DNA from: a candidate division TA06 bacterium B3_TA06
GTDB taxonomy: Bacteria; Hydrothermota; Tepidihabitantia; B3-TA06
Assembly (NCBI GenBank): GCA_005223075.1
Contig: NJBO01000011.1
Span: 1-64,000, forward strand
Length of the DNA stretch: 64,000 bases
Reading direction: 5' to 3'
In this document: in pieces, positions 1 to 64,000 of the stretch
Position numbering within the stretch: position 1 is the stretch's first letter
How the letters are laid out: the number at the start of each line of letters is the position of its first letter
Notes under the pieces: model-generated
Databases searched by the model: none
Seen by the model: the letters and a program-made list of their open reading frames with translations, nothing else
What the model was told of the DNA's origin: nothing
Program-made: the position numbers and the translations under genes

Positions 1-175
1 GCGTACGTGGACATGGATAGGGAAACGTTATCTCACCTTCCAGGCTTAACTTCTGCAACTGTGCGAAGTAGGCGGTTATCCGCTCGAACTCAGTGCCAAA
101 CCGTTGCCTCTCCCCTGACTTGAGTTCTAAACGGGCAAGCTCGGCCACCTTGAGGATCTCCACTCCGCGGGTCAT
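1..175 (-). CDS. gatC: GatC, Asp/Glu-tRNA amidotransferase subunit C (partial)
   Basis: The first 58 codons of a minus-strand gene that runs off the left edge. The start ATG is at 175-173. The translation opens MTRGVEILKVAELARLEL and continues through ...RFGTEFERITAYFAQLQKL, the amphipathic two-helix pattern of GatC, the small subunit that clamps GatA and GatB together in the enzyme converting Glu-tRNA(Gln) or Asp-tRNA(Asn) to the amidated form. Only the N-terminal two thirds can be seen. gatA would be expected just outside the window. The call rests on the family pattern and has no biochemical support here. Confidence 0.75.
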   Translation of the reverse strand, partial: MTRGVEILKVAELARLELKSGERQRFGTEFERITAYFAQLQKLSLEGEITFPYPCPRT

Positions 176-236
176 AGCTTAAGTTTACCTTAGCGAAGGC
201 TCTAAGTCAAGGATGATCAATGCCATCCTTTTGTTT

Positions 237-294
237 CGGGGTCCCCGCACGGCTGCGCCTGCGCCCCCGTCGGGTGTAGCAGACGTGTGGGGTG
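237..294 (+). repeat. Hairpin repeat family A, copy 1 (expanded loop)
   Basis: Begins CGGGGTCCCCG and ends GTGGGGTG, like the other family A copies. The outer stem CCCCGCACG pairs with CGTGTGGGG, then comes a g.a mismatch, then CTGC/GCAG. The loop is enlarged to about 22 bases. Together with the inverted copy at 1800-1838 it brackets the gene at 336-1784. Confidence 0.7.
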
Positions 295-308
295 GAAGAA
301 TCTGTAGT

Positions 309-328
309 GGCCGACCTTTAGGTCGGCC
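309..328 (-). terminator. Hairpin downstream of propeller gene
   Basis: GGCCGACC, loop TTTA, GGTCGGCC: a perfect 8-bp stem starting 8 bases past the stop codon of the minus-strand gene ending at 336. No strong T tract follows, so it may be a weak terminator or only an mRNA 3'-end structure. The same CGACCTTTAGGTCG core is used in the terminator at 42584-42610. Confidence 0.5.
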
Positions 329-335
329 CGAGTTC

Positions 336-1784
336 TTATTTTACCAGGATAACCTTCCGGGTAATCATTGTATTATCCGAAGATGAACGGATGAAATAGA
401 CGCCCGGCGTCTGGGTGTCTCCCCAAATAATCGTGCCGGATGCTTGGCTTGCGTGTATCTCATCCACCTTTCTGCCCGATGCGTCGAACACCGAAGCCGA
501 GAAACCCTGCGGTCTATCGGTATACTGCAACACTATCCGGCGGCCAACCGAAACTGGAATCTGCCAATCGGATTGTGTTACGTGCGGTTCTTCGGCTACA
601 GCTATCCGCCCCTCTGAATCGGTCTTGATCAGCCAGAGGTTTCCTTCGGAACCTCCGTAGGTCTCGGTCATTCCGGTGATAATGTAGCCGCCGTCAGTGG
701 TTTGCTGTACCCAGCTCCCGTAATCCTTTTGAGGGTTCTGGCCGTAGAGACGCGTCCATACAGTATCACCTTTATCGTCGGTCTTCAAGAGCCACAGATC
801 CCCGTCTTCGGAATATCCACCCACGTAAGATTTTAGTCCGTAGATTCCCGTAACTATGTAGCCGCCGTCCGAGGTCTCTTGCACGCAGTCTGCACAATCG
901 TTGGCATAGATAGGATTCGTTTTCCCCCACGTGCGTTTCCACAAAAGGTTTCCACTTCCATCTGTTTTGAGTAACACTAAATCACCCATCTCTATGCCAG
1001 CCGCGACGTAGGCGTCATCTGCGGTCTCTCGCACACACATGAGTTGTGTGCCTCCGGCCCTGTATGTCCACAGGCTGTCTCCCTTACCGTCTGTTTTCAT
1101 TAGCATAACTGAATTCAGAGTAGCCTCAGAATACAGAGCCAAACAAGCTATAATGTAGCCTCCATCGGAGGTTTGCTGGACATGACAGCCTTCGTCCCAT
1201 GTATCTTCATCGCCGTAGGTTTTTGTCCAGATGGTGTCACCTTCTGAGTCGGTCTTTAGAAGCCATAGATCGCCATTCCATGGATAGCCGGACTCCTCAT
1301 GCTCAACGGCATCCCTGTAGCCGGTGACGATGTATCCGCCGTCTGAGGTCTGATCCACGCCGTAAGCCGCATCATAGTTTTCCCCGCCGTAGGTCTTTGT
1401 CCATAAGGTATCGCCATCAGCGTCCGTTTTTAAAAGCCAGAGGTCGAAATTCCCGGCCCCGAAGGACTCCGTGTAGCCTGCGATGATGTAGCCGCCATCC
1501 GAGACCTCTTGGCCGCCGTAGGCCCAATCCTCAGCATGGCCGCCAAAGGACCTTGTCCAGATAGTATCCCCATTGGAATCTGTTTTGATAATCCATACCT
1601 CTGAGGTCTGCGCAGGTAAGGCCCTTCCGCCTATAACGATGTAACCCCCGTCTGAGGTTTGTTCCACAGACCAACCGGAAGAGGTGCCTGTTGTGCCATA
1701 GGTCTTCATCCAGCTGGTTTGGGCTGCGAGAGGGATAGCGGCAAGCATCACTGCCGCTATAGATAAGACCGCTAAGCGTTTCAT
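336..1784 (-). CDS. Secreted seven-blade propeller protein with C-terminal sorting tail
   Basis: 482 residues. The start is the ATG at 1784, preceded by AGGAGG; an ATG six codons upstream has no ribosome site. Residues 1-22 are a signal peptide (MKRLAVLSIAAVML...AAQ). The body holds seven repeats of about 50-60 residues, each with a TSDGGYI(I/V)xG strand, a DLWLLKTDxxGDTxW segment and a closing TYGG. Seven units fit one seven-blade propeller, with an extra strand after the signal peptide available to close the ring. The last 80 residues form a Por-secretion-type beta domain ending GVYFIRSS...RKVILVK. No catalytic residues are recognisable; a surface binding or adhesion role is a guess. It is a tandem paralogue of the gene at 1843-3285 and is probably cotranscribed with it. 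Confidence 0.8.
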   Translation of the reverse strand: MKRLAVLSIAAVMLAAIPLAAQTSWMKTYGTTGTSSGWSVEQTSDGGYIVIGGRALPAQTSEVWIIKTDSNGDTIWTRSFGGHAEDWAYGGQEVSDGGYIIAGYTESFGAGNFDLWLLKTDADGDTLWTKTYGGENYDAAYGVDQTSDGGYIVTGYRDAVEHEESGYPWNGDLWLLKTDSEGDTIWTKTYGDEDTWDEGCHVQQTSDGGYIIACLALYSEATLNSVMLMKTDGKGDSLWTYRAGGTQLMCVRETADDAYVAAGIEMGDLVLLKTDGSGNLLWKRTWGKTNPIYANDCADCVQETSDGGYIVTGIYGLKSYVGGYSEDGDLWLLKTDDKGDTVWTRLYGQNPQKDYGSWVQQTTDGGYIITGMTETYGGSEGNLWLIKTDSEGRIAVAEEPHVTQSDWQIPVSVGRRIVLQYTDRPQGFSASVFDASGRKVDEIHASQASGTIIWGDTQTPGVYFIRSSSDNTMITRKVILVK

Positions 1785-1799
1785 GTTTCCTCCTTTTTG

Positions 1800-1838
1800 C
1801 ACCCCACACGTCTACTTCGTAGCCGTGCGGGGACCCCG
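1800..1838 (-). repeat. Hairpin repeat family A, copy 2
   Basis: On the minus strand it reads CGGGGTCCCCGCACG, g, CTAC, GAA loop, GTAG, a, CGTGTGGGGTG: a 13-bp stem broken only by a g.a mismatch. It lies in the 58-base gap between the two propeller genes, inverted relative to copy 1. Confidence 0.8.
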
Positions 1839-1842
1839 ACGG

Positions 1843-3285
1843 TTATCTGACGAGGATCACCCTCTCCGTCCGGGGTGTTTTGTTTTCGTCAACCCTTATA
1901 AAATAGACTCCAGGAGATTGTTCATCTCCCCAAACAATAGTTCCTGATGTTCCTCCTGCGTGTATCTCATCCACCTTTCTGCCCGATGCGTCGAAGACCT
2001 GAGCGTGGAAACCTTGTGGGTGATCCGCGTAGCGCAGGGTGATTTGTTGTCCGATCGAGGATGAAATCTGCCAGTTAGATGGGTGTGTTACGGGCTCGGC
2101 AACACCAACGTAGCCCAAGGAGTCGGTTTTGATGAGACAGATGTCATACTCACCATTGGAGTAGGTGCCTGAATATCCGGTGATTATGTAGCCTCCATCT
2201 GATGCAGGTTTCACACAGCAGCCGGCGTCAAATTCTGGATTATCGCCGAAGAGACGTGTCCACAGGGTATCTCCGTTTTCGTCTACTTTAAGAAGCCACA
2301 CATCTGCGTCCCTGGGGTTGCTTCCAAGGAGAATTGCGCCGTAAATACCGGTTACGATGTAGTTCCCATCAGGGGTCGGTTCTATCCAGGTGGCCCAATC
2401 GTATGCCGGGGAAGATTTCCCGTAAGTCTTTTCCCACATAAGAGTACCAGTTTCTGAAAACCTGGCTATTCCCAAGTCTGTATCAATGCTTCCTGCAATC
2501 ATGTACGATCCGTCTGATGTCTGGCGAACGCAGTTAAACCATCTGTCATCACTGGTTCTATACACCCAAACCGAATCGCCCGCTGCATCTGTTTTCATAA
2601 GCCTGGCCGCGCTCATGGTGGCAGGTTCCTCCAATCCGTTACAACCTACTATATATCCGCCATCAGAGGTTTGACGCACACACAGCCCCTCTTCGTAGTC
2701 CTGATCCGGGATGCCGTAGGTTTTCTCCCACATCAACGTGCCGTCCGCCTGCGTTTTTATAAGCCAGATGTCGCCGGGTATCACGTAGTTGGTCACTTGG
2801 CTGAACTTACCGTCCCGGTGGCCGGTTATGATGTAGCCGTCGTCGGTGGTTTGATGGACACTGCTTGCCACATCATAACCCGTATCCCCGTAAGTCCGAG
2901 TCCAGGCGGTATCTCCATCAGGGTCTATCTTCAAAAGCCAGGCGTCGTATTTTCCCGCACCGAAGGATTCGGTAAACCCGGCGATGATAAATCCACCGTC
3001 GGAAGTGATCTGTCCGGAAAACCCGTATTCCTCAAGAGGCCCGCCGTAGGTTTTCGTCCATAAGGTGTCTCCATTTTCGTCGGTCTTTAAAAGCCATATG
3101 TCGGTTTTGGTCTGCTCGGAGATTGTATTGCCCATAACAAAGTATCCACCGTCTGAGGTTTCTTCCACTAATTCTCCGAACTGGTAATCGGCGTCGCCGT
3201 AGTTTTTTATCCAGCCGCCCTGGGCTGTTAAGGGGATAGCGGCAAGCAATGCCGCCAGTAGAATGAACAAGGACTTCCTAAGCAT
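1843..3285 (-). CDS. Secreted seven-blade propeller protein, paralogue
   Basis: 480 residues; start ATG at 3285 with AGGAGG nine bases upstream. N-terminal signal peptide (MLRKSLFILLAALLAAIPLTAQ). Seven repeats carry the same (T/P)xDGGYxxxG and W(L/I)LKTDxxGDTLW elements as the downstream gene, and the same C-terminal sorting domain ends GVYFIRVDENK...RVILVR. The tails of the two paralogues share FDASGRKVDEIHA and SGTI.WGD, so they arose by tandem duplication. By family knowledge the tail predicts export by a type IX-like system and anchoring or release at the cell surface; no T9SS core genes are in this window. The ligand is unknown. Confidence 0.8.
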   Translation of the reverse strand: MLRKSLFILLAALLAAIPLTAQGGWIKNYGDADYQFGELVEETSDGGYFVMGNTISEQTKTDIWLLKTDENGDTLWTKTYGGPLEEYGFSGQITSDGGFIIAGFTESFGAGKYDAWLLKIDPDGDTAWTRTYGDTGYDVASSVHQTTDDGYIITGHRDGKFSQVTNYVIPGDIWLIKTQADGTLMWEKTYGIPDQDYEEGLCVRQTSDGGYIVGCNGLEEPATMSAARLMKTDAAGDSVWVYRTSDDRWFNCVRQTSDGSYMIAGSIDTDLGIARFSETGTLMWEKTYGKSSPAYDWATWIEPTPDGNYIVTGIYGAILLGSNPRDADVWLLKVDENGDTLWTRLFGDNPEFDAGCCVKPASDGGYIITGYSGTYSNGEYDICLIKTDSLGYVGVAEPVTHPSNWQISSSIGQQITLRYADHPQGFHAQVFDASGRKVDEIHAGGTSGTIVWGDEQSPGVYFIRVDENKTPRTERVILVR

Positions 3286-3365
3286 GTAAGCCTCCTTGTT
3301 TTTGCCGGTTGCCCGGCGTTGACCACAAAGCCTGAATTTTTTCAGCTAAAAGACCACTTATTTTT

Positions 3366-3393
3366 ATAATAGGCTATTAAGTGAGTATGTCAA
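3366..3393 (-). promoter_or_regulatory. Promoter of the propeller operon
   Basis: Minus strand TTGACA (3393-3388), 16-bp spacer, TATTAT (3371-3366). The predicted start is near 3359, which leaves a leader of about 75 bases with a Shine-Dalgarno. Two small hairpins lie in the leader (3303-3317 and 3331-3344). Confidence 0.7.
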
Positions 3394-3420
3394 GATCGGC
3401 CTCAGTGTGGTGGCATGTTA

Positions 3421-3448
3421 TTGACAATCTCCTAATCTTCGCTAGTCT
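3421..3448 (+). promoter_or_regulatory. Leaderless promoter of glmU-like gene
   Basis: TTGACA (3421-3426), 16-bp spacer, weak -10 TAGTCT (3443-3448), then 5 bases to the ATG at 3454. Transcription should start at the ATG itself; there is no Shine-Dalgarno. Confidence 0.55.
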
Positions 3449-3453
3449 AGGGC

Positions 3454-4629
3454 ATGATATTCATCTACGAGGACTCATGGGAGAACTTCGAGCCGTTGTC
3501 TTTGCTTCGACCCGTAACCGAGACACGCTGCGGTGCCTTGAGCTTTCGCGAAAAACTCGCAAGGCTCTCAGGCGAGGATATCCGGGGTATCATCCGGGAA
3601 GAGCTGCTTGACCTTCTCTCCGAGTGCTGGCCCGAGCTGGCCAGGGATGCCAACAAGGTGCCTGAGGGCTGCCACCTCTTCATAGCCGCGGGAAGCGTGC
3701 TCACCGAACCGCTGGCATATATCGATTCGGACGAACTTCTGGTTGGTGAAGCCGAAAATCTCCTGGGTTTCAGCACCGACTCCCTCTCAGGCTATCAAAG
3801 TGCTGAGAGTATTCAGGGGTTTCTTGAGGATGCAGATCTAACCAAACACCGGATAGGGGGCAGACGGATGCTCTATCCCTGGGAGATATTTGCTTCCCTA
3901 GAGCTTGAGGTCACGCGTGACTTTGAGGGTGAACTTGCAAAAGGTACGCTTGATCCCCACGCCACGGTCTACGGCTCAGCCCTGAGACTAGAGAAAGGGG
4001 CACGGGTCGAGGCAGGTACGGTAATAGACTGCCGGAAAGGCCCGGTGACCGTGGCTCGAAACGCACTTATTAAAGGCCCCACTTTGATCGAAGGCCCGGT
4101 CTACGTAGGTCCTGAGAGTATCGTGGACAGCGCGAGGCTCAGAGCAGGAACCGTCTTAGGCCCTTGCTGCCGTGCCGGCGGCGAGGTCGAGGCTTCCATC
4201 TTCCACGCCTACGTCAACAAGCACCACGAGGGGTTCATCGGCCACTCCTACCTGGGCGAGTGGGTTAATCTGGGTGCCATGACCGCCAACTCCGACCTCA
4301 AGAACAACTACTCCGAGGTCAAGGTCAACCTTGCAGGCGAGACCATCTCCACAGGTCTTGTCAAGTTCGGCTGCATCATGGGCGATCACACCAAGACCGC
4401 CATAGGAACCCTTATCCCCACCGGTGCGATGATCGGGATATTTGCAAACATCCTGGGAGGCGGGCTCTGTTCGAAGAATATTCCTTCCTTCTCCTGGGGC
4501 GAGGCCAACGTTTACGAGCTAAAGAAGTTGCTTTCGACCGCTGAGAAGGTGATGCAGCGTCGAGATGTGAGCATGGGTGAGGCGTTAAGGGAACGTATCA
4601 TCGCCCTTTATAAGGCCTATGTCGGTTAA
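3454..4629 (+). CDS. GlmU-like sugar-1-phosphate transferase with left-handed beta-helix
   Basis: 391 residues, matching the 'alternative bacterial GlmU' type found in Bacteroidetes and relatives. The N-terminus (MIFIYEDSWENFEPLSLLRP, then VTETRCGALSFREKL) is typical of this group and stands in for the classic pyrophosphorylase start. From about residue 160 onward the protein is rich in hexapeptide-repeat turns (VEAGTVIDCRKGPVTV..NALIKGPTLIEGPVYVG), and the segment around KHHEGFIGHSYLGEWVNLGA and TANSDLKNNY is the acetyltransferase-helix signature. Likely role: making UDP-GlcNAc or a related activated amino sugar for cell wall and lipid A. It overlaps the ROK kinase by 11 bases, so sugar phosphorylation and activation appear coupled. 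Confidence 0.75.
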   Translation: MIFIYEDSWENFEPLSLLRPVTETRCGALSFREKLARLSGEDIRGIIREELLDLLSECWPELARDANKVPEGCHLFIAAGSVLTEPLAYIDSDELLVGEAENLLGFSTDSLSGYQSAESIQGFLEDADLTKHRIGGRRMLYPWEIFASLELEVTRDFEGELAKGTLDPHATVYGSALRLEKGARVEAGTVIDCRKGPVTVARNALIKGPTLIEGPVYVGPESIVDSARLRAGTVLGPCCRAGGEVEASIFHAYVNKHHEGFIGHSYLGEWVNLGAMTANSDLKNNYSEVKVNLAGETISTGLVKFGCIMGDHTKTAIGTLIPTGAMIGIFANILGGGLCSKNIPSFSWGEANVYELKKLLSTAEKVMQRRDVSMGEALRERIIALYKAYVG

Positions 4630-5548
4630 CTCGCTCGGCGTGGACGTGGGGGGCACCAACACCCGTCTTGGTCTGGTGGATGAGCATGGCAAGATCGTAG
4701 CCCGTGCGCGTATCCCTACACTTATGAGGGAGGGCCCGGAAAGCCTTGTGGAACGTATTGCATCAAAAGCTTTAAGCATCGCTAATGATGAAACGATTGC
4801 ACAGGTGGGTGTGGGGATAGCCGGTCTCATAGATCATCATAAGGGGATAGTTCGGTTTTCCCCGAATCTTGTGGGTTGGAAGGACGTGCCCTTAAAAGAG
4901 ATGCTTCATGAACGCTTCGGGGTTCCGGTTGCGGTGGGCAACGACGCCAACGTGATTGCCTGGGGGGAGTACCGCTTCGGGGGCTATGGGACCGAGCACC
5001 TCTTCTGCTTCACCCTTGGGACAGGCGTGGGAGGTGGGATTGTGTCCGATGGCAGGTTGATTCTTGGGGCAAACGATGCGGCGGGTGAGTTCGGGCACAC
5101 CTCGCTTGAACCCGACGGGTCTCGCTGTGCTTGCGGGTTGAGAGGGTGCCTTGAGAGCTACGTTAGCTCACGTCATCTGACAGCCCTGGCAAAGCGCCGC
5201 ATGAAGAAAAGATCCCATTTAGCCCGATTGACATCAAAGGAGGAGCTTACCCCCAAGCTTCTGGCCAAGGCCGCGCGTGAGGGTGATGAGGTGGCACAGA
5301 AGATCTTTGCTGAAGCGGGAGAACGCATTGGACGGGCGCTTGGCAACGTGGTGCAACTTCTTGATCCTGAGGTGATTGTAGTCAACGGGGGTATAAGCAA
5401 AGCGAGTGATCTTATCATCAAGCCGATCCGGAAATCCCTTAAGCGCTACACCATGCCGCTTCGCGGCCGCAGGCTGAGGGTGGTGCGCTCTAAACTCGGC
5501 GACAGGGCAGGAATACTAGGCGCAGCGGCTTTGGCCGAGATACTATGA
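4619..5548 (+). CDS. ROK-family sugar kinase (glucokinase-like)
   Basis: 309 residues. The phosphate-binding motif LGVDVGGTNTRLG is near the start, a VGNDANVIAWGE segment and the LGTGVGGGIV loop follow, and the ROK zinc signature CACGLRGCLE lies mid-protein, preceded by GEFGHTSLEP, whose His is normally a metal ligand. No N-terminal helix-turn-helix is present, so this is a kinase and not a NagC/Mlc-type repressor. Substrate is probably glucose or N-acetylglucosamine; the sequence does not decide between them. Translation is likely coupled to the upstream GlmU-like gene. Confidence 0.85.
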   Translation: MSVNSLGVDVGGTNTRLGLVDEHGKIVARARIPTLMREGPESLVERIASKALSIANDETIAQVGVGIAGLIDHHKGIVRFSPNLVGWKDVPLKEMLHERFGVPVAVGNDANVIAWGEYRFGGYGTEHLFCFTLGTGVGGGIVSDGRLILGANDAAGEFGHTSLEPDGSRCACGLRGCLESYVSSRHLTALAKRRMKKRSHLARLTSKEELTPKLLAKAAREGDEVAQKIFAEAGERIGRALGNVVQLLDPEVIVVNGGISKASDLIIKPIRKSLKRYTMPLRGRRLRVVRSKLGDRAGILGAAALAEIL

Positions 5549-5603
5549 TAGGGCAAGCCACTTTTATAATTCAAATTGCAAAGTGCGAATTTATTGGGAA
5601 TTA

Positions 5604-5624
5604 AAGGCCGCCTTCGGCGGCCTT
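5604..5624 (+). terminator. Hairpin terminator between convergent genes
   Basis: AAGGCCGCC, loop TTC, GGCGGCCTT: a 9-bp GC-rich stem 55 bases after the ROK gene. The following T run is short, so strength is uncertain. It could serve the minus-strand gene ending at 5671 as well. Confidence 0.6.
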
Positions 5625-5637
5625 CCTGTTGCGTTGT

Positions 5638-5667
5638 AATCTTTCGTGCCCCGACGAAAGGAGCATC
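5638..5667 (+). repeat. Hairpin repeat family B, copy 1
   Basis: CTTTCGT / ACGAAAG stem followed by GAGCATC. Other family B copies (27743, 27943, 32636) share the CTTT...AAAGGAGC arms and the trailing A(T/C) region. Confidence 0.5.
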
Positions 5668-5670
5668 GTG

Positions 5671-6288
5671 TTACGGGCTTACCGCCAGGCCCACGGAGAA
5701 GAGGATGGTGGTTTCGGAGCCTTGCCGTTCATGGGTTACCGGTGAGTAAGGATTGCCGTTAAGCTGCACGGTAAGGGAAGGTTTGAGCCACAGTATGGGG
5801 ATGAGCTTTATACCCACATCACCTTTTATTTGGAACCCAACGTCGGTCTTTAAGTCATCATCGGGGATGTCAACCATAAGGTCCCAGTTGCCGGCACCTA
5901 TCCCGGTGGCTCCTGAAGTGTGGACGATAAAAGCGGGACCAAGACCTGCTCCTATGTGGAACTTGCCGGTGGGCTTCAAAGTGCCCTTGAGCAGGACAGG
6001 TATAACCACGTTATTATATTTCAGGATAAGATCGGTGTCACCGAAGCCGGTTTCCCAGCTATATTTGGCGCTTTGTACGAGGAATCCGGTTTCCGCTCCG
6101 ATATACGCAGGCAGGCACGACGGGGTTATCCCGATGCTTCCCAGGAGACCTGCGTGCAGGCCCACGCCCGAGCCTATGTTGCCATTGCCGTCGTCCCAGC
6201 TCTGGTAGTTGAGTCCACCTACGCCCGTAACCTCGACGCCCCACGCAACGCTCGCCAGCAAGGCGAGAAGCAAAACGAATTTCTTCAT
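5671..6288 (-). CDS. Small outer-membrane beta-barrel protein
   Basis: 205 residues with a signal peptide (MKKFVLLLALLASVAWG). The mature part alternates polar and hydrophobic residues in short strands separated by Gly/Asn turns (GVGLHAGLLGSIGI, FHIGAGLGPAFIV, VGFQIKGDVGIKL) and ends with an LFSVGLAVSP strand, as in porin-like OmpX/PorT-type barrels. The start ATG is preceded by AAAGGAGCAGGC. It is a paralogue of the upstream gene (shared W(L)xP(S/A) strand near residue 170). It has its own promoter inside the end of that gene. No specific function is assignable. Confidence 0.75.
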   Translation of the reverse strand: MKKFVLLLALLASVAWGVEVTGVGGLNYQSWDDGNGNIGSGVGLHAGLLGSIGITPSCLPAYIGAETGFLVQSAKYSWETGFGDTDLILKYNNVVIPVLLKGTLKPTGKFHIGAGLGPAFIVHTSGATGIGAGNWDLMVDIPDDDLKTDVGFQIKGDVGIKLIPILWLKPSLTVQLNGNPYSPVTHERQGSETTILFSVGLAVSP

Positions 6289-6330
6289 GCCTGCTCCTTT
6301 GGTTTTGTTCTACTCTCCGAGTTGTCCCCC

Positions 6331-6359
6331 AGTATACCTGTAAGTTTTTAGATTTTCAA
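6331..6359 (-). promoter_or_regulatory. Promoter of barrel gene at 6288
   Basis: Minus strand TTGAAA (6359-6354), 17-bp spacer, TATACT (6336-6331). It overlaps the 3' end of the upstream barrel gene and gives a 35-40 base leader with a ribosome site. Confidence 0.55.
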
Positions 6360-6944
6360 GGCCAGGCCCAGGGAAAAGAACCAGTTTTGACCCTTGTCGA
6401 GCCACGTATCTTTGGCGGTTAGGTTAAACTGTCTGGTGATTGCAGGATTAAGCCACAGTTTTGGAGACAATCTGATGTTGATTTCTCCTTTGAGGTGCAA
6501 TCCCAAATCGGTTTCATAGTATTGTTTATCTACGACACCTTCACCGCCTTCTGCATCCTCCCACCAGCCGTAAACATTGCGGATCAGCGAGGGACCAACG
6601 CCCCATTGGAAATGAAACGCTTTCACAGTGGCAAGTCTTAGTTTTAGGAGGAGTGGAATTATTAAATTGGACTGATGAGTAACCATGGGAGGATACTCAG
6701 GTATTGCTGGAATGATGAAGTAATTGGCTTGTTGAAAAAGGATGCCGCTCTCAAGACCTATGTTGATTCCCAATAACGAGGGCACTATAGATAACTCTGT
6801 AAGCAAGCCTCCATGCCATCCCCATGCGCCTTCATGATAATATTCGGGATTCATCGCTTGGTAGTTCCCTCCACCCAGAGCGGTTATCTCCAACGCTCCC
6901 ACACACGTCCCTAGAAGGGCAATCAAAAGGATGCAGCGTTTCAT
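6348..6944 (-). CDS. Small outer-membrane beta-barrel protein, paralogue
   Basis: 198 residues; start at 6944 behind GAAGGAGGAAAC. Signal peptide MKRCILLIALLGTCVGA, then a beta-rich mature region (LLTELSIVPSLLGINIGLE, LGLHLKGEINIRL) ending WFFSLGLALKI. The arrangement of strands parallels the 5671-6288 gene, which suggests duplication. Like its neighbour it is most simply read as an outer-membrane barrel of 8 or so strands; what it binds or transports is unknown. Confidence 0.75.
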   Translation of the reverse strand: MKRCILLIALLGTCVGALEITALGGGNYQAMNPEYYHEGAWGWHGGLLTELSIVPSLLGINIGLESGILFQQANYFIIPAIPEYPPMVTHQSNLIIPLLLKLRLATVKAFHFQWGVGPSLIRNVYGWWEDAEGGEGVVDKQYYETDLGLHLKGEINIRLSPKLWLNPAITRQFNLTAKDTWLDKGQNWFFSLGLALKI

Positions 6945-6965
6945 GTTTCCTCCTTCATCTGGACT

Positions 6966-6993
6966 AATATACTTGCAGAACTTAACCTGTCAA
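6966..6993 (-). promoter_or_regulatory. Promoter of barrel gene at 6944
   Basis: Minus strand TTGACA (6993-6988), 16-bp spacer, TATATT (6971-6966). Its -35 box is only two bases from the -35 box of the divergent promoter at 6996. Confidence 0.75.
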
Positions 6994-6995
6994 CA

Positions 6996-7024
6996 TTGAC
7001 ACCCGCTTTGTCAGACCCTATACT
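6996..7024 (+). promoter_or_regulatory. Leaderless promoter of surface protease gene
   Basis: TTGACA (6996-7001), 17-bp spacer, TATACT (7019-7024), 7 bases, then GTG at 7032. The TTG sometimes chosen as a start at 6996 is the -35 box itself. Confidence 0.8.
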
Positions 7025-7031
7025 TCCAGCT

Positions 7032-9833
7032 GTGAGGAGATTAGTATTTGGATTGTTACTGCTGCCGATGGTGCTCTCCGCCTTCACCCGCTGGCAGGTA
7101 GCCGAAAGCGAGAACTTCAGGCTGGTCTATCCTCGCGGTTACGAAGATCAGGCGCGGCACGCAGTTTCCTGGATGGAAACCGAACGCGACAACGTGAATC
7201 AACTTACCGGCTGGGACCCGGGCAAGGTTTGGGTGGTTATCGAGGACGTGGGTATGTGGGTTAACGGGTTTGCCAACCCGGTGGGATCGGAGATTCACCT
7301 GTTTACCACCCCGCCCTCAGGGCTTGACATCTCCACCCGTGACTGGATGCGCACCGTGGGGGTGCACGAGTACACACACATCTCCTCGATACAGCCGGTT
7401 TACGGACTCCCCAAGTTCCTCAAGTTTCTCCTTGGCCCCTGGGTTCTGCCCAACGCGCTCGTCCCCGGTTGGATGATAGAGGGTGTTACCGTCTACTACG
7501 AGTCCCAGGTAGAGCCCTATGAGGGCAGGCTCGAAGGCGGTTTTTTCGACGCCAATCTGCTTACGCGCACATCCCAGGGAATGTTCCCGAAGCGCTGGGA
7601 GATGGACGGTTCGCTCACCCAGTTCCCAATGGACAACTCCATCTATGCCTACGGAGGGCCGTTCTTCGAGTGGGTGGTGGATGAGAAGGGGCCAGAGACG
7701 ATCGCCGAGTTCTACCGGGTGAACGGGGCGAGCATACCTTTCTTCTTTATCGACCGCAGCGCGCGCAAGTCTTTTGGTGATGGATTCCCTTATCTTCTGC
7801 ACGACTGGAAGAAGGCTACCTATAAGCAGGCATCGTCCTGGCTTTCCGCCGACTCGGTAGCGCGACGTTTAACTGAGAAAGGCTGGTATGTTTCGGGTCT
7901 TGCCACCGACGGCGAACGTATCTACTACGCCCGTACCACCATCAAGAAGCGGGCTGCACTCAACACATCCTGGTACTTAGACGTCGTGGCACTCGATCCG
8001 GCTACAGGCGAAGAAGAGGTTATCCTTCGCCCGAACACCTCGGTTCAGATGCTTCGCGTTCACGACGGGGTTCTTTACTGTGCCACAACCACATTCAAGC
8101 GGGGGTTTAGTAATACTTCAAATAACGCTTTCGGCGAGCTTTTCGAGCTGCGCTCCTACGATCTTTCCACAGGCAGGAGCAAGAAGCTCTATGAAGGCAG
8201 AATTCGTGCGTTCGACCGCCTGCCCGACGGCTCGTTCCTTTTGTCCATGGACCGCACCCCGGGGTTCGGCTCAGCCCTGCTCAGAATACCTCCTCGAGGT
8301 GGTGAGCCGGAGAGGCTCTGGGAAGGCGATACGCTTGTAGGTGAGATTGTCATCAGTGGAGACGGCAGCGCCTTCTTCTCGGCGCGCGAGCAGGGTTCCA
8401 ACTGGAATCTGTGGAGATATTCAGCAGATAATAAATCCTGGGAACAGCTTACCCGCACCGACTACAGCGAGTTCAGCCTCTGGCTTGACCAAAAGGGCAA
8501 TCTTCTGTATGCCGCAAATCCAAAAGGGCCGAAAGGTCTGGTGGGTGTATACGTGCTGGATACCGAAACCATGACTCATCAGGTATTTGATGCTCCCAGC
8601 TATGCACTGAATCCGGTCCTGATTGGTGAGGAGCTTTTCTTTCTGGGGCTGAACCCGGAAGGTTATGACATCTACTCGGTGCCTGCTCGGCTGTCGCTTG
8701 CTGATATGCCCAGCCGTCCCCCTCTTTCCCGAGGTCTTACCTTCTGGGACAAGAGGCTCCCGACCTACTCCGGGGGCTTCAAGACCCGCTCGCGGTTTTG
8801 CCCCTACCTCTCCCTCTTTCGTCCCTGGGCAAGGATACCTTACGTATGGCCGAGCTTTAACGATGCCTGGAATCTTACAAATCTCGATATGGGCATCTTC
8901 CTTCTGGGTGCGGACGTTCTGGGAGAGAACTTCTACCAGGCGGATGTAAGTTACGACGTCATAAATAACACCAACTCCGTGGATGCGAACTGGAGCAACC
9001 AACGGTTCGCTCCGCTCAGCCTGAATCTAGACTACTCGCATAATCCGATGTGGGATACAGCCGGTCAGTTTCTCGGTTATGGTTACCGAATCTATCCCTC
9101 CTTCAACTATCCTATCTACTACCGCCCCGGGCGCGGCCTCAACGTCATCCGCTGGGGCGAGGGGTTCCTGGTTACGGGAGATAGCCTTCAGAATCGTTTT
9201 CTGGTTAGCAATATCAGCCTGTCATTCTCCTGGCCGTTCTGGGGACTCGGTCTTGCCGCATCCCACCAATGGGAATCACCCATCTTCTCCCCAGATGAAC
9301 GCTCCTGGCTCCTCACACGTTCTGCGGCGGTCTTCGATCTTGCCGGGGGACTTCTTCTGGCTGATGTCTCCACCTTTGCAGACCTTTCCGCGCAGCTTCC
9401 TGCGGGTTACAATCATTCTGCTCCCATCCGCGGCTATGCGGAGATCGAAACCACCGATCCCGTCTTTGCTACCACTACCCTTGAATACCGCCACCGGCTG
9501 CTTGTGATGCGGTTCGGGATATGGAACCCGAATATCTTCTTTGAAGACCTCTACGTGAACCTCTTCACGGATGCGGCTTTTGACTCCCGGAATCTTCTTG
9601 GTGCTTCCGTTGGTCTTGAACTCTCACCTGAGATACACCTCTTCTGGGGTTTTCTTAGACTTGCACCGATCTTTGGGGTAAGCGTTAATTTGAATGGTGA
9701 GATTAACGTCCACGGTGGTGTTTCAACCTCACTTCCGTTTGAGATCATGCGTTCAAGAAAGGACGCAGTTGAGTTTGCAGCCGACCCCTGGCCCGACTCC
9801 TGGAAGGATGTGGAGCTGGTTGAGACGCGCTAA
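7032..9833 (+). CDS. Surface gluzincin-like protease with beta-propeller and C-terminal barrel
   Basis: 933 residues from GTG 7032; this start gives a clean signal peptide (MRRLVFGLLLLPMVLSAFT). Residues about 20-270 look like an M1/M48-style metalloprotease: HEYTH at 112-116 supplies two zinc ligands and the general-base Glu, and Glu150 in GWMIEG is a suitable third ligand at normal gluzincin spacing. Residues about 300-560 carry TolB/PD40-like repeats (DGSFLLSMDR, SGDGSAFFSARE.GSNWNLW, DIYSV). The last 350 residues are strand-rich (SLSFSWPFWGLGLAASHQW, TTLEYRHRLLVMRFG) and resemble an outer-membrane barrel. The protein may therefore be a cell-surface peptidase anchored by its own barrel. 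Substrate unknown; catalysis is inferred from motif only. Confidence 0.7.
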   Translation: MRRLVFGLLLLPMVLSAFTRWQVAESENFRLVYPRGYEDQARHAVSWMETERDNVNQLTGWDPGKVWVVIEDVGMWVNGFANPVGSEIHLFTTPPSGLDISTRDWMRTVGVHEYTHISSIQPVYGLPKFLKFLLGPWVLPNALVPGWMIEGVTVYYESQVEPYEGRLEGGFFDANLLTRTSQGMFPKRWEMDGSLTQFPMDNSIYAYGGPFFEWVVDEKGPETIAEFYRVNGASIPFFFIDRSARKSFGDGFPYLLHDWKKATYKQASSWLSADSVARRLTEKGWYVSGLATDGERIYYARTTIKKRAALNTSWYLDVVALDPATGEEEVILRPNTSVQMLRVHDGVLYCATTTFKRGFSNTSNNAFGELFELRSYDLSTGRSKKLYEGRIRAFDRLPDGSFLLSMDRTPGFGSALLRIPPRGGEPERLWEGDTLVGEIVISGDGSAFFSAREQGSNWNLWRYSADNKSWEQLTRTDYSEFSLWLDQKGNLLYAANPKGPKGLVGVYVLDTETMTHQVFDAPSYALNPVLIGEELFFLGLNPEGYDIYSVPARLSLADMPSRPPLSRGLTFWDKRLPTYSGGFKTRSRFCPYLSLFRPWARIPYVWPSFNDAWNLTNLDMGIFLLGADVLGENFYQADVSYDVINNTNSVDANWSNQRFAPLSLNLDYSHNPMWDTAGQFLGYGYRIYPSFNYPIYYRPGRGLNVIRWGEGFLVTGDSLQNRFLVSNISLSFSWPFWGLGLAASHQWESPIFSPDERSWLLTRSAAVFDLAGGLLLADVSTFADLSAQLPAGYNHSAPIRGYAEIETTDPVFATTTLEYRHRLLVMRFGIWNPNIFFEDLYVNLFTDAAFDSRNLLGASVGLELSPEIHLFWGFLRLAPIFGVSVNLNGEINVHGGVSTSLPFEIMRSRKDAVEFAADPWPDSWKDVELVETR

Positions 9834-9930
9834 CATTCCTCTTAAACTGTCCATGGTCAATACATCGTTACCAGGTAATAGGGGGTTGAGATCATCGAGT
9901 AGGACGACAGGGAAGAAGCAGAAGTTATCA

Positions 9931-10419
9931 TCAAGGCGATTGTAACCAAGAGATTGGAGTTTGGTTTATGCCCCTCAAGGGTACAAGAGGAGACAGTCCA
10001 CCCATACCTTTACCGAAGTGAGGCCTTTTGATATTATAGACATACTGCCACGTTTGAGCTGATCTTAACATGTCATCGGCATTGTTCCAACTGAGTATGC
10101 AAGGTAGATAGAACTCCTCGTCCTTAACCCTCCTTTTGTCCTTCGGACAAAAGATCGGGGTCCCCAAGCGGTTGCAAAGCAACCGCTTGGGGTGATAGGG
10201 CGTCTTGCGAGGCGAGATGTGGGGACGACGAGAACGATCCATGAGTCCTTTCTTCCCCTCTGCTTCGTAACGCCTGATCCACTTGCGTACCACCTGACGT
10301 GAAGTCCCCATCTGGTGAGCTGTTGCCGAGATGCTTGCATAACGCTCGTATACCTCTATAATCATACGTCTTGCTTCTAGGAGGTTCATACTGAGTAGTC
10401 TCTTATAAGCAAGTTGCAT
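9931..10419 (-). pseudogene. IS481-family transposase with catalytic core deleted
   Basis: An open frame of 162 codons. The N-terminus (MNLLEARRMIIEVYER, then SATAHQMGTSRQVVRKWIRRYEAEG and RSRRPHISPRKTP) is the helix-turn-helix region of IS481 transposases. The C-terminus (DEEFYLPCI, then YVYNIKRPHFGKGMGGLSP) is the end of the integrase core, keeping the last acidic residue of the DDE triad. About 130-150 residues between them are missing, and the joint is formed precisely by hairpin repeat family A (10156-10194), read through in frame. It cannot be an active transposase. Confidence 0.75.
10156..10194 (+). repeat. Hairpin repeat family A, copy 3 (inside transposase remnant)
   Basis: CGGGGTCCCC start and GGGGTG end, with a perfect 14-bp stem CCCCAAGCGGTTGC / GCAACCGCTTGGGG and an AAA loop. 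It sits at the deletion joint of the transposase frame. Confidence 0.85.
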
Positions 10420-10426
10420 AGGCGGT

Positions 10427-10471
10427 GGATCTCCTTTCTTAGTTCTCTTTTTGTAAGTCTAAAGGAGATCC
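10427..10471. repeat. 11-bp inverted repeat in transposase leader
   Basis: GGATCTCCTTT (10427-10437) and AAAGGAGATCC (10461-10471) form a perfect inverted repeat between the transposase start and the element end. A decayed version (GGATCT...AAAGGAGATCC) is at the second copy near 16591-16640. Confidence 0.7.
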
Positions 10472-10544
10472 CCGCTTTCTCAAATACCTTCAACACCCCT
10501 CTACCTACCTGGTAACTATCTCTTGGCGCACGAACTCCCCCCTC

Positions 10545-10572
10545 TTGACAGACCCGCTTTCTGGCCTATACT
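10545..10572 (+). promoter_or_regulatory. Promoter of tRNA-Gly, -35 from IS end
   Basis: TTGACA (10545-10550) is the last six bases of the IS element. A 16-bp spacer and TATACT (10567-10572) lie in the flank. Transcription should start near 10579, seven bases before the tRNA. Confidence 0.75.
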
Positions 10573-10585
10573 TTTCTTGAAAGAT

Positions 10586-10658
10586 GCGGATGTAGCTCAG
10601 TTGGTAGAGCACAGGCTTCCCAAGCCTGTGGTCGCGGGTTCAAGCCCCGTCGTCCGCT
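10586..10658 (+). tRNA. tRNA-Gly (anticodon CCC)
   Basis: 73 bases folding into a full cloverleaf: acceptor GCGGATG/CGTCCGC (one T.G pair), D arm GCTC..GAGC, anticodon stem CAGGC/GCCTG with loop TTCCCAA (anticodon CCC), T arm GCGGG TTCAAGC CCCGT. Discriminator T at 10658; the CCA is not encoded. Gly discriminators are commonly U, which fits. The gene at 10684 starts 26 bases downstream. Confidence 0.95.
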
Positions 10659-10683
10659 TGAAGTGTCTAATACTGGAGGCTGA

Positions 10684-11451
10684 ATGGCTCAGTTTGTGTT
10701 AGCATTCCTATTGATCGGCGGTGTTGAGTTGGAGGTGGATTGGAGCGAACTCTCGGTTCACTTCTATGGACCGGTTAATCTCGCCAGCGACACGCTCTAT
10801 AAGGGGGAGCTCGAGGCAAGCCTCGATTCAATGCTTGCAACTATACCCCTATACGGGGAGTTGAGTCTAGGGGATGCGGTGGCTCGCTCACGAGATGCTC
10901 AGAATTATTTCCAAACCGCGCTCTCATATCCACAAGTCGTTTCTACTCGCTACTCCACCGCAGGAGAGGTCCAGAACGAGTATGTAATAAGCCTGGTTGG
11001 TCCCTTCCTTGAAGAACTCATCCCGCGTCCCATGCAACCTCCTACTTTGCATGAGCAAGAACCGGATGCCTCAACCGGCCCAGAACAGAACAACCTGAGC
11101 TCCATACCCAGCACCGGCTTCATTATCGACGCGCGAGGCACAGGTTTCCGACCGGGTATCTTTCCGCGACTCCTTGATCCACAGGGTAACGTAATCCTTG
11201 ATGCGGGCAACGTGGATAGAGATGTTTTGTTGGAACGTGGCTATGTGCATTATGCATACTCACCGCGGGCCGCGCTCCAAACCCGGGAGCTTGGACTCAA
11301 CCCCTTGAGGTTGGTAGCCGAACGTACCGTTGGACGTGATCGCTGTGACATCGTCCTTTCCGCTGCGGACGCAGAACGTATCCTGGATTCGCCGCTTAAC
11401 CTGCGTTTGCTTTGCGAGTGCATGGTGACCATCATCATCGACCGGCAATAG
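10684..11451 (+). CDS. Exported protein with LPP20-like C-terminal domain
   Basis: 255 residues; start ATG behind TGGAGGCTGA. A short hydrophobic N-terminus (MAQFVLAFLLIGGVE) may be an export signal. The last 110 residues read STGFIIDARGTGFRPG, then PRLLDPQGNVILD, VDRDVLLERGYVHYA, NPLRLVAERTVG and DIVLSAADAERIL. I recall this order of motifs from secreted proteins annotated as LPP20-family or flagellar-assembly-like, where the domain ends in the same 'V(I/L)S..DA..(I/L)L' stretch. A Pro-rich linker (about 115-140) separates it from the N-terminal half, which I do not recognise. It may be cotranscribed with tRNA-Gly, since no separate clear promoter is seen. Function unknown. Confidence 0.55.
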   Translation: MAQFVLAFLLIGGVELEVDWSELSVHFYGPVNLASDTLYKGELEASLDSMLATIPLYGELSLGDAVARSRDAQNYFQTALSYPQVVSTRYSTAGEVQNEYVISLVGPFLEELIPRPMQPPTLHEQEPDASTGPEQNNLSSIPSTGFIIDARGTGFRPGIFPRLLDPQGNVILDAGNVDRDVLLERGYVHYAYSPRAALQTRELGLNPLRLVAERTVGRDRCDIVLSAADAERILDSPLNLRLLCECMVTIIIDRQ

Positions 11452-11574
11452 AACGCCGAGCGCTGGGGGAAAATAGTATGGGAAAGGCAGGATGGGGATT
11501 TAGCGAGATTTAGTCAAGAATTTTCTAGTTTTTCCTATTTGTAGACACGTAAAAAGAAGAACAAAGGAGGAGAA

Positions 11575-12213
11575 ATGAAAAAAGTTCTTCTAGTCCTAAT
11601 GGCTTTAGTAGTCATAGGAATGGCGAGTGAGATGTTCTTGGTGGAGAAGTACATAGAAGGTGATGTTGAGTGTTCTTTGTCCATACAGAAAATCCTGGAA
11701 GTTACTTTTACCTTAGATCAACCTTCCTATCTTCTGATTTCGTGCGTTCTTTCTTATAGTAACTATCCTGATGCTATGAAAAAAGAAGGTTGGTTTAATG
11801 TGAATGGGGAAAAGCAAAGGCATTCGGCTTCTGAGTTTAATCTTACCTATATGATGTCTATGGATAGTGGGCGGGTTGTTGTCCAAAGTTGGGTAAGAGG
11901 AGGCATTTTTTCAGCAGGTGTATGTACAGTTAGAAACCCTACACTTCAAGTAATGGTTTTCTGTCCATCGGATGAGGAGCCTTTTGTAACTGAAGCTCCA
12001 CCGGAGTCTTCGGATGGGTTGTCTAGCCACAGTATTCTATCTTCCGGTCCCCTTGTCCATGTTGAAGGCTGTAGTGAGATTTATGACATAGTAGGGAATA
12101 AGGTTGATTGTGAGATAAACGATGGCGATGTCTACCTTAACCAGTTGCCTGCAGGAACCTACTTCGCCAAAGGTAGTGAAGGAAGAACCACCAAGATAGT
12201 GAAGTTAAAGTAG
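11575..12213 (+). CDS. Small secreted protein with sorting tail
   Basis: 212 residues; ATG preceded by AAAGGAGGAGAA. Signal peptide MKKVLLVLMALVVIGMASE. The centre is a beta-rich region I do not recognise. The last 45 residues have the layout of a Por-secretion tail (EIYDIVGNKVD, then LPAGTYFAKGS, then TTKIVKLK). The gene is visibly more AT-rich than its neighbours. By context it is one of several cargo-like proteins for the same export route as the genes at 336, 1843 and 55656. Confidence 0.65.
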   Translation: MKKVLLVLMALVVIGMASEMFLVEKYIEGDVECSLSIQKILEVTFTLDQPSYLLISCVLSYSNYPDAMKKEGWFNVNGEKQRHSASEFNLTYMMSMDSGRVVVQSWVRGGIFSAGVCTVRNPTLQVMVFCPSDEEPFVTEAPPESSDGLSSHSILSSGPLVHVEGCSEIYDIVGNKVDCEINDGDVYLNQLPAGTYFAKGSEGRTTKIVKLK

Positions 12214-12351
12214 TAAGGTAAGGCTTTCTAGTCTTCAAGTCTTCAAGAATTTACCCCGCGTAATCAACGCAAAGTGGCTTAGATTGGGTGTAATAGCCCT
12301 GTCGGTTACTTTACTTAGGTATTGAGTTGTAGTTATTTGTAGGAGGATTGT

Positions 12352-12567
12352 ATGGGTGTTACGCCAGATAGACCCAAAAAGTTTGTTCACATAGTAAGAA
12401 TAGGTCAGGAGGTATGGAATCTGACGGGACAGGTAAGAAATGTCTACCGTGTATATCAGAGTTCAGGAAGGTGGGTGCAGGCTCAAGTTGACCCCGATCC
12501 TGGACTACCCTATAAGAATAAAGAGCTTGTAGCACTTAAAGAAGTTGTTACCGAGTTGCGTTCCTGA
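12352..12567 (+). CDS. Small protein of unknown function
   Basis: 71 residues; start behind TAGGAGGATTGT, a strong ribosome site with good spacing, which is the main reason for calling it. No signal peptide, no cysteines, mixed charge, and a predicted helical C-terminus (KELVALKEVVTELRS). I do not recognise it. It stands alone between an exported protein and the polysaccharide cluster. Confidence 0.5.
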   Translation: MGVTPDRPKKFVHIVRIGQEVWNLTGQVRNVYRVYQSSGRWVQAQVDPDPGLPYKNKELVALKEVVTELRS

Positions 12568-12740
12568 ACGGAACAGAGATAGATCTATCTAGTTCTCTCC
12601 CCTCGCTAAGAGCCTTCAGGGTTAAAGCTCATGGGTTCTCGTTTGTTTCGTCAGACTTTGTTTTAGGTCTCTCAGCCCCTCGTTCTTGTGGACGTTGACC
12701 AACGTTACCATCTTCGAACCAGAAAATATATTACTTCGGA

Positions 12741-12768
12741 TTGACCCCTTTAGGATTTTGACTATACT
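12741..12768 (+). promoter_or_regulatory. Leaderless promoter before deacetylase operon
   Basis: TTGACC (12741-12746), 16-bp spacer, TATACT (12763-12768), 6 bases to ATG 12775. The region 12568-12740 shows nothing else I can support. Confidence 0.7.
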
Positions 12769-12774
12769 GTGCCA

Positions 12775-12879
12775 ATGGGTAAGTTGAAGTTGATGGGAGG
12801 GATGATACTCGGTAGGACTTTGGGGGAATTCAGTTTCTCGAGAGAGAGGAGATGGGGCTGCAAAGGTAGAGTCTGGTGA
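12775..12879 (+). CDS. 34-residue leaderless upstream ORF
   Basis: ATG six bases after the -10 box, 34 codons (MGKLKLMGGMILGRTLGEF...), stop TGA overlapping the GTG start of the next gene (GTGA at 12876-12879). It is basic and Gly-rich with no known domain. Promoter spacing equal to that of the other leaderless genes suggests real translation. Possible roles: a leader peptide coupling translation of the deacetylase, or the scar of an older gene. Confidence 0.5.
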   Translation: MGKLKLMGGMILGRTLGEFSFSRERRWGCKGRVW

Positions 12880-13310
12880 AAAACGGTATCTCAATTGACC
12901 TGGAAGATTGGTTCTGTGTTTATAACCTAAGGGATGTGGTCAGACGGGAAGATTGGGACATCCAGGAGCTGCGTATAGATCAAAGTACCAGGCTTATATT
13001 GAAACTCCTCTCCATACATAACACCAAAGCCACGTTTTTCGTTCTGGGGTGGATCGCCGAGCAGGTTCCAGGTCTCGTAAGGGAGATCGAAGAGGAAGGC
13101 CACGAGATCGCCACCCATGGGTATTCTCACACCCCACTTACCCGTATGACCCCGCAATCCTTCCGCGAGGATCTGGAGAGGGCGCTCGAGGTTACAAAAA
13201 GGGCAGGGATCAAGTATGATTCTTCGGTGTTCCCTATAGCATTCCATCCTGATTACGGGAGGATCTCTCCCTTCAGGAAGATCTCTGGGACAGGGAAGCG
13301 GAAACCATGA
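12876..13310 (+). pseudogene. Truncated NodB polysaccharide deacetylase
   Basis: 144 codons from GTG 12876. The start KNGISIDLEDWFCVYNL is the usual opening of XrtA/PEP-CTERM-type deacetylases, with the metal-binding Asp in DLEDW. TKATFFVLGWIAEQVPGLV, EIATHGYSHTPLT (HxxxH zinc ligands) and KYDSSVFPIAFHPDYGR follow. These enzymes normally run to about 270-280 residues. Here the frame leaves the family after YGR and stops 16 codons later, where it meets a methyltransferase fragment. The C-terminal third of the fold is missing, so activity is doubtful. Translation would be coupled to the small ORF upstream. Confidence 0.75.
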
Positions 13311-13483
13311 TTGGCATCGGATCGTTTGATTACGTCAAAGAGCCGTTGCCTATCCTTAAGGGGATGCGGGAGTCTGGCACCAGCAAGGTGATCATAAGCT
13401 TTCCCAGAGCCTGGATATGGATGGTGCCTCTGCGCAGGGTCAGGCTTTACTGTGTTGCCATCTTCACCACCCCGAGCTTTTAG
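13307..13483 (+). pseudogene. Class I SAM methyltransferase fragment
   Basis: Starts ATG overlapping the deacetylase stop (ATGA) and runs 58 codons. MIGIGSFDYVKEPLPILKGM, then SKVIISFPRAWIW and PLRRVRLYCV, matches the second half of the Rossmann fold of small methyltransferases found in polysaccharide clusters ('..GxFDYvxdP...l.xM....VvxSFP....xRxxRy'). The SAM-binding first half is absent. The frame is also lost shortly after the VRLYC segment. I read this as the scar of a deletion joining two formerly separate genes. Confidence 0.65.
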
Positions 13484-13494
13484 GAGTTGAGACA

Positions 13495-14643
13495 ATGACT
13501 GTTCTGTTTCTATGCGCCGCTTTCCTTCTGCTTTACTCCTTCTTTGGGTACCCATTGATCTTGCTTTCAATAGCTGCTTGCTTGAGATGGAGGAAGAGGA
13601 CTTATCCCCACAAGGAACTACCCAGTGTTATGTTTGTATTTGCCTGCTGTTGGGAAGGTAAGAGGCTGGAGGAGAAGATCAAGAATTGTCTTGCCTTGGA
13701 TTATCCGAGTGAGAAGCTTGATATCGTGGCGGTTTCAGACGCAGCCACCCCTGAGACTCTCGAAGTGCTCAAGCGAGCCGAACGCAAGGGTATCCTTCGA
13801 GTGCTCTATAATCCTCGCCGTTCCGGGAAGAGTGCCGCTTTGGCCAGGGCTCTTGCGCAGTGCCAGGCAGATGTCTTCGTGGTAACGGACGCAGACGCAC
13901 TCCTTGAACCGCACCATCTCAATGAGCTTGTCGCTCCGTTTGCCGATCCCAAGGTGGGTGCTACTACCGGCACCATCCACTACGCGAACGTAGGTGAGTC
14001 TGGCATCAGTAGTGGTCAGGGGCTTTACTGGCGATTTGAGGTGCTGATGCGCAAGGTCGAGAACCTTATGGGCAGGGTTGTGGCGTTGACTGGTGCGATC
14101 TATGCCATCAGGCCCGATCTTTTCGATCTCTCCGACCCCAGATGCGACGCCGACTTCCTTGCCCCTCTTCAGGTGATCGGCCATGGCAAGAAGGTGCTGT
14201 TCCTCAGCCGTATCTCCGCCCTGGATTACTCTCCGACAAGCTCTGCACCCTTGCTTGCACGCAGGGTGAGGATGATCACCCTCGGGCTTTGGAGCGTTAT
14301 TCGCAACGCCGGCTACCTTAACCCGTTCCGCTTCCCATTTCTCTCCTGGCAGCTTTTTTCCCATAAGGTCCTGCGCTGGCTTATAGCCATTCCCTTCATC
14401 CTCGTTTTCGTGAGCAGCGCCTTTCTGATAACTCATCCATTAGGACTCGCTCTTTTCTGCGCCCAGTGCCTTTTCTATCTTGCTGGTATCATCGGTGGGG
14501 TGGCATCCAAACTGAAGCTTAGGATTCCCCTTGCAGGCTCGATCTGGTACTTTATCCTTTCCCTTTGCTCATCGTTAATCGGGATCTTCAACATCATCAG
14601 AGGTAAGGATTATTCGGTGTGGGAGCAAACGGCTCATCGCTAG
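13495..14643 (+). CDS. Membrane GT2 glycosyltransferase
   Basis: 382 residues from ATG 13495, which has AGGAG ten bases upstream; a longer frame begins at 13417 but has no ribosome site and covers the methyltransferase scar. TM helix at 2-25, then the GT-A domain: PSVMFVFACCWEG, ALDYPSEKLDIVAVSDAATP, NPRRSGKSAALARAL, and the DxD-type VVTDADALLEP, followed by an acceptor-site region with DADFLAPLQVIGHG. Two or three C-terminal TM helices (from about 300). This is the architecture of processive or lipid-linked GT2 enzymes building extracellular polysaccharide. Its stop codon shares the four bases CTAG with the convergent deacetylase gene. Confidence 0.8.
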   Translation: MTVLFLCAAFLLLYSFFGYPLILLSIAACLRWRKRTYPHKELPSVMFVFACCWEGKRLEEKIKNCLALDYPSEKLDIVAVSDAATPETLEVLKRAERKGILRVLYNPRRSGKSAALARALAQCQADVFVVTDADALLEPHHLNELVAPFADPKVGATTGTIHYANVGESGISSGQGLYWRFEVLMRKVENLMGRVVALTGAIYAIRPDLFDLSDPRCDADFLAPLQVIGHGKKVLFLSRISALDYSPTSSAPLLARRVRMITLGLWSVIRNAGYLNPFRFPFLSWQLFSHKVLRWLIAIPFILVFVSSAFLITHPLGLALFCAQCLFYLAGIIGGVASKLKLRIPLAGSIWYFILSLCSSLIGIFNIIRGKDYSVWEQTAHR

Positions 14644-15419
14644 AGAGCTGAGCGGCAGGTACCCCATTTCGCCCTGCGTAGAAGGGAAGAAAGTATCGCT
14701 TTAGTGCGGCCAAGACCGTTGTAGTGCTTGAACCGGGACCAGAGCGAAGCCTGCGGCATACGTGGATGATAAGGGTCAAACTCCCATGGGTGCAGGTAGA
14801 GAACCAGTGGTTCAGGCCCTTGCCTCAATACCTTGTTGTAAAAGCCGGGTCCAAGCAGTCTCATGTAACCGCCTCCCATGGGAACAAGCCGCTTCATAAA
14901 CCTGCGGGTGGAGATCGCAAACTCCTTTATCCCGGCTTCGTTAAGTTCACTAAGCAGATCGTCCCGCCCAACCCATAAACTGGAGTCGTAGCGGTATCCT
15001 GCTTTCACCATGTGCTCGATCACCCTTTTTGTCAAAGAGAAGGTCGGGGCCCTGAAGCCTTGCACCCGGCAGCCTGCAATATCTTCAAGCAGGCGCTTGG
15101 CATCCATAATCTCTGTTTTAAGCTCCGCGTCGTCGAGATCGTAAAGTAGTCGATGCCTCATGGAGTGGCATCCTATCTCGTGACCTCTTTCAGTAACCAG
15201 TCGCAGGAGTCGAGGCTCTCGTTCCGCAACAGCGCCCATGAAAAAGAAGGTCGCACTCACCCCGGTAACACCCTGCTCATCAAGCATATCCAGCAGGAGG
15301 TTGATGGGTTTCTCAAGCCTCAGCGGCATGCGGGAAAAGGACTGCCGGTCGATGCATTCCGCAAAGTCGGTTACGGAGAACCAAGTCTCGACGTCGAATG
15401 TCAGGAGTCCTTTCTTCAT
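14640..15419 (-). CDS. NodB polysaccharide deacetylase (XrtA/PEP-CTERM-type)
   Basis: 259 residues. LLTFDVETWFSVTDF carries the metal Asp; VSATFFFMGAVAEREPRLL, HEIGCHSMRHRLLY (His ligands) and GFRAPTFSLT follow, and VLYLHPWEFDP is the C-terminal catalytic His region. All NodB motifs are present, so it is probably active on an N-acetylated polysaccharide. The start ATG overlaps the stop of the GNAT gene upstream (ATGA), so the two are translationally coupled. This group usually sits in exopolysaccharide loci linked to exosortase systems; no exosortase is visible in this window. Confidence 0.85.
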   Translation of the reverse strand: MKKGLLTFDVETWFSVTDFAECIDRQSFSRMPLRLEKPINLLLDMLDEQGVTGVSATFFFMGAVAEREPRLLRLVTERGHEIGCHSMRHRLLYDLDDAELKTEIMDAKRLLEDIAGCRVQGFRAPTFSLTKRVIEHMVKAGYRYDSSLWVGRDDLLSELNEAGIKEFAISTRRFMKRLVPMGGGYMRLLGPGFYNKVLRQGPEPLVLYLHPWEFDPYHPRMPQASLWSRFKHYNGLGRTKAILSSLLRRAKWGTCRSAL

Positions 15420-16348
15420 ATCCCGTCAAAGTCTCCAAAGGATAGATCCCAGTCGGCCAGGTCCTGTAGCAGCTCCTTATGCCTTGGCGCCATCTTGACC
15501 ACAAGGTGAAAGCGCCGCAGAAGATTAATTCGCGTAGAGAAATGGTTTCGCTTAAGCAAACCAAAGGTAGGCGATGTAGGGTTTGTGAGAAAAACCAATG
15601 GTGCGGCTGCGGCGGCTTGCTCCATCGCCTTCAACAATGAAGAGGATTCCTCTCCCTCCTGAGGGCTGAACTCCGCTGCGAACGCGGTCTTTATTTTCCA
15701 GTGTTCCTGGAATGCCACTACTGATCGATCTGATAGTCTCTGGTATTCCATATCCGGTCGGGAGTAGCGCCAGTCAAGATAGGTCTGATCCTTAAACAGG
15801 TGAACACGAGGTCTGCTGGGGTGAGGGGTTTCTACCGGGATTTTTTTTACCCTTTTAGGCAGGGCAAGGCGGACCATGAGGGTTGGATGAAAGGGAATCA
15901 GCCAGCCGAATCTGCGGATAAATCCCGGGAACGAGCGTCTGTTGGGAAAGGAGTAGAAAAACGCGAAACGATTTAGCAGCTCTCGTTCGATACGTTTGAT
16001 AAGGTGCGCAAATAGACCCTGCTTTCTCCAGGCGGGATGAACCATGAGATCGAGAAGTGAGAGCGCATGGACACGACGCTTTCCGATCATAAAAGGAAAA
16101 ACAAGCATCGCCTGAATCGCAACTACCTCCTCCTCTGCTTCCACCACCAGAACGTCGTGGGGATAAGGGCATCTCTCGCTGTATTTCCAGTCCCAGACCT
16201 CAGACTGAAAGGATGCGCCGTAGACCGCCAATCTCAAGCCTAAACACTTCTCCTTGTCATTAGGGGTAACGGATCGAAGCGTCACCTTTTTTGAGTTGCG
16301 CAGCGTTATCTTCTGTGGGGCAAAGCCTGGCAGGGAGGAAGAAGACAT
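15416..16348 (-). CDS. GNAT-family acyltransferase of a polysaccharide locus
   Basis: 310 residues from ATG 16348, six bases after a -10 box (leaderless). The N-terminal half is a GNAT fold: VTLRSVTPNDKEKCLGLRLAVYG, VLVVEAEEEVVAIQAML, then the acetyl-CoA loop HPAWRKQGLFAHLIKRIE. The second half (YLDWRYSRPDMEYQRL...) resembles the second GNAT-like lobe of FemAB-like or 'acetyltransferase 9' proteins in exopolysaccharide clusters. The role could be acylation of a sugar; the substrate is not evident. Coupled to the deacetylase downstream. Confidence 0.65.
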   Translation of the reverse strand: MSSSSLPGFAPQKITLRNSKKVTLRSVTPNDKEKCLGLRLAVYGASFQSEVWDWKYSERCPYPHDVLVVEAEEEVVAIQAMLVFPFMIGKRRVHALSLLDLMVHPAWRKQGLFAHLIKRIERELLNRFAFFYSFPNRRSFPGFIRRFGWLIPFHPTLMVRLALPKRVKKIPVETPHPSRPRVHLFKDQTYLDWRYSRPDMEYQRLSDRSVVAFQEHWKIKTAFAAEFSPQEGEESSSLLKAMEQAAAAAPLVFLTNPTSPTFGLLKRNHFSTRINLLRRFHLVVKMAPRHKELLQDLADWDLSFGDFDGI

Positions 16349-16354
16349 CCCCGG

Positions 16355-16382
16355 ATGATACAGGGCGCTTTCTACATGTCAA
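16355..16382 (-). promoter_or_regulatory. Leaderless promoter of GNAT-deacetylase operon
   Basis: Minus strand TTGACA (16382-16377), 16-bp spacer, TATCAT (16360-16355), 6 bases to ATG 16348. Confidence 0.75.
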
Positions 16383-16421
16383 CCCGCCAGTGAACACTTA
16401 ATCCCAGCTAAAGCCGAGCTC

Positions 16422-16586
16422 CTAGGGGTTCCATCGGAACTTCACTTGTCTGTTCAAAAGTCTGTTCCAACCCGAAAGCACAGACAGGAGTGTCTGCGCT
16501 ACATTGCGGGCTAAATAGTGTTCAATGATCAAAAGCCTTGCTTCGACCGCATTCATGACGTATGATCTCTTGTAGTTAATCTGCAT
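16422..16586 (-). pseudogene. N-terminal fragment of a second IS481 transposase
   Basis: 54 codons. MQINYKRSYVMNAVEARLL, then IIEHY, aligns with the start of the transposase at 10419 (MQLAYKRLLSMNLLEARRM, then IIEVY). After codon 28 similarity ends and an unrelated stretch follows (16433-16502), which includes a small palindrome, CAGACAGGAGTGTCTG. Most of the gene is gone. Confidence 0.6.
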
Positions 16587-16720
16587 AGGAGGTGGATCTG
16601 TTTGGTTAATTCCTTTTTGCTAGGTCTAAAGGAGATCCCTGCTTTTCCTAATAGCACCCTTGCTCGCATACCCTAACCCTGGTAACTATCTCCCCGCTCA
16701 CGAACTACTCTTGCTTGACA
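16503..16720 (-). mobile_element. Remnant of a second IS481-type element (right end)
   Basis: Matches 10380-10550: the GCATAGGxGGTGGATCT start region, TCTAAAGGAGATCC, CTGGTAACTATCTC, CACGAACT, and the terminal CTTGACA at 16714-16720. The element ends exactly at TTGACA, as in the first copy, and the flanks then diverge. Confidence 0.6.
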
Positions 16721-16742
16721 AAGTCCTGATGGCTTCTAGAAT
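16715..16742 (+). promoter_or_regulatory. Leaderless promoter, -35 from IS end
   Basis: TTGACA (16715-16720, the end of the IS remnant), 16-bp spacer, TAGAAT (16737-16742), 5 bases to GTG 16748. Confidence 0.7.
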
Positions 16743-16747
16743 TGGCC

Positions 16748-17506
16748 GTGGATGCACGATTACTTATCCTTACATACCACGGTATACATGAGGCCTACAA
16801 CCCACTGCAGGATGATTCGATCTACTCCATACCCCATAATGACTTTACCCTTCAGCTTGACTATATCTCCGGTATGAATTGTCAGCTATCTATCCTTTCT
16901 GCTGCCGTAGACCGAACCCGATGCAATCACCTGGTGCTTACCTTTGACGACGGGCTTTCATCCGCCGGGGAGTCAGTTTGGCCCGAGTTGCAGAAACGCG
17001 GGATGCGCGCCACCTTTTTTATCCCACCGGGCTGCATCGGCAAGGCAAGCTACATTGACTGGCCCACGGTGCGGCGGATGGCAAGCCAGGGTGCTGAGTT
17101 TGGAACCCACGGGTATTACCATCTTCCTTTTGCCGCCCTTGATGATCGCTTGTTGAGGCAGGAGATAGTGCGTTCCAAGTTGGAGCTTGAGGATAAGTTG
17201 GGCACCGAAGTGAGGGTTCTTGCCGCGCCCGGTGGAAGCCTTCATCCCCGGGCTGCCGCAATTGCCCGCCAGGCTGGCTATCTGCACTTCTGCACCTCAA
17301 GACGAATCCTCAACCCTTTGCCTGCTCATTTTATGCTCGGCAGGTTTCCTTTAAAACGCAAGACCCCTGAATGGCTCTTTCGCTCAACCGCCCGTATTAA
17401 CTCCTCGGCCACTGCCCTGCATCGAGTGATAGACCTCTCCAAATCCTCAAGCAAGAGGCTGTTCCCCGGCCTCTTTTCGGGCCTTAGGAAGCTGGTGCAG
17501 GGATGA
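16748..17506 (+). CDS. NodB polysaccharide deacetylase
   Basis: 252 residues from GTG 16748, chosen because it lies five bases after the -10 box; a TTG at 16742 overlaps that box. LLILTYHGIHEAYNPLQDD, then LVLTFDDGLSSAGESVWPEL (NodB motif 1, TFDDG), RATFFIPPGCIG, FGTHGYYHLPF (His ligands) and LAAPGGSLHPRAA (motif 3). The order fits the PgaB/IcaB-like and PEP-CTERM-associated branch. No signal peptide, so action on lipid-linked or cytoplasmic intermediates is possible. Overlaps the next deacetylase by ATGA. Confidence 0.8.
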   Translation: MDARLLILTYHGIHEAYNPLQDDSIYSIPHNDFTLQLDYISGMNCQLSILSAAVDRTRCNHLVLTFDDGLSSAGESVWPELQKRGMRATFFIPPGCIGKASYIDWPTVRRMASQGAEFGTHGYYHLPFAALDDRLLRQEIVRSKLELEDKLGTEVRVLAAPGGSLHPRAAAIARQAGYLHFCTSRRILNPLPAHFMLGRFPLKRKTPEWLFRSTARINSSATALHRVIDLSKSSSKRLFPGLFSGLRKLVQG

Positions 17507-18462
17507 TTTTTCTCCTTGTAATAATAGTGGTGCTTTTGACGGCGGCAGTAATCGCCGTGCTGCCCGAGTTCATAGGGCCGAGGCTCAGCGTGTTGATTTA
17601 TCACCGTATCGCGCCCGACGCCGACGAGGCCTACGATGACCTCTTATACACCGTTAACGAATCCGCTTTCGCGGAGCAGATGAGGTATCTTGGCGGGGGT
17701 GGAGTTGACGTTTGGGGGATCGGTGAGATCGAGGCCTACTTCAACGGCCGCCTGAAACTCAAACGTCGGACGGTTGCGGTTACCTTTGACGATGGGTTTC
17801 AAAGCCTCTTAACAAGGGGATTGCCCATCCTGAAACGCAACAAGGTCCCTGCTATTCTCTTTGCCTCGCCCTATCCTTACAAGCATCTTTTTGAAGACAA
17901 GGCCGATCCTATACTTAGCCCGGCCGAGCTCCGCGAGCTCTCCCAAAACGGTGTCTCTGTTCAGTCCCACACCTTGACTCATCGCCCGCTTTCGGAGCTG
18001 CGTGATGAGGAGGTTGTGGCCGAGTTCCGCTACTCCAAACTTGAATTGGAACATATAACCGGGGAGGAGGTAATCTCACTTGGAATCCCGGGGAACTTTT
18101 ATCGCCGCCGGCTGAACGAGTTTCTCCTGCGCGAGGGCTACAGGCTTTGTTTCTCCGCAGACAAAGGCACAAACGGGGTGTTCGATCGTGACCGGCTGCA
18201 TGTCCGGCGGTTGATAGTGGAGCGCGAGACGAATCTCAAGACCCTGCTTACCCCGGCAGGGGCCGTACGCGCAAGGTTCCTTGGGATATTGAAGAAGCTC
18301 CCGCTTGCCTACTTTACTCCGAAGCGGTGGGAGGAGATTCGGGGGAAGATATTCTCCCTGCCCGGCATACGACCGCTCTTGACCAGCAAGGGGCTTACAT
18401 TGCTGGGGGGCGGATTCTTCCTCGTTCTGGTTGTCGCTATCTTACTCGGCTTCTTGCTTTAG
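17503..18462 (+). CDS. Membrane-anchored NodB polysaccharide deacetylase
   Basis: 319 residues. TM helix at 2-24 (FLLVIIVVLLTAAVIAVL), then SVLIYHRIAPDADEAYDDL, VAVTFDDGFQSLLTRGLPIL (motif 1), VSVQSHTLTHRPLSEL (motif 2) and SLGIPGNFYRRRLNEFL (motif 3). A second hydrophobic segment (LLGGGFFLVLVVAILLGFLL) closes the protein. The two anchors place it at the inner membrane. It is the fourth NodB gene within 5.6 kb; the overlap with the preceding deacetylase implies the two act on the same product. Confidence 0.8.
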   Translation: MIFLLVIIVVLLTAAVIAVLPEFIGPRLSVLIYHRIAPDADEAYDDLLYTVNESAFAEQMRYLGGGGVDVWGIGEIEAYFNGRLKLKRRTVAVTFDDGFQSLLTRGLPILKRNKVPAILFASPYPYKHLFEDKADPILSPAELRELSQNGVSVQSHTLTHRPLSELRDEEVVAEFRYSKLELEHITGEEVISLGIPGNFYRRRLNEFLLREGYRLCFSADKGTNGVFDRDRLHVRRLIVERETNLKTLLTPAGAVRARFLGILKKLPLAYFTPKRWEEIRGKIFSLPGIRPLLTSKGLTLLGGGFFLVLVVAILLGFLL

Positions 18463-18605
18463 CCCTCCCTGTCCCTAGAACTCAATCCCTCTTTGTAAGA
18501 GAGTTCCTTAAGCTGTTATACAGAATCCGTCTTCAACCATTTGCCTCTTAAGGCCGCAAGGATCGTTGTAACAAAGGGGGATTGCTGTTCAGGGTCCCAG
18601 CGTCT

Positions 18606-19424
18606 TTACAGATTCATCTCCAATCCTTCGCCAGATGGCGGAGGGAGGATTTGGGGAGGCTCCCAGGTGTGCTCGATCTCCAATATCTGTGAGGGGTAGG
18701 ACATAACCGAATCCACGAAAGCAACTATCCTGTAGCTTCGCGTTTCCCCGTCGCGGTCGCAATAGAAGGTATACCTTGCCGAGTCCAACCGAACCGGGTG
18801 CACTCCAAGATCGCCTCCGGTCGGGTCCCACTCGTGGCCCGCGCCATCCAGGTTTTCCTCGTAGGTGGTGAAATCGTGGATGGCAGGGGAGTAATATAGA
18901 AGGTAGTAGAGGCTGTCGTGTTCAGAAGGCTCTGCCCAGAGAAGGGTGACGGTGTCTTCGAATAAAGGCATATGTCTAAGGCTTTCCGGGGGTTGGTGGC
19001 GAGGGTCGGCAAGACCAGCCTGGGGAGTGACCGTTAACGTGTCCGAGTAGCCTTCAGCCTCAGGGTCATCGAAGACCGCAAAGATCGCGTGCACTAGATA
19101 GCGGTAGCTTTTACCGTTCGTAACCGAAGAATCGGTCCAGCACCAGGTGACGCGCAGGGGATTTATGGGGCCTAACTCGGCTACCTCGATAAATTTCCCC
19201 TCGCCTTCGGCACGAAGCAGCGTGAAGTAGCCGTATCGGCCGCCCTGATCAAGTAGGGTTTCCTCGGTGAGCCAGAACTGGACAGTGACCCTCCCGTCGC
19301 CTTCCAGCGCCTTGATCCACTTGATCCAAAGGAAGGGCTGGATCTGTGCCGGAGGCGTACAGGAAATTGCCGCAATCAGCACAATCATTGCGACACTTGC
19401 TTGAAGAAGAGATTTCCGTCCCAT
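18606..19424 (-). CDS. Lipoprotein with fibronectin-like domains
   Basis: 272 residues from ATG 19424, seven bases after a -10 box (leaderless). Signal peptide with lipobox IAAISC; the Cys is at about residue 22. The mature protein has two or three beta-sandwich-like stretches with FN3-type spacing (VTVQFWLTEE, KSYRYLVHAIF, DTVTLLWAEPSEHDSLYYLLY, ETRSYRIVAFVD). No enzyme motif. Likely an outer-membrane-attached surface lipoprotein of unknown role. The 142-base gap on its 3' side (18463-18605) shows nothing supportable. Confidence 0.65.
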   Translation of the reverse strand: MGRKSLLQASVAMIVLIAAISCTPPAQIQPFLWIKWIKALEGDGRVTVQFWLTEETLLDQGGRYGYFTLLRAEGEGKFIEVAELGPINPLRVTWCWTDSSVTNGKSYRYLVHAIFAVFDDPEAEGYSDTLTVTPQAGLADPRHQPPESLRHMPLFEDTVTLLWAEPSEHDSLYYLLYYSPAIHDFTTYEENLDGAGHEWDPTGGDLGVHPVRLDSARYTFYCDRDGETRSYRIVAFVDSVMSYPSQILEIEHTWEPPQILPPPSGEGLEMNL

Positions 19425-19431
19425 AACCCCT

Positions 19432-19459
19432 AGAATACTCCTCGAGGAGGATACGTCAA
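19432..19459 (-). promoter_or_regulatory. Leaderless promoter of lipoprotein gene
   Basis: Minus strand TTGACG (19459-19454), 16-bp spacer, TATTCT (19437-19432), 7 bases to ATG 19424. Confidence 0.75.
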
Positions 19460-19526
19460 CCTACGTACTGGCTGATGAGCGCGTTTTTTGAGGCGAAATT
19501 CCAGTTAGATTAACCCTTCTTACCTC

Positions 19527-19554
19527 TTGACAAGTTGGGAAAGAAACCTATACT
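19527..19554 (+). promoter_or_regulatory. Promoter of TonB-receptor operon
   Basis: TTGACA (19527-19532), 16-bp spacer, TATACT (19549-19554). The predicted start near 19561 gives a 235-base leader, by far the longest in the window. Confidence 0.75.
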
Positions 19555-19795
19555 CAAGTAAAAAGGGATGCACGAAGGAGTCGAATTGTCTCCCCGTGTA
19601 ACCTTTTGGAGCAGGTTAATGTCGGGCTTTCTAGGGTGGCCCGGAAAAATGGACGGGTATTATGATTGCATGCCAAAGTGTAAACTCACATGAAAGAAAA
19701 GGAGGTGCTTCAATCTCCACCAATCGGAGTATTCCGACCCCAGTTAACATAGAGTATGTTGAGCAAACCATCCAGCTTAAGCTAGGAGGTTCAAC
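19555..19795 (+). promoter_or_regulatory. Long leader of TonB-receptor operon with small ORF
   Basis: Contains a 41-codon ORF (ATG 19568 to TGA 19693), an AGGAGG at about 19701-19706 not followed by a start codon at normal distance, a small CGGA/TCCG hairpin near 19726-19737, and the real ribosome site AGGAGG at 19784-19789. It does not match any riboswitch I can recognise by eye. Regulatory function is an inference from length. Confidence 0.4.
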
Positions 19796-22700
19796 ATGAG
19801 AATAAAAGTAAGGGGCGTTTTTCTCGTCCTGGTGTTACTTCTTATTCCCTGTTTTTTGATGGCCGGTATCATGGGGAAGATCACCGGGCGGGTAAGAGAC
19901 GCCGAAACAGGGGAACCACTTCCCATTGTGAACGTGACCGTGCAACAAGATGGGGAACCTGTCACTGGTGCTGCGACCGGGACGGATGGAACCTACGTGA
20001 TCTCTAACCTTCGTGCCGGCACATACGCCCTTGAGTTCTCGATGATTGGCTACCAGACCGTCCTGGTAAAAAACGTCAAGGTTACGGCCGACCAGGTTAC
20101 CAAACAGGACGCAAGGCTAAAGCCCGGCGCCATCGGGATGCCTGAGCAGATTATTACGGCCGAGCGGGAACTTCTCACCACGGAACCACCTCCCATAGAG
20201 CACGAGGAGATCGCACGTAGGCCGGTGGATAACTACGAGGACGTCGTAGGGCTTGTTGCCGGAGCTACCGAGACTTCGAGTGGATACTCGGCCGGTCTGC
20301 ACATCCAGGGCGGTCGAGCCAACGAGGTAGTCTACGTGGTTGACGGTATCAACGCCAACGATCCTGTTACAGGTCAATCGGGCGTCTACATCGACAACAC
20401 CGCCATCCAGGAGATGACCATCAACACCGGTACCTTTAATGCCGAGTACGGTGATGCCATGTCGGCGGTGATCAACATCGTCACCCGCGAAGGTAGCCAG
20501 AGATTCGAGGGCACGGTGGAGTATGAGACCGACGCCCACCTGAGGTTGAGCAAAGACCCGATCAAGGCTCCTAACGAGGATATGTGGCACAACAAGGGGT
20601 CCTTGTCCCTTGGTGGACCCTTGGGTCTGCCGCGCTCCTCTTTCTTCATCTCTGGGAACATCCTGGAGCATGAAGATAGGCTTCCGTTCAACGATCAGCA
20701 CCGCAAGAACGGGACGCTTAAGCTTGCCTGGCGTCCGTTCAAGGGCGGGGCGAAGTTCACCCTCTCAGGCAACTACTCGAACACCTGGCGTCATGGCTAT
20801 AGCCATGTTTACTCGAAGGGCATCTGGTTACAGAAGGGACCCATGGTTAACCAGGACAACTACCAGTTGAATCTCAAGGTCAACCAGCGCATTGACAAGA
20901 TAGCCTACACTGTCAACGTGGGTACATTCAACACCCACACCAAGACTTCTTACATGGATGGCGCAGGCTACAACGAGTTCCGCATGATCGGTCGTCAGCT
21001 GATGGACTGGGTAAGCTGGGCCTATTCTCAGACCTGGTGGGAACCAGATACCACCATCTCCGAAGAAGGAGACACCATAATAGACTCGATCTTCCACCGC
21101 CTCTACAACGCGGACTCCATGAACTTTCGTATCCCCGACTCGACCTTTGCCTACGTTGACGAGAACACCCAAGACTCTATTTACCTCAACATCCTTGAGC
21201 ACTACTCAGCAATCACCGAGGACCCTGACTCCGCGGTCTGGTTCTTCCACAATCAATACATCAAAAAGAGTGGCTACCTTATAGATAAGGACGACGCCTT
21301 CCGGTGGGTAGGCTTGAAAGAGCAGCTTGAGGCACTCAACTGGCGCTGGTACGAGGTCAACGAGTGGCGACCCACGCTTGATGAAAACGGGGATACAGTA
21401 GGCGTGCACTACCACCCCTTTGACTTTGACCTCTACAAACAGTACTACGATAAGTACCGTGACTGGCGAGCACCCGTGGATACCGTTATCGAGAACGGCG
21501 ACACACTGTTCGATACACTGGACGTGGACAATCCCTACGAGGACAGCCTTGAGAGCTCAGGGAACCTCTACTACGTTCGTTACAACTCCGATCCCTTGTT
21601 CCGTCGCTTCCGTTATTACTTTTTACCCGCCTGGGCGGAGCGTAACACCACCAAGTACATAGCGGATGTTGCTGTTGACTGGAACCCCAACGAGGTTCAC
21701 TGGTTCAAGGCCGGGGTCAGCGGGAACTACCATTTCCTCGACTACAAAGAGATTCAGTTCGTCAACGAGAATCCCTACAACGATACCTACCACAAGGAAC
21801 CGATCATCGCTGCAGCCTACGTTCAGGACAAGGTCAAATACGAGGACCTGGAGCTTCACGCCGGTGTTCGCTTCGACTACTTCCATCCCGCATCCGACTA
21901 CTTTGTTGATTCTGAGAACATCGACGTCGGTAAGGAACGGGCAAAGCCTAAATTCCAGTTCAGCCCTCGTCTTTCGATCTCCTTCGCGGTCTCTGAAAAA
22001 TCCATGATGTATGCCTCCTACGGGCACTTCTTCCAGCCGGTCAACCTGCGGGATCTTTATGAGAACCTGGAAGCCGATATCACCGTAGGCATACCCCTCT
22101 TGGGTAACCCCAACCTGCCGCCTTTAAAGACGATCTTCTACCAGGCGGGATACAAGTACCTCATATCCAAGAACATGGCGTTTGAACTTAAGGGCTACTA
22201 CAAGGATCAGGAGAACCTTCTGGCCACTCGCAGTGTGAACACCATCTACAAAGGTAAACTTGCAACCTACACCGTGTATGTGATCGAGGACTTTGCCAAG
22301 ACCAAAGGGTTCGATGTGGGTTTGGTGCGTCGGGCACCACGCTTCCTTTCCTGGAATATAACCTACTCCTTCATGGATGCCAAGGGTACCGGTTCTTCAG
22401 GCCGGGAGTTCTACTACCGCTATCGCGGCACCGCTCTGGAGCCACCGAAGCATGAGTACCCCTTGGAGTTTGACATCACACACTCGCTAAAGACGAACGT
22501 AAACTTCTATCTTGATCCGGAGTTCTCAGTTAAGGCTTTAAGAATGACCAACCTGAACGTTCAGTTCAACTACGCTTCAGGACAGCCCTACTGGGGAACC
22601 GACTCCCGCGGTAACATAATACCCATGGGCAGCCGGCGTATGCCGGGCACGAAGACCATGGATGCCAAGCTGGAGAAGTGGTTCCCTCTCGGAAAGAAGC

Positions 22701-22969
22701 TCAAGCTGGGAGCGTATGTAGATGTTCGCAACCTCTTTGACTGGCCAAATGTGGCGAAGGTCTACAGCGGCACCGGTTTTCCTGACGATGATGGTAAACG
22801 ACCTGTCTACGAAGAAGCCACCTACCGTGATCCCGAGAAGGACGGCTACGCAGACTCATATGCGAAGTGGGAAGCCGACGTTGCTGACTGGGAGCGCCGT
22901 GTGGCTCAGGATCCGACGATGTTTGGTGCTCCGCGTGAGCTGCGCTTCGGCATCCGTGTGAGCTTTTAG
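19796..22969 (+). CDS. TonB-dependent receptor with N-terminal carboxypeptidase-regulatory-like domain
   Basis: 1057 residues; start ATG behind AGGAGGTTCAAC. Signal peptide to about residue 23. Residues about 29-110 form a CarboxypepD_reg-like domain (GKITGRVRDAETGEPLPIVN, then GTYALEFSMIGYQTVLVKNV). Residues about 125-235 form the plug (GLHIQGGRANEVVYVVDGIN, NDPVTGQSGVYI, GTFNAEYGDAMSAVINIVTR). The rest is a long barrel (PKFQFSPRLSISFAVSEKSM, YASYGHFFQPVNLRDLYENL) ending in ...RELRFGIRVSF with the usual aromatic last residue. Domain order is as in SusC/RagA-like receptors, but no SusD is adjacent. Probably imports or exports a large substrate. First gene of a three-gene operon. Confidence 0.85.
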   Translation: MRIKVRGVFLVLVLLLIPCFLMAGIMGKITGRVRDAETGEPLPIVNVTVQQDGEPVTGAATGTDGTYVISNLRAGTYALEFSMIGYQTVLVKNVKVTADQVTKQDARLKPGAIGMPEQIITAERELLTTEPPPIEHEEIARRPVDNYEDVVGLVAGATETSSGYSAGLHIQGGRANEVVYVVDGINANDPVTGQSGVYIDNTAIQEMTINTGTFNAEYGDAMSAVINIVTREGSQRFEGTVEYETDAHLRLSKDPIKAPNEDMWHNKGSLSLGGPLGLPRSSFFISGNILEHEDRLPFNDQHRKNGTLKLAWRPFKGGAKFTLSGNYSNTWRHGYSHVYSKGIWLQKGPMVNQDNYQLNLKVNQRIDKIAYTVNVGTFNTHTKTSYMDGAGYNEFRMIGRQLMDWVSWAYSQTWWEPDTTISEEGDTIIDSIFHRLYNADSMNFRIPDSTFAYVDENTQDSIYLNILEHYSAITEDPDSAVWFFHNQYIKKSGYLIDKDDAFRWVGLKEQLEALNWRWYEVNEWRPTLDENGDTVGVHYHPFDFDLYKQYYDKYRDWRAPVDTVIENGDTLFDTLDVDNPYEDSLESSGNLYYVRYNSDPLFRRFRYYFLPAWAERNTTKYIADVAVDWNPNEVHWFKAGVSGNYHFLDYKEIQFVNENPYNDTYHKEPIIAAAYVQDKVKYEDLELHAGVRFDYFHPASDYFVDSENIDVGKERAKPKFQFSPRLSISFAVSEKSMMYASYGHFFQPVNLRDLYENLEADITVGIPLLGNPNLPPLKTIFYQAGYKYLISKNMAFELKGYYKDQENLLATRSVNTIYKGKLATYTVYVIEDFAKTKGFDVGLVRRAPRFLSWNITYSFMDAKGTGSSGREFYYRYRGTALEPPKHEYPLEFDITHSLKTNVNFYLDPEFSVKALRMTNLNVQFNYASGQPYWGTDSRGNIIPMGSRRMPGTKTMDAKLEKWFPLGKKLKLGAYVDVRNLFDWPNVAKVYSGTGFPDDDGKRPVYEEATYRDPEKDGYADSYAKWEADVADWERRVAQDPTMFGAPRELRFGIRVSF

Positions 22970-22987
22970 GCCAGAGGAGAGATGACG

Positions 22988-25900
22988 ATGAGAAGAAAAT
23001 CAATCCTTGTTTTAGCGGGGCTCGTGTTTCTGGCTTTGCCCGCTCTTGCCAGAATGGATAACAACGCTCAGCTTGTACCTCAACCTCAAAACCGCCTCTT
23101 GAGCGTGGTGACCGACGAGCCGGCGTCCTGGTGGATGATATGGTGGGTAGATGCAGGAAACATCTCAGACTTCTTGGTCAGCAACACCCTTCAGGGCGGC
23201 ACCTTTGCCCGCCACGCCGCAGACGAACACGAATACAGAGGGGAATTCCCCATAGAGTCTCGCAGGCTTTATCCTGACACGAGAGGCAGGAACGCCGAGT
23301 ATCCCAAAGGTTCGGAGCAGTTCTACACCTATGCCTGGGGTCTTTGGGTCGGCAGCCACTACCCGGTTGGAGACGAGATGGTCTATAACGTCTCCAAGGG
23401 GGCCTTTAACTCGGACATTGGAGCTATGGCCGCCCCGGAGATGGAAATCGCAGGCGGCATGCGCGACATCAGCAACCTCGGGCTTTACTTCAGTGATATG
23501 ACCATCCCTGAGGGCTACGGATATAACGGTGAAGGCGGAAGACTCTTTGCCACCCCCGGAACTACACCTCTTGACTACCAGGTGCTCTGGCCGTTTACGG
23601 ATACCACGATCAACAAGTATCGCCGAGCGATAGGGATGCCTGAGGTCAGCCCTGGTCCCTTTGGAAACGGAGACATCATCTCCCAGCAGGATAGCTACGC
23701 CTGCGGTGGGGACTGGATTCCCGTGAGTGACGCCACGTGCATATGGATACTTCCAACAGGTGCCTACGACTTGCGTGGGCAGGGGCTAAGAATCGAGCAG
23801 CGCACCTACGCCTGGAACTACGAGTACAACGACTCCTACATCTTCATCAACTACAAGATTAAGAACATGAACAACTTCCCGCTGGATTCGGTCTACTTCT
23901 CCTTCTTCATGGACAACGACATCGGAGAGGGTGGAACCAGTGCAGGTGATGACGGTTTCTGGGACGATCTGATCGGGTTCGATCAGGAACTTAACCTGGG
24001 CTACACCTACGATGCCAACGGCTCGGAGGAAGGCTGGGTTACCCCGGCAGGATACATAGGTGCTGTTTTCCTCGATACCCCTCTGGATATCGGACTCACA
24101 GGCTTCGAGACCTGGCCGAACGGTTATGAGATAGACTTCGAGGGTCAGGACAGCCTCAAGTACGCTTACATGGCCCATACGGAGTTTTGGACTTATGATA
24201 AGCCCAACGACGTCCGCATGCTTCTGAACTGCGGCCCTTATCCCTACCTGGAGCCTGGTGAGGAGGTAGAATTAACCATCGCGGTTATTGTCGCCTACTC
24301 CTTTGATGAACTCAAAGAGAAGGCCAAGTCTGCTAAGGTTCAGTTCGAGAACGGTTACTTCGGTTACGCACCTCCTCCGAATCCTTCTCTTTCAGTAATT
24401 CCTGGTGACAGCATGGTTTATCTTACCTGGGGCAGTGAACCTGAGCACTATATCGATCCTATGAGTGGGCAGCCGACCTTTGAAGGTTACCGGGTCTATA
24501 AGAGTCTTTCAGGGCTCTCAGAGACCTGGCAACTTCTTGGCGACTACGATCTGAAGGATTCGGAGAATCCCGATACGGCGGTTGTCGAACATACCTCCGG
24601 GCCGAGTAAGGCCACGATAGAGTTCCTTGGTCTCTACTATGACGAAGCATATCCAAAGGAGCTAGCCGAGTACGGATTCGAGCCCAACACCTACACCATC
24701 ACCTTCCAGACGGACAGGGGCTACACCTACTACATCGTTTATGATATTGCGGACCAGAGAATGCTGCCCTACAACCCCGACGCCCTTGACGAAGGCGGTT
24801 ACTGCGTGCTTGACGAAATCAACGGCACCTCCAAGGCTCTCTCTACAGCGGTAAGGGCCAAGGGTAAAGTGACCTTTACGGGTGCCGGTAGCACACAGAT
24901 CCCCAAAGCTACGATCGTCGCCACCGATGCCGACAACCCTGTCTTCGGATACGTAGAGTTCGAGACTACGCAAGATGCGGCGATTGACTCTGCGGGAACC
25001 ACGGTGGACGTGGATATCGAAGCAGGGCTAGCAGGTACTATAGGCAACGTCACGGCCGGTCAGATCACTACCATCGTTGACGATATTGAGGGTCTTACCT
25101 CGGTTACGAATGCAGAGCCCATTACCGGCGGCGTGGGTGGCAAGGACCACTATCCCTACGAGTCCGGGGATATAATCTTCATAGACGGCGGGCAGTATCG
25201 TATCTCTAACCCTGACTCCGGCGCCCCCGGGGATATCCTTGAACCCATCCACGGCGAGGTCTTCTCCATTAAAACCTACGTCAAAGAGCAGCTCGGCGGA
25301 CAGGCCGGCGTGCGTCACTACTACATCGATGAGGATGTTCGCAACGGTCAGATCTACTACTACTCCGTTGCCTCCTATTCACGTCAGCAGCCCACAGAAG
25401 GTGTGGAGTCGCTTGAAGGCGGCAAGACGGGCAAGACATACTGGGCGGTTCCTCGCACCAATCCGATGGGCTGGCAGGATGCGATGGTCGGGCCGGTAAT
25501 TCGTGTTGCTGGCGACGGCAGTGCGCTGGTGAAAGACAGCCTCGTTTCCCCGGATGAGATCACAGGTCACGAGTACGAGGTAGGCTTCCGCGCGGTGACC
25601 AGGATCGATACCATTATTGAAGGATCGGATGTGACGATTGACACATTGTACATCATCAAGTACGCCTACTTCAAGGACGTTGATGCCGACTCCCTTGTTC
25701 TCGACAGCTTCCTGGTGCACGGCGGTGAGCTGAGCGGTCCGATAATCGACGGAGTGCTGGTTCAGGTCGCAGCGGTTTCCATGGATACTTTGGATGTCGA
25801 GGAGTTGATTGATACCCTTTACACCGGATGGCTCGAGAGGCCCTCTAAGACCGACATGCATTTCAATGTTGACTGGACCAACGCAATTCGAGGAAGACCT

Positions 25901-26653
25901 GTTCCTTACACCATCGATTACCTTGTAACCGTGGTCGACAGCGCACAAGACGGTTTAAATCGGTGGGGCCCTGTGGTGGTTAATCGATACGATAATAACG
26001 AGCCGGTGGAATCTTTCCTATGGAATAAAGACGGCGACCCGAACATTGATCGCTTGGACATCACGGGCAACACGAGTGTTTCCATCTACTGGGAAGAGAT
26101 AAGGCCTGGTAACGAGGTGTTCAAGCTCTCCTTCGTTGACACGGCTACGACCCGGAGGCCGATTGTCGATACCGTTACTAACGACACAATAGGTTGGGAC
26201 ACCACAAGGTACGTTATACCGCCTGAGCCCGGGGACAAGTTCCTCATAAAGACGCTCAAAGCTACCACCGAAGAGGATCGCTTCCGCTACACCACGTTTG
26301 CCATCCAGATGAGTGAAGAGGACATAGATTCGTTGCTGGATGAGATTCGTGTCGTCCCCAACCCTTACTATGTCCGTGCCCCCTGGGATCTCAGCCAGTA
26401 TGAGCGCCACGTGATCTTCCAGGGTCTACCCCTTACGTGCACAATCAGGATCTTCAACTCGGCAGGTCTACTTATTCGTACGATTGAACACGATGGAGTA
26501 GGCCTGTATGGAACTGCAGGCTCCGAGGAGTGGAACCTGCGAACCGACGAAAGACTGGACTGCACGAGCGGGTTGTATATCTGGCAGGTTGAGACCGAAA
26601 CCGCAGATGGCAAGAAGAAGACCAAAGTTGGCAAGTTTGCCATCGTCAGGTAG
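22988..26653 (+). CDS. Very large secreted protein with FlgD-like C-terminal sorting domain
   Basis: 1221 residues from the ATG at 22988, which has eight bases to AGGAG; an ATG two codons earlier is too close. Signal peptide MRRKSILVLAGLVFLALPALA. The first 450 residues are rich in Trp, Tyr and Gly and unknown to me. An FN3-like module lies around 470-560 (MVYLTWGSEPEHYIDP, YRVYKSLSGL). The C-terminus is a FlgD-Ig/Por-type domain: VVPNPYYVRAPWDLSQ, VIFQGLPLTCTIRIFNSAGL, LDCTSGLYIWQVETE, ending FAIVR. It lies between a TonB-type receptor and a PorV-like protein, so it is probably the exported partner of these outer-membrane proteins. Role unknown. Confidence 0.7.
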   Translation: MRRKSILVLAGLVFLALPALARMDNNAQLVPQPQNRLLSVVTDEPASWWMIWWVDAGNISDFLVSNTLQGGTFARHAADEHEYRGEFPIESRRLYPDTRGRNAEYPKGSEQFYTYAWGLWVGSHYPVGDEMVYNVSKGAFNSDIGAMAAPEMEIAGGMRDISNLGLYFSDMTIPEGYGYNGEGGRLFATPGTTPLDYQVLWPFTDTTINKYRRAIGMPEVSPGPFGNGDIISQQDSYACGGDWIPVSDATCIWILPTGAYDLRGQGLRIEQRTYAWNYEYNDSYIFINYKIKNMNNFPLDSVYFSFFMDNDIGEGGTSAGDDGFWDDLIGFDQELNLGYTYDANGSEEGWVTPAGYIGAVFLDTPLDIGLTGFETWPNGYEIDFEGQDSLKYAYMAHTEFWTYDKPNDVRMLLNCGPYPYLEPGEEVELTIAVIVAYSFDELKEKAKSAKVQFENGYFGYAPPPNPSLSVIPGDSMVYLTWGSEPEHYIDPMSGQPTFEGYRVYKSLSGLSETWQLLGDYDLKDSENPDTAVVEHTSGPSKATIEFLGLYYDEAYPKELAEYGFEPNTYTITFQTDRGYTYYIVYDIADQRMLPYNPDALDEGGYCVLDEINGTSKALSTAVRAKGKVTFTGAGSTQIPKATIVATDADNPVFGYVEFETTQDAAIDSAGTTVDVDIEAGLAGTIGNVTAGQITTIVDDIEGLTSVTNAEPITGGVGGKDHYPYESGDIIFIDGGQYRISNPDSGAPGDILEPIHGEVFSIKTYVKEQLGGQAGVRHYYIDEDVRNGQIYYYSVASYSRQQPTEGVESLEGGKTGKTYWAVPRTNPMGWQDAMVGPVIRVAGDGSALVKDSLVSPDEITGHEYEVGFRAVTRIDTIIEGSDVTIDTLYIIKYAYFKDVDADSLVLDSFLVHGGELSGPIIDGVLVQVAAVSMDTLDVEELIDTLYTGWLERPSKTDMHFNVDWTNAIRGRPVPYTIDYLVTVVDSAQDGLNRWGPVVVNRYDNNEPVESFLWNKDGDPNIDRLDITGNTSVSIYWEEIRPGNEVFKLSFVDTATTRRPIVDTVTNDTIGWDTTRYVIPPEPGDKFLIKTLKATTEEDRFRYTTFAIQMSEEDIDSLLDEIRVVPNPYYVRAPWDLSQYERHVIFQGLPLTCTIRIFNSAGLLIRTIEHDGVGLYGTAGSEEWNLRTDERLDCTSGLYIWQVETETADGKKKTKVGKFAIVR

Positions 26654-26662
26654 GAGGAATAG

Positions 26663-27742
26663 ATGAAGACAAAGAGAAGAATCCTTATCCTCAGCGTCCT
26701 GGCGCTGGCGGTGATCGCAACGCCGCTATCGGCCCGTCTGGGCGGATCCGGGGCCTCAGTGTCCTTCCTTACGATGGGTGGCGGTGCTCGTCCCATCGCT
26801 ATGGGTTGTGCCTATACGGCCTTGGCCGATGGACCGGACGCTTTATTCTGGAACCCGGCCGGGATAGCAAGGATGGACCGGATAGCTGGGAGCTTCGGTC
26901 AGGCGATCCTTTTTGCCGGTATGCTTGAAGAGAACCTTGCCCTCGTGGTTCCGTTAAGCGAGCTCGATGCGATAGGTTTCCAGGTTCTTGCACATCTTTC
27001 CGGACCGATTGAAATCACAACCTATGAGCATCAACACGGTACGGACAATTACTACACGGCCAACAACTACGCAGTGGGTGTCTCCTATGGACGCAAGATG
27101 ACCGAGAAGTTCTCGGCCGGTATCACCTTTAAAGTCATCGATCTTACCCTGCACAGAGTTGCGGCCTGGGGATTCGCGCTAGATGTCGGCGCTACCTATA
27201 ATGTGGGTATCCGCAACCTCAGGTTGGGATTCGTGGTGCAGCACTTTGGTCCGGACATGACCTACAAAGGTGAAGGGTTGATCTTCAACACCAACAAAGA
27301 CACCCTTCAAACCGAGGATATACCATCCACCTACAAATCCGAGCCGTTCCACATGCCCTTCACGTTTGCCGGTGGTGCGGCCATAGACCTTGTTGAAGGC
27401 CCACCCTCACGTCTTAGCGTGACAGCGGATTTCGCTCATATATCGGACCAGCCTGCCAAGGGTGCCATCGGCCTGGAGTATGGGCTCAACGAGACGCTCT
27501 TCCTGCGCCTGGGTCTCGGACTCAACACCGCACCTGAGCTTGGAGGCGAAGAGGACAACACATCCGTTGATGCAGCCACTATCGTTCGTGAGGTGCTTTC
27601 TAACCGCAACACCCGTGGTCCTTCGGCAGGGCTCGGTGTCAAGATTCCTATTGGAAGCTACGAGGTAGGGGTTGACTACAGCTTCGAGTGGCACTGGTAT
27701 TTAGCACCGGTTCATCGCGCATCGCTCGGGATAGCGTTTTAA
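26663..27742 (+). CDS. PorV/PorQ-like outer-membrane protein (UPF0164 type)
   Basis: 359 residues; start behind TAGGAGGAATAG. Signal peptide to about residue 24 (IATPLSA). SFLTMGGGARPIAMGCAYTA, then LADGPDALFWNPAGIARMD, is the hallmark of the PorV/UPF0164 barrel group, where a Gly-rich first strand is followed by NPAG. The rest alternates in strand pattern and ends RASLGIAF with a terminal Phe. In T9SS bacteria PorV shuttles cargo from the translocon to the attachment complex, so this protein may serve the Por-tailed proteins of this window. Other UPF0164 members have no known role, so the link is inference. Confidence 0.75.
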   Translation: MKTKRRILILSVLALAVIATPLSARLGGSGASVSFLTMGGGARPIAMGCAYTALADGPDALFWNPAGIARMDRIAGSFGQAILFAGMLEENLALVVPLSELDAIGFQVLAHLSGPIEITTYEHQHGTDNYYTANNYAVGVSYGRKMTEKFSAGITFKVIDLTLHRVAAWGFALDVGATYNVGIRNLRLGFVVQHFGPDMTYKGEGLIFNTNKDTLQTEDIPSTYKSEPFHMPFTFAGGAAIDLVEGPPSRLSVTADFAHISDQPAKGAIGLEYGLNETLFLRLGLGLNTAPELGGEEDNTSVDAATIVREVLSNRNTRGPSAGLGVKIPIGSYEVGVDYSFEWHWYLAPVHRASLGIAF

Positions 27743-27776
27743 GGATGCTCCTTTCTCCCGTAGGGAGAAAGGTCGC
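27743..27776 (-). repeat. Hairpin repeat family B, copy 2
   Basis: Minus strand: GCGACCTTTCTCCC, TAC, GGGAGAAAGGAGCATCC. It begins directly after the stop codon of the PorV-like gene. Confidence 0.6.
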
Positions 27777-27792
27777 AGAGACAAAATCTGAT

Positions 27793-27816
27793 GGGGGCGA
27801 CCCGCGGGTTGCCCCC
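27793..27816 (+). terminator. Terminator of the TonB/PorV operon
   Basis: GGGGGCGACCC, loop GC, GGGTTGCCCCC: an 11-bp stem with one G.T pair, followed by ACTTT. Well placed to end the three-gene operon. Confidence 0.65.
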
Positions 27817-27822
27817 ACTTTA

Positions 27823-27859
27823 CACCCCACGTCCTTGCTGCGCAAGGCCGCGGGGACTC
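27823..27859 (-). repeat. Hairpin repeat family A, copy 4
   Basis: Minus strand: GGAGTCCCCGCG, g, CCTTGC, GCA loop, GCAAGG, a, CGTGGGGTG. It has the same conserved g.a mismatch. The first GGGG is degenerate. Confidence 0.7.
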
Positions 27860-27942
27860 CTCTGTGCTCCTTTTCTTCTGCGGAGACACTTGTGAACCGA
27901 TAGGTTAAAAGATCGCATTATCCTTCATTGATAGTATTGATC

Positions 27943-27974
27943 GCGGTCTTTTTATACGGACAAAAAGGAGCGTC
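27943..27974 (+). repeat. Hairpin repeat family B, copy 3
   Basis: GCGGTCTTTTT ... AAAAAGGAGCGTC; arms match the family but the inner loop is imperfect. Confidence 0.45.
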
Positions 27975-27979
27975 AAAAA

Positions 27980-28018
27980 CGGGGTCCCCGGCCAGAAGCG
28001 AAGCTTCTGGTTGGGGTG
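27980..28018 (+). repeat. Hairpin repeat family A, copy 5
   Basis: CGGGGTCCCCGGCCAGAAGC, GAA, GCTTCTGGTTGGGGTG: a fully paired 14-bp stem counting two G.T pairs. The remainder of the 27.7-28.2 kb gap (28019-28185) contains no promoter I can assign with confidence. Confidence 0.8.
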
Positions 28019-28185
28019 CTTGTGTAACCTTTGAAGGGTTCCTGCGTCTAGTGTGTATAGTCAGTAACCCAGTTGGACAGAGAAAGGTTTTACTTTTGAA
28101 TAATCCCGGTGTCTAATGGGTATAGAAAAGGATACTGGCAAGCAGACAAAACTCTTGCTGTAATCGTTTAATTTTAAACCAAGGA

Positions 28186-29457
28186 GTGACCATCACAGGT
28201 CTCATTTTGCTACTGGCAACGCTCCTGTCCGTGGAGTCTGAGCCTGCTCGTCTAAAGCTCAGCTTGGATGAGGCGCTTGAGATCGCGTTGGAACAAAGTT
28301 TGGCCGTAGATGAGACGAATATCCAGAAGGCTAAAGGGGCGCAGTCTCTGGTCGAGGGCGCGGGAGGACTACTGCCTCGCCTCGCTGCATCTTCATCAAC
28401 CACTGACTCCTCTCTCGCCGACCTGGGTGATGGAATGTGGGTCTCTCAGTTCTCCCTGTCCCAACCTGTGGTTGATGCTACCGTCATCTTTGGCCTGATC
28501 GGAGGCATACAGCAGAACGGAGTCTCCCGTGCACAGGCTCGTCAGAGTATGGCCAAGCTGATCCTGGATGTCCAGAACTTCTACTACAACCTTGCCGCCT
28601 CCCAGGCGTTGGTGGCCAGTGCCGAGGGGCGGGACAACCGTGGTAGAGAGAACCTGCGGATCGTTGCCAAACGCTTTGAACTGGGGGCAGCAAACAAGGC
28701 TGATAAGTTGAGGGCGGAAGCGAGTCTCCTCTCGGCGGAGATGGAACTCGTCTCAGCTCGTACTTCGCTTGAGAACAACCAACGCATCCTTTCAGATCTC
28801 ATAGGTTTTTCCCAGTGGCAGCCCATAGAGGCTGACAAACTCCCGCAAGTAGAGGAACCTTATTCCCTGCCCACCACAGTTATCTCCGCCGCCATATTAG
28901 CCGAGAACCCGGACTTCGACGTGCTCCTGCGGCAGGTTAAAGCCTCCGAGCTCACATACTTGGGGTCGTGGGCTTCGATCCTGCCTTCCCTTTCCCTAAC
29001 CGCCTCGAAGAACTTCATCCAGGAAGAGATCCTTCCCGCGTTCTCGGATTGGGACGATGGGGTTACGAATTACGGCCTCGCAATAGGCTTCCCCATAGCT
29101 GATCTCAAGGGGAAGATACTTTCCATCAACCGGGCTCGGCTGGAGCGTAAGAACTCGAGGATAACTCTGGCCCGGCAGGAGCTTAGCTTCCGTCAGCGTC
29201 TGGCCGCACTACTCGCTACCCAGTCCTCGTCCTACAAGGGATGGGAGGTTGCATCCAAGAATGTTGAACTATCAAGCGAGGTTTACCGCCTCAGCCTCCG
29301 CAGCTACGAGTTGGGGGCCAGTTCATTGGCTGATCTACTCCAGGTGGAGGCTGAGCTTGTTCAGGCGGAGCGAGCATTGGTCCAGGCAAAAGCGGATTAC
29401 TGGTCCAGCCGCGCAGAGCTTAACTACTTTTTGGGAACTTCACTGGAGGTTAAATGA
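28186..29457 (+). CDS. TolC-family outer-membrane efflux protein
   Basis: 423 residues. LKLSLDEALEIALEQSLAV at the N-terminus is the usual TolC/OEP opening, and two long alpha-helical repeats follow, each with a RxxLxxxxxxYxxGxxxxxDLLQ-type segment (KRFELGAANKADKLRAEASL and YRLSLRSYELGASSLADLLQ). A short signal peptide (ITGLILLLATLLSVESE) precedes. The start is uncertain: GTG 28186 sits within AAGGAG, so the ribosome site and start nearly coincide. It overlaps the next gene by ATGA, making the outer-membrane exit duct of a tripartite pump. Confidence 0.85.
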   Translation: MTITGLILLLATLLSVESEPARLKLSLDEALEIALEQSLAVDETNIQKAKGAQSLVEGAGGLLPRLAASSSTTDSSLADLGDGMWVSQFSLSQPVVDATVIFGLIGGIQQNGVSRAQARQSMAKLILDVQNFYYNLAASQALVASAEGRDNRGRENLRIVAKRFELGAANKADKLRAEASLLSAEMELVSARTSLENNQRILSDLIGFSQWQPIEADKLPQVEEPYSLPTTVISAAILAENPDFDVLLRQVKASELTYLGSWASILPSLSLTASKNFIQEEILPAFSDWDDGVTNYGLAIGFPIADLKGKILSINRARLERKNSRITLARQELSFRQRLAALLATQSSSYKGWEVASKNVELSSEVYRLSLRSYELGASSLADLLQVEAELVQAERALVQAKADYWSSRAELNYFLGTSLEVK

Positions 29458-30620
29458 ACAAGAAGAAGAGGAAACGTAGATTAGCCTTAAGGCTTGGCAT
29501 CCCCGCAAGGGTGGTGTTTGTTTTGATAATCGTCTGTGTCGTTCAGTGCAGGCTCCCCAGGACACCTCAGGTCACGGTTATGGAGCTTGGCAAGCGCAGG
29601 ATAGTTTCCACCGTCTCCGCCACAGGCGAGCTTCGCGCCGCCAATCAGGTGGATATCTCTGCAGAGATCCTTGCCCGCGTCTCCAGGCTCTACGTGAAGG
29701 AAGGACAAGAGGTTCGCAAGGGCGAGCTTCTCTGCGTGCTTGACGACGCCGCGTTGCTTTCCAGCCGCGACCTTAGCCGGGCCAACTTCGATGAAGCTTC
29801 TGCCGCATACAAACGAGGAGAAGCTCTCTATCGAGACACTCTTATATCCACCGCTGAGTTTGAGCGGGTCAGAACCGCATTTGAGGTGGCAAAGGCGCAG
29901 CTCGATCAGAGCGAGGACAGACTGGCCAAGACCCGTATCTACGCCCCCATCTCCGGCAGGGTGGTTCGCTTGAACATCGAGGAGGGTGAGGCGGTGATGA
30001 TGGGCACCATGAACAACCCCGGAACCATTATGATGACGATTGCCGACCTAGCCGCCATGCAGGCAAGGGTGGATGTGGATGAATCCGACGTTGTCGATCT
30101 GCGGACCGGCCAGCGCACACAGGTTAAACTTGATGCGATGCCTGACACCGCATTTGCGGCCGCGGTGAGAAGCATCAGTTACATGCCCTCCACGAACCTA
30201 ACCTCCGCCGCAGAAGGGGTAACTGACTTTGAAGTGATCCTCGACCTTGTGGATATTGACCCTGCACAGCGGCCTGGTATGAGTGTTTCTGCCGACATAA
30301 CCACCGCCATGCGCGAGGATGTAATCACCTGTCCCCTGCAGGCCATAGGCAGACGTGAAGTCGAGGGGAAGCTCTCGGAGACGGTGTTCGTTCTTGAAGA
30401 CGGAAAGGCTAAACTGGTTTCTATAGAGACCGGCATCTCGGACGGACGCTCGGTGGAGGTCATCGAAGGTATAAAGGAAGGCCAGACTGTGATCATCGGT
30501 CCATACAAGGTGCTGAGAACACTACAAGACGGAGACGAGGTTAAACCCAGCAAAGGAGAAACCGAATGGCAGGAAAGATCCGACGGCCCCCAGGTAAGAA
30601 GAGTAAGGGTCCGGACGTAG
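29454..30620 (+). CDS. Periplasmic adaptor (MacA-like membrane-fusion protein)
   Basis: 388 residues. A very basic N-terminus (NKKKRKRRLALRLG), a hydrophobic stretch and a possible lipobox (IVCVVQC, Cys near 32). Then the adaptor order: VSATGELRAANQVDISAEIL, LYVKEGQEVRKGELLCVLDD (first lipoyl half), a short helical hairpin (about 110-165), TRIYAPISGRVVRLNIEEGE (second lipoyl half), and beta-barrel and membrane-proximal domains with AVRSISYMPS and RPGMSVSADI. The partner genes on both sides are TolC and MacB-type ABC genes. The last 18 codons overlap the ABC ATPase gene by 55 bases. Confidence 0.85.
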   Translation: MNKKKRKRRLALRLGIPARVVFVLIIVCVVQCRLPRTPQVTVMELGKRRIVSTVSATGELRAANQVDISAEILARVSRLYVKEGQEVRKGELLCVLDDAALLSSRDLSRANFDEASAAYKRGEALYRDTLISTAEFERVRTAFEVAKAQLDQSEDRLAKTRIYAPISGRVVRLNIEEGEAVMMGTMNNPGTIMMTIADLAAMQARVDVDESDVVDLRTGQRTQVKLDAMPDTAFAAAVRSISYMPSTNLTSAAEGVTDFEVILDLVDIDPAQRPGMSVSADITTAMREDVITCPLQAIGRREVEGKLSETVFVLEDGKAKLVSIETGISDGRSVEVIEGIKEGQTVIIGPYKVLRTLQDGDEVKPSKGETEWQERSDGPQVRRVRVRT

Positions 30621-31285
30621 AGCCGTTAATCAGGCTTCAGGGTCTCTCGAAGACCTACGACGGCGGCCCTGTCGCGGTGGAGGCGCTCAAGGAGATTAAC
30701 CTTGAGATTTATGAGGGTGGGTACGTGGCCATCATGGGACCCTCAGGTTCCGGCAAGTCCACCCTCATGCACATCCTTGGCTGTCTTGACGTCCCTACCT
30801 ATGGCGAGTACTTCCTCAAGGGACAGGAGATATCCCGCTACGATTCCGATCAACTCGCAAGGGTGCGCAACCGGGAGGTGGGTTTCGTGTTCCAGCAGTA
30901 TAACCTCTTGCCCCGTCTTACTGCGGCCCAGAACGTCGAACTCCCGCTTCTCTACTCAAGCGTTCCCATCGATCCCAGGAAGGAGATCGTGGCAGAAATG
31001 CTCGCCAAGGTAGGTCTTGGGGACCGCGGGCATCACCGTCCTAACGAACTCTCAGGCGGCGAGTCGCAACGGGTGGCTATCGCCCGTGCCCTGGCGAATG
31101 ACCCTGCCATTCTTCTGGCCGACGAACCGACCGGAAATCTGGACACCAAGACCGAGGAAGAGATAATGGCACTCCTGGATGAACTCAACGAACAGGGAAG
31201 GACCGTTATAGTGGTTACGCATGACGACACTGTCGCCAAACACGCCAAGCGCACCCTACATCTGTTGGACGGGAGGATAGTATGA
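30566..31285 (+). CDS. ABC transporter ATPase (MacB/LolD type)
   Basis: 239 residues. Start ATG at 30566 preceded by AAAGGAGAAACCG, inside the adaptor gene. Walker [10 protein letters not shown] at 58-66, Q-loop [14 protein letters not shown], signature [15 protein letters not shown], Walker [13 protein letters not shown], and switch His in VVVTHDD. The length and the [16 protein letters not shown] segment are typical of the MacB/LolD/FtsE branch of mechanotransmission ABC proteins. The basic extension before residue 20 ([17 protein letters not shown]) is unusual for LolD-like ATPases and lies in the overlap. Confidence 0.9.
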
Positions 31286-32535
31286 ATTTTCTCTCCCTCT
31301 TTAGGCTGTCGGTGGTCACCCTGCGCCATCATAAATCTCGCTCCTTCCTTACTACCCTGGGGATAATCATCGGGGTGATGACGGTGATCACCATCCTTTC
31401 TCTTTTAGAAGGTCTTAACCGAAAGATAAAAGAAGAGTTTTCCACCCTGGGCTCAAGCACCATCTACATCCAGAAGATGGAATGGCAGGTCGGCCCTGGG
31501 CGGCATCGACTTGACTTCGAGGAGCTTCGCAAGCGCCCCAACTTCACTGTCGAAGATGCGGAAGCTCTTGCCAAACTTTCTAGCATCGAGGCTGCTGTTC
31601 CCAGCATAGATAAGGGGGTAGGCACCATTAAACGTCTGGGTAATGAGGCCCAGAACTGCCAACTGAAGGGTACTGCCGAGGGCGGCGATCTTACCGGTAA
31701 CTGGGTCGTGGCCGAGGGGCGGTTTATAACCCGTGAGGACAGGCTTCACCGCCGTCTGGTTTGCGTAATAGGTTCCTACATCGCCGAAAACCTGTTCGGG
31801 GCGGAGAATCCGCTGGGGCAGACGCTGGACGTGGACGGTCACCGTTACTTCGTAGTGGGAGTGCTTGAAGAGAAGGGTGCCATGTTCGGTCAGACCCAGG
31901 ACAACGTGCTTATTATCCCTGTCTCCACCTATCTCAAATACAACCCCTTGCCCCGGGGTTGGCGCGCCATCTGGGGTGGTTTGAGTATCGAGGCGTTGCC
32001 CAAGCCCGGGGTGGTGCTTGAGAAGGCGATGGAGGATGTGGAAGAGCTCTTGCGCCTGCGGCGTGGTTTACGCTACGACCAGGATAACGACTTCGGCCTC
32101 AACACCCAGCAGATGATTATGACCGCCCTGCAGGGAATCACCAGCACGCTGTGGATAGTGATGGTGGGGATTGCCGCCATCTCGCTCATCGTGGGCGGCA
32201 TAGGTATCATGAACATCATGCTGGTATCGGTGGCCGAGCGCACGCGCGAGATAGGCATCCGCAAGGCGGTGGGCGCGCGGGATCGTGACATCATGATCCA
32301 GTTCCTTATGGAGGCGGTGGTGCTTGCGCTGCTGGGCGGACTTATAGGCATCATAGTGGGTATAGGGATCGCCCGGCTGGTCTCTGTCCTGGTTAAGTTC
32401 CTGGACGCCGCATCGCCATGGTGGACGATAGCGTTGGGCTTCGGCTTCTCAGCCGCGGTGGGAATCTTCTTCGGCATCTACCCGGCGCAGAAGGCCTCCA
32501 AACTTAATCCGATAGACGCAATAAGGTACGAATAA
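31282..32535 (+). CDS. ABC transporter permease (MacB type)
   Basis: 417 residues. First TM helix near 18-45 ([20 protein letters not shown]), a large periplasmic MacB-PCD domain (about 50-270; [20 protein letters not shown], then [19 protein letters not shown]), then three C-terminal TM helices with the conserved [20 protein letters not shown] motif and [20 protein letters not shown] at the end. Four TM helices in total, as in MacB without the fused ATPase. With the three upstream genes it forms a complete TolC-MacA-MacB-type pump for a peptide, lipid or macrolide-like substrate. ATGA overlap with the ATPase gene. Confidence 0.9.
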
Positions 32536-32577
32536 CCACCCTCCCCCTACCCCCTCCCATCAAGGGAGGGGTGATTG

Positions 32578-32611
32578 CCCCCCACAAAGTAGCTTCGCTC
32601 CTTTGCGGGGG
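32578..32611 (-). repeat. Hairpin repeat family A, copy 6
   Basis: Minus strand: CCCCCGCAAAG, g, AGC, GAA, GCT, a, CTTTGTGGGGG. The g.a mismatch is kept; the flanking GGGGT ends are lost. Confidence 0.65.
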
Positions 32612-32635
32612 TTAATGTATCGTCTTTATTTTTCT

Positions 32636-32666
32636 GCGATCTTTTCGCGTAAGCGAAAAGGAGCAC
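32636..32666 (+). repeat. Hairpin repeat family B, copy 4
   Basis: GCGATCTTTTCGC, GTAA, GCGAAAAGGAGCAC: an 8-bp perfect stem with the family tail. Confidence 0.6.
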
Positions 32667-32760
32667 AATATTACCTCCCCCTTGATGGGGGAGGACAAAG
32701 GAGGGGGTGAAGGTAGAACAGACACTCTTGTCTGTCCATAAAGCGAGTAAAACACCACTC

Positions 32761-32836
32761 GTCATTGCGAGAACTACAGAGCCGAAGGCGATGGAGGACG
32801 AAGCTCCGAAGGGCGACAGTCACAGAGCAATCTTAT
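32761..32836 (+). repeat. GTCATTGCGAG...GCAATCT repeat (family C), long copy
   Basis: Begins GTCATTGCGAG and ends GAGCAATCT, the arms of a palindromic repeat seen in many unrelated bacterial genomes. The interior GGAGGACGAAGCTCCG adds a further palindrome. Shorter copies are at 32961 and 34278. Confidence 0.6.
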
Positions 32837-32960
32837 ATGGGGTAGGGCGTTAAAGTAAAAGAATAGTTTTTTATTTCTTGACTATCGAGAACTTAATTCT
32901 TTTTCCCTTGTTAGCGGGATGATAAAGGTCGCAGCTTCTTTTCTGCGCGGCAAGATATAT

Positions 32961-32994
32961 GAGATCGCTTCGTCGCTACGCTCCTCGCGATGAC
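32961..32994 (+). repeat. Family C repeat, short copy
   Basis: GAGATCGCTTCGTCGC, TACGCTCCTCGCGATGAC: the arms pair (GATCGC/GCGATG region). The 32536-33056 interval has no gene and is almost wholly made of repeats A, B, C and the CCCTCCC pair. Confidence 0.65.
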
Positions 32995-33018
32995 GAAGGG
33001 GTGGGATTTTTCTTTCAG

Positions 33019-33054
33019 TGTCCCCGCAAAGCCGCAGAGCGGATTTGTGGGGTG
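33019..33054 (+). repeat. Hairpin repeat family A, copy 7
   Basis: GTCCCCGCAAA, g, CCGC, AGA, GCGG, a, TTTGTGGGGTG. The g.a mismatch is again in the same place. Confidence 0.75.
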
Positions 33055-33056
33055 TG

Positions 33057-34229
33057 TTACCTTCCCATCTTGCGGGCGATTAGGGTAACGATCATGCCTA
33101 AAAACACGTAGCCCAGAACCACCTCCACCCCCACAAGGATTTTTGTTGCCCACGCCTCCGGCCAGATGTCACCGAAGCCAAGGGTAACGAACGTCACTAG
33201 GCTGAAATAGAGGCAATCGAGAAGGTGTTTGATCTCACCGCCGCGTGAAACAAGTGACCACCATGTCGCATTCGTCCCCAACCAGTGCAGCAGGCCGAAG
33301 AAGACGAAGGTGCCCAACGCCCAAAAGATTGTTCGTATCCACCGTTCCCCGAAACCTGCCAAAGCCCACATGAACCACAGGCCAAGCCAACGCCTGCGCA
33401 CGCCCTTATTCTCGTTATGAACAAAGAACCTGCCTATATTCTGAAACGCCCTCTTGAAGCCCTTCGAGGTACTTTTGCCGAACAATTCCTCATGTGCCTG
33501 GTGTTTAGCCATAAGTTTCTCGCGATAGTAAGCTTTACCTTCGTCTTCGTAGCGTCCTCGTTGATGAAAGTAGTTTTTGAGTAGCAAATAATCCTCCTCC
33601 GCTTGGCCCCAGTTCATTTTTTCAGTACCCACTATACGTATTTGATTCCAGCTTAAATAAGTTGAACTATCAAGAATTGCCGAGCAAATCCAAACACCTT
33701 CTAGGTCTGCGCCATCGAAGATGGCTCCTCTAAGATTCGCCCCCATGAGGTAAGCGTTTTGGAGAGAGGCGTCACCGAGGTAAGCGTTTTGAAGGTTGGC
33801 GCCATATAGATTAGCGTCTTGAAGGTTTGCTTCCTCTAGGATAGCTTCTTTAAGATTGGCTCGACAAAACTCAGTTTCTATTAGCTTTGCTCCTTCAAGT
33901 TCGGCGCCTTCTAGATTAGCTCCCCAAAGAAGTGTTTTTGTAAGGTTAGCTTTGCTGAGGTTTACATTCTTCATATTACAATTAAGAAGTCGAAGGTCAA
34001 GATAACTTAGATCCACCTCTTCGAGGTTAGCTCCTTCAAGGGAGCGGCCTTTCTTCACCCAGTCCTCAATCTTTGCTTTGTATTTTGATTTCGCTTTTTT
34101 ACTCAAATGCTCCCAGCAGTAATCTTCAAAAAAGACGGCGTACTCCTCACACCCTTCGTGCTTACACTTCTTCAGTTCTTTCGGGTCGGGGAGGGGTGTT
34201 ACGGGTTTACGGCCTTTGGATTTCGCCAT
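33057..34229 (-). CDS. Pentapeptide-repeat potassium channel
   Basis: 390 residues from ATG 34229 (leaderless). Residues 10-45 hold a Cys/His cluster (CKHEGCEEYAVFFEDYCWEH) that could bind a metal. Residues about 60-175 are pentapeptide repeats of the A(N/D)LxG type (GANLEGAELEGAKL, ANLQDANLYGANLQNAYLG), predicting a square right-handed helix. From about 285 come two TM helices around a pore loop whose filter reads TLGFGD (FVTLGFGDIWPEAWATK), as in two-TM K+ channels (Ion_trans_2). Repeat-plus-channel proteins of this kind are known in many bacteria but their signals are not. The Cys/His head is the less usual part. Confidence 0.8.
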   Translation of the reverse strand: MAKSKGRKPVTPLPDPKELKKCKHEGCEEYAVFFEDYCWEHLSKKAKSKYKAKIEDWVKKGRSLEGANLEEVDLSYLDLRLLNCNMKNVNLSKANLTKTLLWGANLEGAELEGAKLIETEFCRANLKEAILEEANLQDANLYGANLQNAYLGDASLQNAYLMGANLRGAIFDGADLEGVWICSAILDSSTYLSWNQIRIVGTEKMNWGQAEEDYLLLKNYFHQRGRYEDEGKAYYREKLMAKHQAHEELFGKSTSKGFKRAFQNIGRFFVHNENKGVRRRWLGLWFMWALAGFGERWIRTIFWALGTFVFFGLLHWLGTNATWWSLVSRGGEIKHLLDCLYFSLVTFVTLGFGDIWPEAWATKILVGVEVVLGYVFLGMIVTLIARKMGR

Positions 34230-34234
34230 GCGCT

Positions 34235-34263
34235 ATTTTATGGTAGGGATTGATTTAAGTCAA
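34235..34263 (-). promoter_or_regulatory. Leaderless promoter of channel gene
   Basis: Minus strand TTGACT (34263-34258), 17-bp spacer, TAAAAT (34240-34235), 5 bases to ATG 34229. Confidence 0.7.
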
Positions 34264-34277
34264 GGGTTTAGAGGTAT

Positions 34278-34312
34278 GAGATTGCTTCGCTCCTAAAGTC
34301 GCTCGCAATGAC
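34278..34312 (+). repeat. Family C repeat, short copy
   Basis: GAGATTGCTTCGCTCC, TAAAG, TCGCTCGCAATGAC: arms ATTGC and GCAAT pair. Confidence 0.65.
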
Positions 34313-34323
34313 AAATTCTATGT

Positions 34324-34363
34324 CGGGGTCCCCGTGAGCGCACGATAGTGCGGTCGTGGGGTG
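34324..34363 (+). repeat. Hairpin repeat family A, copy 8
   Basis: CGGGGTCCCCGTGA, g, CGCAC, GATA, GTGCG, g, TCGTGGGGTG. The mismatch is g.g here. It ends directly against the stop codon of the gene at 34364. Confidence 0.8.
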
Positions 34364-35194
34364 TCAAAATGTCAGGCGGGGTTTTTTCTTCTTGGTAGGC
34401 GGTTTCTTCTTTTCTTCCTGCTCAGGCTGAGGTGCTGGTGTTACGGGTTTCTCTACCTTGGGCCGGTGTTTGGGAGCGGGCTTCGGTTCAGGGGTCTCCA
34501 CAGGAGCGCCTGCCGCCTTCAAACGCTGCTCGTTGAGTTCAATTATCTGGCCCTCAAGCTCGTGGATGCGCCGTTCCAGCGCTGAGATCTTGGCACCTAT
34601 GGCGGGCGAGCGCTTAAGTTCCTCCCAGGTTTTTTTCTCCAGCTCGCCCTCCATCTCCTTGAGTTCGTCCAATTTGGACTTTATCCGGTCGCGGTCCTCG
34701 CGCAGCTCGGCTATCTCCCGCTCAAGGTAGGTCTTCTCCTTGATAGCCATCTCCATGGCCGAGTGCTCCTTGCGCAGGTACTCAAGCCGCTTGTTGATAT
34801 CATGTTCTTCGCGCTCCAGGGTGCGCAGCCGCGCTTCGGTCATTGCCAGCTCACGCTTGCACTTCTCAAGCTTCTCGGGGGAGATGTATTCGGGTTCGCC
34901 ACGCCCTATCATCCCCTCAGGCGGCCTGTAATGACGGGTTGCCTCATGCTGGAGGATTCGCTCACGCTTGTCTGAGGCTTTCTCTTCCCTTTCCTTCTCC
35001 CCGGGAGGTTCCTTTTCTTCTTTCTTTTCCTCCTTGGCGGTCTCAGCACCGCTTATCTTGCCGAACTTGCGTTCTAGTTCACGCAGTTTTTCAAGCTCCT
35101 CGTCCGCAGGCTTGGGTTCTTCTTTCTTCTCAGGCGGCTTGGGGGCTTGTTTTTCTTTTTTCTCCTTCTTCGCTTTAGGTGTAAACTTCGGCAT
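34364..35194 (-). CDS. Coiled-coil protein with charged low-complexity ends
   Basis: 276 residues from ATG 35194, six bases after a -10 box. The first 80 residues are Lys/Glu/Pro-rich; a long heptad-repeat region (about 105-225; CKRELAMTEARLRTLEREEH, KTYLEREIAELREDRDRIKS) forms a coiled coil; the last 50 are Pro/Lys-rich and end KKKKPRLTF. No signal peptide or TM segment. Not recognised; a structural or nucleic-acid-associated cytoplasmic protein would fit the composition, but that is a guess. Confidence 0.6.
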   Translation of the reverse strand: MPKFTPKAKKEKKEKQAPKPPEKKEEPKPADEELEKLRELERKFGKISGAETAKEEKKEEKEPPGEKEREEKASDKRERILQHEATRHYRPPEGMIGRGEPEYISPEKLEKCKRELAMTEARLRTLEREEHDINKRLEYLRKEHSAMEMAIKEKTYLEREIAELREDRDRIKSKLDELKEMEGELEKKTWEELKRSPAIGAKISALERRIHELEGQIIELNEQRLKAAGAPVETPEPKPAPKHRPKVEKPVTPAPQPEQEEKKKPPTKKKKPRLTF

Positions 35195-35200
35195 ATTAAA

Positions 35201-35228
35201 AGAATAGCGAGAATTCGGGCTTAGTCAA
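35201..35228 (-). promoter_or_regulatory. Leaderless promoter of coiled-coil gene
   Basis: Minus strand TTGACT (35228-35223), 16-bp spacer, TATTCT (35206-35201), 6 bases to ATG 35194. Confidence 0.75.
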
Positions 35229-35287
35229 GGTATGGCCAGGGGTTCCATTAAAACGAGGTATTGGAGACAAACAAACCTGCAAATAAC

Positions 35288-35315
35288 TTGACATTTCACG
35301 AAAAAAATCTATAAT
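35288..35315 (+). promoter_or_regulatory. Promoter of gene at 35339
   Basis: TTGACA (35288-35293), 16-bp spacer, consensus TATAAT (35310-35315). Short leader with AAAGGAGGAGATA before the ATG. Confidence 0.85.
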
Positions 35316-35338
35316 AAGTTTCATCAAAGGAGGAGATA

Positions 35339-35944
35339 ATGGCAACCTACATGCAATATTTGAAGCGCAACGGGATACGTTCCTTGCCGGTGGCGACCAG
35401 AAGGCTGCACCCGGCTTCTATCTTATGTCCAGATAGGCGGGGATTATTTGAGGAGGGCAGGTTGGATGATCTGCTGGATAAGGTGGAGTGGGCGGCTTCC
35501 TCTGACGACGCCAGCATAGTGGTAGGTAACTTCACCCGCAGATTGAGCCTTAAGGGTAAAGCGAGCGCAAAGAACTTCGGTTTGAACATCTCAGGCGGAT
35601 TGCAGCACGCTAGCTCAGTCACTTACGAAGTTGAAGACGTCAGGGTGAAGGAATTTAACGCCCCCAACACCCTAATAAAGAAAGCCCAGGCAATCGAGAA
35701 ATTTCTAGAAACGCAGGCAGGTAAGAGACTCAAGAACTGTTTTCTGGAGCAGAGACTCTGGTATGCGACCAAGTTCGAGGTGCATTTCGAAGGGATGACA
35801 ACGGCCTAGGTTAAGGCTGTTATGAAGAAATATCTTGAGGAGGGTTCGTTGACGGGAGAGGTGCGCAAGGACGGGACTGTGGTAGTTGCCCCCAGAGTTA
35901 CTGTGCCTTTCGGGTTTACTGGTAAGAGGCTTAGGGGGATTTAA
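35339..35944 (+). pseudogene. Unknown gene with in-frame amber stop at codon 157
   Basis: A strong promoter and ribosome site lead a 156-residue frame (MATYMQYLKRNGIRSLPVA...EGMTTA) ending in TAG at 35807-35809. The same frame then runs another 44 codons (VKAVMKKYLEEGSLTGEVRK, then DGTVVVAPRVTVPFGF) to TAA at 35942, with normal codon use and no ribosome site of its own. The whole would be about 200 residues: an N-terminal mixed region, a Lys-rich helix, and a final beta-rich piece. I do not recognise it. It may be a nonsense-mutated gene, a sequencing error, or readthrough of UAG. If the stop is real and efficient, the product is the 156-residue form. Confidence 0.55.
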
Positions 35945-35985
35945 GGAACCGGCCAGCTCCAGTTATCTTTATCGGGAGGGGGACC

Positions 35986-36013
35986 TTGCATCCGATCTGA
36001 TTTTATGTAAACT
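35986..36013 (+). promoter_or_regulatory. Leaderless promoter of beta-CASP gene
   Basis: TTGCAT (35986-35991), 16-bp spacer, TAAACT (36008-36013), 5 bases to ATG 36019. Weaker boxes than the others. Confidence 0.5.
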
Positions 36014-36018
36014 AAGCA

Positions 36019-37410
36019 ATGTCCTTGAAATTGACCTTCTTCGGTGCGGTGAGGACGGTTACAGGCTCCAAGTTCGTCCTGCGCACGCGCAAAGCTTCAG
36101 TCCTTACCGAGTTCGGAATGTTCCAGGGCCATCGCAAAAAGGCATTTGAGATCAACAGCCGGGTGCCGCAGGCGGCCCTTAATGCAGACGCTATGGTTTT
36201 TTCACACACCCATATCGATCATTCAGGCAACATCCCCAGGCTGGTGGCAGATGGATACAAGGGTCTAATATATGCTACACCTGCCACGATTGATCTTGCA
36301 AAGATAATGCTTCTTGACTCGGCTGAGATCCAGGAGCGTGACGTCGAGTACGTGAACAAGAAACACGCCAGACGGGGAGAGCCTCTGGTAGAGCCGCTCT
36401 ACACTGTCGAAGAGGCCGAGGCAGCTACCCAGAACTTCCGTCACCTGCACTATCATGAACCCCGGGAGCTTGCCCGGGGGGTGGGCGTTACCCTGTATGA
36501 CGCAGGGCACATACTTGGGTCGTCCCAGGTTCTCTATGAGATCGGCGGGAGACGCATCCTGTTCACCGGTGATTTGGGCCAGCCTGATCTGCCTGTGGTG
36601 CGCGATCCGGAGTGCGTCCCTGATCCTGACGTCATCATCTCGGAATCAACCTACGGGGGCAGGGTACATCCTCCGGTTGAAGAAGCAAAAGAATGTTTGC
36701 AGAAGATCCTTCAAGATGCCTATGACCGTAAGGCCAAGATGGTCGTTCCGGCCTTCTCGGTCGGCCGGACCCAGTCGCTTGTGTTCGTCATGCATCAGCT
36801 TATGGATGAGGGGAGGCTGCCCCAGATGCCGATATGGGTCGATTCGCCCCTCTCGCTTGAGGCTACCCAGGTCTTCCGAAAGCATCCTGAGTGCTTTGAC
36901 GCCGAGACACGTGAGTATCTCGAGCAGGATAAAGACCCCTTCGGTTTCTTCCGTTTGCGTTACGTGAAGACGGTCGAGGAGTCTAAAGCGCTTAACGACA
37001 TCAAGGGTCCGTGCATGATTATTGCGGCCTCAGGGATGTGCGAGGGCGGTCGGGTCGTCCACCATCTAAAGAACATCGTCCCTGATGAGAAGAACCTGGT
37101 CCTCATCACCGGTTTTCAGGCTCCAGGCACCCTGGGTCGGCGTATCGTGGAGGGGGCAGAGGTGGTTCGTCTCTATGGAGAGGAGTATCCCTTGAACTGT
37201 CAGGTGGAGGTTCTCAACGAGTACTCGGCTCATGCGGATCAAAACGATCTTCTGGAGTTCTTCCGTGCTTATAACCCTAAGAAGGTAAAGCAGGTATTCC
37301 TTGTGCATGGAGATGAGGACCAATCTAAAGCACTTGCCGAGGCTGTCTCAGAGTTGGGCTATGCGAACATCCAGATTCCGGAGGTAGAACAAACCTTTGA
37401 TATACGCTGA
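36019..37410 (+). CDS. Metallo-beta-lactamase/beta-CASP ribonuclease
   Basis: 463 residues. The MBL core carries HTHIDH at 63-68 (metal ligands), GHILGSSQVLYEIGG, and FTGDLGQPDLPVV. The beta-CASP insert follows: ESTYGGRVHPPVEEAKE, PAFSVGRTQSLVFVMHQLM, and IAASGMCEGGRVVHHLK. The C-terminal RNA-specificity region has GFQAPGTLGRRI and NEYSAHADQNDLLEFF (H) with VFLVHGDEDQ. This is the CPSF73/YSH1-like single-subunit type common in bacteria and archaea; it acts on RNA, probably in processing or decay. No KH domains are present. It overlaps the recombinase gene by 14 bases. Confidence 0.85.
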   Translation: MSLKLTFFGAVRTVTGSKFVLRTRKASVLTEFGMFQGHRKKAFEINSRVPQAALNADAMVFSHTHIDHSGNIPRLVADGYKGLIYATPATIDLAKIMLLDSAEIQERDVEYVNKKHARRGEPLVEPLYTVEEAEAATQNFRHLHYHEPRELARGVGVTLYDAGHILGSSQVLYEIGGRRILFTGDLGQPDLPVVRDPECVPDPDVIISESTYGGRVHPPVEEAKECLQKILQDAYDRKAKMVVPAFSVGRTQSLVFVMHQLMDEGRLPQMPIWVDSPLSLEATQVFRKHPECFDAETREYLEQDKDPFGFFRLRYVKTVEESKALNDIKGPCMIIAASGMCEGGRVVHHLKNIVPDEKNLVLITGFQAPGTLGRRIVEGAEVVRLYGEEYPLNCQVEVLNEYSAHADQNDLLEFFRAYNPKKVKQVFLVHGDEDQSKALAEAVSELGYANIQIPEVEQTFDIR

Positions 37411-38338
37411 TAAGAAGAAAGACGACCCTCTGCTTGAGGAGTTCCTTAACTACCTTGTTGCGGAACGTGGGCTCTCTCCGAATTCGGTGGATGCTTACGG
37501 GCGTGACCTCGGCCAGTTCATCTCTTTTCTCAGAGAGAAGGGCAAGATGATCCTCGATGTAACGTCAGGCATCCTGAGGGATTACCTTACGAGACTTGCC
37601 GAGGCAGAGCTTGCTCCCCGTTCTGTGGCTCGCAAGCTATCAGCCATACGTATGTTTTTGCGCTACCTCAACGATACCGGTAAGCTCTCTCATGACCCTG
37701 GTGAGAATATCTCCGGGCCCAGGCTGCCTCGCAAGCTGCCCCAGGTGCTTTCCGTGGAGGAGGTTAAAAGGGTGCTTGAGGCCGCTTTGAGCGCCCAGAG
37801 ATCCGCGGATTCCGAGCGTTCCACCGCCCTAGCTCTGCGTGACTATGCCATGCTTGAGGTACTTTATGGGGCAGGGCTGCGCATATCCGAGCTGATCGGC
37901 CTGCGTCTGGGGGATATCTATCTAGACGAAGGCTTTCTTCGGGTCATCGGCAAGGGTGATAAGGAACGGGTGGTTCCTCTAGGCGAGCCTGCGATCCGTG
38001 CGGTTCGCCGCTACATTGATCTGGGTCGCTTTAAGTTGCTTCGCACGCACAGTCAGGCACGAGACGTGCTCTTTTTGAACGTTCGCGGTGGGCCACTCTC
38101 TCGCATGGGTGCGTGGAGGATCATTCATTCCTACGTTCAGGCGGCAGGGATCAAGCGCCGCGTTACCCCTCACACCTTCCGGCACTCCTTTGCCACCCAT
38201 CTCTTGGAAGGCGGAGCAGACCTGCGGGCAGTTCAGGAGATGCTTGGGCATGCAAGCATCTCCACAACCGAGATATACACCCACGTAGACCGCTCCTACC
38301 TGCGAGAGGTCTACAAGATCTTCCATCCGCGGCCATGA
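37397..38338 (+). CDS. xerD: Tyrosine recombinase XerC/XerD
   Basis: 313 residues from a TTG at 37397. SAM-like N-domain (LLEEFLNYLVAERGLSPNSV, DAYGRDLGQF) and full catalytic set: Arg162 in AGLRISEL, Lys in VIGKGDKER, HTFRH (His259, Arg262), His285 in LGHAS, and the nucleophile Tyr294 in TEIYTH. Length and order fit the chromosome-dimer-resolving Xer enzymes, which act at dif with FtsK. C versus D cannot be settled without the partner; the symbol is a best guess. No att-like duplications or integron features flank it, so a housekeeping role is likely. Confidence 0.85.
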   Translation: MIYADKKKDDPLLEEFLNYLVAERGLSPNSVDAYGRDLGQFISFLREKGKMILDVTSGILRDYLTRLAEAELAPRSVARKLSAIRMFLRYLNDTGKLSHDPGENISGPRLPRKLPQVLSVEEVKRVLEAALSAQRSADSERSTALALRDYAMLEVLYGAGLRISELIGLRLGDIYLDEGFLRVIGKGDKERVVPLGEPAIRAVRRYIDLGRFKLLRTHSQARDVLFLNVRGGPLSRMGAWRIIHSYVQAAGIKRRVTPHTFRHSFATHLLEGGADLRAVQEMLGHASISTTEIYTHVDRSYLREVYKIFHPRP

Positions 38339-38709
38339 ATTCCAAGCTGAGCTACGAGGAGTTCGAGCGGATCGTGCAGGAGACAATCGACGGTTTGCCC
38401 GAGGAGTTTCGCAAGGCGCTCGATGAGCGTAACATCGTTATCGCGGTCAAGGATTACCCGGATGCCGCTGATCCACCTTCGTTTATAGGAGGGAGGGTGT
38501 TGGGTTTTTATCACGGCGTGCCCCTGCGGCGAAGGGGAGCCACGGGTTACGGTCTTTGGCCGGATCGGATCGTTATCTACAAATCTCTGATTGAGCGCTA
38601 CGCCAGTGCACCTTCCGAGATCAAGGCACTCCTGCGCCGCGTGGTTCTTCACGAGATCGGCCACTTCTTCGGGCTGTCAGATGCCGAGCTGCGCAAGCTT
38701 GGATACTAA
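38335..38709 (+). CDS. Minimal zincin-like metallopeptidase
   Basis: 124 residues; ATG overlaps the recombinase stop (ATGA). It matches the small zincin family (PF06262 type): YEEFERIVQETIDGLPEEF at the start, a central GFYHGVPL and RIVIYKSLIERY, and the motif HEIGHFFGLSD at 106-116, in which His106, His110 and Asp116 are the expected zinc ligands and Glu107 the base. Members are widespread, small and cytoplasmic, with unclear substrates. The three-gene set (beta-CASP, Xer, zincin) reads as one operon. Confidence 0.8.
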   Translation: MNSKLSYEEFERIVQETIDGLPEEFRKALDERNIVIAVKDYPDAADPPSFIGGRVLGFYHGVPLRRRGATGYGLWPDRIVIYKSLIERYASAPSEIKALLRRVVLHEIGHFFGLSDAELRKLGY

Positions 38710-38718
38710 CCACTCATA

Positions 38719-38746
38719 TTGACTTCCTGATTCCTGGACATACAAT
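38719..38746 (+). promoter_or_regulatory. Leaderless promoter of DNA methyltransferase
   Basis: TTGACT (38719-38724), 16-bp spacer, TACAAT (38741-38746), 7 bases to ATG 38754. The earlier ATG at 38745 overlaps the -10 box. Confidence 0.75.
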
Positions 38747-38753
38747 GCATAAA

Positions 38754-41186
38754 ATGGTGAAACATATTGACCACCCTCTTGTAGCGCGAACACATCCCCC
38801 GATGTATCGGATTCATAAATATTGGGCGCGCAAGCCGCACAACGTGGTTGCGGAGTATATTAGACGCTACTCGAAGAAAGGGGACATAGTCTTAGACCCA
38901 TTTGTGGGGAGTGGAGTTACCGCAGTCGAGGCACTCAAACTTAAAAGAAAAGTTATTGCAGTAGACCTTGACCCTTTTGCTCTCTTCCTGGCAAGGATGA
39001 CAGCCATTCCTGTGGACCTGAAGCAACTTGACGCCCAATTCAAAAAAATAGAAAATTCCTGCAAGGTTACAATCAACAAGTTATATGAGACGAATTGCCC
39101 AAAGTGTGGTTCGAAAGGACTTATTAGGCAAGTCAATTGGATAGTGACTAGCAGAAAGCCATATAAAGAAAAACCCACAGACCTATGGTATTCTTGCGAG
39201 AAGTGTAAAAGTAACTCTCTTTGGAACAAGAAAATCGACAAAAAGGATTTACCGAGGATCCGGTCTATAGATAAGAGACCAGTCCCTTATTGGGTTCCTG
39301 AGGAAAAGTTTATTTGGAATCCTAGATTGAATGTAGACAAGGGAACTAAAATCACAGATCTCTTTACACACCGTAATCTCATAGCTCTCTCAATACTTCT
39401 TCATCACATTGAAGAAGTCGAAGACGAAACTGTACGCAATCTCCTTAAGCTAGCTTTCACATCTATGCTTGCCCAAGCAAGTAGAATGATCATTCAGGCG
39501 CCAAAGGGTGGAACGAGTAGTGCAAGTTGGAAGGTTAGAGGTTACTGGATCCCCGACAAACATCGAGAACTTAATGTTTGGCATTATTTTGAAAATAGAT
39601 ATCAATTATTGTATACTGGAAAAGAAGAAAGCAATAAGCTGATCCCTGATTACCAAGAGGCTGAAACCTTCGGTGATCTTAAGGGAGAAAATAACATTCT
39701 GTTTTTGAATATATCGGCTTTAAAACTCAAGGGTATTTCCTCTAATTCAGTAGACTACGTTTTTACTGACCCCCCTTATGGTGACAGTGTTCCTTATCTT
39801 GAGGCAGACTACATGTGGGCTACCTGGTTAAGGATGAAACCCAATTTTGAGGATGAGATCATCATTAGTGATAGTCCTGCAAGGCAAAAAAACTTCGAGA
39901 TGTACGAAAAGATGCTGAACGCGGCCTTCAGAGAAGTCCAACGTGTGCTAAAGCCCGGTCGCTGGATGACTGTCACTTTTCACAACACAAACATCAAAAT
40001 TTGGAATGCCATTATACACGCGGCAGTTATGGCCGACTTCAATCTAGAGAAAATTGTGTACCAGCCACCTGCCAAGCGTTCATCCAAGGCGTCGCTTCAC
40101 CCTTATTATAGCGCAGTAGGAGATTACTACATTAGATTCCGAAAACCTAAATACGAGAAAACCATTATTTCATCTTCTGAAATCGATGAACGTCATTATG
40201 AAAGAGTCGTGGTAGAAGCCACGAAAGAACTAATAGCCAAAAGAGGTGAACCTACGGCCTACCAATACATTCTGAACGGCATAATCCCAATCCTCGATAA
40301 AAATGGAGTATTGCTTAAAGGGACCAAAGATATACGAGATGTTCTCAAAGAGAACCTTGACAAAGAGTTTGTACTGGTCGAAAAGAAATGGTGGCTTAAG
40401 GATGTACGCAAATCCAAGATTGATCTTGTACCTTTAGACGAACGGGTCGAGAAGGCTGTAATCAATGTGCTTAATAGAGAAATCACCGTTCATTTTGATG
40501 ACATCTTGCAGGAGATTTTCATCGCCTTCCCCAATGCACTTACACCAGAAACTCAAAAAATTAAGTCTATTCTCGAAGAGTATGCCACTAAGGCAGAGAA
40601 GGGATTGTGGCGGTTGAAACCAGAGGTAGCGGCAAGAGAAAGACAGCATAGTAAGATGATTTTCTTCCTCGCTAAAATAGGGGAAAAGATGGGCTACAAG
40701 ATTTGGATTGGCTCCAGGGAACAAGGAGATACTTACAAGGGACATAAACTTTCTGAGTACAGCGAAAAGGAACTGGAGCTAGCAGATTCGCTTCCCAAAG
40801 AACAATTAGACAGAATCAAAGAGATCGACGTACTTTGGCTGTCCGAGGGGGTAATCAGGATCGAATTTGAGGTAGAAAACACCACTACTATCACAGAGGC
40901 GATTGTGAGGGGTGCCAACATTCCTTCCGAGTATAAGCCTCATCGGTTTATCGTAATTCCGGAGGAGCGAGAGAATTTGATTTCCCGAAAAATACAAGAA
41001 CCCGGTTTACAAGAGCTAGGTATTAGTGATTGGCACTTCATCTTCTACCGTGATCTTGAGGATTTCTACTTGGAGCATAAGAGGCGGAAGGGTATCACAC
41101 TAGGGGACTTGCTCAACCTATCCAGTAATCCCAAATATAAGTCACCAAAACAGGCATCGCTAGGTTTCTCCGAGGAAGACGGGTAA
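38754..41186 (+). CDS. DNA methyltransferase with probable nuclease-like C-terminal domain
   Basis: 810 residues from ATG 38754. Near the start HPPMYRIHKYWARKPHNVV and VLDPFVGSGVTAVEAL (SAM motif I) then AVDLDPFALFLAR; a zinc-ribbon pair (CPKCGSKG, CEKCKS) at about 115-155; then TDPPYGDSVPYLEADY, the catalytic DPPY motif of amino-methyltransferases (N6-adenine or N4-cytosine), and LKPGRWMTVTFHN. The last 250 residues are a different unit: GLWRLKPEVAARERQHSKM, Asp692 in EIDVLWL, and FEVENTT with Glu706/Glu708. This D..ExE arrangement recalls restriction-endonuclease-like folds in which 'FEVE.TTSI..GLLR' follows an acidic strand, but the usual Lys is not visible. The gene is much more AT-rich than its neighbours and stands alone, so recent transfer is likely. 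It could be a one-protein restriction-modification enzyme or an orphan methylase. Confidence 0.75.
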   Translation: MVKHIDHPLVARTHPPMYRIHKYWARKPHNVVAEYIRRYSKKGDIVLDPFVGSGVTAVEALKLKRKVIAVDLDPFALFLARMTAIPVDLKQLDAQFKKIENSCKVTINKLYETNCPKCGSKGLIRQVNWIVTSRKPYKEKPTDLWYSCEKCKSNSLWNKKIDKKDLPRIRSIDKRPVPYWVPEEKFIWNPRLNVDKGTKITDLFTHRNLIALSILLHHIEEVEDETVRNLLKLAFTSMLAQASRMIIQAPKGGTSSASWKVRGYWIPDKHRELNVWHYFENRYQLLYTGKEESNKLIPDYQEAETFGDLKGENNILFLNISALKLKGISSNSVDYVFTDPPYGDSVPYLEADYMWATWLRMKPNFEDEIIISDSPARQKNFEMYEKMLNAAFREVQRVLKPGRWMTVTFHNTNIKIWNAIIHAAVMADFNLEKIVYQPPAKRSSKASLHPYYSAVGDYYIRFRKPKYEKTIISSSEIDERHYERVVVEATKELIAKRGEPTAYQYILNGIIPILDKNGVLLKGTKDIRDVLKENLDKEFVLVEKKWWLKDVRKSKIDLVPLDERVEKAVINVLNREITVHFDDILQEIFIAFPNALTPETQKIKSILEEYATKAEKGLWRLKPEVAARERQHSKMIFFLAKIGEKMGYKIWIGSREQGDTYKGHKLSEYSEKELELADSLPKEQLDRIKEIDVLWLSEGVIRIEFEVENTTTITEAIVRGANIPSEYKPHRFIVIPEERENLISRKIQEPGLQELGISDWHFIFYRDLEDFYLEHKRRKGITLGDLLNLSSNPKYKSPKQASLGFSEEDG

Positions 41187-41206
41187 ATCGCGGAACGAAA
41201 AGGTAA

Positions 41207-41236
41207 GGCCAACCCTAAACGGTTGGCCCTTTATTC
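41207..41236 (+). terminator. Rho-independent terminator
   Basis: GGCCAACC, loop CTAAAC, GGTTGGCC, then TTTATTCTT. Ends the methyltransferase transcript just before the convergent tRNA-Leu. Confidence 0.8.
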
Positions 41237-41239
41237 TTA

Positions 41240-41321
41240 TGCCGGGGGCGGGACTTGAACCCGCACGGAGTTACCCATACGCCCCTCAAACGTACGTGTC
41301 TGCCAATTCCACCACCCCGGC
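41240..41321 (-). tRNA. tRNA-Leu (anticodon GAG)
   Basis: 82 bases on the minus strand with a long variable arm, as expected for Leu. Acceptor GCCGGGG/CCCCGGC with discriminator A, anticodon stem TACGT/GCGTA (one T.G pair) around loop TTGAGGG (anticodon GAG), variable region ATGGGTAACTCCGT, T arm GCGGG TTCAAGT CCCGC. CCA is not encoded. Confidence 0.93.
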
Positions 41322-41331
41322 GCGGATCATA

Positions 41332-41359
41332 AATATAACTGATTAAAGCAGGAAGTCAA
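41332..41359 (-). promoter_or_regulatory. Promoter of tRNA-Leu
   Basis: Minus strand TTGACT (41359-41354), 16-bp spacer, TATATT (41337-41332). The divergent promoter for the gene at 41439 begins 12 bases away. Confidence 0.75.
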
Positions 41360-41370
41360 GCCCGCAGGTC

Positions 41371-41398
41371 TTGACAAGCTTCACTCCACGGGTATTCT
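41371..41398 (+). promoter_or_regulatory. Promoter of lipoprotein gene at 41439
   Basis: TTGACA (41371-41376), 16-bp spacer, TATTCT (41393-41398); about 33-base leader with TAGGAGGTGCATA. Confidence 0.75.
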
Positions 41399-41438
41399 TT
41401 AGTATTAGGATGAAATAAAGCACGTTAGGAGGTGCATA

Positions 41439-42527
41439 ATGAAGAAGACCTTTGTGGTTCTGGGTGCTTTGATGTTGGTTGTGGTTATGGGAGTGTTCGT
41501 AGGCTGTAAGCCGGAAGACACCACCCCCCCTGAGATATCGATTACCGTTAAGGCAACTGACAACTACCGCTCAGAGCTTTTCAGTGATAGCATCAAAGGA
41601 ATAGTGGAAGTAATCGCAACAGCCACTGACGACGTCGGTGTAGATACGGTAAGGTTCTTTGTAAACGATGAACACGTGGGACAACCCATGACAGAGCCAA
41701 ACGGGGAAGGGGAGAATGAATACGTCTACAAGTGGCAGACTCAAGAGCTTGAGGACAACGTTGTATACACCATCGGTGCAAAGGCGTATGATGCGGCTAG
41801 AAACGAAGGGGTCTCCAACTCCCTTTCCTACCTCATCAGGATCCCAAACGATCCCCCCAACAAGGCTAATTTGATGACTCCAGAGAACGATAAAACACTT
41901 CAGCTGGCTTCCCTGATTCTGAAGTGGCAGGGTAGTGACCCTGACAAGTACCCGAAACAAGAACTGACCTTTGAGGTTTGGTTTGGCGAGGGGAGTTCCG
42001 GTAAGATGGAGTTGGTAAATATGGCCACCAAGGGCACCTATCCCGACACTGGCAGTTGGGGAACCCTCGAGTGGGAACACGATCCCCCTTATCTTCACCC
42101 CGAACAGGATTACTACTGGATGATTTTGAGTCGAGATCCCTATGGCCAGGGAACTGAAAGTGACATCTATCACTTTGCTCGCGGCACGAACAGGGTCCCG
42201 TCAGCCTATTCGCCAACTCCCCCTGACACTTTCGTTCCTATAGATCCTCCAGCCAGCGGTTTTGTAAAGCTGCTCTGGCGCCCCGATGATCCGGACGGTG
42301 ACCCACTTACCTACGATCTCTACTTCGCGCCCGATCCGGAAAAGGATACAGTCTTCGTCTCGGATTTGGGGAAGCTGGATAGTTTGATGACGGCTGCGGA
42401 GTATTCGGTAGAGGTATCGGCGGCGGGTGTTACCTACTACTGGTACCCGGTTCCCACGGATTTATGGGAGGCAACTCAAGATACAACGGGGTTGAAGGCC
42501 TGGCGCTTTGTCGTTGGTGAAGAGTAG
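41439..42527 (+). CDS. Lipoprotein with Ig/FN3-like domains
   Basis: 362 residues. Signal peptide with lipobox VFVGC (Cys near 23), then KPEDTTPPEISITVKATDN, the start of a bacterial Ig-like domain (VEVIATATDDVGVDTVRFFV, YTIGAKAYDAARNEG) of the type found in surface proteins. Two FN3-like modules follow (PNKANLMTPENDKTLQLASL, then LILKWQGSDPD; and VKLLWRPDDPDGDPLTYDLY). The tail SAAGVTYYWYPV, then TTGLKAWRFVVGEE, matches the end of an FN3 'structure-of-the-thing' unit. A surface-exposed binding or structural lipoprotein; ligand unknown. Confidence 0.7.
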   Translation: MKKTFVVLGALMLVVVMGVFVGCKPEDTTPPEISITVKATDNYRSELFSDSIKGIVEVIATATDDVGVDTVRFFVNDEHVGQPMTEPNGEGENEYVYKWQTQELEDNVVYTIGAKAYDAARNEGVSNSLSYLIRIPNDPPNKANLMTPENDKTLQLASLILKWQGSDPDKYPKQELTFEVWFGEGSSGKMELVNMATKGTYPDTGSWGTLEWEHDPPYLHPEQDYYWMILSRDPYGQGTESDIYHFARGTNRVPSAYSPTPPDTFVPIDPPASGFVKLLWRPDDPDGDPLTYDLYFAPDPEKDTVFVSDLGKLDSLMTAAEYSVEVSAAGVTYYWYPVPTDLWEATQDTTGLKAWRFVVGEE

Positions 42528-42583
42528 CTTCACTGTCAGTCAAAGCTGGACCACGCAATCGGTGTAGCGGATTTAAGATAAGT

Positions 42584-42610
42584 AAGGAGCGACCTTTAGG
42601 TCGCTCCTTT
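42584..42610 (+). terminator. Rho-independent terminator
   Basis: AAGGAGCGACC, loop TTTA, GGTCGCTCCTT, then TATTTACTTTC. Lies between convergent genes and may act in both directions. Confidence 0.8.
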
Positions 42611-42625
42611 ATTTACTTTCTTAAA

Positions 42626-43096
42626 TTAGAAATAGAACCTGAAGCCCACCCCGCCGCCGAAATCGAAGCCCAGGCCAGGATATAGGAGCAGAAGCGGATC
42701 GACCTCGACAAAGAAGCTTATCGGTTCGTAGATATACTCAAGACCCAGCGGGATTCTTCCAGAGAGGTAAATCTTGTCAATTGGTCGTTCGTCTGATGGA
42801 GATACGGCTTCAAATAATCCGCCTGCTCCTATGTAGACAGCAAGGAATCCTGACGACACATCTATAGGATGGTTGTACAGGTATCCAGCCTGCAGGGCGA
42901 ACAGATCCTCCTCGAAGTTCCAACCGAGTGCAGCGTCAATAGCATCCTTCCTCGAGAGCCAGAACTTGCCTGAGAGTCCTGTAGGTTTTCCCAAAACAAC
43001 ACCTGCCCCTATATTCCCGTGGTCTGAATGGGCGGCTAATGCTGCTCCTGAGAAGACAGTTGAACACACCAAGACCACTAAAAGCACATGCTTCAT
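42626..43096 (-). CDS. Small outer-membrane barrel (DUF3996/BAPKO_0422-like)
   Basis: 156 residues from ATG 43096 (GACGGAGGCAAG before it); an ATG twelve codons earlier has no ribosome site. Signal peptide MKHVLLVVLVCSTVFSGAALA. The mature start NIGAGVVLGKPTGLSGKFWL, followed by DAIDAALGWNF, matches the DUF3996 type, in which a Gly-rich first strand is followed by a 'PTG(L/I)S.K' turn; the rest is a run of strands ending GGGVGFRFYF with terminal aromatic residues. Function unknown. Confidence 0.7.
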   Translation of the reverse strand: MKHVLLVVLVCSTVFSGAALAAHSDHGNIGAGVVLGKPTGLSGKFWLSRKDAIDAALGWNFEEDLFALQAGYLYNHPIDVSSGFLAVYIGAGGLFEAVSPSDERPIDKIYLSGRIPLGLEYIYEPISFFVEVDPLLLLYPGLGFDFGGGVGFRFYF

Positions 43097-43120
43097 CTTG
43101 CCTCCGTCTTTTATGCCTAA

Positions 43121-43148
43121 ATCATATCCCACCTGGAGGATTTGTCAA
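43121..43148 (-). promoter_or_regulatory. Promoter of barrel gene at 43096
   Basis: Minus strand TTGACA (43148-43143), 16-bp spacer, TATGAT (43126-43121); about 18-base leader with a ribosome site. Confidence 0.75.
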
Positions 43149-43176
43149 TCGTTTTACTGCATCTTGGCTTGTAGTC

Positions 43177-43204
43177 TTGACAAGTTCTTAATGGGGAGTA
43201 TGCT
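43177..43204 (+). promoter_or_regulatory. Leaderless promoter of cyclase gene
   Basis: TTGACA (43177-43182), 16-bp spacer, TATGCT (43199-43204), 6 bases to ATG 43211. A TATAAT at 43204-43209 is only one base from the ATG and 21 bases from the -35, so it is less likely to be the -10. Confidence 0.65.
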
Positions 43205-43210
43205 ATAATA

Positions 43211-44533
43211 ATGAAAAGGCAGGGCATGGGGCTTGCAGGTAAGCTGGTTATAATCTTTGGCGCGCTTTACGCCCTACTGCTGGCCGGGGTACTGGTGATG
43301 TCGGCCCACTTCTTTATCCAGGCTAAGGAACGCGATGCCCAATACAGGGTGCTTGACGTAATCAACTCCATAGATCTTGCACATAAGTATATGGCTTCCG
43401 AGGAGCTTGAAGCTTATATCTCCGATCTCTTAACCAGACGGTTTAGCGCAGCAGGGTACGATCTTGAGCTTACGGAGATCGCTATAGCATCAGACGGTAC
43501 GGTTTTAAGCGAGAAGCGCGAGACGCCGGAGGGAGGGCGTACTAGACGTTACCATACTGAGATACAAGACCCGCAGACAAACAAGGTGGCATATACCATA
43601 GACCTTGTTTATTCGTTGGCCAACCTTGAGCGGGGGATATGGGGTTTTGTCTGGCGGATTGTTGTTGTAGGGGCAGCCGCGTTTGTGGTCGGGATAGCGC
43701 TTGTCCTTCTTTTCGTCAGGCAAAGCACAAAGCCACTGCGGTCACTTGCCTCGGCGATGCAGGAGGTGGGACGAGGGAATCTCTCTACCCGGGTCAGCAT
43801 CACCTCAAGAGACGAGGTTGGTGTCTTGAGTGAGGCGTTCAACTGGATGATGCGCGGGCTGGAAGAGGGGGAGTTCGTTAAGGGTATCTTCAAACGATAC
43901 GTGACCCGTCAGGTTGCGGAGAAGATACTCTCCGAAAAGGAATTCGTTAATCTTAAGGGTGATCGGCGAGAGGTCTCGATTCTCTTTGCCGACATCCGCG
44001 GCTTCACTAAGTTTTCCCAGCATATGTCCCCCGAGGAGATCATAGCTTTGCTCAACCACTACTTCGCCCCCATAATTGACGTGATAATCGAGAATGAAGG
44101 GGTGCTGGATAAGTTTATAGGCGATGGCTTCCTCGCTTTTTGGAATGCACCTCTGTCTCAGAGTGACTACGCTTTGCGGGCATGCCAGGCAGCCCTTGAG
44201 ATAAAACGTGTAATCGCCAGGCTGAATTTCCAGCGTGAGAACGAAGGCAAGGTCCAGATCCAGATGGGGATGGGGATACATACCGGTACGGCCATTGCAG
44301 GCAACATCGGCTCTTCCCGCAGGATGGAGTATACAATCATAGGGGAGAGCGTCAACTTCGCCGAGCGGTTGCAGGAGTCGGCTATGCAGGGCGAGATACT
44401 TGTATCCGCTCGTACTCGTGAGCTTGTGGGCGAGCGTTTGACGTTCCTTCCACGGCGCATAAGAATAGAAGATTACGGAGATGCCGAGATAGAGGTATTT
44501 GAACTACTTCAACCCAAGGAGGTTAAGACATGA
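43211..44533 (+). CDS. Membrane-bound class III adenylate/guanylate cyclase
   Basis: 440 residues. TM helix about 10-32, a short periplasmic sensor region (33-135), second TM about 145-170, HAMP domain (STKPLRSLASAMQEVGRGNL, SRDEVGVLSEAFNWMM), then a cyclase domain from about 250. Metal-binding Asp261 in LFADIRGFTKF and Asp305 in KFIGDGFLAFW, MGMGIHTGTAIAGNIGS, and the MEYTIIGESVNFAERLQ region. All catalytic positions look intact. Output is cAMP by family default; guanylate specificity cannot be excluded. The cofactor-receptor protein for cAMP is not in this window. Overlaps the next gene by ATGA. Confidence 0.85.
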   Translation: MKRQGMGLAGKLVIIFGALYALLLAGVLVMSAHFFIQAKERDAQYRVLDVINSIDLAHKYMASEELEAYISDLLTRRFSAAGYDLELTEIAIASDGTVLSEKRETPEGGRTRRYHTEIQDPQTNKVAYTIDLVYSLANLERGIWGFVWRIVVVGAAAFVVGIALVLLFVRQSTKPLRSLASAMQEVGRGNLSTRVSITSRDEVGVLSEAFNWMMRGLEEGEFVKGIFKRYVTRQVAEKILSEKEFVNLKGDRREVSILFADIRGFTKFSQHMSPEEIIALLNHYFAPIIDVIIENEGVLDKFIGDGFLAFWNAPLSQSDYALRACQAALEIKRVIARLNFQRENEGKVQIQMGMGIHTGTAIAGNIGSSRRMEYTIIGESVNFAERLQESAMQGEILVSARTRELVGERLTFLPRRIRIEDYGDAEIEVFELLQPKEVKT

Positions 44534-45087
44534 GGAAGTTAGTTTTGCTTCTTCCCTTATCTTTGCTTCTGGTAGCGATTTTTTGCCGGAAAGCGAGGGA
44601 AGAGAAGATAGTGGTCATAATCCAGGAGGAGACCTCAGAAGATACCAGCGAGCAGCACGCGGTGGATACGATAGTCGACACGGTGGTTGTGGTGGATACA
44701 GTGGCCGTTTCTGACACCCTATTAAAGCGCGAGGGCGGCGTTCGCACCATGAGCCTTACCGGGGCTGTGGTGCTTCTGGAACACGATCTTTCCCGTGGGG
44801 ATGCCAAGCGCTTACTGCGTCATATCGAGGCCTTAGGGGATGCGGTCTCCGCCGAGCTTGAGGAGATCGAGGCGGCCCGTGGTGAGGAAGAAGACGAGGA
44901 GGCAGAGAAGGCCGAAGGCAGACGCAAACGGGCGCTTAATGTTTTTCTGATGAAGCTCTGGAGCCTGAAGCGTGCGGTGAAGGATTTCGAAGAAAAGGGT
45001 ATCCCTCGTGAAGAGATAGAGAATATTCAACCGAAGATAGATGAGCTTGGTTCCCTGGCACGTCGGATCGAGGGGAAGAAAGACTAG
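44530..45087 (+). CDS. Lipoprotein-like protein with helical C-terminus
   Basis: 185 residues. N-terminal signal MRKLVLLLPLSLLLVAIFC with a possible lipobox (VAIFC). A Thr/Val-rich stretch (about 35-60) is followed by a long helical region (about 75-180; LTGAVVLLEHDLSRGDAKRL, EIEAARGEEEDEEAEKAEG). No known domain. Coupled to the cyclase by ATGA, so it may be a partner that senses or tethers at the membrane. Confidence 0.55.
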   Translation: MRKLVLLLPLSLLLVAIFCRKAREEKIVVIIQEETSEDTSEQHAVDTIVDTVVVVDTVAVSDTLLKREGGVRTMSLTGAVVLLEHDLSRGDAKRLLRHIEALGDAVSAELEEIEAARGEEEDEEAEKAEGRRKRALNVFLMKLWSLKRAVKDFEEKGIPREEIENIQPKIDELGSLARRIEGKKD

Positions 45088-45225
45088 ATCAAGCCAGGCG
45101 TATCCAGGGTCTTTTTGAGGGGAGTTCAATCTGGTTAGGGTATTTTCTTTCTTTGCTTGGATAGCGGCCAACCACTAACCATCTAGGATGCTCCCCGCAG
45201 CCTTTAGGTTCGTGAGTTTAAGAGC

Positions 45226-46287
45226 TTACTTCTCCTCAGGTGCCTTGGCTTTCAGTTGGGCAAGGATGGCCTCTGTATCCCACACCTTGAGCGTGCGGTC
45301 ATCGCCGCCTGTGTAAAGCTTGCTGCCGTCAGCCGAGATTGCACAGGCACGGATGGCTCCATCATGCGCCTTGAAGCGTCCGACTTCAACGATGCCAAGT
45401 CTGAATGCCCCTCCGCTTGCAAGCCCCTTCTCCTTAGTTGTATCAACCGGCTCGGTGCGCTTTAGGAAGACAACCTGTCCTTCCTGGTCCACAGCCACCA
45501 TCCTTGAGCCGTCGGGCAAGAAGATAAGGTCAAGCACATTTCCGAGATCGCTCTGGTACCAACCTATGGAGCTGAGTTCTTCCCCCAGCCATCTCCATAC
45601 CTTTATGAGTTTATCGGTGCCTCCGGTGCCGAAGTACTCCCCGTCCGGAGAGAAGGCGATCACTATGAGGTAGCCGTAGTTCTGTTTGGATTTGAAGGAG
45701 ATGGTGTCCTCCACATCTGTAATATAGAATAGGCTGTCGCGTCCTGCGGTGTAGAGCTCGGATGTTCCGGGTCTGAACCTCAGATCGGTAACTACCCCGG
45801 TGTGTCCATCGAACTCGCCGAAACGTTCGCGTTTAGCCACGTCCCAGACCTCCACATCACTGCCGGTGAAGCCGGCGGCCAGGAAGCGGCCGTCGGATGA
45901 GAAGTCCACGCTGGTCACCGCACCATTGAAGAGCACTATCGAATCGAGGAGTTGGTCCGTACGCAAGTCGTTGACGGTTAATACCTCATCAGCGCCTGCC
46001 ACCGCCAGAAGATTGCCGTCGGGTGAGAAGGCCACGTCGTTGATGATGTGGCGGTGTCGGCGAATTTTCTTTATGGATTTGCGTTCAACCGGATCCCATA
46101 TCATAACAAGGCTGTCGGAGAATCCTATGGCCAAGCCCGCGCTTGAAGGATCCGAGGCTATTGTAAATATACGGCCTCCGAAGGTATCGGTAGCAATAGG
46201 ATCGCCTTCGTAGATTATATGCACCGGTTTCTTACCGCAGCCTGCAAGAGCCAAGATAAATGTGAGGCAAAGTCCTAACCTCTTCAT
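45226..46287 (-). CDS. WD40-repeat lipoprotein
   Basis: 353 residues from ATG 46287, behind TGGAGGTTTGT; longer frames lack a ribosome site and run into lptG. Signal and lipobox ALAGC (Cys near 17), then a beta-propeller of WD40-type blades: GLAIGFSDSLVMIWDP, DVAFSPDGNLLAVAGADEVL, SVDFSSDGRFLAAGFTGSDV, then EVWDV, IAFSPDGEYFGTGGTDKLIK, then VWRW, and ACAISADGSKLYTGGDDRTL, then KVWDTE. Six or seven blades. Follows LptG by only 13 bases and is probably cotranscribed; whether it helps LPS export or is a passenger is unknown. Confidence 0.75.
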   Translation of the reverse strand: MKRLGLCLTFILALAGCGKKPVHIIYEGDPIATDTFGGRIFTIASDPSSAGLAIGFSDSLVMIWDPVERKSIKKIRRHRHIINDVAFSPDGNLLAVAGADEVLTVNDLRTDQLLDSIVLFNGAVTSVDFSSDGRFLAAGFTGSDVEVWDVAKRERFGEFDGHTGVVTDLRFRPGTSELYTAGRDSLFYITDVEDTISFKSKQNYGYLIVIAFSPDGEYFGTGGTDKLIKVWRWLGEELSSIGWYQSDLGNVLDLIFLPDGSRMVAVDQEGQVVFLKRTEPVDTTKEKGLASGGAFRLGIVEVGRFKAHDGAIRACAISADGSKLYTGGDDRTLKVWDTEAILAQLKAKAPEEK

Positions 46288-46300
46288 ACAAACCTCCAGC

Positions 46301-47383
46301 TTAGCGTTTGACTTTTGCCAATAATACACCTGAAAGACCAGAAAACAAGATATTCGGTAGCCAGGCGGCAAGCCACGGCGGCAAAGCGCCGGCGTAACCG
46401 AAGGCCCGTGACGCCTGGAGCGCACCCCAGTAAAGGAAACTGAGAAGAAGCCCCAGGCCGACCCCCAGGGTTATATTCCCCCTTCTGAGCATGGTAGCCG
46501 CAGCAAGTGAGATCACCGTTACGATTACAATAATCAAAGGGGAGGAGAAGCGGAAGTGGTACTCGACAAGCTCCACCGCCACGTTTGATCCCGCAGCTCT
46601 CATGCGTTGTATGTAGTCTCTAAGTTCACCAACCCCCATCTCATCGGTTCCCTTGGTGCGAACCCCAAGCTCTGCAGGTGTTTCCGTAACCTCAGGCATA
46701 ATTCGGCTGGGGTAACTTGTGAAGGTTGTTTGCCTCCCCCTGAAGTCATGAATCTCAACCTGCTCTCCCTTCCAGCCTTGGCTTGAGGAGTATCTTGCGC
46801 TCCTTATACGAATACTGCGTTCTATCTTGCGTTTGGGGCCAAGTTCCCATATTACCCAGTCCAGAGCGAGGCTGTCGGGAAGACGAAGTTGGCGGATGTA
46901 GTAGACACGCCCACTCTCCGAGATATAGAAGATCCGGTTCTTTATCTGCTTGCGTTTGGTTTTGCGCTTTTCAATGGTCTCGGTCTTGTATTCCACAAAA
47001 CGGGTCTTGGTGCGAGGCGCCACTAACTCGCTCTGGAGGAAGGCCAGTACGGCCACAGCCAGAGATACGGCAATGAAAACCGCGAACAAGCGGTAGAGAT
47101 TCACCCCACAGGCGAGAAGTGGGACAAGCTCGTTTGAGCGGATAAGACGTCCAATCACTATGAACACCCCCAATGCAAAACCCACGGGCAGGAGAAGTTC
47201 AATCGTTGCAGGAAGATCGTAGACGTAGTAAAGCAATATCTCCACTGCAGCGGACTTGTGGCGCAGGAAGTAACCCATTCGTTCAATAAGGTTGATTAGA
47301 TCGTAGATAACCACGACGGTCACCAACCCCAGCAAGGCAAAGAGGATGAACTCTCGCGCAAGGAAGCGATCGATGCGGTTCAT
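46301..47383 (-). CDS. lptG: LptG, lipopolysaccharide export permease
   Basis: 360 residues; start ATG 47383 behind TGGAGGCTGCGCAG and overlapping lptF's stop (ATGA). First helix FILFALLGLVTVVVIYDLIN, TM segments near 55-75 and 95-120, the periplasmic beta-jellyroll (about 135-260; KNRIFYISESGRVYYIRQLR) and three C-terminal TM helices. This is the YjgP/YjgQ fold of LptF/LptG. With LptB (absent here) and LptC/A it extracts LPS from the inner membrane. G versus F is assigned by order and by similarity of the second gene to F. Confidence 0.85.
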   Translation of the reverse strand: MNRIDRFLAREFILFALLGLVTVVVIYDLINLIERMGYFLRHKSAAVEILLYYVYDLPATIELLLPVGFALGVFIVIGRLIRSNELVPLLACGVNLYRLFAVFIAVSLAVAVLAFLQSELVAPRTKTRFVEYKTETIEKRKTKRKQIKNRIFYISESGRVYYIRQLRLPDSLALDWVIWELGPKRKIERSIRIRSARYSSSQGWKGEQVEIHDFRGRQTTFTSYPSRIMPEVTETPAELGVRTKGTDEMGVGELRDYIQRMRAAGSNVAVELVEYHFRFSSPLIIVIVTVISLAAATMLRRGNITLGVGLGLLLSFLYWGALQASRAFGYAGALPPWLAAWLPNILFSGLSGVLLAKVKR

Positions 47384-48585
47384 CTGCGCAGCCTCCACAA
47401 AAAGAGGGAGCTCTCGAAAAACACCTCTCCAAAGATCTCAACAGTGAATGGAAGGAAGATGAGGTTAGGCATCCACATCGCGATCCATGCGGTCAGCTTG
47501 CCTGACTTGGCAAGATTCTCCCCTCCTATGAGAAGGATGTAGTAGAATGCGAAGAAGATAAGACTCAACACGATCGCAAGTCCAATCCCGCCTCGGCGAA
47601 GCTTGCCTCCAAGGGCTGAACCGAAGCAGAGGAAGATGATTCCCGCAATCGCAAAGGCAATGGATTTGTGGATCTCAGCCCGCAGGCGGTTGATCCTTCG
47701 CCCCAGGCTGGCTATGCGACGATCGAGCTCCTCACGTTTAATCTTGTTGCTTCCTACTTCTGCGAGTTCTGCTTCGTATCCTTCTATCCTCTTTCTATGT
47801 TTGTCTATATCCACTGTAAGCATCGGCAGGGTCATCTCCCTTTCCGAGCGCCTGCTGCGTTCCCGCCTTACAAGTTCGGTGTTTATCTCAAGGTTGATTA
47901 CCTGCGTGTCCGACTGGATGCGCCGGTAGTTATCCCCCACCTGTTCATGGATCTCGCTCCCGTAGAGAGTCATTATCATGTAGCGTTCATCCGCGGTGAC
48001 CTCAAGTTTACCCTGTGGTGCTGTGATCATCGTGGGAACCGTGCTCTTCTTTACATATACCATCACATCGTAGATCTTGGAGCGGCGCTCGTCCTTTCGA
48101 CCGATGTAGATGGTGTAGCCTGGAAAGTCTTCGTTAAATAGCCCCTCCTCAAGACGCGCCGTTGGCTTCTTGCTTGAGACGTCTGCGAGCATGTTCCTTA
48201 CGCGGTGGTTGGCTTCAGGCAGCACATAGAGGTTGAAGAACACCATGAGCCCTGCAAGCAGGGCGGTAAATCCAAGCATGGGCACAAAGACCGAAAAGAG
48301 CCGCACCCCTGCCGAGCGCAAGGCGAGGATCTCGTTGTCCTGCGCCAATCGGCCAAAGGTCATCATCGCTCCTGCAAGGGCGGCAAGGGGGACAGACATA
48401 GCCATGACAAAGGGCAGGGTGTAAAGCAGTATCTCGAACACGTGTTGCAAAGCCAGCCCTTTACGGATGATGAGATCAACGAGCAAAAACAGCCTGTCCA
48501 TAAGGAATACGCCGGTAAGGACCGCCCAGGCAAACACAAGAGGGACGATGTATTGCCGCAGAACGTAGCGCGAAAACCTATGCAT
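47380..48585 (-). CDS. lptF: LptF, lipopolysaccharide export permease
   Basis: 401 residues from ATG 48585, five bases after a -10 box; an ATG eleven codons upstream overlaps the promoter. RFSRYVLRQYIVPLVFAWAV, TLPFVMAMSVPLAALAGAMM, and FNLYVLPEANHRVRNML are typical of LptF; a periplasmic jellyroll with coiled-coil insert (DKHRKRIEGYEAELAEV, about 270-330) and three final TM helices follow. Leads the lptF-lptG-WD40 operon and is divergent from the glycosyltransferase operon, so LPS export and glycan synthesis share one control region. Confidence 0.85.
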   Translation of the reverse strand: MHRFSRYVLRQYIVPLVFAWAVLTGVFLMDRLFLLVDLIIRKGLALQHVFEILLYTLPFVMAMSVPLAALAGAMMTFGRLAQDNEILALRSAGVRLFSVFVPMLGFTALLAGLMVFFNLYVLPEANHRVRNMLADVSSKKPTARLEEGLFNEDFPGYTIYIGRKDERRSKIYDVMVYVKKSTVPTMITAPQGKLEVTADERYMIMTLYGSEIHEQVGDNYRRIQSDTQVINLEINTELVRRERSRRSEREMTLPMLTVDIDKHRKRIEGYEAELAEVGSNKIKREELDRRIASLGRRINRLRAEIHKSIAFAIAGIIFLCFGSALGGKLRRGGIGLAIVLSLIFFAFYYILLIGGENLAKSGKLTAWIAMWMPNLIFLPFTVEIFGEVFFESSLFLWRLRR

Positions 48586-48590
48586 GACAG

Positions 48591-48618
48591 ATAATACCTC
48601 GTCTGAACTCCGTGTCAA
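48591..48618 (-). promoter_or_regulatory. Leaderless promoter of lptFG operon
   Basis: Minus strand TTGACA (48618-48613), 16-bp spacer, TATTAT (48596-48591), 5 bases to ATG 48585. Confidence 0.8.
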
Positions 48619-48626
48619 TGTATTTG

Positions 48627-48654
48627 TTGACTTGTTGGGGAAAGCCGGTATGAT
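48627..48654 (+). promoter_or_regulatory. Leaderless promoter of glycan operon
   Basis: TTGACT (48627-48632), 16-bp spacer, TATGAT (48649-48654), 7 bases to GTG 48662. Eight bases separate the two divergent -35 boxes. Confidence 0.8.
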
Positions 48655-48661
48655 TTCAACT

Positions 48662-49939
48662 GTGCATAAGACTATTCTCGTGATAGCCGTTCCCTTTCCC
48701 GGTTATTATCTTACAGGGTTCAGAAGATGGTTGATGGAAGGGGTTCCCCCTGATGGTATGCCTGCTATCGTCAACTTCTTAAGGGAGACAGCAAAACGCG
48801 GCTATCAGGTACACATTACCCTGCCCGTTCTGGGAAGGGAATACCCTTGTAAAAGAACGGTGAGAGAAGGAAGGATAGTAGTCTATCCCTATAAGATACC
48901 GGCGTGTTTTTCTCCGTTGATAAAGCTGTTCCGATGGCGAGGGAATTTTCTATTGAACTTCTTGTTTATATTCCTGACAATGATTTTTTCCTTTGGGTTT
49001 CACATGAGATTGATCAAGCATATAAAACCGCTGTTCATTTATCAGATGGGTTACAATACGTTAAACGGACATTTCCTCCAACTTCGCACCGGTGTGCCTT
49101 TAGTTTATCGGATGTTCGGTACTGCATTAGGGGAAAAACTCGATTCTACTGGCCACATCAGACTCAACCTCTGGGATCGTATCCGTAGCACCCCAGAGAC
49201 TTACAGCTACAGGTATCCTGGGGATCTTATGGTTATAGGTAACGACGGAACGCGGGGTGGAGAGGTCATGAGGGCGTTCGGGGTCCCCAAGCAGAGGTCC
49301 TTATTTACAATGAACGGTATAGGTTATCAGAGGGAGCGAAAATCGAAAGCGAATCTGAGGAAAGGGTTCGGCAAGGATGTATTTTTGGCGGTAACTGTCA
49401 CCAGATTAGTCCCCTGGAAGGGGGTGGATAGGACTATACGGGCTTTCCCCCTTGTGATAAAAAAAGAGCCACGCTTGAGGCTCGTTATCGTGGGCGACGG
49501 GAACGAACGCAAAGCCCTGGAGGATCTGGTAAGAGAGTCGGGCATGGAGGAGTTCGTTAAATTCCAAGGGGTGATTCCTCACGATATGGTTATCGATACC
49601 ATAAGACAGGCGGATGTTCTCATCTCAACCCAGTACGTTACCAACCGTTCTAATTGTACGTTAGAAGCGGTGATGGCGGGACGTCCGGTCGTTTCCTTGG
49701 ATGATGGTTCATTAGATGGGTTTTTGGAACACATGAGGGATTCCTTATTGGTAGATACGGATGATATTAATGAACAGCTGTCTTCGGCTCTGGTGTGCCT
49801 TGCCCAGGACCCCAAGTTGTACGGAAAATTACGGAAAGGGGTGGAGAAAACGCGTAGCCAGATGAGGAGTTGGGCACAGCGCATAAATTATGAACTCGAA
49901 GTTATAGAAGGAGTTATTGGGTCAGGGAAGCCGGAATGA
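48662..49939 (+). CDS. GT4-family glycosyltransferase
   Basis: 425 residues from GTG 48662; earlier starts lie in the promoter. VIAVPFPGYYLTGFRRWLM at the start, a hydrophobic patch about 95-125 that may sit on the membrane, then the GT-B second domain: FLAVTVTRLVPWKGVDRTI, RLVIVGDGNERKALEDL, VIPHDMVIDTIRQADVLIS, and TLEAVMAGRPVVS, with the usual ExxxxG donor-site region. Probably adds a sugar to a lipid-linked glycan. ATGA overlap with wecB. Confidence 0.8.
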   Translation: MHKTILVIAVPFPGYYLTGFRRWLMEGVPPDGMPAIVNFLRETAKRGYQVHITLPVLGREYPCKRTVREGRIVVYPYKIPACFSPLIKLFRWRGNFLLNFLFIFLTMIFSFGFHMRLIKHIKPLFIYQMGYNTLNGHFLQLRTGVPLVYRMFGTALGEKLDSTGHIRLNLWDRIRSTPETYSYRYPGDLMVIGNDGTRGGEVMRAFGVPKQRSLFTMNGIGYQRERKSKANLRKGFGKDVFLAVTVTRLVPWKGVDRTIRAFPLVIKKEPRLRLVIVGDGNERKALEDLVRESGMEEFVKFQGVIPHDMVIDTIRQADVLISTQYVTNRSNCTLEAVMAGRPVVSLDDGSLDGFLEHMRDSLLVDTDDINEQLSSALVCLAQDPKLYGKLRKGVEKTRSQMRSWAQRINYELEVIEGVIGSGKPE

Positions 49940-51021
49940 AATTGTTGTCGGTTGTTGGGGCTCGTCCTCAGTTCATCAAGGCGGCGATGCTTTCCCGGGC
50001 TCTTGCCGAAATTCCCGATCTTGCACACCTTCATCTTCATACCGGTCAACACTACAGTCCTGACATGGCCCAGGTCTTCTTCGACGAACTCGACTACCGT
50101 CCTGACTTCGATCTTGGGGTAGGTTCAGGAACCCACGCCCGTCAGACCGGCGATGCGATGATTGGGATTGAGAAGGTGCTTATGGATGAGAAGCCTGATC
50201 TGGTCATAGTTTACGGCGACACCAACTCAACGCTCGCCGGAGCACTGGCCGCGGTCAAGCTTCATGTTCCTGGAGTCCACGTAGAGGCCGGACTACGCAG
50301 CGGTAACCGGAGAATGCCTGAGGAGATTAACCGTATCCTTGCCGATGCTTGTTCCGATCTCTGCTTCTGTCCTACCCCGAGCGCCGTTGACAACCTCAAG
50401 AACGAGGGGCGCAGTGAGGGTGTAACGCACACCGGAGATATCCTCTTGGATACCCTCCAGCACTTCCTCCCTATAGCTCGCGAAAAGTCCAACATCCTTA
50501 AGAAATTGGAGATCGAAGAAGAACCTTTCTGGCTCCTCACGATGCATCGTCCCGCGAACGTCGACGAGGAGCGCTGCCTGAGAAGGGTCATTAAGTGTCT
50601 CGCTCACGACAATCACCCCCGTATCATTTTTCCCTGCCATCCCCGGACGGCCAAGACCCTGAAGAAGCTTTCCAGTAGCGAACTCGACCATATCGATATC
50701 ATCGCCCCTTTGCCGTATCTCGATATGCTTTTGCTGGAGGAACATGCTTCCTTGATCCTTACGGATTCTGGCGGCGTGCAGCGCGAAGCATACTTCCTTT
50801 CCCGTCCCTGTCTTACGCTTCGGGAGGAGACCGAGTGGCCCGAGACCTTAAAGGATAGGTGGAATCGCCTCGTGGGGATCGATCCGGAACGGATACTTGA
50901 GGGAATTAGGGAAGAAACGATCCCAACACAATCTCCGGATATCGAAAGTTTCGGCGGCGGCAGGGCGGCAGAATGCATGTGCCGCGAGATGCTTGGCTTC
51001 TTAGAAAATCAAGCTGCATGA
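49936..51021 (+). CDS. wecB: UDP-N-acetylglucosamine 2-epimerase (WecB)
   Basis: 361 residues. LSVVGARPQFIKAAMLSRAL, then GQHYSPDMAQVFFDEL, VIVYGDTNSTLAGALAA, HVEAGLRSGNRRMPEEINR, LTMHRPANVDEER, and ILTDSGGVQREAYFL are the standard set of the non-hydrolysing enzyme that makes UDP-ManNAc. Length is normal. Sits between a glycosyltransferase and a flippase, so ManNAc (or a derivative) is likely a building block of the surface glycan made here. Overlaps both neighbours by ATGA. Confidence 0.9.
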   Translation: MKLLSVVGARPQFIKAAMLSRALAEIPDLAHLHLHTGQHYSPDMAQVFFDELDYRPDFDLGVGSGTHARQTGDAMIGIEKVLMDEKPDLVIVYGDTNSTLAGALAAVKLHVPGVHVEAGLRSGNRRMPEEINRILADACSDLCFCPTPSAVDNLKNEGRSEGVTHTGDILLDTLQHFLPIAREKSNILKKLEIEEEPFWLLTMHRPANVDEERCLRRVIKCLAHDNHPRIIFPCHPRTAKTLKKLSSSELDHIDIIAPLPYLDMLLLEEHASLILTDSGGVQREAYFLSRPCLTLREETEWPETLKDRWNRLVGIDPERILEGIREETIPTQSPDIESFGGGRAAECMCREMLGFLENQAA

Positions 51022-52514
51022 AACTTAGTGATCTAAAACTTCTCTCCAAAGATACACTGATCTACGGGATAGGCAACGCCAGCAACCAGATCATTCGCGT
51101 TTTGCTTGCTCCTCTTTATGTAGCGTACCTTGCGGCAGATCTTTACGGAGTGCGTTCCATCACCGCAGCTTTTTACAGATTTCTGCAGATAATTATTCTG
51201 TTTGCACTCAACCAAGCTGTGATCGCCGATTACTACAAGGCTACGAGTGAAGAGGAGCGCCGACGGCTTGTCTCCACGGCGTTTACCTACACCTTAGTGG
51301 CTTCATTGCTGTTTGGCGGTTTGCTTCTTGTTTTTGCACCACTTCTGTCTCATTCTTCCATCGTTCAGAGAATAATGGGGCTTGAGTCAGCGGAGTTGAG
51401 GTCGATCCTGCGTCTGTTCGGGATCTATACGGTGGGCAATCCTGCGGTTTTAATTTTTCTTGCCTTGCTGCGCAGTGAAAAACGACCGGGGATGTACAGT
51501 ATTTTTACTATCTCCACCAGCCTTGTGCGCGTGGCTCTGACCATCGTTTTTCTCGTGGTTCTCGGACGAGGGCTACAAGGGCTTTATGAGGTAGATGTTT
51601 TGTTTGTTGTGCCTGTTCTTCTCGTTACTTCAGCTTTTGTCTATATCTATTCTCGAGGGATTAAATTTTCTTTTGCAAGCTTAAAGAGTATGCTGGCTTA
51701 CTCTTTGCCCCTGATCCCTACCTCTCTTTTCTTCTGGGGAAGAGGGATGTTGGATCGACTTCTCTTCATCCCACTCTATCTTACTCATACAGATGTGGGT
51801 ATCTTCGCATTTGCCTTAAATTTTCACAACATCGTATCTTTTATTTTAGTCGTCCCCCTTTCCTTGGCGTGGTTGCCTTACGCATTTTCCGTCAAGGAGC
51901 AACCTGACCTTCCGGATATAATCTCACGTGTCTTGACTTACTTTCTTTTCCTCGCGGGATGGGCTCTTGTGATACTTGGGGGAGCGGCCTCCGAGATACT
52001 ACGTCTCATTGCAAAGCGCCCCGAGTACTGGCAGGGAGCTCCTCTTGTTCCTCTCCTGGTTCTTGGGGTTTGTCTCTATGCGGTCTACTTTATTCTTGGT
52101 ACCGCCTGCCATCTTCAACGGAAGACAATTTACTTTACGCTGGTTACGTTTATTGGAGCGGGTGTAGCGGTAGGGGCCAACGTGATTTTGCTGCCACGTA
52201 TAGGGCTCTTGGGAGCGGCCATCGCTTCGGCCGCCTCCTATGGGGCGATGGCCTTGTCAATGTTCTTTTTCAGCCGTCGTTTGATGAGGATCCCATTTGA
52301 GACAAAAAGGATTGTTCTCATCGCCTTAATATCTGCAGGAATAACCGCTGCTTCTTACTTCTGGCATGTTTCCTCTCCGCTGGTAGGGTTTCTTTTAAAG
52401 CTTGGTCTGGGGAGTGCGGCTTACCTGGGGATTCTTTTCTTACTCGGGTTCCTTCTCCCATCCGAACGCAATTTCATTCTCAAGCTGCTCAGGCGCAACA
52501 GGAACAAAAGCTGA
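51018..52514 (+). CDS. Wzx-type polysaccharide flippase
   Basis: 498 residues from ATG 51018, which overlaps the wecB stop (ATGA); an ATG fifteen codons upstream is inside wecB. LSKDTLIYGIGNASNQIIRV at the N-terminus and about 12-14 TM helices (LFGGLLLVFAPLLSH, FILVVPLSLAWLPYAFS, SAGITAASYFWHV) identify the MATE-like oligosaccharide-flippase superfamily. It moves a lipid-linked repeat unit across the inner membrane. No Wzy polymerase is seen in this window. Confidence 0.8.
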   Translation: MKLSDLKLLSKDTLIYGIGNASNQIIRVLLAPLYVAYLAADLYGVRSITAAFYRFLQIIILFALNQAVIADYYKATSEEERRRLVSTAFTYTLVASLLFGGLLLVFAPLLSHSSIVQRIMGLESAELRSILRLFGIYTVGNPAVLIFLALLRSEKRPGMYSIFTISTSLVRVALTIVFLVVLGRGLQGLYEVDVLFVVPVLLVTSAFVYIYSRGIKFSFASLKSMLAYSLPLIPTSLFFWGRGMLDRLLFIPLYLTHTDVGIFAFALNFHNIVSFILVVPLSLAWLPYAFSVKEQPDLPDIISRVLTYFLFLAGWALVILGGAASEILRLIAKRPEYWQGAPLVPLLVLGVCLYAVYFILGTACHLQRKTIYFTLVTFIGAGVAVGANVILLPRIGLLGAAIASAASYGAMALSMFFFSRRLMRIPFETKRIVLIALISAGITAASYFWHVSSPLVGFLLKLGLGSAAYLGILFLLGFLLPSERNFILKLLRRNRNKS

Positions 52515-52526
52515 AGATCTCAAAAA

Positions 52527-52555
52527 TTGACAATGGTTATCGATAGGGATACAAT
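52527..52555 (+). promoter_or_regulatory. Leaderless promoter of GT at 52563
   Basis: TTGACA (52527-52532), 17-bp spacer, TACAAT (52550-52555), 7 bases to ATG 52563. An apparent TTG/ATG start inside this region is the -35 box. Confidence 0.8.
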
Positions 52556-52562
52556 TCTTGCC

Positions 52563-53837
52563 ATGTCCGAGTACGCTCTCTCTGCTTCGAAAGGAACACC
52601 ATTCTCTCGAATCCCCAAAGATTTGGTTGGCGAAGACAAGGGTAAGCCTCACATCCTCATCCTGGTAGAGCAGAAACATTTCCCCCCCAGCCACAAGGCA
52701 GCATCCTCACGCATTCACTCTCTGGCGAGATATTGGAGCAACCTCGCTTATGTGACAGTAGTTACAGATAAGTCTGGGAACTCCGACGAGGGTTACTCTC
52801 GAATAGCATTTCCTCTTACTGGACCACGCATGGATTTTCTGAAGCTTCCCTCTAGATTCCCGAAGTTGCTGCACCTCGTGCGAGGCTTGAAGGTGGACGT
52901 TATTTTTGCAAGTTTTCCACCAACATGGCAGATACTGGAAGGCTATCTCTTATCCCGTCGTCTGGGATGCCCGCTGGTTGTTGATATACGGGACTTACCT
53001 GCTGCGATGTTCCCGCTCAAAGAAGGCTCTTTTGTGCGTCGCATCTTTAACCTTTCTATGCGATTCGTTTCTTACCATCTTTTCTGCAAAGCGTCACGAA
53101 TTGCAACAGTGACCGATTGGTTACGGAAGGAGTTGATAAAAACCCTCAGCTATCGGCGAAAGCCAATCTTTTTGATCCCTAACGGAAGCGATGTGAGGCT
53201 TTTCGAAAAGGCGCTTCGGGTGAAGAAGGAGTTTGACCTTGTTTACTCAGGAACATTAATACCCGTAAGAAATCCAGTCTTAATGCTTAAGTTTTTACAC
53301 TGCCTCAGGGATATTTATCCCAGACTGAAAGTACTCTTTCTTTCGGATATTCTTGAGACGGCGTTAGGAAGTCAGTTTATTCTTGGTCTAAGACAGTTTG
53401 ATTTAAGTAAGAACGTAGAATTTGAAAGGATGACTTCTTTACGGCAGATTCCGGACTATCTTGGAAAAGCGAGATTAGGAATTGATTCCCTATTTCCTGA
53501 AGTATATAACCATAAAGGAGTGGCTAGCGCGAAAGACTACGAATATCTTGCAGCGGGTTTACCGGTCGTTGGTTTGCTTGATCCTGGTTTTTACGTTGAA
53601 ACCAAACGTTTGATACTTGATAATGGTGCAGGCATCCTAGATCCTGATCCTGAAAGTCTCGCTCGCAAGACTGTGGACCTATTAAAAGACCCTGCCCGGC
53701 TCCGCAAGATGTCCAAACGCGCCCGCGAAGTGGGTATGCGTTTCGACCGCAAGAAGCTTGCCGAGGAGTACTACTACAAAGTCATCCTACCTTGTTGGAA
53801 GGAATTCAACGAAAGACAATCTATCTCTGATTTTTAG
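52563..53837 (+). CDS. GT4-family glycosyltransferase
   Basis: 424 residues from ATG 52563, the first start after the promoter. The N-domain starts about residue 20 (HILILVEQKHFPPSHKAASS, RIHSLARYWSNLAYVTVVTD); the middle has CPLVVDIRDLPAAMFPLKEG and a TVTDWLRKELIKTL helix; the second domain has IFLIPNGSDVRLFEKAL, FDLVYSGTLIPVRNPVLMLK, and DYEYLAAGLPVVGLLDPG, which serves as the donor-binding loop. A truncated near-copy of its last 90 residues lies at 55345-55672. Probably part of the same glycan pathway as its upstream neighbours, though with its own promoter. Confidence 0.8.
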   Translation: MSEYALSASKGTPFSRIPKDLVGEDKGKPHILILVEQKHFPPSHKAASSRIHSLARYWSNLAYVTVVTDKSGNSDEGYSRIAFPLTGPRMDFLKLPSRFPKLLHLVRGLKVDVIFASFPPTWQILEGYLLSRRLGCPLVVDIRDLPAAMFPLKEGSFVRRIFNLSMRFVSYHLFCKASRIATVTDWLRKELIKTLSYRRKPIFLIPNGSDVRLFEKALRVKKEFDLVYSGTLIPVRNPVLMLKFLHCLRDIYPRLKVLFLSDILETALGSQFILGLRQFDLSKNVEFERMTSLRQIPDYLGKARLGIDSLFPEVYNHKGVASAKDYEYLAAGLPVVGLLDPGFYVETKRLILDNGAGILDPDPESLARKTVDLLKDPARLRKMSKRAREVGMRFDRKKLAEEYYYKVILPCWKEFNERQSISDF

Positions 53838-53997
53838 CTGAGTAGCCAATCACAGGCCTTATAAAGCAAACGCCGTCGGGCGACTGGATATATCAGGATT
53901 CAGGTTCTCTCTGCAGGTCAGCGCTTCTCCCACTTCCTAAAACCCACTAAGCATGGTGACATTTTTGCCGGTTAAAGCCACATACTCGTGCTGCATC

Positions 53998-55233
53998 TTA
54001 GTCTAAAGCAGCGTCCCCGTTGGCTTCAACCCGAGTATAGAGCTCCGGGAAATATCTCTTTACCAGTTTTCTGATTATATCTGTCTGATGTTCAAAGGTT
54101 AATTTTTTTACAGTCCGAGAACCACCCTCCGCAAGTCGATGTCGTAAATCAGAATCGACAATCAACTTGCGGATTGCATCGGTTAATTCCTTGAGATTCC
54201 CTGGCGTTACGAGTAAACCGTTGACGCCATCTTTAACCCGATAAGGTATCCCGGCTAGACGAGTTGCAATGAGAGGTAACCCGGCTGACCAAAGCTCTAA
54301 AATTACCCTTGGGAATCCTTCAGGATAACTATCAGATGGTAGTACAGCGATATCGGTTTTTTTGTAAAGCTCTTGTAGCGGCCCGCTCGCGGAGACGAAC
54401 CCCAGGATTTTCACGTGCTTATTCAACCCTTGCGTCGCTACTCGTTGACGCATCTCCTCCAATAAAATACCATCCCCTGCCATCGTAAGACGTATTTCAG
54501 GAAACTCAGATTTTAGATTTCCAACTGCATCTATTAAAATATCTATCCCTTTACCGTAAGCAAACCTTCCCACAAATAGTATTTCCTTCGCTTGTCCGCT
54601 CTTTTTCTTTACAGATTGTAGATCCTTCTCCTTGATAAGAATGTCGTCTATTGAAAATGCGGGATGTAACGGATTCGAGTAAAGTCTCTTCAATTCTTCC
54701 CCGGCTGTTAATACAAGGCCATAACGAGTCATTATTTTAACAGCTAGATGATAAATTAAAAAAAACAAATGAGCTAAAACTTTTACTATCCCTTTATATT
54801 TAGATCGTTTCGACGCTAGAAGGAGGTTGCTGACCACATGAAGAATTAGTGGTTTTCGTTTTTTTCTCGCAACCCACCAAAAGAACAGACCAATCATCGA
54901 GGGAATTCTTAACCAAATTACGTCACAGTTCTCTACGAATAAACAAGCTTTAGCAAAATGAGATCTGAAGTCACAAAACAAAGACAGAACGTTTTCGGCA
55001 GCGTTTCTCCAACTTGGTAAAGGGATCACAGTTACGCCTCTTTGCTCGAGGACTATATTGTACTTTTCCGGATCTAATTTTTCAACAGGAATTATCGAAA
55101 CTGCCTGTGTAATAGATTCAGCTAGGTTCAAACCTTCTATGAACTTTAAAGCTTCATCTTGCGTTACGGTAAAGCGCCCGTCACTTAGATGGCTGTGATC
55201 AAGGAAAACGCCTAGTCTTAAAGGTTTAACCAC
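53998..55233 (-). CDS. GT4-family glycosyltransferase, AT-rich
   Basis: 411 residues from GTG 55233, five bases after a -10 box. KPLRLGVFLDHSHLSDGRFT, an N-domain, then KEILFVGRFAYGKGIDILID, RLTMAGDGILLEEMRQRVAT, VKILGFVSASGPLQELYKKT, IAVLPSDSYPEGFPRVILEL (the usual E..G donor loop) and AGLPLIATRLAGIPYRVKDG. Complete for its family. Clearly richer in A and T than the surrounding genes and lying between the two copies of a GT C-terminus, it looks inserted. The gap 53838-53997 shows nothing I can support. Confidence 0.8.
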   Translation of the reverse strand: MVKPLRLGVFLDHSHLSDGRFTVTQDEALKFIEGLNLAESITQAVSIIPVEKLDPEKYNIVLEQRGVTVIPLPSWRNAAENVLSLFCDFRSHFAKACLFVENCDVIWLRIPSMIGLFFWWVARKKRKPLILHVVSNLLLASKRSKYKGIVKVLAHLFFLIYHLAVKIMTRYGLVLTAGEELKRLYSNPLHPAFSIDDILIKEKDLQSVKKKSGQAKEILFVGRFAYGKGIDILIDAVGNLKSEFPEIRLTMAGDGILLEEMRQRVATQGLNKHVKILGFVSASGPLQELYKKTDIAVLPSDSYPEGFPRVILELWSAGLPLIATRLAGIPYRVKDGVNGLLVTPGNLKELTDAIRKLIVDSDLRHRLAEGGSRTVKKLTFEHQTDIIRKLVKRYFPELYTRVEANGDAALD

Positions 55234-55238
55234 AAAGT

Positions 55239-55266
55239 ATTATACTGAACGGTAGGTGTAAGTCAA
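55239..55266 (-). promoter_or_regulatory. Leaderless promoter of GT at 55233
   Basis: Minus strand TTGACT (55266-55261), 16-bp spacer, TATAAT (55244-55239), 5 bases to GTG 55233. Confidence 0.8.
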
Positions 55267-55344
55267 CTAAAGGCTTATGCAACGCTGTTTTGTCTAACAG
55301 TTTCATAACAAACTTGTTTTCGGGTTGTGTTTCAACTCTCTCAT

Positions 55345-55672
55345 TCAGCGGTGTACAACTTGCATAGGAGCGGTTGGAGCAAAAGAGCATGAATACTTAG
55401 CTGCTGGACTTCCAGTAATTGGATTGATGTATCCTGAGTTTTATATAGAAAGAGGTAAATTGATTGTAGGCAATGGTGCTGGAATAATGGATCAAGACCC
55501 TAAACGACTAGCCGAAGAGACTGCAGCTCTATTAAGAAATCCGGCTCGATTACGTGCGATGTCAAAGCAGGCAAGAAAAGTGGGTGAGCGTTTCGATCGT
55601 AAACGCCTGGCCGAGGACTATTACTACAAAGTCATCCTTCCGGCGTGGCAGGAGTTCAACGCAAAAGGATAA
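55345..55672 (+). pseudogene. C-terminal remnant of a GT4 glycosyltransferase
   Basis: From HEYLAAGLPVIGLMYP to YYYKVILPAWQEFN about two thirds of residues equal the last 90 of the gene at 52563 (EYLAAGLPVVGLLDP ... YYYKVILPCWKEFN). Upstream, homology continues only after a frame change near 55375 (VYNLHRSG against VYNHKGVAS), so the copy is both truncated and shifted. No start or promoter fits. Its last bases overlap the convergent gene end at 55656. Confidence 0.75.
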
Positions 55673-57341
55673 ACCGCTCGCAGGTAGTTCTTTCACCAAT
55701 CTTGAGATGTAGGAAGTAGACGCCTGGCGATACATCCGAGAGATCCCACATGAGTTGTCCTTCAGGATCTTTCAGGTGCTCTTGCTTTATGCGGCTACCT
55801 AGGACGTCGTATAGCACAAGCTTTCCTTTGCTTCCGTATGGAAAGGCGTAACTGATGCGGCATGAAGAATTCGTCAAGCTTTTAACCTCCAAACGTAGGG
55901 GGAGAGAAGCGATTTGCTTTTCCAGCACACCTGCCGCTTTGTTCAGCCGCACGATCAATGTGTCGTTAGCGTGATCTTCGTCCTGGGGATGAGATAGGGC
56001 CAGGGTGAGCACGGCCGAATCGGGTACTGACCAGTCTGTAACCAGGGTTATCGTGTCCATACCCAGGAAATCTAGGTCGGATGTAGCCGAACCCCAGGCG
56101 TCTCCTGAAAGCGTTACCTTTACGTTGCTGAGGAGGGCTCGGCCGTAGTTGGAAACCACAGCAACCAGATCCATTCTCGTACCCGGCTCTATCTGATCTC
56201 CATCACAGATCCCTACAAGTTCCAGCGCGCCTGCATCATAGTCATAAACCTCACCAATCAACCGATCCAGCCCCATCATGCAGAGATAGGCCGAGACCCA
56301 GCTCATGTCGGTGGTGTCCGCGTCCTGGGTGGTGGCCATGATACCGCCGTCATTGTCGGTGTCATAGGATAGGAGCTTGTGGGTGAGCCAGCGGTGGTGG
56401 CGGTCATAGGTCTCGTCGTGCGATATATCGTACATCGCTCCGTGCCCGTTTGCGTAGGCAACGTTCCAGGCGTTATCCCACGAGAAGTAGTCAACCTTCT
56501 TCCATTCCTGGAAGGTGTCAAGGTAGGGGCCGTTTACCTCGATCCATTCCTTACCTCTGAGGGTGTCGCGCAGAAAGGCGGAGTTACAGATGCCCCACAC
56601 CATGGTTCCTGCGGACATCGCCCATCTTTCGTCCCCGAGCCTTGCCTCGATCTGGGGTTCGATGAAGCTGAGCAGGCTGTCGGCGAACGAGCACGCACTG
56701 TCCCGGGCCTCGCCGTCTTCTCGCTCCACCCCGTAGGAATAGAGCCAGCCCGCACACCAGCCTTTGACGAAGCGGTCTATATCCCAGTACATCCCCAATG
56801 GGTGTGTCTTTATGAACTCAGCGCATGAATCACGATACCATGCCCAGCTTTCGTCTTCGTAGACCGCTCTGTAACGTTGCTCAGCGGCAATCCCCCAGGC
56901 GCAGTTATGGGCGCGGTAATAGTCTTTGCTTCCTCCTTCTTCCTTCCATGCCGGGAAGTTGGAGCAGTAAAACCAGGCTTTATCGATATTCTCCTTAAAT
57001 CTTGCGGTATCCCCGGTCAGCTCCCCGTATCTCGCCCACACCCAGATTGCCTCCTGGGTGTTGTCGGTCTCTATAGTGTTCTCCAGCTCGCCTGACTCGG
57101 CCTCTATCATCCCGCCGTGATCTGCCGAATCCGGATCGTTAAGCTGCCATTGGGCGCAGAACCCGGCTATCTGGGCGAACTCGTACAGGTAGTTGAAGCG
57201 AAGCTTTAAGGGATCTATGGTGTCCTGTGCCAGCGGCGAAACTCTAGGGGTACGGGGATAACTGCCTGGCCTCATCGGAGCGGTTGCCCACAGTGAGCCG
57301 CATAAAATCAGCCCTCCCATAATCAACACCACTTTTTTCAT
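55656..57341 (-). CDS. Secreted alpha-barrel-like protein with sorting tail
   Basis: 561 residues; ATG 57341 behind AAAGGAGGCGACTG. Signal peptide MKKVVLIMGGLILCGSLWATA. Residues about 50-370 are helical with Trp/Tyr-rich repeats (EAIWVWARYGELTGDTARFK, RAHNCAWGIAAEQRYRAVYE, NAWNVAYANGHGAMYDISHD), which resembles the (alpha/alpha)6 toroids of polysaccharide lyases and glycosidases, but no catalytic pattern is certain. A CARDB-like beta domain (about 385-470) and a Por tail (PYGSKGKLVLYDVLGSRIKQ, VSPGVYFLHLKIGE, FILLR) end the protein. Export by the same route as the other tailed proteins is expected. Confidence 0.65.
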   Translation of the reverse strand: MKKVVLIMGGLILCGSLWATAPMRPGSYPRTPRVSPLAQDTIDPLKLRFNYLYEFAQIAGFCAQWQLNDPDSADHGGMIEAESGELENTIETDNTQEAIWVWARYGELTGDTARFKENIDKAWFYCSNFPAWKEEGGSKDYYRAHNCAWGIAAEQRYRAVYEDESWAWYRDSCAEFIKTHPLGMYWDIDRFVKGWCAGWLYSYGVEREDGEARDSACSFADSLLSFIEPQIEARLGDERWAMSAGTMVWGICNSAFLRDTLRGKEWIEVNGPYLDTFQEWKKVDYFSWDNAWNVAYANGHGAMYDISHDETYDRHHRWLTHKLLSYDTDNDGGIMATTQDADTTDMSWVSAYLCMMGLDRLIGEVYDYDAGALELVGICDGDQIEPGTRMDLVAVVSNYGRALLSNVKVTLSGDAWGSATSDLDFLGMDTITLVTDWSVPDSAVLTLALSHPQDEDHANDTLIVRLNKAAGVLEKQIASLPLRLEVKSLTNSSCRISYAFPYGSKGKLVLYDVLGSRIKQEHLKDPEGQLMWDLSDVSPGVYFLHLKIGERTTCERFILLR

Positions 57342-57360
57342 CAGTCGCCTCCTTTGCTCT

Positions 57361-57388
57361 ATCCTAACTCAACCACCTAAGATGTCAA
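57361..57388 (-). promoter_or_regulatory. Promoter of secreted protein gene at 57341
   Basis: Minus strand TTGACA (57388-57383), 16-bp spacer, TAGGAT (57366-57361); short leader with a ribosome site. Divergent -35 box is 10 bases away. Confidence 0.7.
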
Positions 57389-57398
57389 GTCTCCTCAA

Positions 57399-57426
57399 TT
57401 GACAGGCGGCTAATCTTTATTATGAT
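57399..57426 (+). promoter_or_regulatory. Leaderless promoter of SufS-like operon
   Basis: TTGACA (57399-57404), 16-bp spacer, TATGAT (57421-57426), 6 bases to ATG 57433. Confidence 0.8.
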
Positions 57427-57432
57427 TAGGGG

Positions 57433-58761
57433 ATGTCTGAACTCAAAGATTACCGGAATCTGTTTCCATCCTTAAATCAGGAGCGAGGAGGGCGGCAGCC
57501 GATCTATTTCGACAACGCCTGCATGACGCTTAAACCTCAGCCGGTTATTGATGCTATCCTTGATTACTACAACCGATATCCGGCTTGCGGCGAGCGCAGC
57601 ACCCACTGGTTCGCTGCCCAGGTGGATAAAGGGGTCGAGGAGTCCAGGAAGGCCATAAGACAGCTTATCGGCGCATCAAGCGTAAAGGAGATTGTATTCA
57701 CCAAGAACACCACCGAGGCGATTAATCTGGTGGCGCAGTCGCTGCGATGGAATCCAGATGATGTTGTTTTAACCACCGACAAGGAGCACAACTCAAACCT
57801 CTGCCCATGGCAGGAGCTTGCAGAACGAAGCACGATCTCCCGACACCGTGCCATCCCTTCGGACGAGCAAAGCCGCTTCAGCCTCCAGGAGTTCCGTAAG
57901 ATTCTTGACGAAGAGCAAGGCAAGGTGCGCATGGTGAGTCTTTGTCACAGCTCTAACCTTGACGGAACCGCTATCCCTGACGCGACAATAAAAGAGGTAG
58001 TTAAGCTCACGAAGGCACATAATCCTGATGCCTTAGTGTTCCTGGATGCCGCGCAGAGCGTGCCGCATAAACGGGTCAACGTTCAAGAACTGGGTGTTGA
58101 CTTTATCGCCTTCTCTATCCACAAGATGTGCGGACCTACGGGTGTGGGGGTGCTGTACGGACGAAAGGAGATCCTCAACGATGAAGAGGTGATCCAGCCC
58201 TTCCTTGTTGGTGGAGGCACGGTAGAAGACACCCATCTCTTTGGACATTCTAGCTACTTCCGCTCGCCCTATAAGTTCGAGGCCGGTTTGCAGAACTACG
58301 CCGGCATCATCGGCGCAGGTGCGGCCGCGCGCTTCCTTGCCGAGGTCGGGTCTGAACGTATCGCAGAACATGAACGGGTGCTCAACCGTGCACTTACAGC
58401 GAAGCTTTCCGAATTTCCCGAGATCCGTATCCTTGGCCCCAGTGATCCTGGGGAACGTTCAGGGATATGCACCTTCTATCTGCTAAAACCTGCGACCCGT
58501 TTCTCGGATTCCGAACCTGACATTGACGAGAAGCTTGACGGGAGAGCCAACATCATGATCCGTAAGGGAACCTTCTGCGTCCACTCCTGGTATCACGCAC
58601 ACGAGCCCCAGTTTGACAGCATCTGGCCGGGTTTTCGTCCCACACTCTTCCGCGCTTCCTTCTATCTCTACAATACGCTTGAAGAGGTTGAGCTCTTTGC
58701 CTCTACGATGAGCCAGATACTTGAGGAGATAGCCGAACTGCCGACCCTTACAGGGGGCTGA
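57433..58761 (+). CDS. SufS-like class V aminotransferase (cysteine desulfurase family)
   Basis: 442 residues, leaderless. IYFDNACMTLKPQPVIDAIL at the start, EIVFTKNTTEAINLVAQSL, TTDKEHNSNLCPW, DALVFLDAAQSVPHKRVNVQ, and the PLP lysine Lys231 in SIHKMCGPTGVGVLYG. Cys382 in RKGTFCVHSWYH occupies the place of the SufS/CsdA persulfide cysteine. The HSWYHAH segment after it is less usual for SufS. It likely mobilises sulfur from cysteine for Fe-S clusters, with the NifU/SufU-like gene next to it. Confidence 0.75.
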   Translation: MSELKDYRNLFPSLNQERGGRQPIYFDNACMTLKPQPVIDAILDYYNRYPACGERSTHWFAAQVDKGVEESRKAIRQLIGASSVKEIVFTKNTTEAINLVAQSLRWNPDDVVLTTDKEHNSNLCPWQELAERSTISRHRAIPSDEQSRFSLQEFRKILDEEQGKVRMVSLCHSSNLDGTAIPDATIKEVVKLTKAHNPDALVFLDAAQSVPHKRVNVQELGVDFIAFSIHKMCGPTGVGVLYGRKEILNDEEVIQPFLVGGGTVEDTHLFGHSSYFRSPYKFEAGLQNYAGIIGAGAAARFLAEVGSERIAEHERVLNRALTAKLSEFPEIRILGPSDPGERSGICTFYLLKPATRFSDSEPDIDEKLDGRANIMIRKGTFCVHSWYHAHEPQFDSIWPGFRPTLFRASFYLYNTLEEVELFASTMSQILEEIAELPTLTGG

Positions 58762-58762
58762 G

Positions 58763-59158
58763 TTGGCAGAAGAACCTGTAATTATTCGTTACTTCAAGGA
58801 GCTGTTTTCAAATCCGGGTGAAAGCCTTATGGGGAAGATAGAAGGCGCCGAGGTGGAAATCAAGGGAGAGCTTTGTCCCCGTAAGGGCAATAAGGATCAG
58901 CTTTTTCTCTACGGGAAACTGGATGGGAAGCGTCTTAGCAAGATAAAATTCATGTGCGCGCTTTGCGACCCTCATATGTTCGTGGCTGCGGATATCCTGT
59001 GCAGATCAGCCGCAGGTAAGGATCGTGAGGCGGTCGCGGCGCTTGATCTTGCCTCCTACGAGGGGCTTCTGGGCGGCTCGAGCCCGGAGGGGTTCGAGCA
59101 CTTCAAGCGCGCGAGGGAACTTTTAGTCCTCGGGATGATGGAGGCTCTAGACTCATGA
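58763..59158 (+). CDS. Divergent NifU/SufU-like Fe-S scaffold candidate
   Basis: 131 residues from TTG 58763, two bases after the SufS-like stop. VIIRYFKELFSNPGESLMGK resembles the start of IscU/SufU ('v..HF.NPRNVG'), and GELCPRKGNKDQLFLYGKLD, then KFMCALCDPHMFVAADILC, keeps cysteines at positions similar to the three scaffold ligands, with an extra CALC pair. Similarity is weak, so the call rests on the neighbour as much as on the sequence. It ends overlapping the next gene by ATGA. Confidence 0.5.
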   Translation: MAEEPVIIRYFKELFSNPGESLMGKIEGAEVEIKGELCPRKGNKDQLFLYGKLDGKRLSKIKFMCALCDPHMFVAADILCRSAAGKDREAVAALDLASYEGLLGGSSPEGFEHFKRARELLVLGMMEALDS

Positions 59159-59673
59159 GCCGTGACTCCTCGCTGGTATTCCTGCCCAGCCAGCTTGCAG
59201 AAGGCTCCAACCGCTTCGAGATCGAGGCGGATATAGATGAACTCGATCTTGCCGAGTATACCTTTTCTGTGCCCCTGCGTTGCGAGATCGTTCTTGAACG
59301 CACCGGTGACAGGATCGATGTTCATCTTGATCTCGAAACCAGCCTGAAGCTTTCGTGTTCACGATGCGGTGAGTCGATGCGGCAGGATATTTGCGCCTCG
59401 GCCGATGTGACCTTCCTGCCCGAGGTGAAGAATAAAGAAGATGCAGATGAGCAGGATGCAACCGATCTGGAGTTTTACTCAGAAGTGCTTGATCTGAGGG
59501 ACATCGTGAGGGATATGTTTCTTCTAGCTTTGCCGATTGCGCCGCTGTGCAGCGAGGATTGCCGGGGACTTTGCCCTTCGTGCGGCGCCAATCTGAATCG
59601 TGAAAATTGCAAGTGCAACACCCGCCTAAAACCCTCTCCTTTTGAAAAGCTAAGGAGGCTTGTGGATGAATAA
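59155..59673 (+). CDS. YceD/DUF177-family protein
   Basis: 172 residues. SVPLRCEIVLERTGDRIDVH, then LKLSCSRCGESMRQDICASA, DLRDIVRDMFLLALPIAPLC, and CRGLCPSCGANLNRENCKC: the two CxxC pairs and the LDL-type motifs of YceD. Members affect 23S rRNA accumulation and usually precede rpmF; rpmF is not present here. Eight bases overlap the following gene. Confidence 0.75.
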   Translation: MSRDSSLVFLPSQLAEGSNRFEIEADIDELDLAEYTFSVPLRCEIVLERTGDRIDVHLDLETSLKLSCSRCGESMRQDICASADVTFLPEVKNKEDADEQDATDLEFYSEVLDLRDIVRDMFLLALPIAPLCSEDCRGLCPSCGANLNRENCKCNTRLKPSPFEKLRRLVDE

Positions 59674-60247
59674 ACGAAGACTGACCTTCGGTGCTCGGAA
59701 GGCTTTGGCTGTCATAGGCTCCCTTGAGGCCAAGTTGTTCAGGAGCAGCCAAGAGAGCAAGCTGACCCCCAAGGCTCTGCGCAAGCAAGACAGACTGATC
59801 CTTGAGACGGTTGACGGCAAACGTAGTGCTCGCGAGGCAATCCTGGCCTCGGGGCTAGACTACCAGGTTGGACTTCACTCGATAGCCTGGCTTGTGCAAA
59901 CGGGTTTCCTCTACAGCAGCGAGACGCTGCAAAGGTATCTAGAGCATCAGGCGGATCGCCTGGCGCTTTTTGTAGATCTTTTCTCTGACGTCGAGCATGA
60001 CGCTGATTTTTGGGAGAACGAGATCGATTCCATCCTGAAAGAGGCTGGCGAGCTTAACGATGCCTTGCCTGGACTTAGCTGGGAAGGGATCACCCCTCAT
60101 ATCTCAGAGCCATTCCCTGCACCAGAAGCGATCCGCGAGTATTTTCTTCAGTTGTTCATCTTGCTCTACGACAAGGCCGAGGAGATATTCGGTTCCGAGG
60201 CGGTTCTTGCCAAGCGTATCCTGCTTGACGTTCGACCTCAGCCCTGA
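59666..60247 (+). CDS. Protein of unknown function with winged-helix-like segment
   Basis: 193 residues from ATG 59666, seven bases after AGGAGG; a TTG two codons earlier is too close to the ribosome site. DRLILETVDGKRSAREAILA, then SGLDYQVGLHSIAWLVQTGF, then L, resembles the winged-helix segment found at the end of DUF4388-type proteins. The rest is helical and acidic (SDVEHDADFWENEIDSIL). It ends the operon begun by the SufS-like gene. Role unknown. Confidence 0.5.
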   Translation: MNKRRLTFGARKALAVIGSLEAKLFRSSQESKLTPKALRKQDRLILETVDGKRSAREAILASGLDYQVGLHSIAWLVQTGFLYSSETLQRYLEHQADRLALFVDLFSDVEHDADFWENEIDSILKEAGELNDALPGLSWEGITPHISEPFPAPEAIREYFLQLFILLYDKAEEIFGSEAVLAKRILLDVRPQP

Positions 60248-60256
60248 TTTATAAAA

Positions 60257-60282
60257 AAGAAACGACCTAGGGTCGTTTCTTT
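60257..60282 (+). terminator. Bidirectional terminator
   Basis: AAAGAAACGACC, loop TAG, GGTCGTTTCTTT with A and T tracts on the two sides. Serves the convergent units ending at 60247 and 60306. Confidence 0.85.
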
Positions 60283-60305
60283 CCAGCGCATGGGTTGTGA
60301 TTGCC

Positions 60306-60764
60306 TTACTCGGCCTCTTTGAGGATTTCCATGACCTCTGCCGGAGTAGCTGCTTTTGACAGCCTGGTGCGCATCTCTTCCTTACGCAGTATCTTTGAGA
60401 GCCTGGCAAGCGCCATGATGTAGTGTGATTTCTTCTCCTCGGGTGCAGCTATGAGGAAGATAAGGTGGGATGGTTTGCCGTCGAGCGAGTTGAAGTCAAC
60501 CCCCTTGGCGGAGCGGCCAAAGGCAAGAAGAAGTTCACTGGTCGCGGTTGTCCTGGCATGGGGTATTGCTACACCAAGGCCGATACCTGTGCTTTCCAGG
60601 TTCTCCCGCTTAAGGATGTCGACAAGGAATGTTTCTTCGTCCTGGATTAACCCCAGATCTACCATGACCGAGACCAGTTCCTTGATTACGGCAACCTTTT
60701 CCTGTGCCTTAAGATCAAGCACAATTCCTTCTTCTCGGATAGCCTCTGATATACGAATCATCAT
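60306..60764 (-). CDS. PTS EIIA (nitrogen/fructose type)
   Basis: 152 residues. The phosphorylated histidine is His69 in GVAIPHARTT; DFNSLDGKPSHLIFLIAAPE and KKSHYIMALARLSKILRKEE complete the PTS EIIA type 2 fold (PtsN/FruA). No EIIB or EIIC is near, so regulation rather than sugar transport is likely, as for PtsN. It overlaps the upstream USP-like gene by ATGA; a second ATG one codon on would have better ribosome-site spacing. Confidence 0.85.
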   Translation of the reverse strand: MMIRISEAIREEGIVLDLKAQEKVAVIKELVSVMVDLGLIQDEETFLVDILKRENLESTGIGLGVAIPHARTTATSELLLAFGRSAKGVDFNSLDGKPSHLIFLIAAPEEKKSHYIMALARLSKILRKEEMRTRLSKAATPAEVMEILKEAE

Positions 60765-61162
60765 CCCTCCTGGTTGAAAATGAGCAGTGGAGTTGGGCCG
60801 AGTTTTTGCAAAAGAAGCTCGGCATCAAGTTCTTTATAGGGGAAGGTGACACAGAGGTCTGCCTCGTAGCTCTTAACCACCGAGGCGATGGTCTCTTCCG
60901 GCTTGCCTTCCTCCAGCATAAGTGAGATCTTAAGTTCCCTTCCGAATGCCACGTCCTCGATCTGATACAGGAAATTCCATATTCTGTCTTCGAGGATGTC
61001 CCGTTTTTCCTTCTCTTCCTTTGTCGACTCTTCGGGTTCCTCTGGCAATACCGCCAATACTATCAGGCGGCTCTGCAGCTGGGAAGCCAGATCCAGGAGC
61101 CCCTCAAGTTCCTCGAGGCGGGTTTCGTCCGCCTCAACATAGCAAAGCACACGTCTATACAC
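60761..61162 (-). CDS. Universal stress protein-like protein
   Basis: 133 residues. YRRVLCYVEADETRLEELEG, LIVLAVLPEEPE, then a helix-rich charged linker, EGKPEETIASVVKSYEADLC, and VTFPYKELDAELLLQKL. The alpha/beta order matches USP (UspA) domains, though the ATP-binding GxxG-9x-G(S/T) is not visible, so it may not bind nucleotide. Lies 13 bases after mnmE and is probably cotranscribed. Confidence 0.6.
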   Translation of the reverse strand: MYRRVLCYVEADETRLEELEGLLDLASQLQSRLIVLAVLPEEPEESTKEEKEKRDILEDRIWNFLYQIEDVAFGRELKISLMLEEGKPEETIASVVKSYEADLCVTFPYKELDAELLLQKLGPTPLLIFNQEG

Positions 61163-61175
61163 TTTAGATAACCTC

Positions 61176-62522
61176 CTACTTTCCTACGCAGAAGCGTGAA
61201 AAGATCTCTTCAAGTATGCGTTGGTCAAGAGCCGGACGGTCAGTGCCTGTGACATCGGCAAGCGCCTCGCGCAGTTCCTTTGCTCTCATATCCAGATACT
61301 GCGCGTCCAAAGCAGACCGCAGATGCACGGCCAGATGCTCCAGACGCTCTTCCTGAAAGCGATTGGCAAAGAACGTCTCTCCCTGGCTTGATGCTTCTTC
61401 CTTTAGGCGATCCAGGAGAGGGGAGAGATTCTTTCTCTTCAAGGCAGAGATCCCTATAGGCTCGCCGGCGACGTTTTCTAAGGGAGGAACCTCCTTCACG
61501 GCGTCTGTTTTGTTCCATACGATCATGCCTGGTTTTGTTCTTAAAAGCTTTAGGAGTTCAGCGTCTGCCGGGACAAACCCTGAGGTCGCATCAAGGATAA
61601 CCAAGATGAAATCCGCCCGATTGGCCGCCTCTATTGCACGTCGGACAGCGCACTGATCGGGAAGCGATTCTGCGATTCCAATCCCTGCGCCGTCGAAGAG
61701 GCGAACCTGGCCTGTTGGGAAACGCAGGGTTCCGGTTACAAGATCCCTGGTTGTTCCAGGCACAGTGGTTACGATAGAACGTTCTTCACCCAGAAGGGCA
61801 TTGAAGAGGGTAGATTTGCCGACGTTAGGACGTCCGAGAATCATGACCGCCAAGCCCTTACGCTGGCTGCGCCCCCGGCGAAACGCCCGCTCTAGCCTTT
61901 GGGTGTCTGCGATGAGCTCCTCCAACATGGGTTCAAGGGACTCCTCGGGGATGTCCTCTTCAGGGAACTCAAGTTGAGCCTGGAGGATGGTTAGGAGCCA
62001 GCGTAGCCGGTCTGAAAGACCCTCTAGTTCTTTTGCAAGATCCCCTCGTAGTTGTGCCACGGCGGCCTTGACACCCTTCAGGGTTCGGACCTCGATCGTG
62101 GCAAGCACCGCTTCAGCTTGGGTTACATCCAGCCTGCCGTGAAGAAAAGCGCGTTCGGTAAACTCCCCGGGACGAGCCAGGCGAGCGCCGATCCCGATCA
62201 AAAGATCGGTTACCCGATCCACTATAAGCGGGTTGCCGTGGAGCGAGAACTCGACCGTATCCTCGGTGGTATAGCTGTGAGGAGCCCGGTAAACCGCGGC
62301 TAGGGCCTCATCTACGATCTCCTCTCCCTCGACGATGAATCCGTTGAGCAGCTGATGCCCTCGTGCTCCGGTCAAACGTTTACGCCCCTTAAAGATCTGA
62401 TCACACATCCTTAGCGTCTTGGGTCCTGAGACCCGCACTATTGCCAACGCACTGCGGCCACCCGGGGTGGCTGGAGCAACTATAACATCTTGAAGGCGTT
62501 CAAGGAGCATCAACGGGTGCAA
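61176..62522 (-). CDS. mnmE: MnmE (TrmE) tRNA-modification GTPase
   Basis: 448 residues. N-terminal formyl-THF-binding region (VIVAPATPGGRSALAIVRVS, SYTTEDTVEFSLHGNPLIVD, ARPGEFTERAFLHGRLDVTQ), a G domain with GRPNVGKST, TTRDLVTG, DGAGIG and NKTD, and the C-terminal CxGK (FCVGK). With MnmG it places cmnm5 on the wobble U of tRNAs; MnmG is outside the window. Start uncertain: ATG 62522 or ATG 62510, both inside the jag 3' end, no clear ribosome site. Confidence 0.92.
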   Translation of the reverse strand: MHPLMLLERLQDVIVAPATPGGRSALAIVRVSGPKTLRMCDQIFKGRKRLTGARGHQLLNGFIVEGEEIVDEALAAVYRAPHSYTTEDTVEFSLHGNPLIVDRVTDLLIGIGARLARPGEFTERAFLHGRLDVTQAEAVLATIEVRTLKGVKAAVAQLRGDLAKELEGLSDRLRWLLTILQAQLEFPEEDIPEESLEPMLEELIADTQRLERAFRRGRSQRKGLAVMILGRPNVGKSTLFNALLGEERSIVTTVPGTTRDLVTGTLRFPTGQVRLFDGAGIGIAESLPDQCAVRRAIEAANRADFILVILDATSGFVPADAELLKLLRTKPGMIVWNKTDAVKEVPPLENVAGEPIGISALKRKNLSPLLDRLKEEASSQGETFFANRFQEERLEHLAVHLRSALDAQYLDMRAKELREALADVTGTDRPALDQRILEEIFSRFCVGK

Positions 62523-62985
62523 TGATTACGTTCTTTCGATAGCCGGTGCCTATGGTGTAGGAACGCACGCCCTCTATACCGGCCAGGGTTTGCTCTGCCA
62601 GTTTGCGTTCCTTGTCAGTCAATGGATCAAGCATCATCTCACGGCCGGTCTCTTTTACTATCTTGGCTATGGCCATGGACTTCTTTCGAAGGAAGTTCTC
62701 ACGCCGCTGCTTGTAACCGCCGACGTCAACTATAACGTTTGGCGTCTTCCCGCAACGGTGCTGTAGTATCGACTGCACCACCAGCTGAAGCGCCCGCAGG
62801 GTCTCGCCCAACCGACCTATGAGCAGACCATCCCAGCGCCGCGTACGGGCGTTGACGTAGTATTCGTTCTCACTGCGTTTACGCCATTCTATGCGCGCGC
62901 GGAAACCAGCAAGCGAGACTATCTGCGAGAGGACTTCGGCAAGTTCTTCACCGAAGGCATCTTGCTGGTTCGGTCCTTCTGCCAT
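62500..62985 (-). CDS. jag: KhpB/Jag RNA-binding protein
   Basis: 161 residues; start ATG 62985 behind GGAGGAACTCA. KH domain with LIGRLGETLRALQLVV in place of the GxxG signature, then the R3H domain DPLTDKERKLAEQTLAGIEG with YTIGTGYRKNVIIAP. The Jag_N domain is not present; an acidic tail-like start (AEGPNQQDAFGEELAEVL) replaces it. Binds RNA, probably with KhpA, in cell-envelope regulation. Its first 67 bases overlap yidC's 3' end. Confidence 0.85.
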   Translation of the reverse strand: MAEGPNQQDAFGEELAEVLSQIVSLAGFRARIEWRKRSENEYYVNARTRRWDGLLIGRLGETLRALQLVVQSILQHRCGKTPNVIVDVGGYKQRRENFLRKKSMAIAKIVKETGREMMLDPLTDKERKLAEQTLAGIEGVRSYTIGTGYRKNVIIAPVDAP

Positions 62986-64000
62986 TGAGTTCCTCCAGAT
63001 CGTACCCCTCTCCTGAAAATCGCAAACTCCAGAATGGAGAGGAGATTAAAAACAAACCAGTATAACTGTAGTCCTGCAGGGAAGTTAAGGAAGATTACAG
63101 TAATCAAAATCGGCATTATGAAGGTCATTAGGCGATTTCGTGGGTCGGTGGCGGTTCGCAGGCTCTGGATTACAGAGGCCACGCCCATCAGTACCGGAAG
63201 GATGTAGAAGGGATCGTGCTGAGACAGATCCGCCAGCCACGTTAATTCGCCGGCGGGGATTCTAATGAAGTTAAAGATGTTGATGGCCTTTTCGGGGTTC
63301 TTGACAATAGTTACCGTGAACAGCTTGACAAAGGGCGCGCCGCGCAGGCTAATGGCGTTACGAAGCACCGCGTAAAGCCCGAAGAATACAGGCAGCTGGA
63401 TGAGCATGGGCAGGCAGCCCTTGAAAGGTGAAGCACCGTGGGCGCGGTAGAGCTTCATGGTTTCTTCGTTCAGGCGTTTTTTATCGTCCTTGAAGCGCTG
63501 CTGGAGTTCCTTAAGCTTGGGCTGCAGCACCTGCATCTTCTGCATTGAACGCTGTTGCACCTGTGAAAGCGGCAGGAAGATGAGTTTGATAAGTATAGAG
63601 AAGACGATGATTACTACCCCGTAGTTCTTTATAACGTGGTTCAGGAACTGGAATATCTTGAGGATTATGACACCCAGCCAGCGGAAAGCCGAGCCACCCA
63701 GCTCGACAATCCGGTTCAGTTTGTGCCCCATCTTTGTCAGTATGTTGTAGTCCTGAGGGCCGAAGTAAAGCCTGAACTCGCGGCCTCCTTCAATGTCGAA
63801 TGAGAGACCGATACGTTGCTTCTTGGTTACGCTGGGGATTATCTTTCCAACCACAGGTTCTGATGGCAATATGATTGCGGTAAAGTACTTGGAACGAAGC
63901 GCCACCCACTCGTAAGGGCCGGGCTCGATCTCGCGGTTGCCTTTCTTTAGTTGGCCGATCCGCTTGGCGTTCAGATAGTTAACCTCCCTCTGGCCATCCC
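62919..64000 (-). CDS. yidC: YidC membrane-protein insertase (partial)
   Basis: 360 codons in view; the start lies beyond the right edge. The visible N-terminal part (PGPYEWVALRSKYFTAIIL) belongs to the periplasmic P1 domain; then NYGVVIIVFSILIKLIFLPL, the cytoplasmic hairpin (MQKMQVLQPKLKELQQRF, KDDKKRLNEETMKLYRAHGA), PFKGCLPMLIQLPVFFGLYA and the last TM pairs. It helps insert and fold inner-membrane proteins. The order yidC-jag-mnmE is the usual one beside oriC, where rnpA and rpmH would come next. Confidence 0.92.
   Translation of the reverse strand, partial: DGQREVNYLNAKRIGQLKKGNREIEPGPYEWVALRSKYFTAIILPSEPVVGKIIPSVTKKQRIGLSFDIEGGREFRLYFGPQDYNILTKMGHKLNRIVELGGSAFRWLGVIILKIFQFLNHVIKNYGVVIIVFSILIKLIFLPLSQVQQRSMQKMQVLQPKLKELQQRFKDDKKRLNEETMKLYRAHGASPFKGCLPMLIQLPVFFGLYAVLRNAISLRGAPFVKLFTVTIVKNPEKAINIFNFIRIPAGELTWLADLSQHDPFYILPVLMGVASVIQSLRTATDPRNRLMTFIMPILITVIFLNFPAGLQLYWFVFNLLSILEFAIFRRGVRSGGTQWQKDRTSKMPSVKNLPKSSRR

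Follow-up and report, generated by a model that had tools for sequence, protein, structure and literature searches.

Restriction and modification carried in a single protein chain are already known. In most Type IIC enzymes the nuclease comes first, followed by a gamma-class methylase and then by a specificity part at the C-terminus (PMC4081073). Methylase and nuclease share one chain in MmeI, Eco57I and BpuSI (Type IIC/IIG), and MmeI-like cases need no separate partner. BtgZI joins an N-terminal alpha-class methylase to a C-terminal PD-(D/E)XK variant (PMC4081073), and was the only characterised example of the methylase-first order that our comparison found. BREX-3 PglXI/BrxXI and the DUF1156 methylases of BR systems combine a methylase core with an insert between motifs I and IV and HTH-like C-terminal parts, and a nested TRD has been reported for the methylases of both systems (PMC12839542). 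In the stand-alone REase_II family PDLC03534 the N-terminus is HhH-like helical, EVE or HTH, and the chain lacks a methylase.

Here we describe a gene in a 64,000-nucleotide stretch of DNA from the candidate division TA06 bacterium B3_TA06 (the whole stretch is hereafter called the window), whose product is probably a single-chain restriction-modification enzyme in the Type IIC/IIG style, with the order methylase-wHTH-nuclease, on a BREX-3-type methylase base and with putative cleavage activity. By homology, the protein has the methylase and nuclease in one chain that characterise Type IIC/IIG, as MmeI, Eco57I and BpuSI do, but it departs from the majority of that class in its reversed order, in a putative recognition insert inside the methylase and in having motif I before motif IV. 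It resembles BtgZI in placing the methylase first and a PD-(D/E)XK variant last, a likeness of described domain order only, by which we claim no shared membership, and the nuclease motif of BtgZI has Q for E where the window protein has E706-V-E708. With the BREX-3 and BR methylases it shares the core, the insert and the HTH-like parts, but it has no adjacent BREX genes and no DUF1156 domain that we could find, and a nuclease domain has been added. A role as a BREX or BR component was ruled out by the neighbourhood, since no brxC, pglZ, brxHII or brxA lies beside the gene. The nuclease-like domain, with its invariant D...FExE, is shared with PDLC03534. The combination of a BREX-3-type methylase base with an ExE nuclease is a variant of single-chain restriction-modification, and the original prediction of an enzyme of an unusual kind holds in part, BtgZI being a published precedent.

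Gene, composition and neighbourhood

The open reading frame list contains a forward-strand frame at 38745-41186 whose listed start, ATG 38745, gives 813 residues. Its second Met, ATG 38754, gives 810 residues to 41186 and is preferred as the better fit to the homologues and to a leaderless geometry; residue numbers count from it. The gene had been described as differing from its surroundings in base composition, which held up: its GC is 42.5% and its GC3 45%, against a window GC of 52% and a GC3 of 52-64% in six other window genes, and it is essentially the lowest-GC ORF-sized stretch of the window, tied with one at 53 kb. A second AT-rich stretch (52900-55700) lies within a cluster that, labelled by eye, resembles sugar-nucleotide, flippase and glycosyltransferase genes; there a glycosyltransferase-like gene at 53998-55233 (minus strand) seems to split another at 52527-53837 from a piece at 55325-55672 that resembles the C-terminus of such a gene.

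The coordinates of all features are collected in Table 1. A promoter-like site weakly suggests that transcription would start at about ATG 38754 and yield a leaderless transcript; the placement of the site agrees with the leaderless gene originally predicted, but the scan as a whole was at chance level, with 5 sites found against 4.5 expected. The first part of this site, at 38719-38732 (TTGACTTCCTGATT), resembles an inverted copy of the tRNA-Leu promoter region at 41346-41359 (13 of 14 bases), which is also present in a sibling genome without the insertion, and the likeness is possibly a chance similarity of promoters. The gene's own terminator was recovered as a terminator-like hairpin, and the tRNA-Leu(gag) beyond it is an addition to the earlier description. 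As predicted, no endonuclease, specificity or ATPase gene was found within about 5 kb, where the neighbours are housekeeping or unrelated genes.

Table 1 Features of the methylase-wHTH-nuclease locus (window positions)
Feature	Position	Strand	Basis
Promoter-like site TTGACT-16-TACAAT	38719..38746	+	Promoter scan, chance level overall; weak
Gene of methylase-wHTH-nuclease protein	38754..41186	+	ORF list, sequence, full-length homologues 48-51% identical
HKYWARKP signature of PglXI-like methylases, residues 21-28	38814..38837	+	Invariant in alignment A1
SAM-binding motif I, LDPFVGSG, residues 47-54	38892..38915	+	Pfam match, alignment
Zinc-ribbon-like cysteines C115, C118, C148, C151	39096..39206	+	Invariant in alignment A1
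Catalytic motif IV, DPPY, residues 339-342	39768..39779	+	Sequence; invariant in alignment A1
Winged-helix-like region ending in GLWRLKP, about residues 557-623	40422..40622	+	Pfam Stork_head (weak), Foldseek
Restriction-endonuclease-like domain, PD-(D/E)XK-type core, about residues 623-780	40620..41093	+	tblastn, PADLOC, AlphaFold topology
Candidate catalytic D692 (IDVLW)	40827..40829	+	Kept in 23/23 homologues
Candidate catalytic E706-V-E708 (FEVE; E at usual lysine position)	40869..40877	+	Both kept in 23/23 homologues
Terminator-like hairpin, readable on both strands, between gene and tRNA	41207..41228		Sequence scan
tRNA-Leu(gag)	41240..41321	-	Homology to empty site of sibling G001 resumes at tRNA 3' end

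A BREX-3-type methylase half

The N-terminal half is covered by Pfam N6_N4_Mtase (6e-22), and its best PADLOC profiles are MTase_II PDLC03319 (1.5e-64) and BREX-3 PglXI (2.1e-63; best stretch at residues 157-435 in the 813-aa reading). On these profile matches it is assigned as a DNA amino-methyltransferase of the BREX-3 PglXI type, and the SAM motif I and DPPY that had been noted in this half are both in place. About 285 residues separate the two motifs, with four conserved cysteines among them; this cysteine-bearing insert is a candidate target-recognition region, with zinc binding likewise putative. The methylation product would most likely be adenine N6.

A restriction-endonuclease-like domain at the C-terminus

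The winged-helix-like region proposed to precede the C-terminal domain has weak support, from a Pfam Stork_head match (0.009-0.012) and from Foldseek matches that are mostly winged helices. Beyond it, the two motifs on which the restriction-like domain had been proposed occur at residues 690-695 (EIDVLW) and 705-711 (FEVENTT), with D692, W695, E706 and E708 unchanged across all 23 homologues. Because only five columns are fully invariant among these sequences (L639 is the other) and the four motif residues are among them, the motif conservation is far from chance; H632 is H in 21 of the 23.

A tblastn search with 181 aa of the domain (window 40587-41129) returned 159 plasmid records with E-values down to 3e-12, the matched genes being named, for example, "type II restriction endonuclease" or "hypothetical protein", which are annotations rather than assays. 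The PADLOC profile REase_II PDLC03534, again an annotation, was matched by all ten proteins tested, both C-terminal domains of fusions and stand-alone relatives (window protein 6.4e-6; L004, 1.5e-9; the EVE-like protein L051, 6.9e-18). By sequence homology, then, the C-terminal domain is restriction-endonuclease-like, related to plasmid stand-alone, EVE-nuclease and HTH-nuclease proteins. No Pfam family or solved structure matches it by sequence, and searches of solved structures with the domain and one stand-alone relative gave chance matches only.

The full-length AlphaFold model was too poor for use (pLDDT 53, pTM 0.34); the C-terminal model, from seven window and locus sequences, had an overall pLDDT of 67, with the nuclease-like part mostly at 80-95. 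The predicted order there is helix (149-171, model numbering), strand (175-178), strand (219-223), strand (226-233), helix (239-246) and strand (256-261), where D692 opens the second strand and E706 and E708 lie at the third. The model thus has a PD-(D/E)XK-like core, and a non-nuclease fold, which would have spoken against the original prediction, did not appear. Winged helices, produced by the model's other half, headed the Foldseek matches in the PDB together with FokI (E 0.035, probability 0.69), and EcoT38I was matched at E 0.43; no nuclease match fell below 0.001 and none is significant alone, and the viral Foldseek search gave nothing usable.

Recent insertion at the 3' end of tRNA-Leu

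In G001, the closest sibling genome compared (flanks 93-95% identical), the insertion site is unoccupied: the sequences match as far as 38676, close to the end of a zincin gene, and again from 41240, at the 3' end of tRNA-Leu(gag), and about 140 bp of intergenic sequence takes the place of the gene. Since the gene is missing here from G002, G003 and G005 too, gain is likelier than repeated loss, and the gene was recently inserted, alone, at the tRNA 3' end. The insert brings no integrase (the siblings, too, have the phage-integrase-family gene at 37397), and a search for attachment-site repeats turned up no second copy of the tRNA 3' end. Insertion at tRNA genes as a habit of the family was rejected, because a tRNA lies near the gene in L006 only, at a distance of about 4 kb.

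Relatives of the fusion and spread of the nuclease domain

Full-length proteins with the same domain order occur in Aenigmatarchaeota (L004, 51% identical) and in ANME-1, Methanophagales (L005 and L006, 48-49%), with further relatives in other families of the host's own phylum (L023-L026), in L037 and L075, and as a fragment in L076. Close homologues that are plain orphan methylases would have told against the original prediction; the close homologues all carry the same nuclease-like domain, which rules out a plain orphan methylase. In the methylase-core tree ten fusions cluster together (support 85/95) and two others, L030 and L077, form a pair beside a non-fused row; the fusion label changes a minimum of 2 times against a shuffled mean of 7.0. 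The fusion is, to judge from the tree, stable over the group of ten, which spans bacteria and archaea, and because bacterial and archaeal rows group together there, the tree suggests that the gene passed between the two domains.

In L006 and, within the more distant sister group, in L071 the fusion is followed by an AAA-like gene, and L077 has a similar one; the window, L004, L037/L072 and L070 have none there, so that a constant partner ATPase was rejected. The genes directly after the fusion in L071 (1874-3568, AAA-ATPase-like) and L077 (from 4080) almost overlap it, suggesting that the more distant fusion group (L027/L071, L077) is a two-gene variant system. In Halorarius a methylase-only relative lies beside a BrxA gene.

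The nuclease domain also occurs apart from the fusion. Scanning a viral collection with A3 found three loci, of which L051 and L052 have an EVE-like N-terminus and the nuclease domain and L050 is a contig that begins with the end of a fusion gene; scans of the same collection with A2 and with a stand-alone nuclease found nothing. The stand-alone plasmid proteins are 415-435 aa long and sit alone, some near metal-resistance or transposase genes. Orphan plasmid genes with no adjacent methylase lie at 3314-4561 in L043, 3242-4549 in L044, 3239-4522 in L045 and 3305-4567 in L049; three of the four are named "type II restriction endonuclease", and by eye their N-terminus is helix-hairpin-helix-like.

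Activity of the nuclease-like domain and alternative explanations

Position 708 is E, never K, in all 23 sequences. BamHI has E in place of the motif's lysine, and BglII and NotI have Q (reviewed in PMC4081073); because BamHI is active, ExE does not imply inactivity. In three ANME-1-type orthologues (L005, L006 and L037), the nuclease part had a dN/dS of 0.08-0.15 and the methylase part one of 0.11-0.17; as these values are similar, the nuclease part is under purifying selection about as strict as that on the methylase. The invariant D692, E706 and E708, together with this low dN/dS, argue against a decayed nuclease domain and favour a single-chain restriction-modification enzyme, with putative cleavage, over the methylase with a dead nuclease that had been offered as the other possibility. 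The domain might still be kept without cutting, in a solitary methylase whose PD-(D/E)XK-like part binds DNA or a partner and, for example, steers or gates methylation. This would agree with ExE in place of ExK, with the lack of another restriction gene nearby and with the dead PD-(D/E)XK domains kept for sensing in BREX-3 BrxHII helicases (PMC12839542). The BrxHII motif, however, has degenerated completely, while the three acidic residues of the present domain do not vary across a set that includes stand-alone nucleases, and active BamHI has the same substitution; we consider a non-cutting domain unlikely.

Improbable, in our view, is a modification-dependent (type IV-like) or damage-triggered nuclease in the wHTH-nuclease half, with the methylase marking self or foreign DNA and cutting that needs methylation. 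EVE domains serve restriction enzymes as modified-base sensors (PMC7641849), and L010 carries this nuclease domain fused to EVE domains, as L051 and L052 carry it with EVE-like N-termini, but no EVE or SRA-like sensor is present in the window protein, and a methylation-dependent nuclease fused to a methylase would attack its own host. The protein could also be the modification half of a two-gene system, with the endonuclease elsewhere or lost and the C-terminal domain accessory, which for the window protein we hold to be very improbable. Methylase-only relatives do adjoin AAA/DUF2357 restriction genes (Kurthia and Thiospirochaeta plasmids), and in L066 (L023/L066, genome G131) the fusion has a CfrBI-family endonuclease gene (PF09516, 7e-24) two genes upstream; a tatA-like gene separates the two, however, and no endonuclease is a constant neighbour in the other relatives. 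The L023/L066 lineage itself may use a separate nuclease, for which the CfrBI-family gene is the main fact. For a single-chain restriction-modification enzyme in the window speaks the finding of the same nuclease domain as a separate gene beside a methylase gene: an EVE-nuclease gene adjoins a D12-like methylase gene in L010/L073, and an HTH-nuclease gene adjoins a methylase piece in L074 (both methylase labels by eye). Counting against it are the failure of any Pfam family or solved structure to match the domain by sequence, the weak Foldseek links to nucleases, the E rather than K at the third catalytic position and the CfrBI-type gene in L023/L066.

Proposed mechanism and implications

For the single-chain restriction-modification enzyme we propose that the N-terminal methylase would methylate a single target sequence wherever it occurs in the host's DNA. 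The insert that separates motifs I and IV would read this sequence, with the winged helices as further putative DNA-binding parts. The tethered C-terminal PD-(D/E)XK-type domain would cut DNA at or near unmethylated sites and so may defend the host against phages; as each chain has one active site, two molecules would probably pair for cutting. The gene would spread as single-gene cargo, in this genome to the 3' end of a tRNA. A wider reading, possible but doubtful, is that such proteins form a hitherto unrecognised, self-contained one-gene defence class that moves as one gene between archaea and bacteria. In it, a BREX-3-lineage methylase would have acquired its own nuclease effector, from an ExE family that EVE- and HTH-fused stand-alone proteins share, and would control cutting in cis. 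If so, the methylases of BREX and BR systems would be linked directly to Type II restriction.

If the enzyme cuts, modification, recognition and cleavage would be contained in 810 residues, in a rare methylase-first order and in uncultured archaea and bacteria, and BREX-3-type methylases could work without the BREX machinery. It would also provide the ExE nuclease domain, which many plasmid genes carry under names given by annotation, with a first member open to testing.
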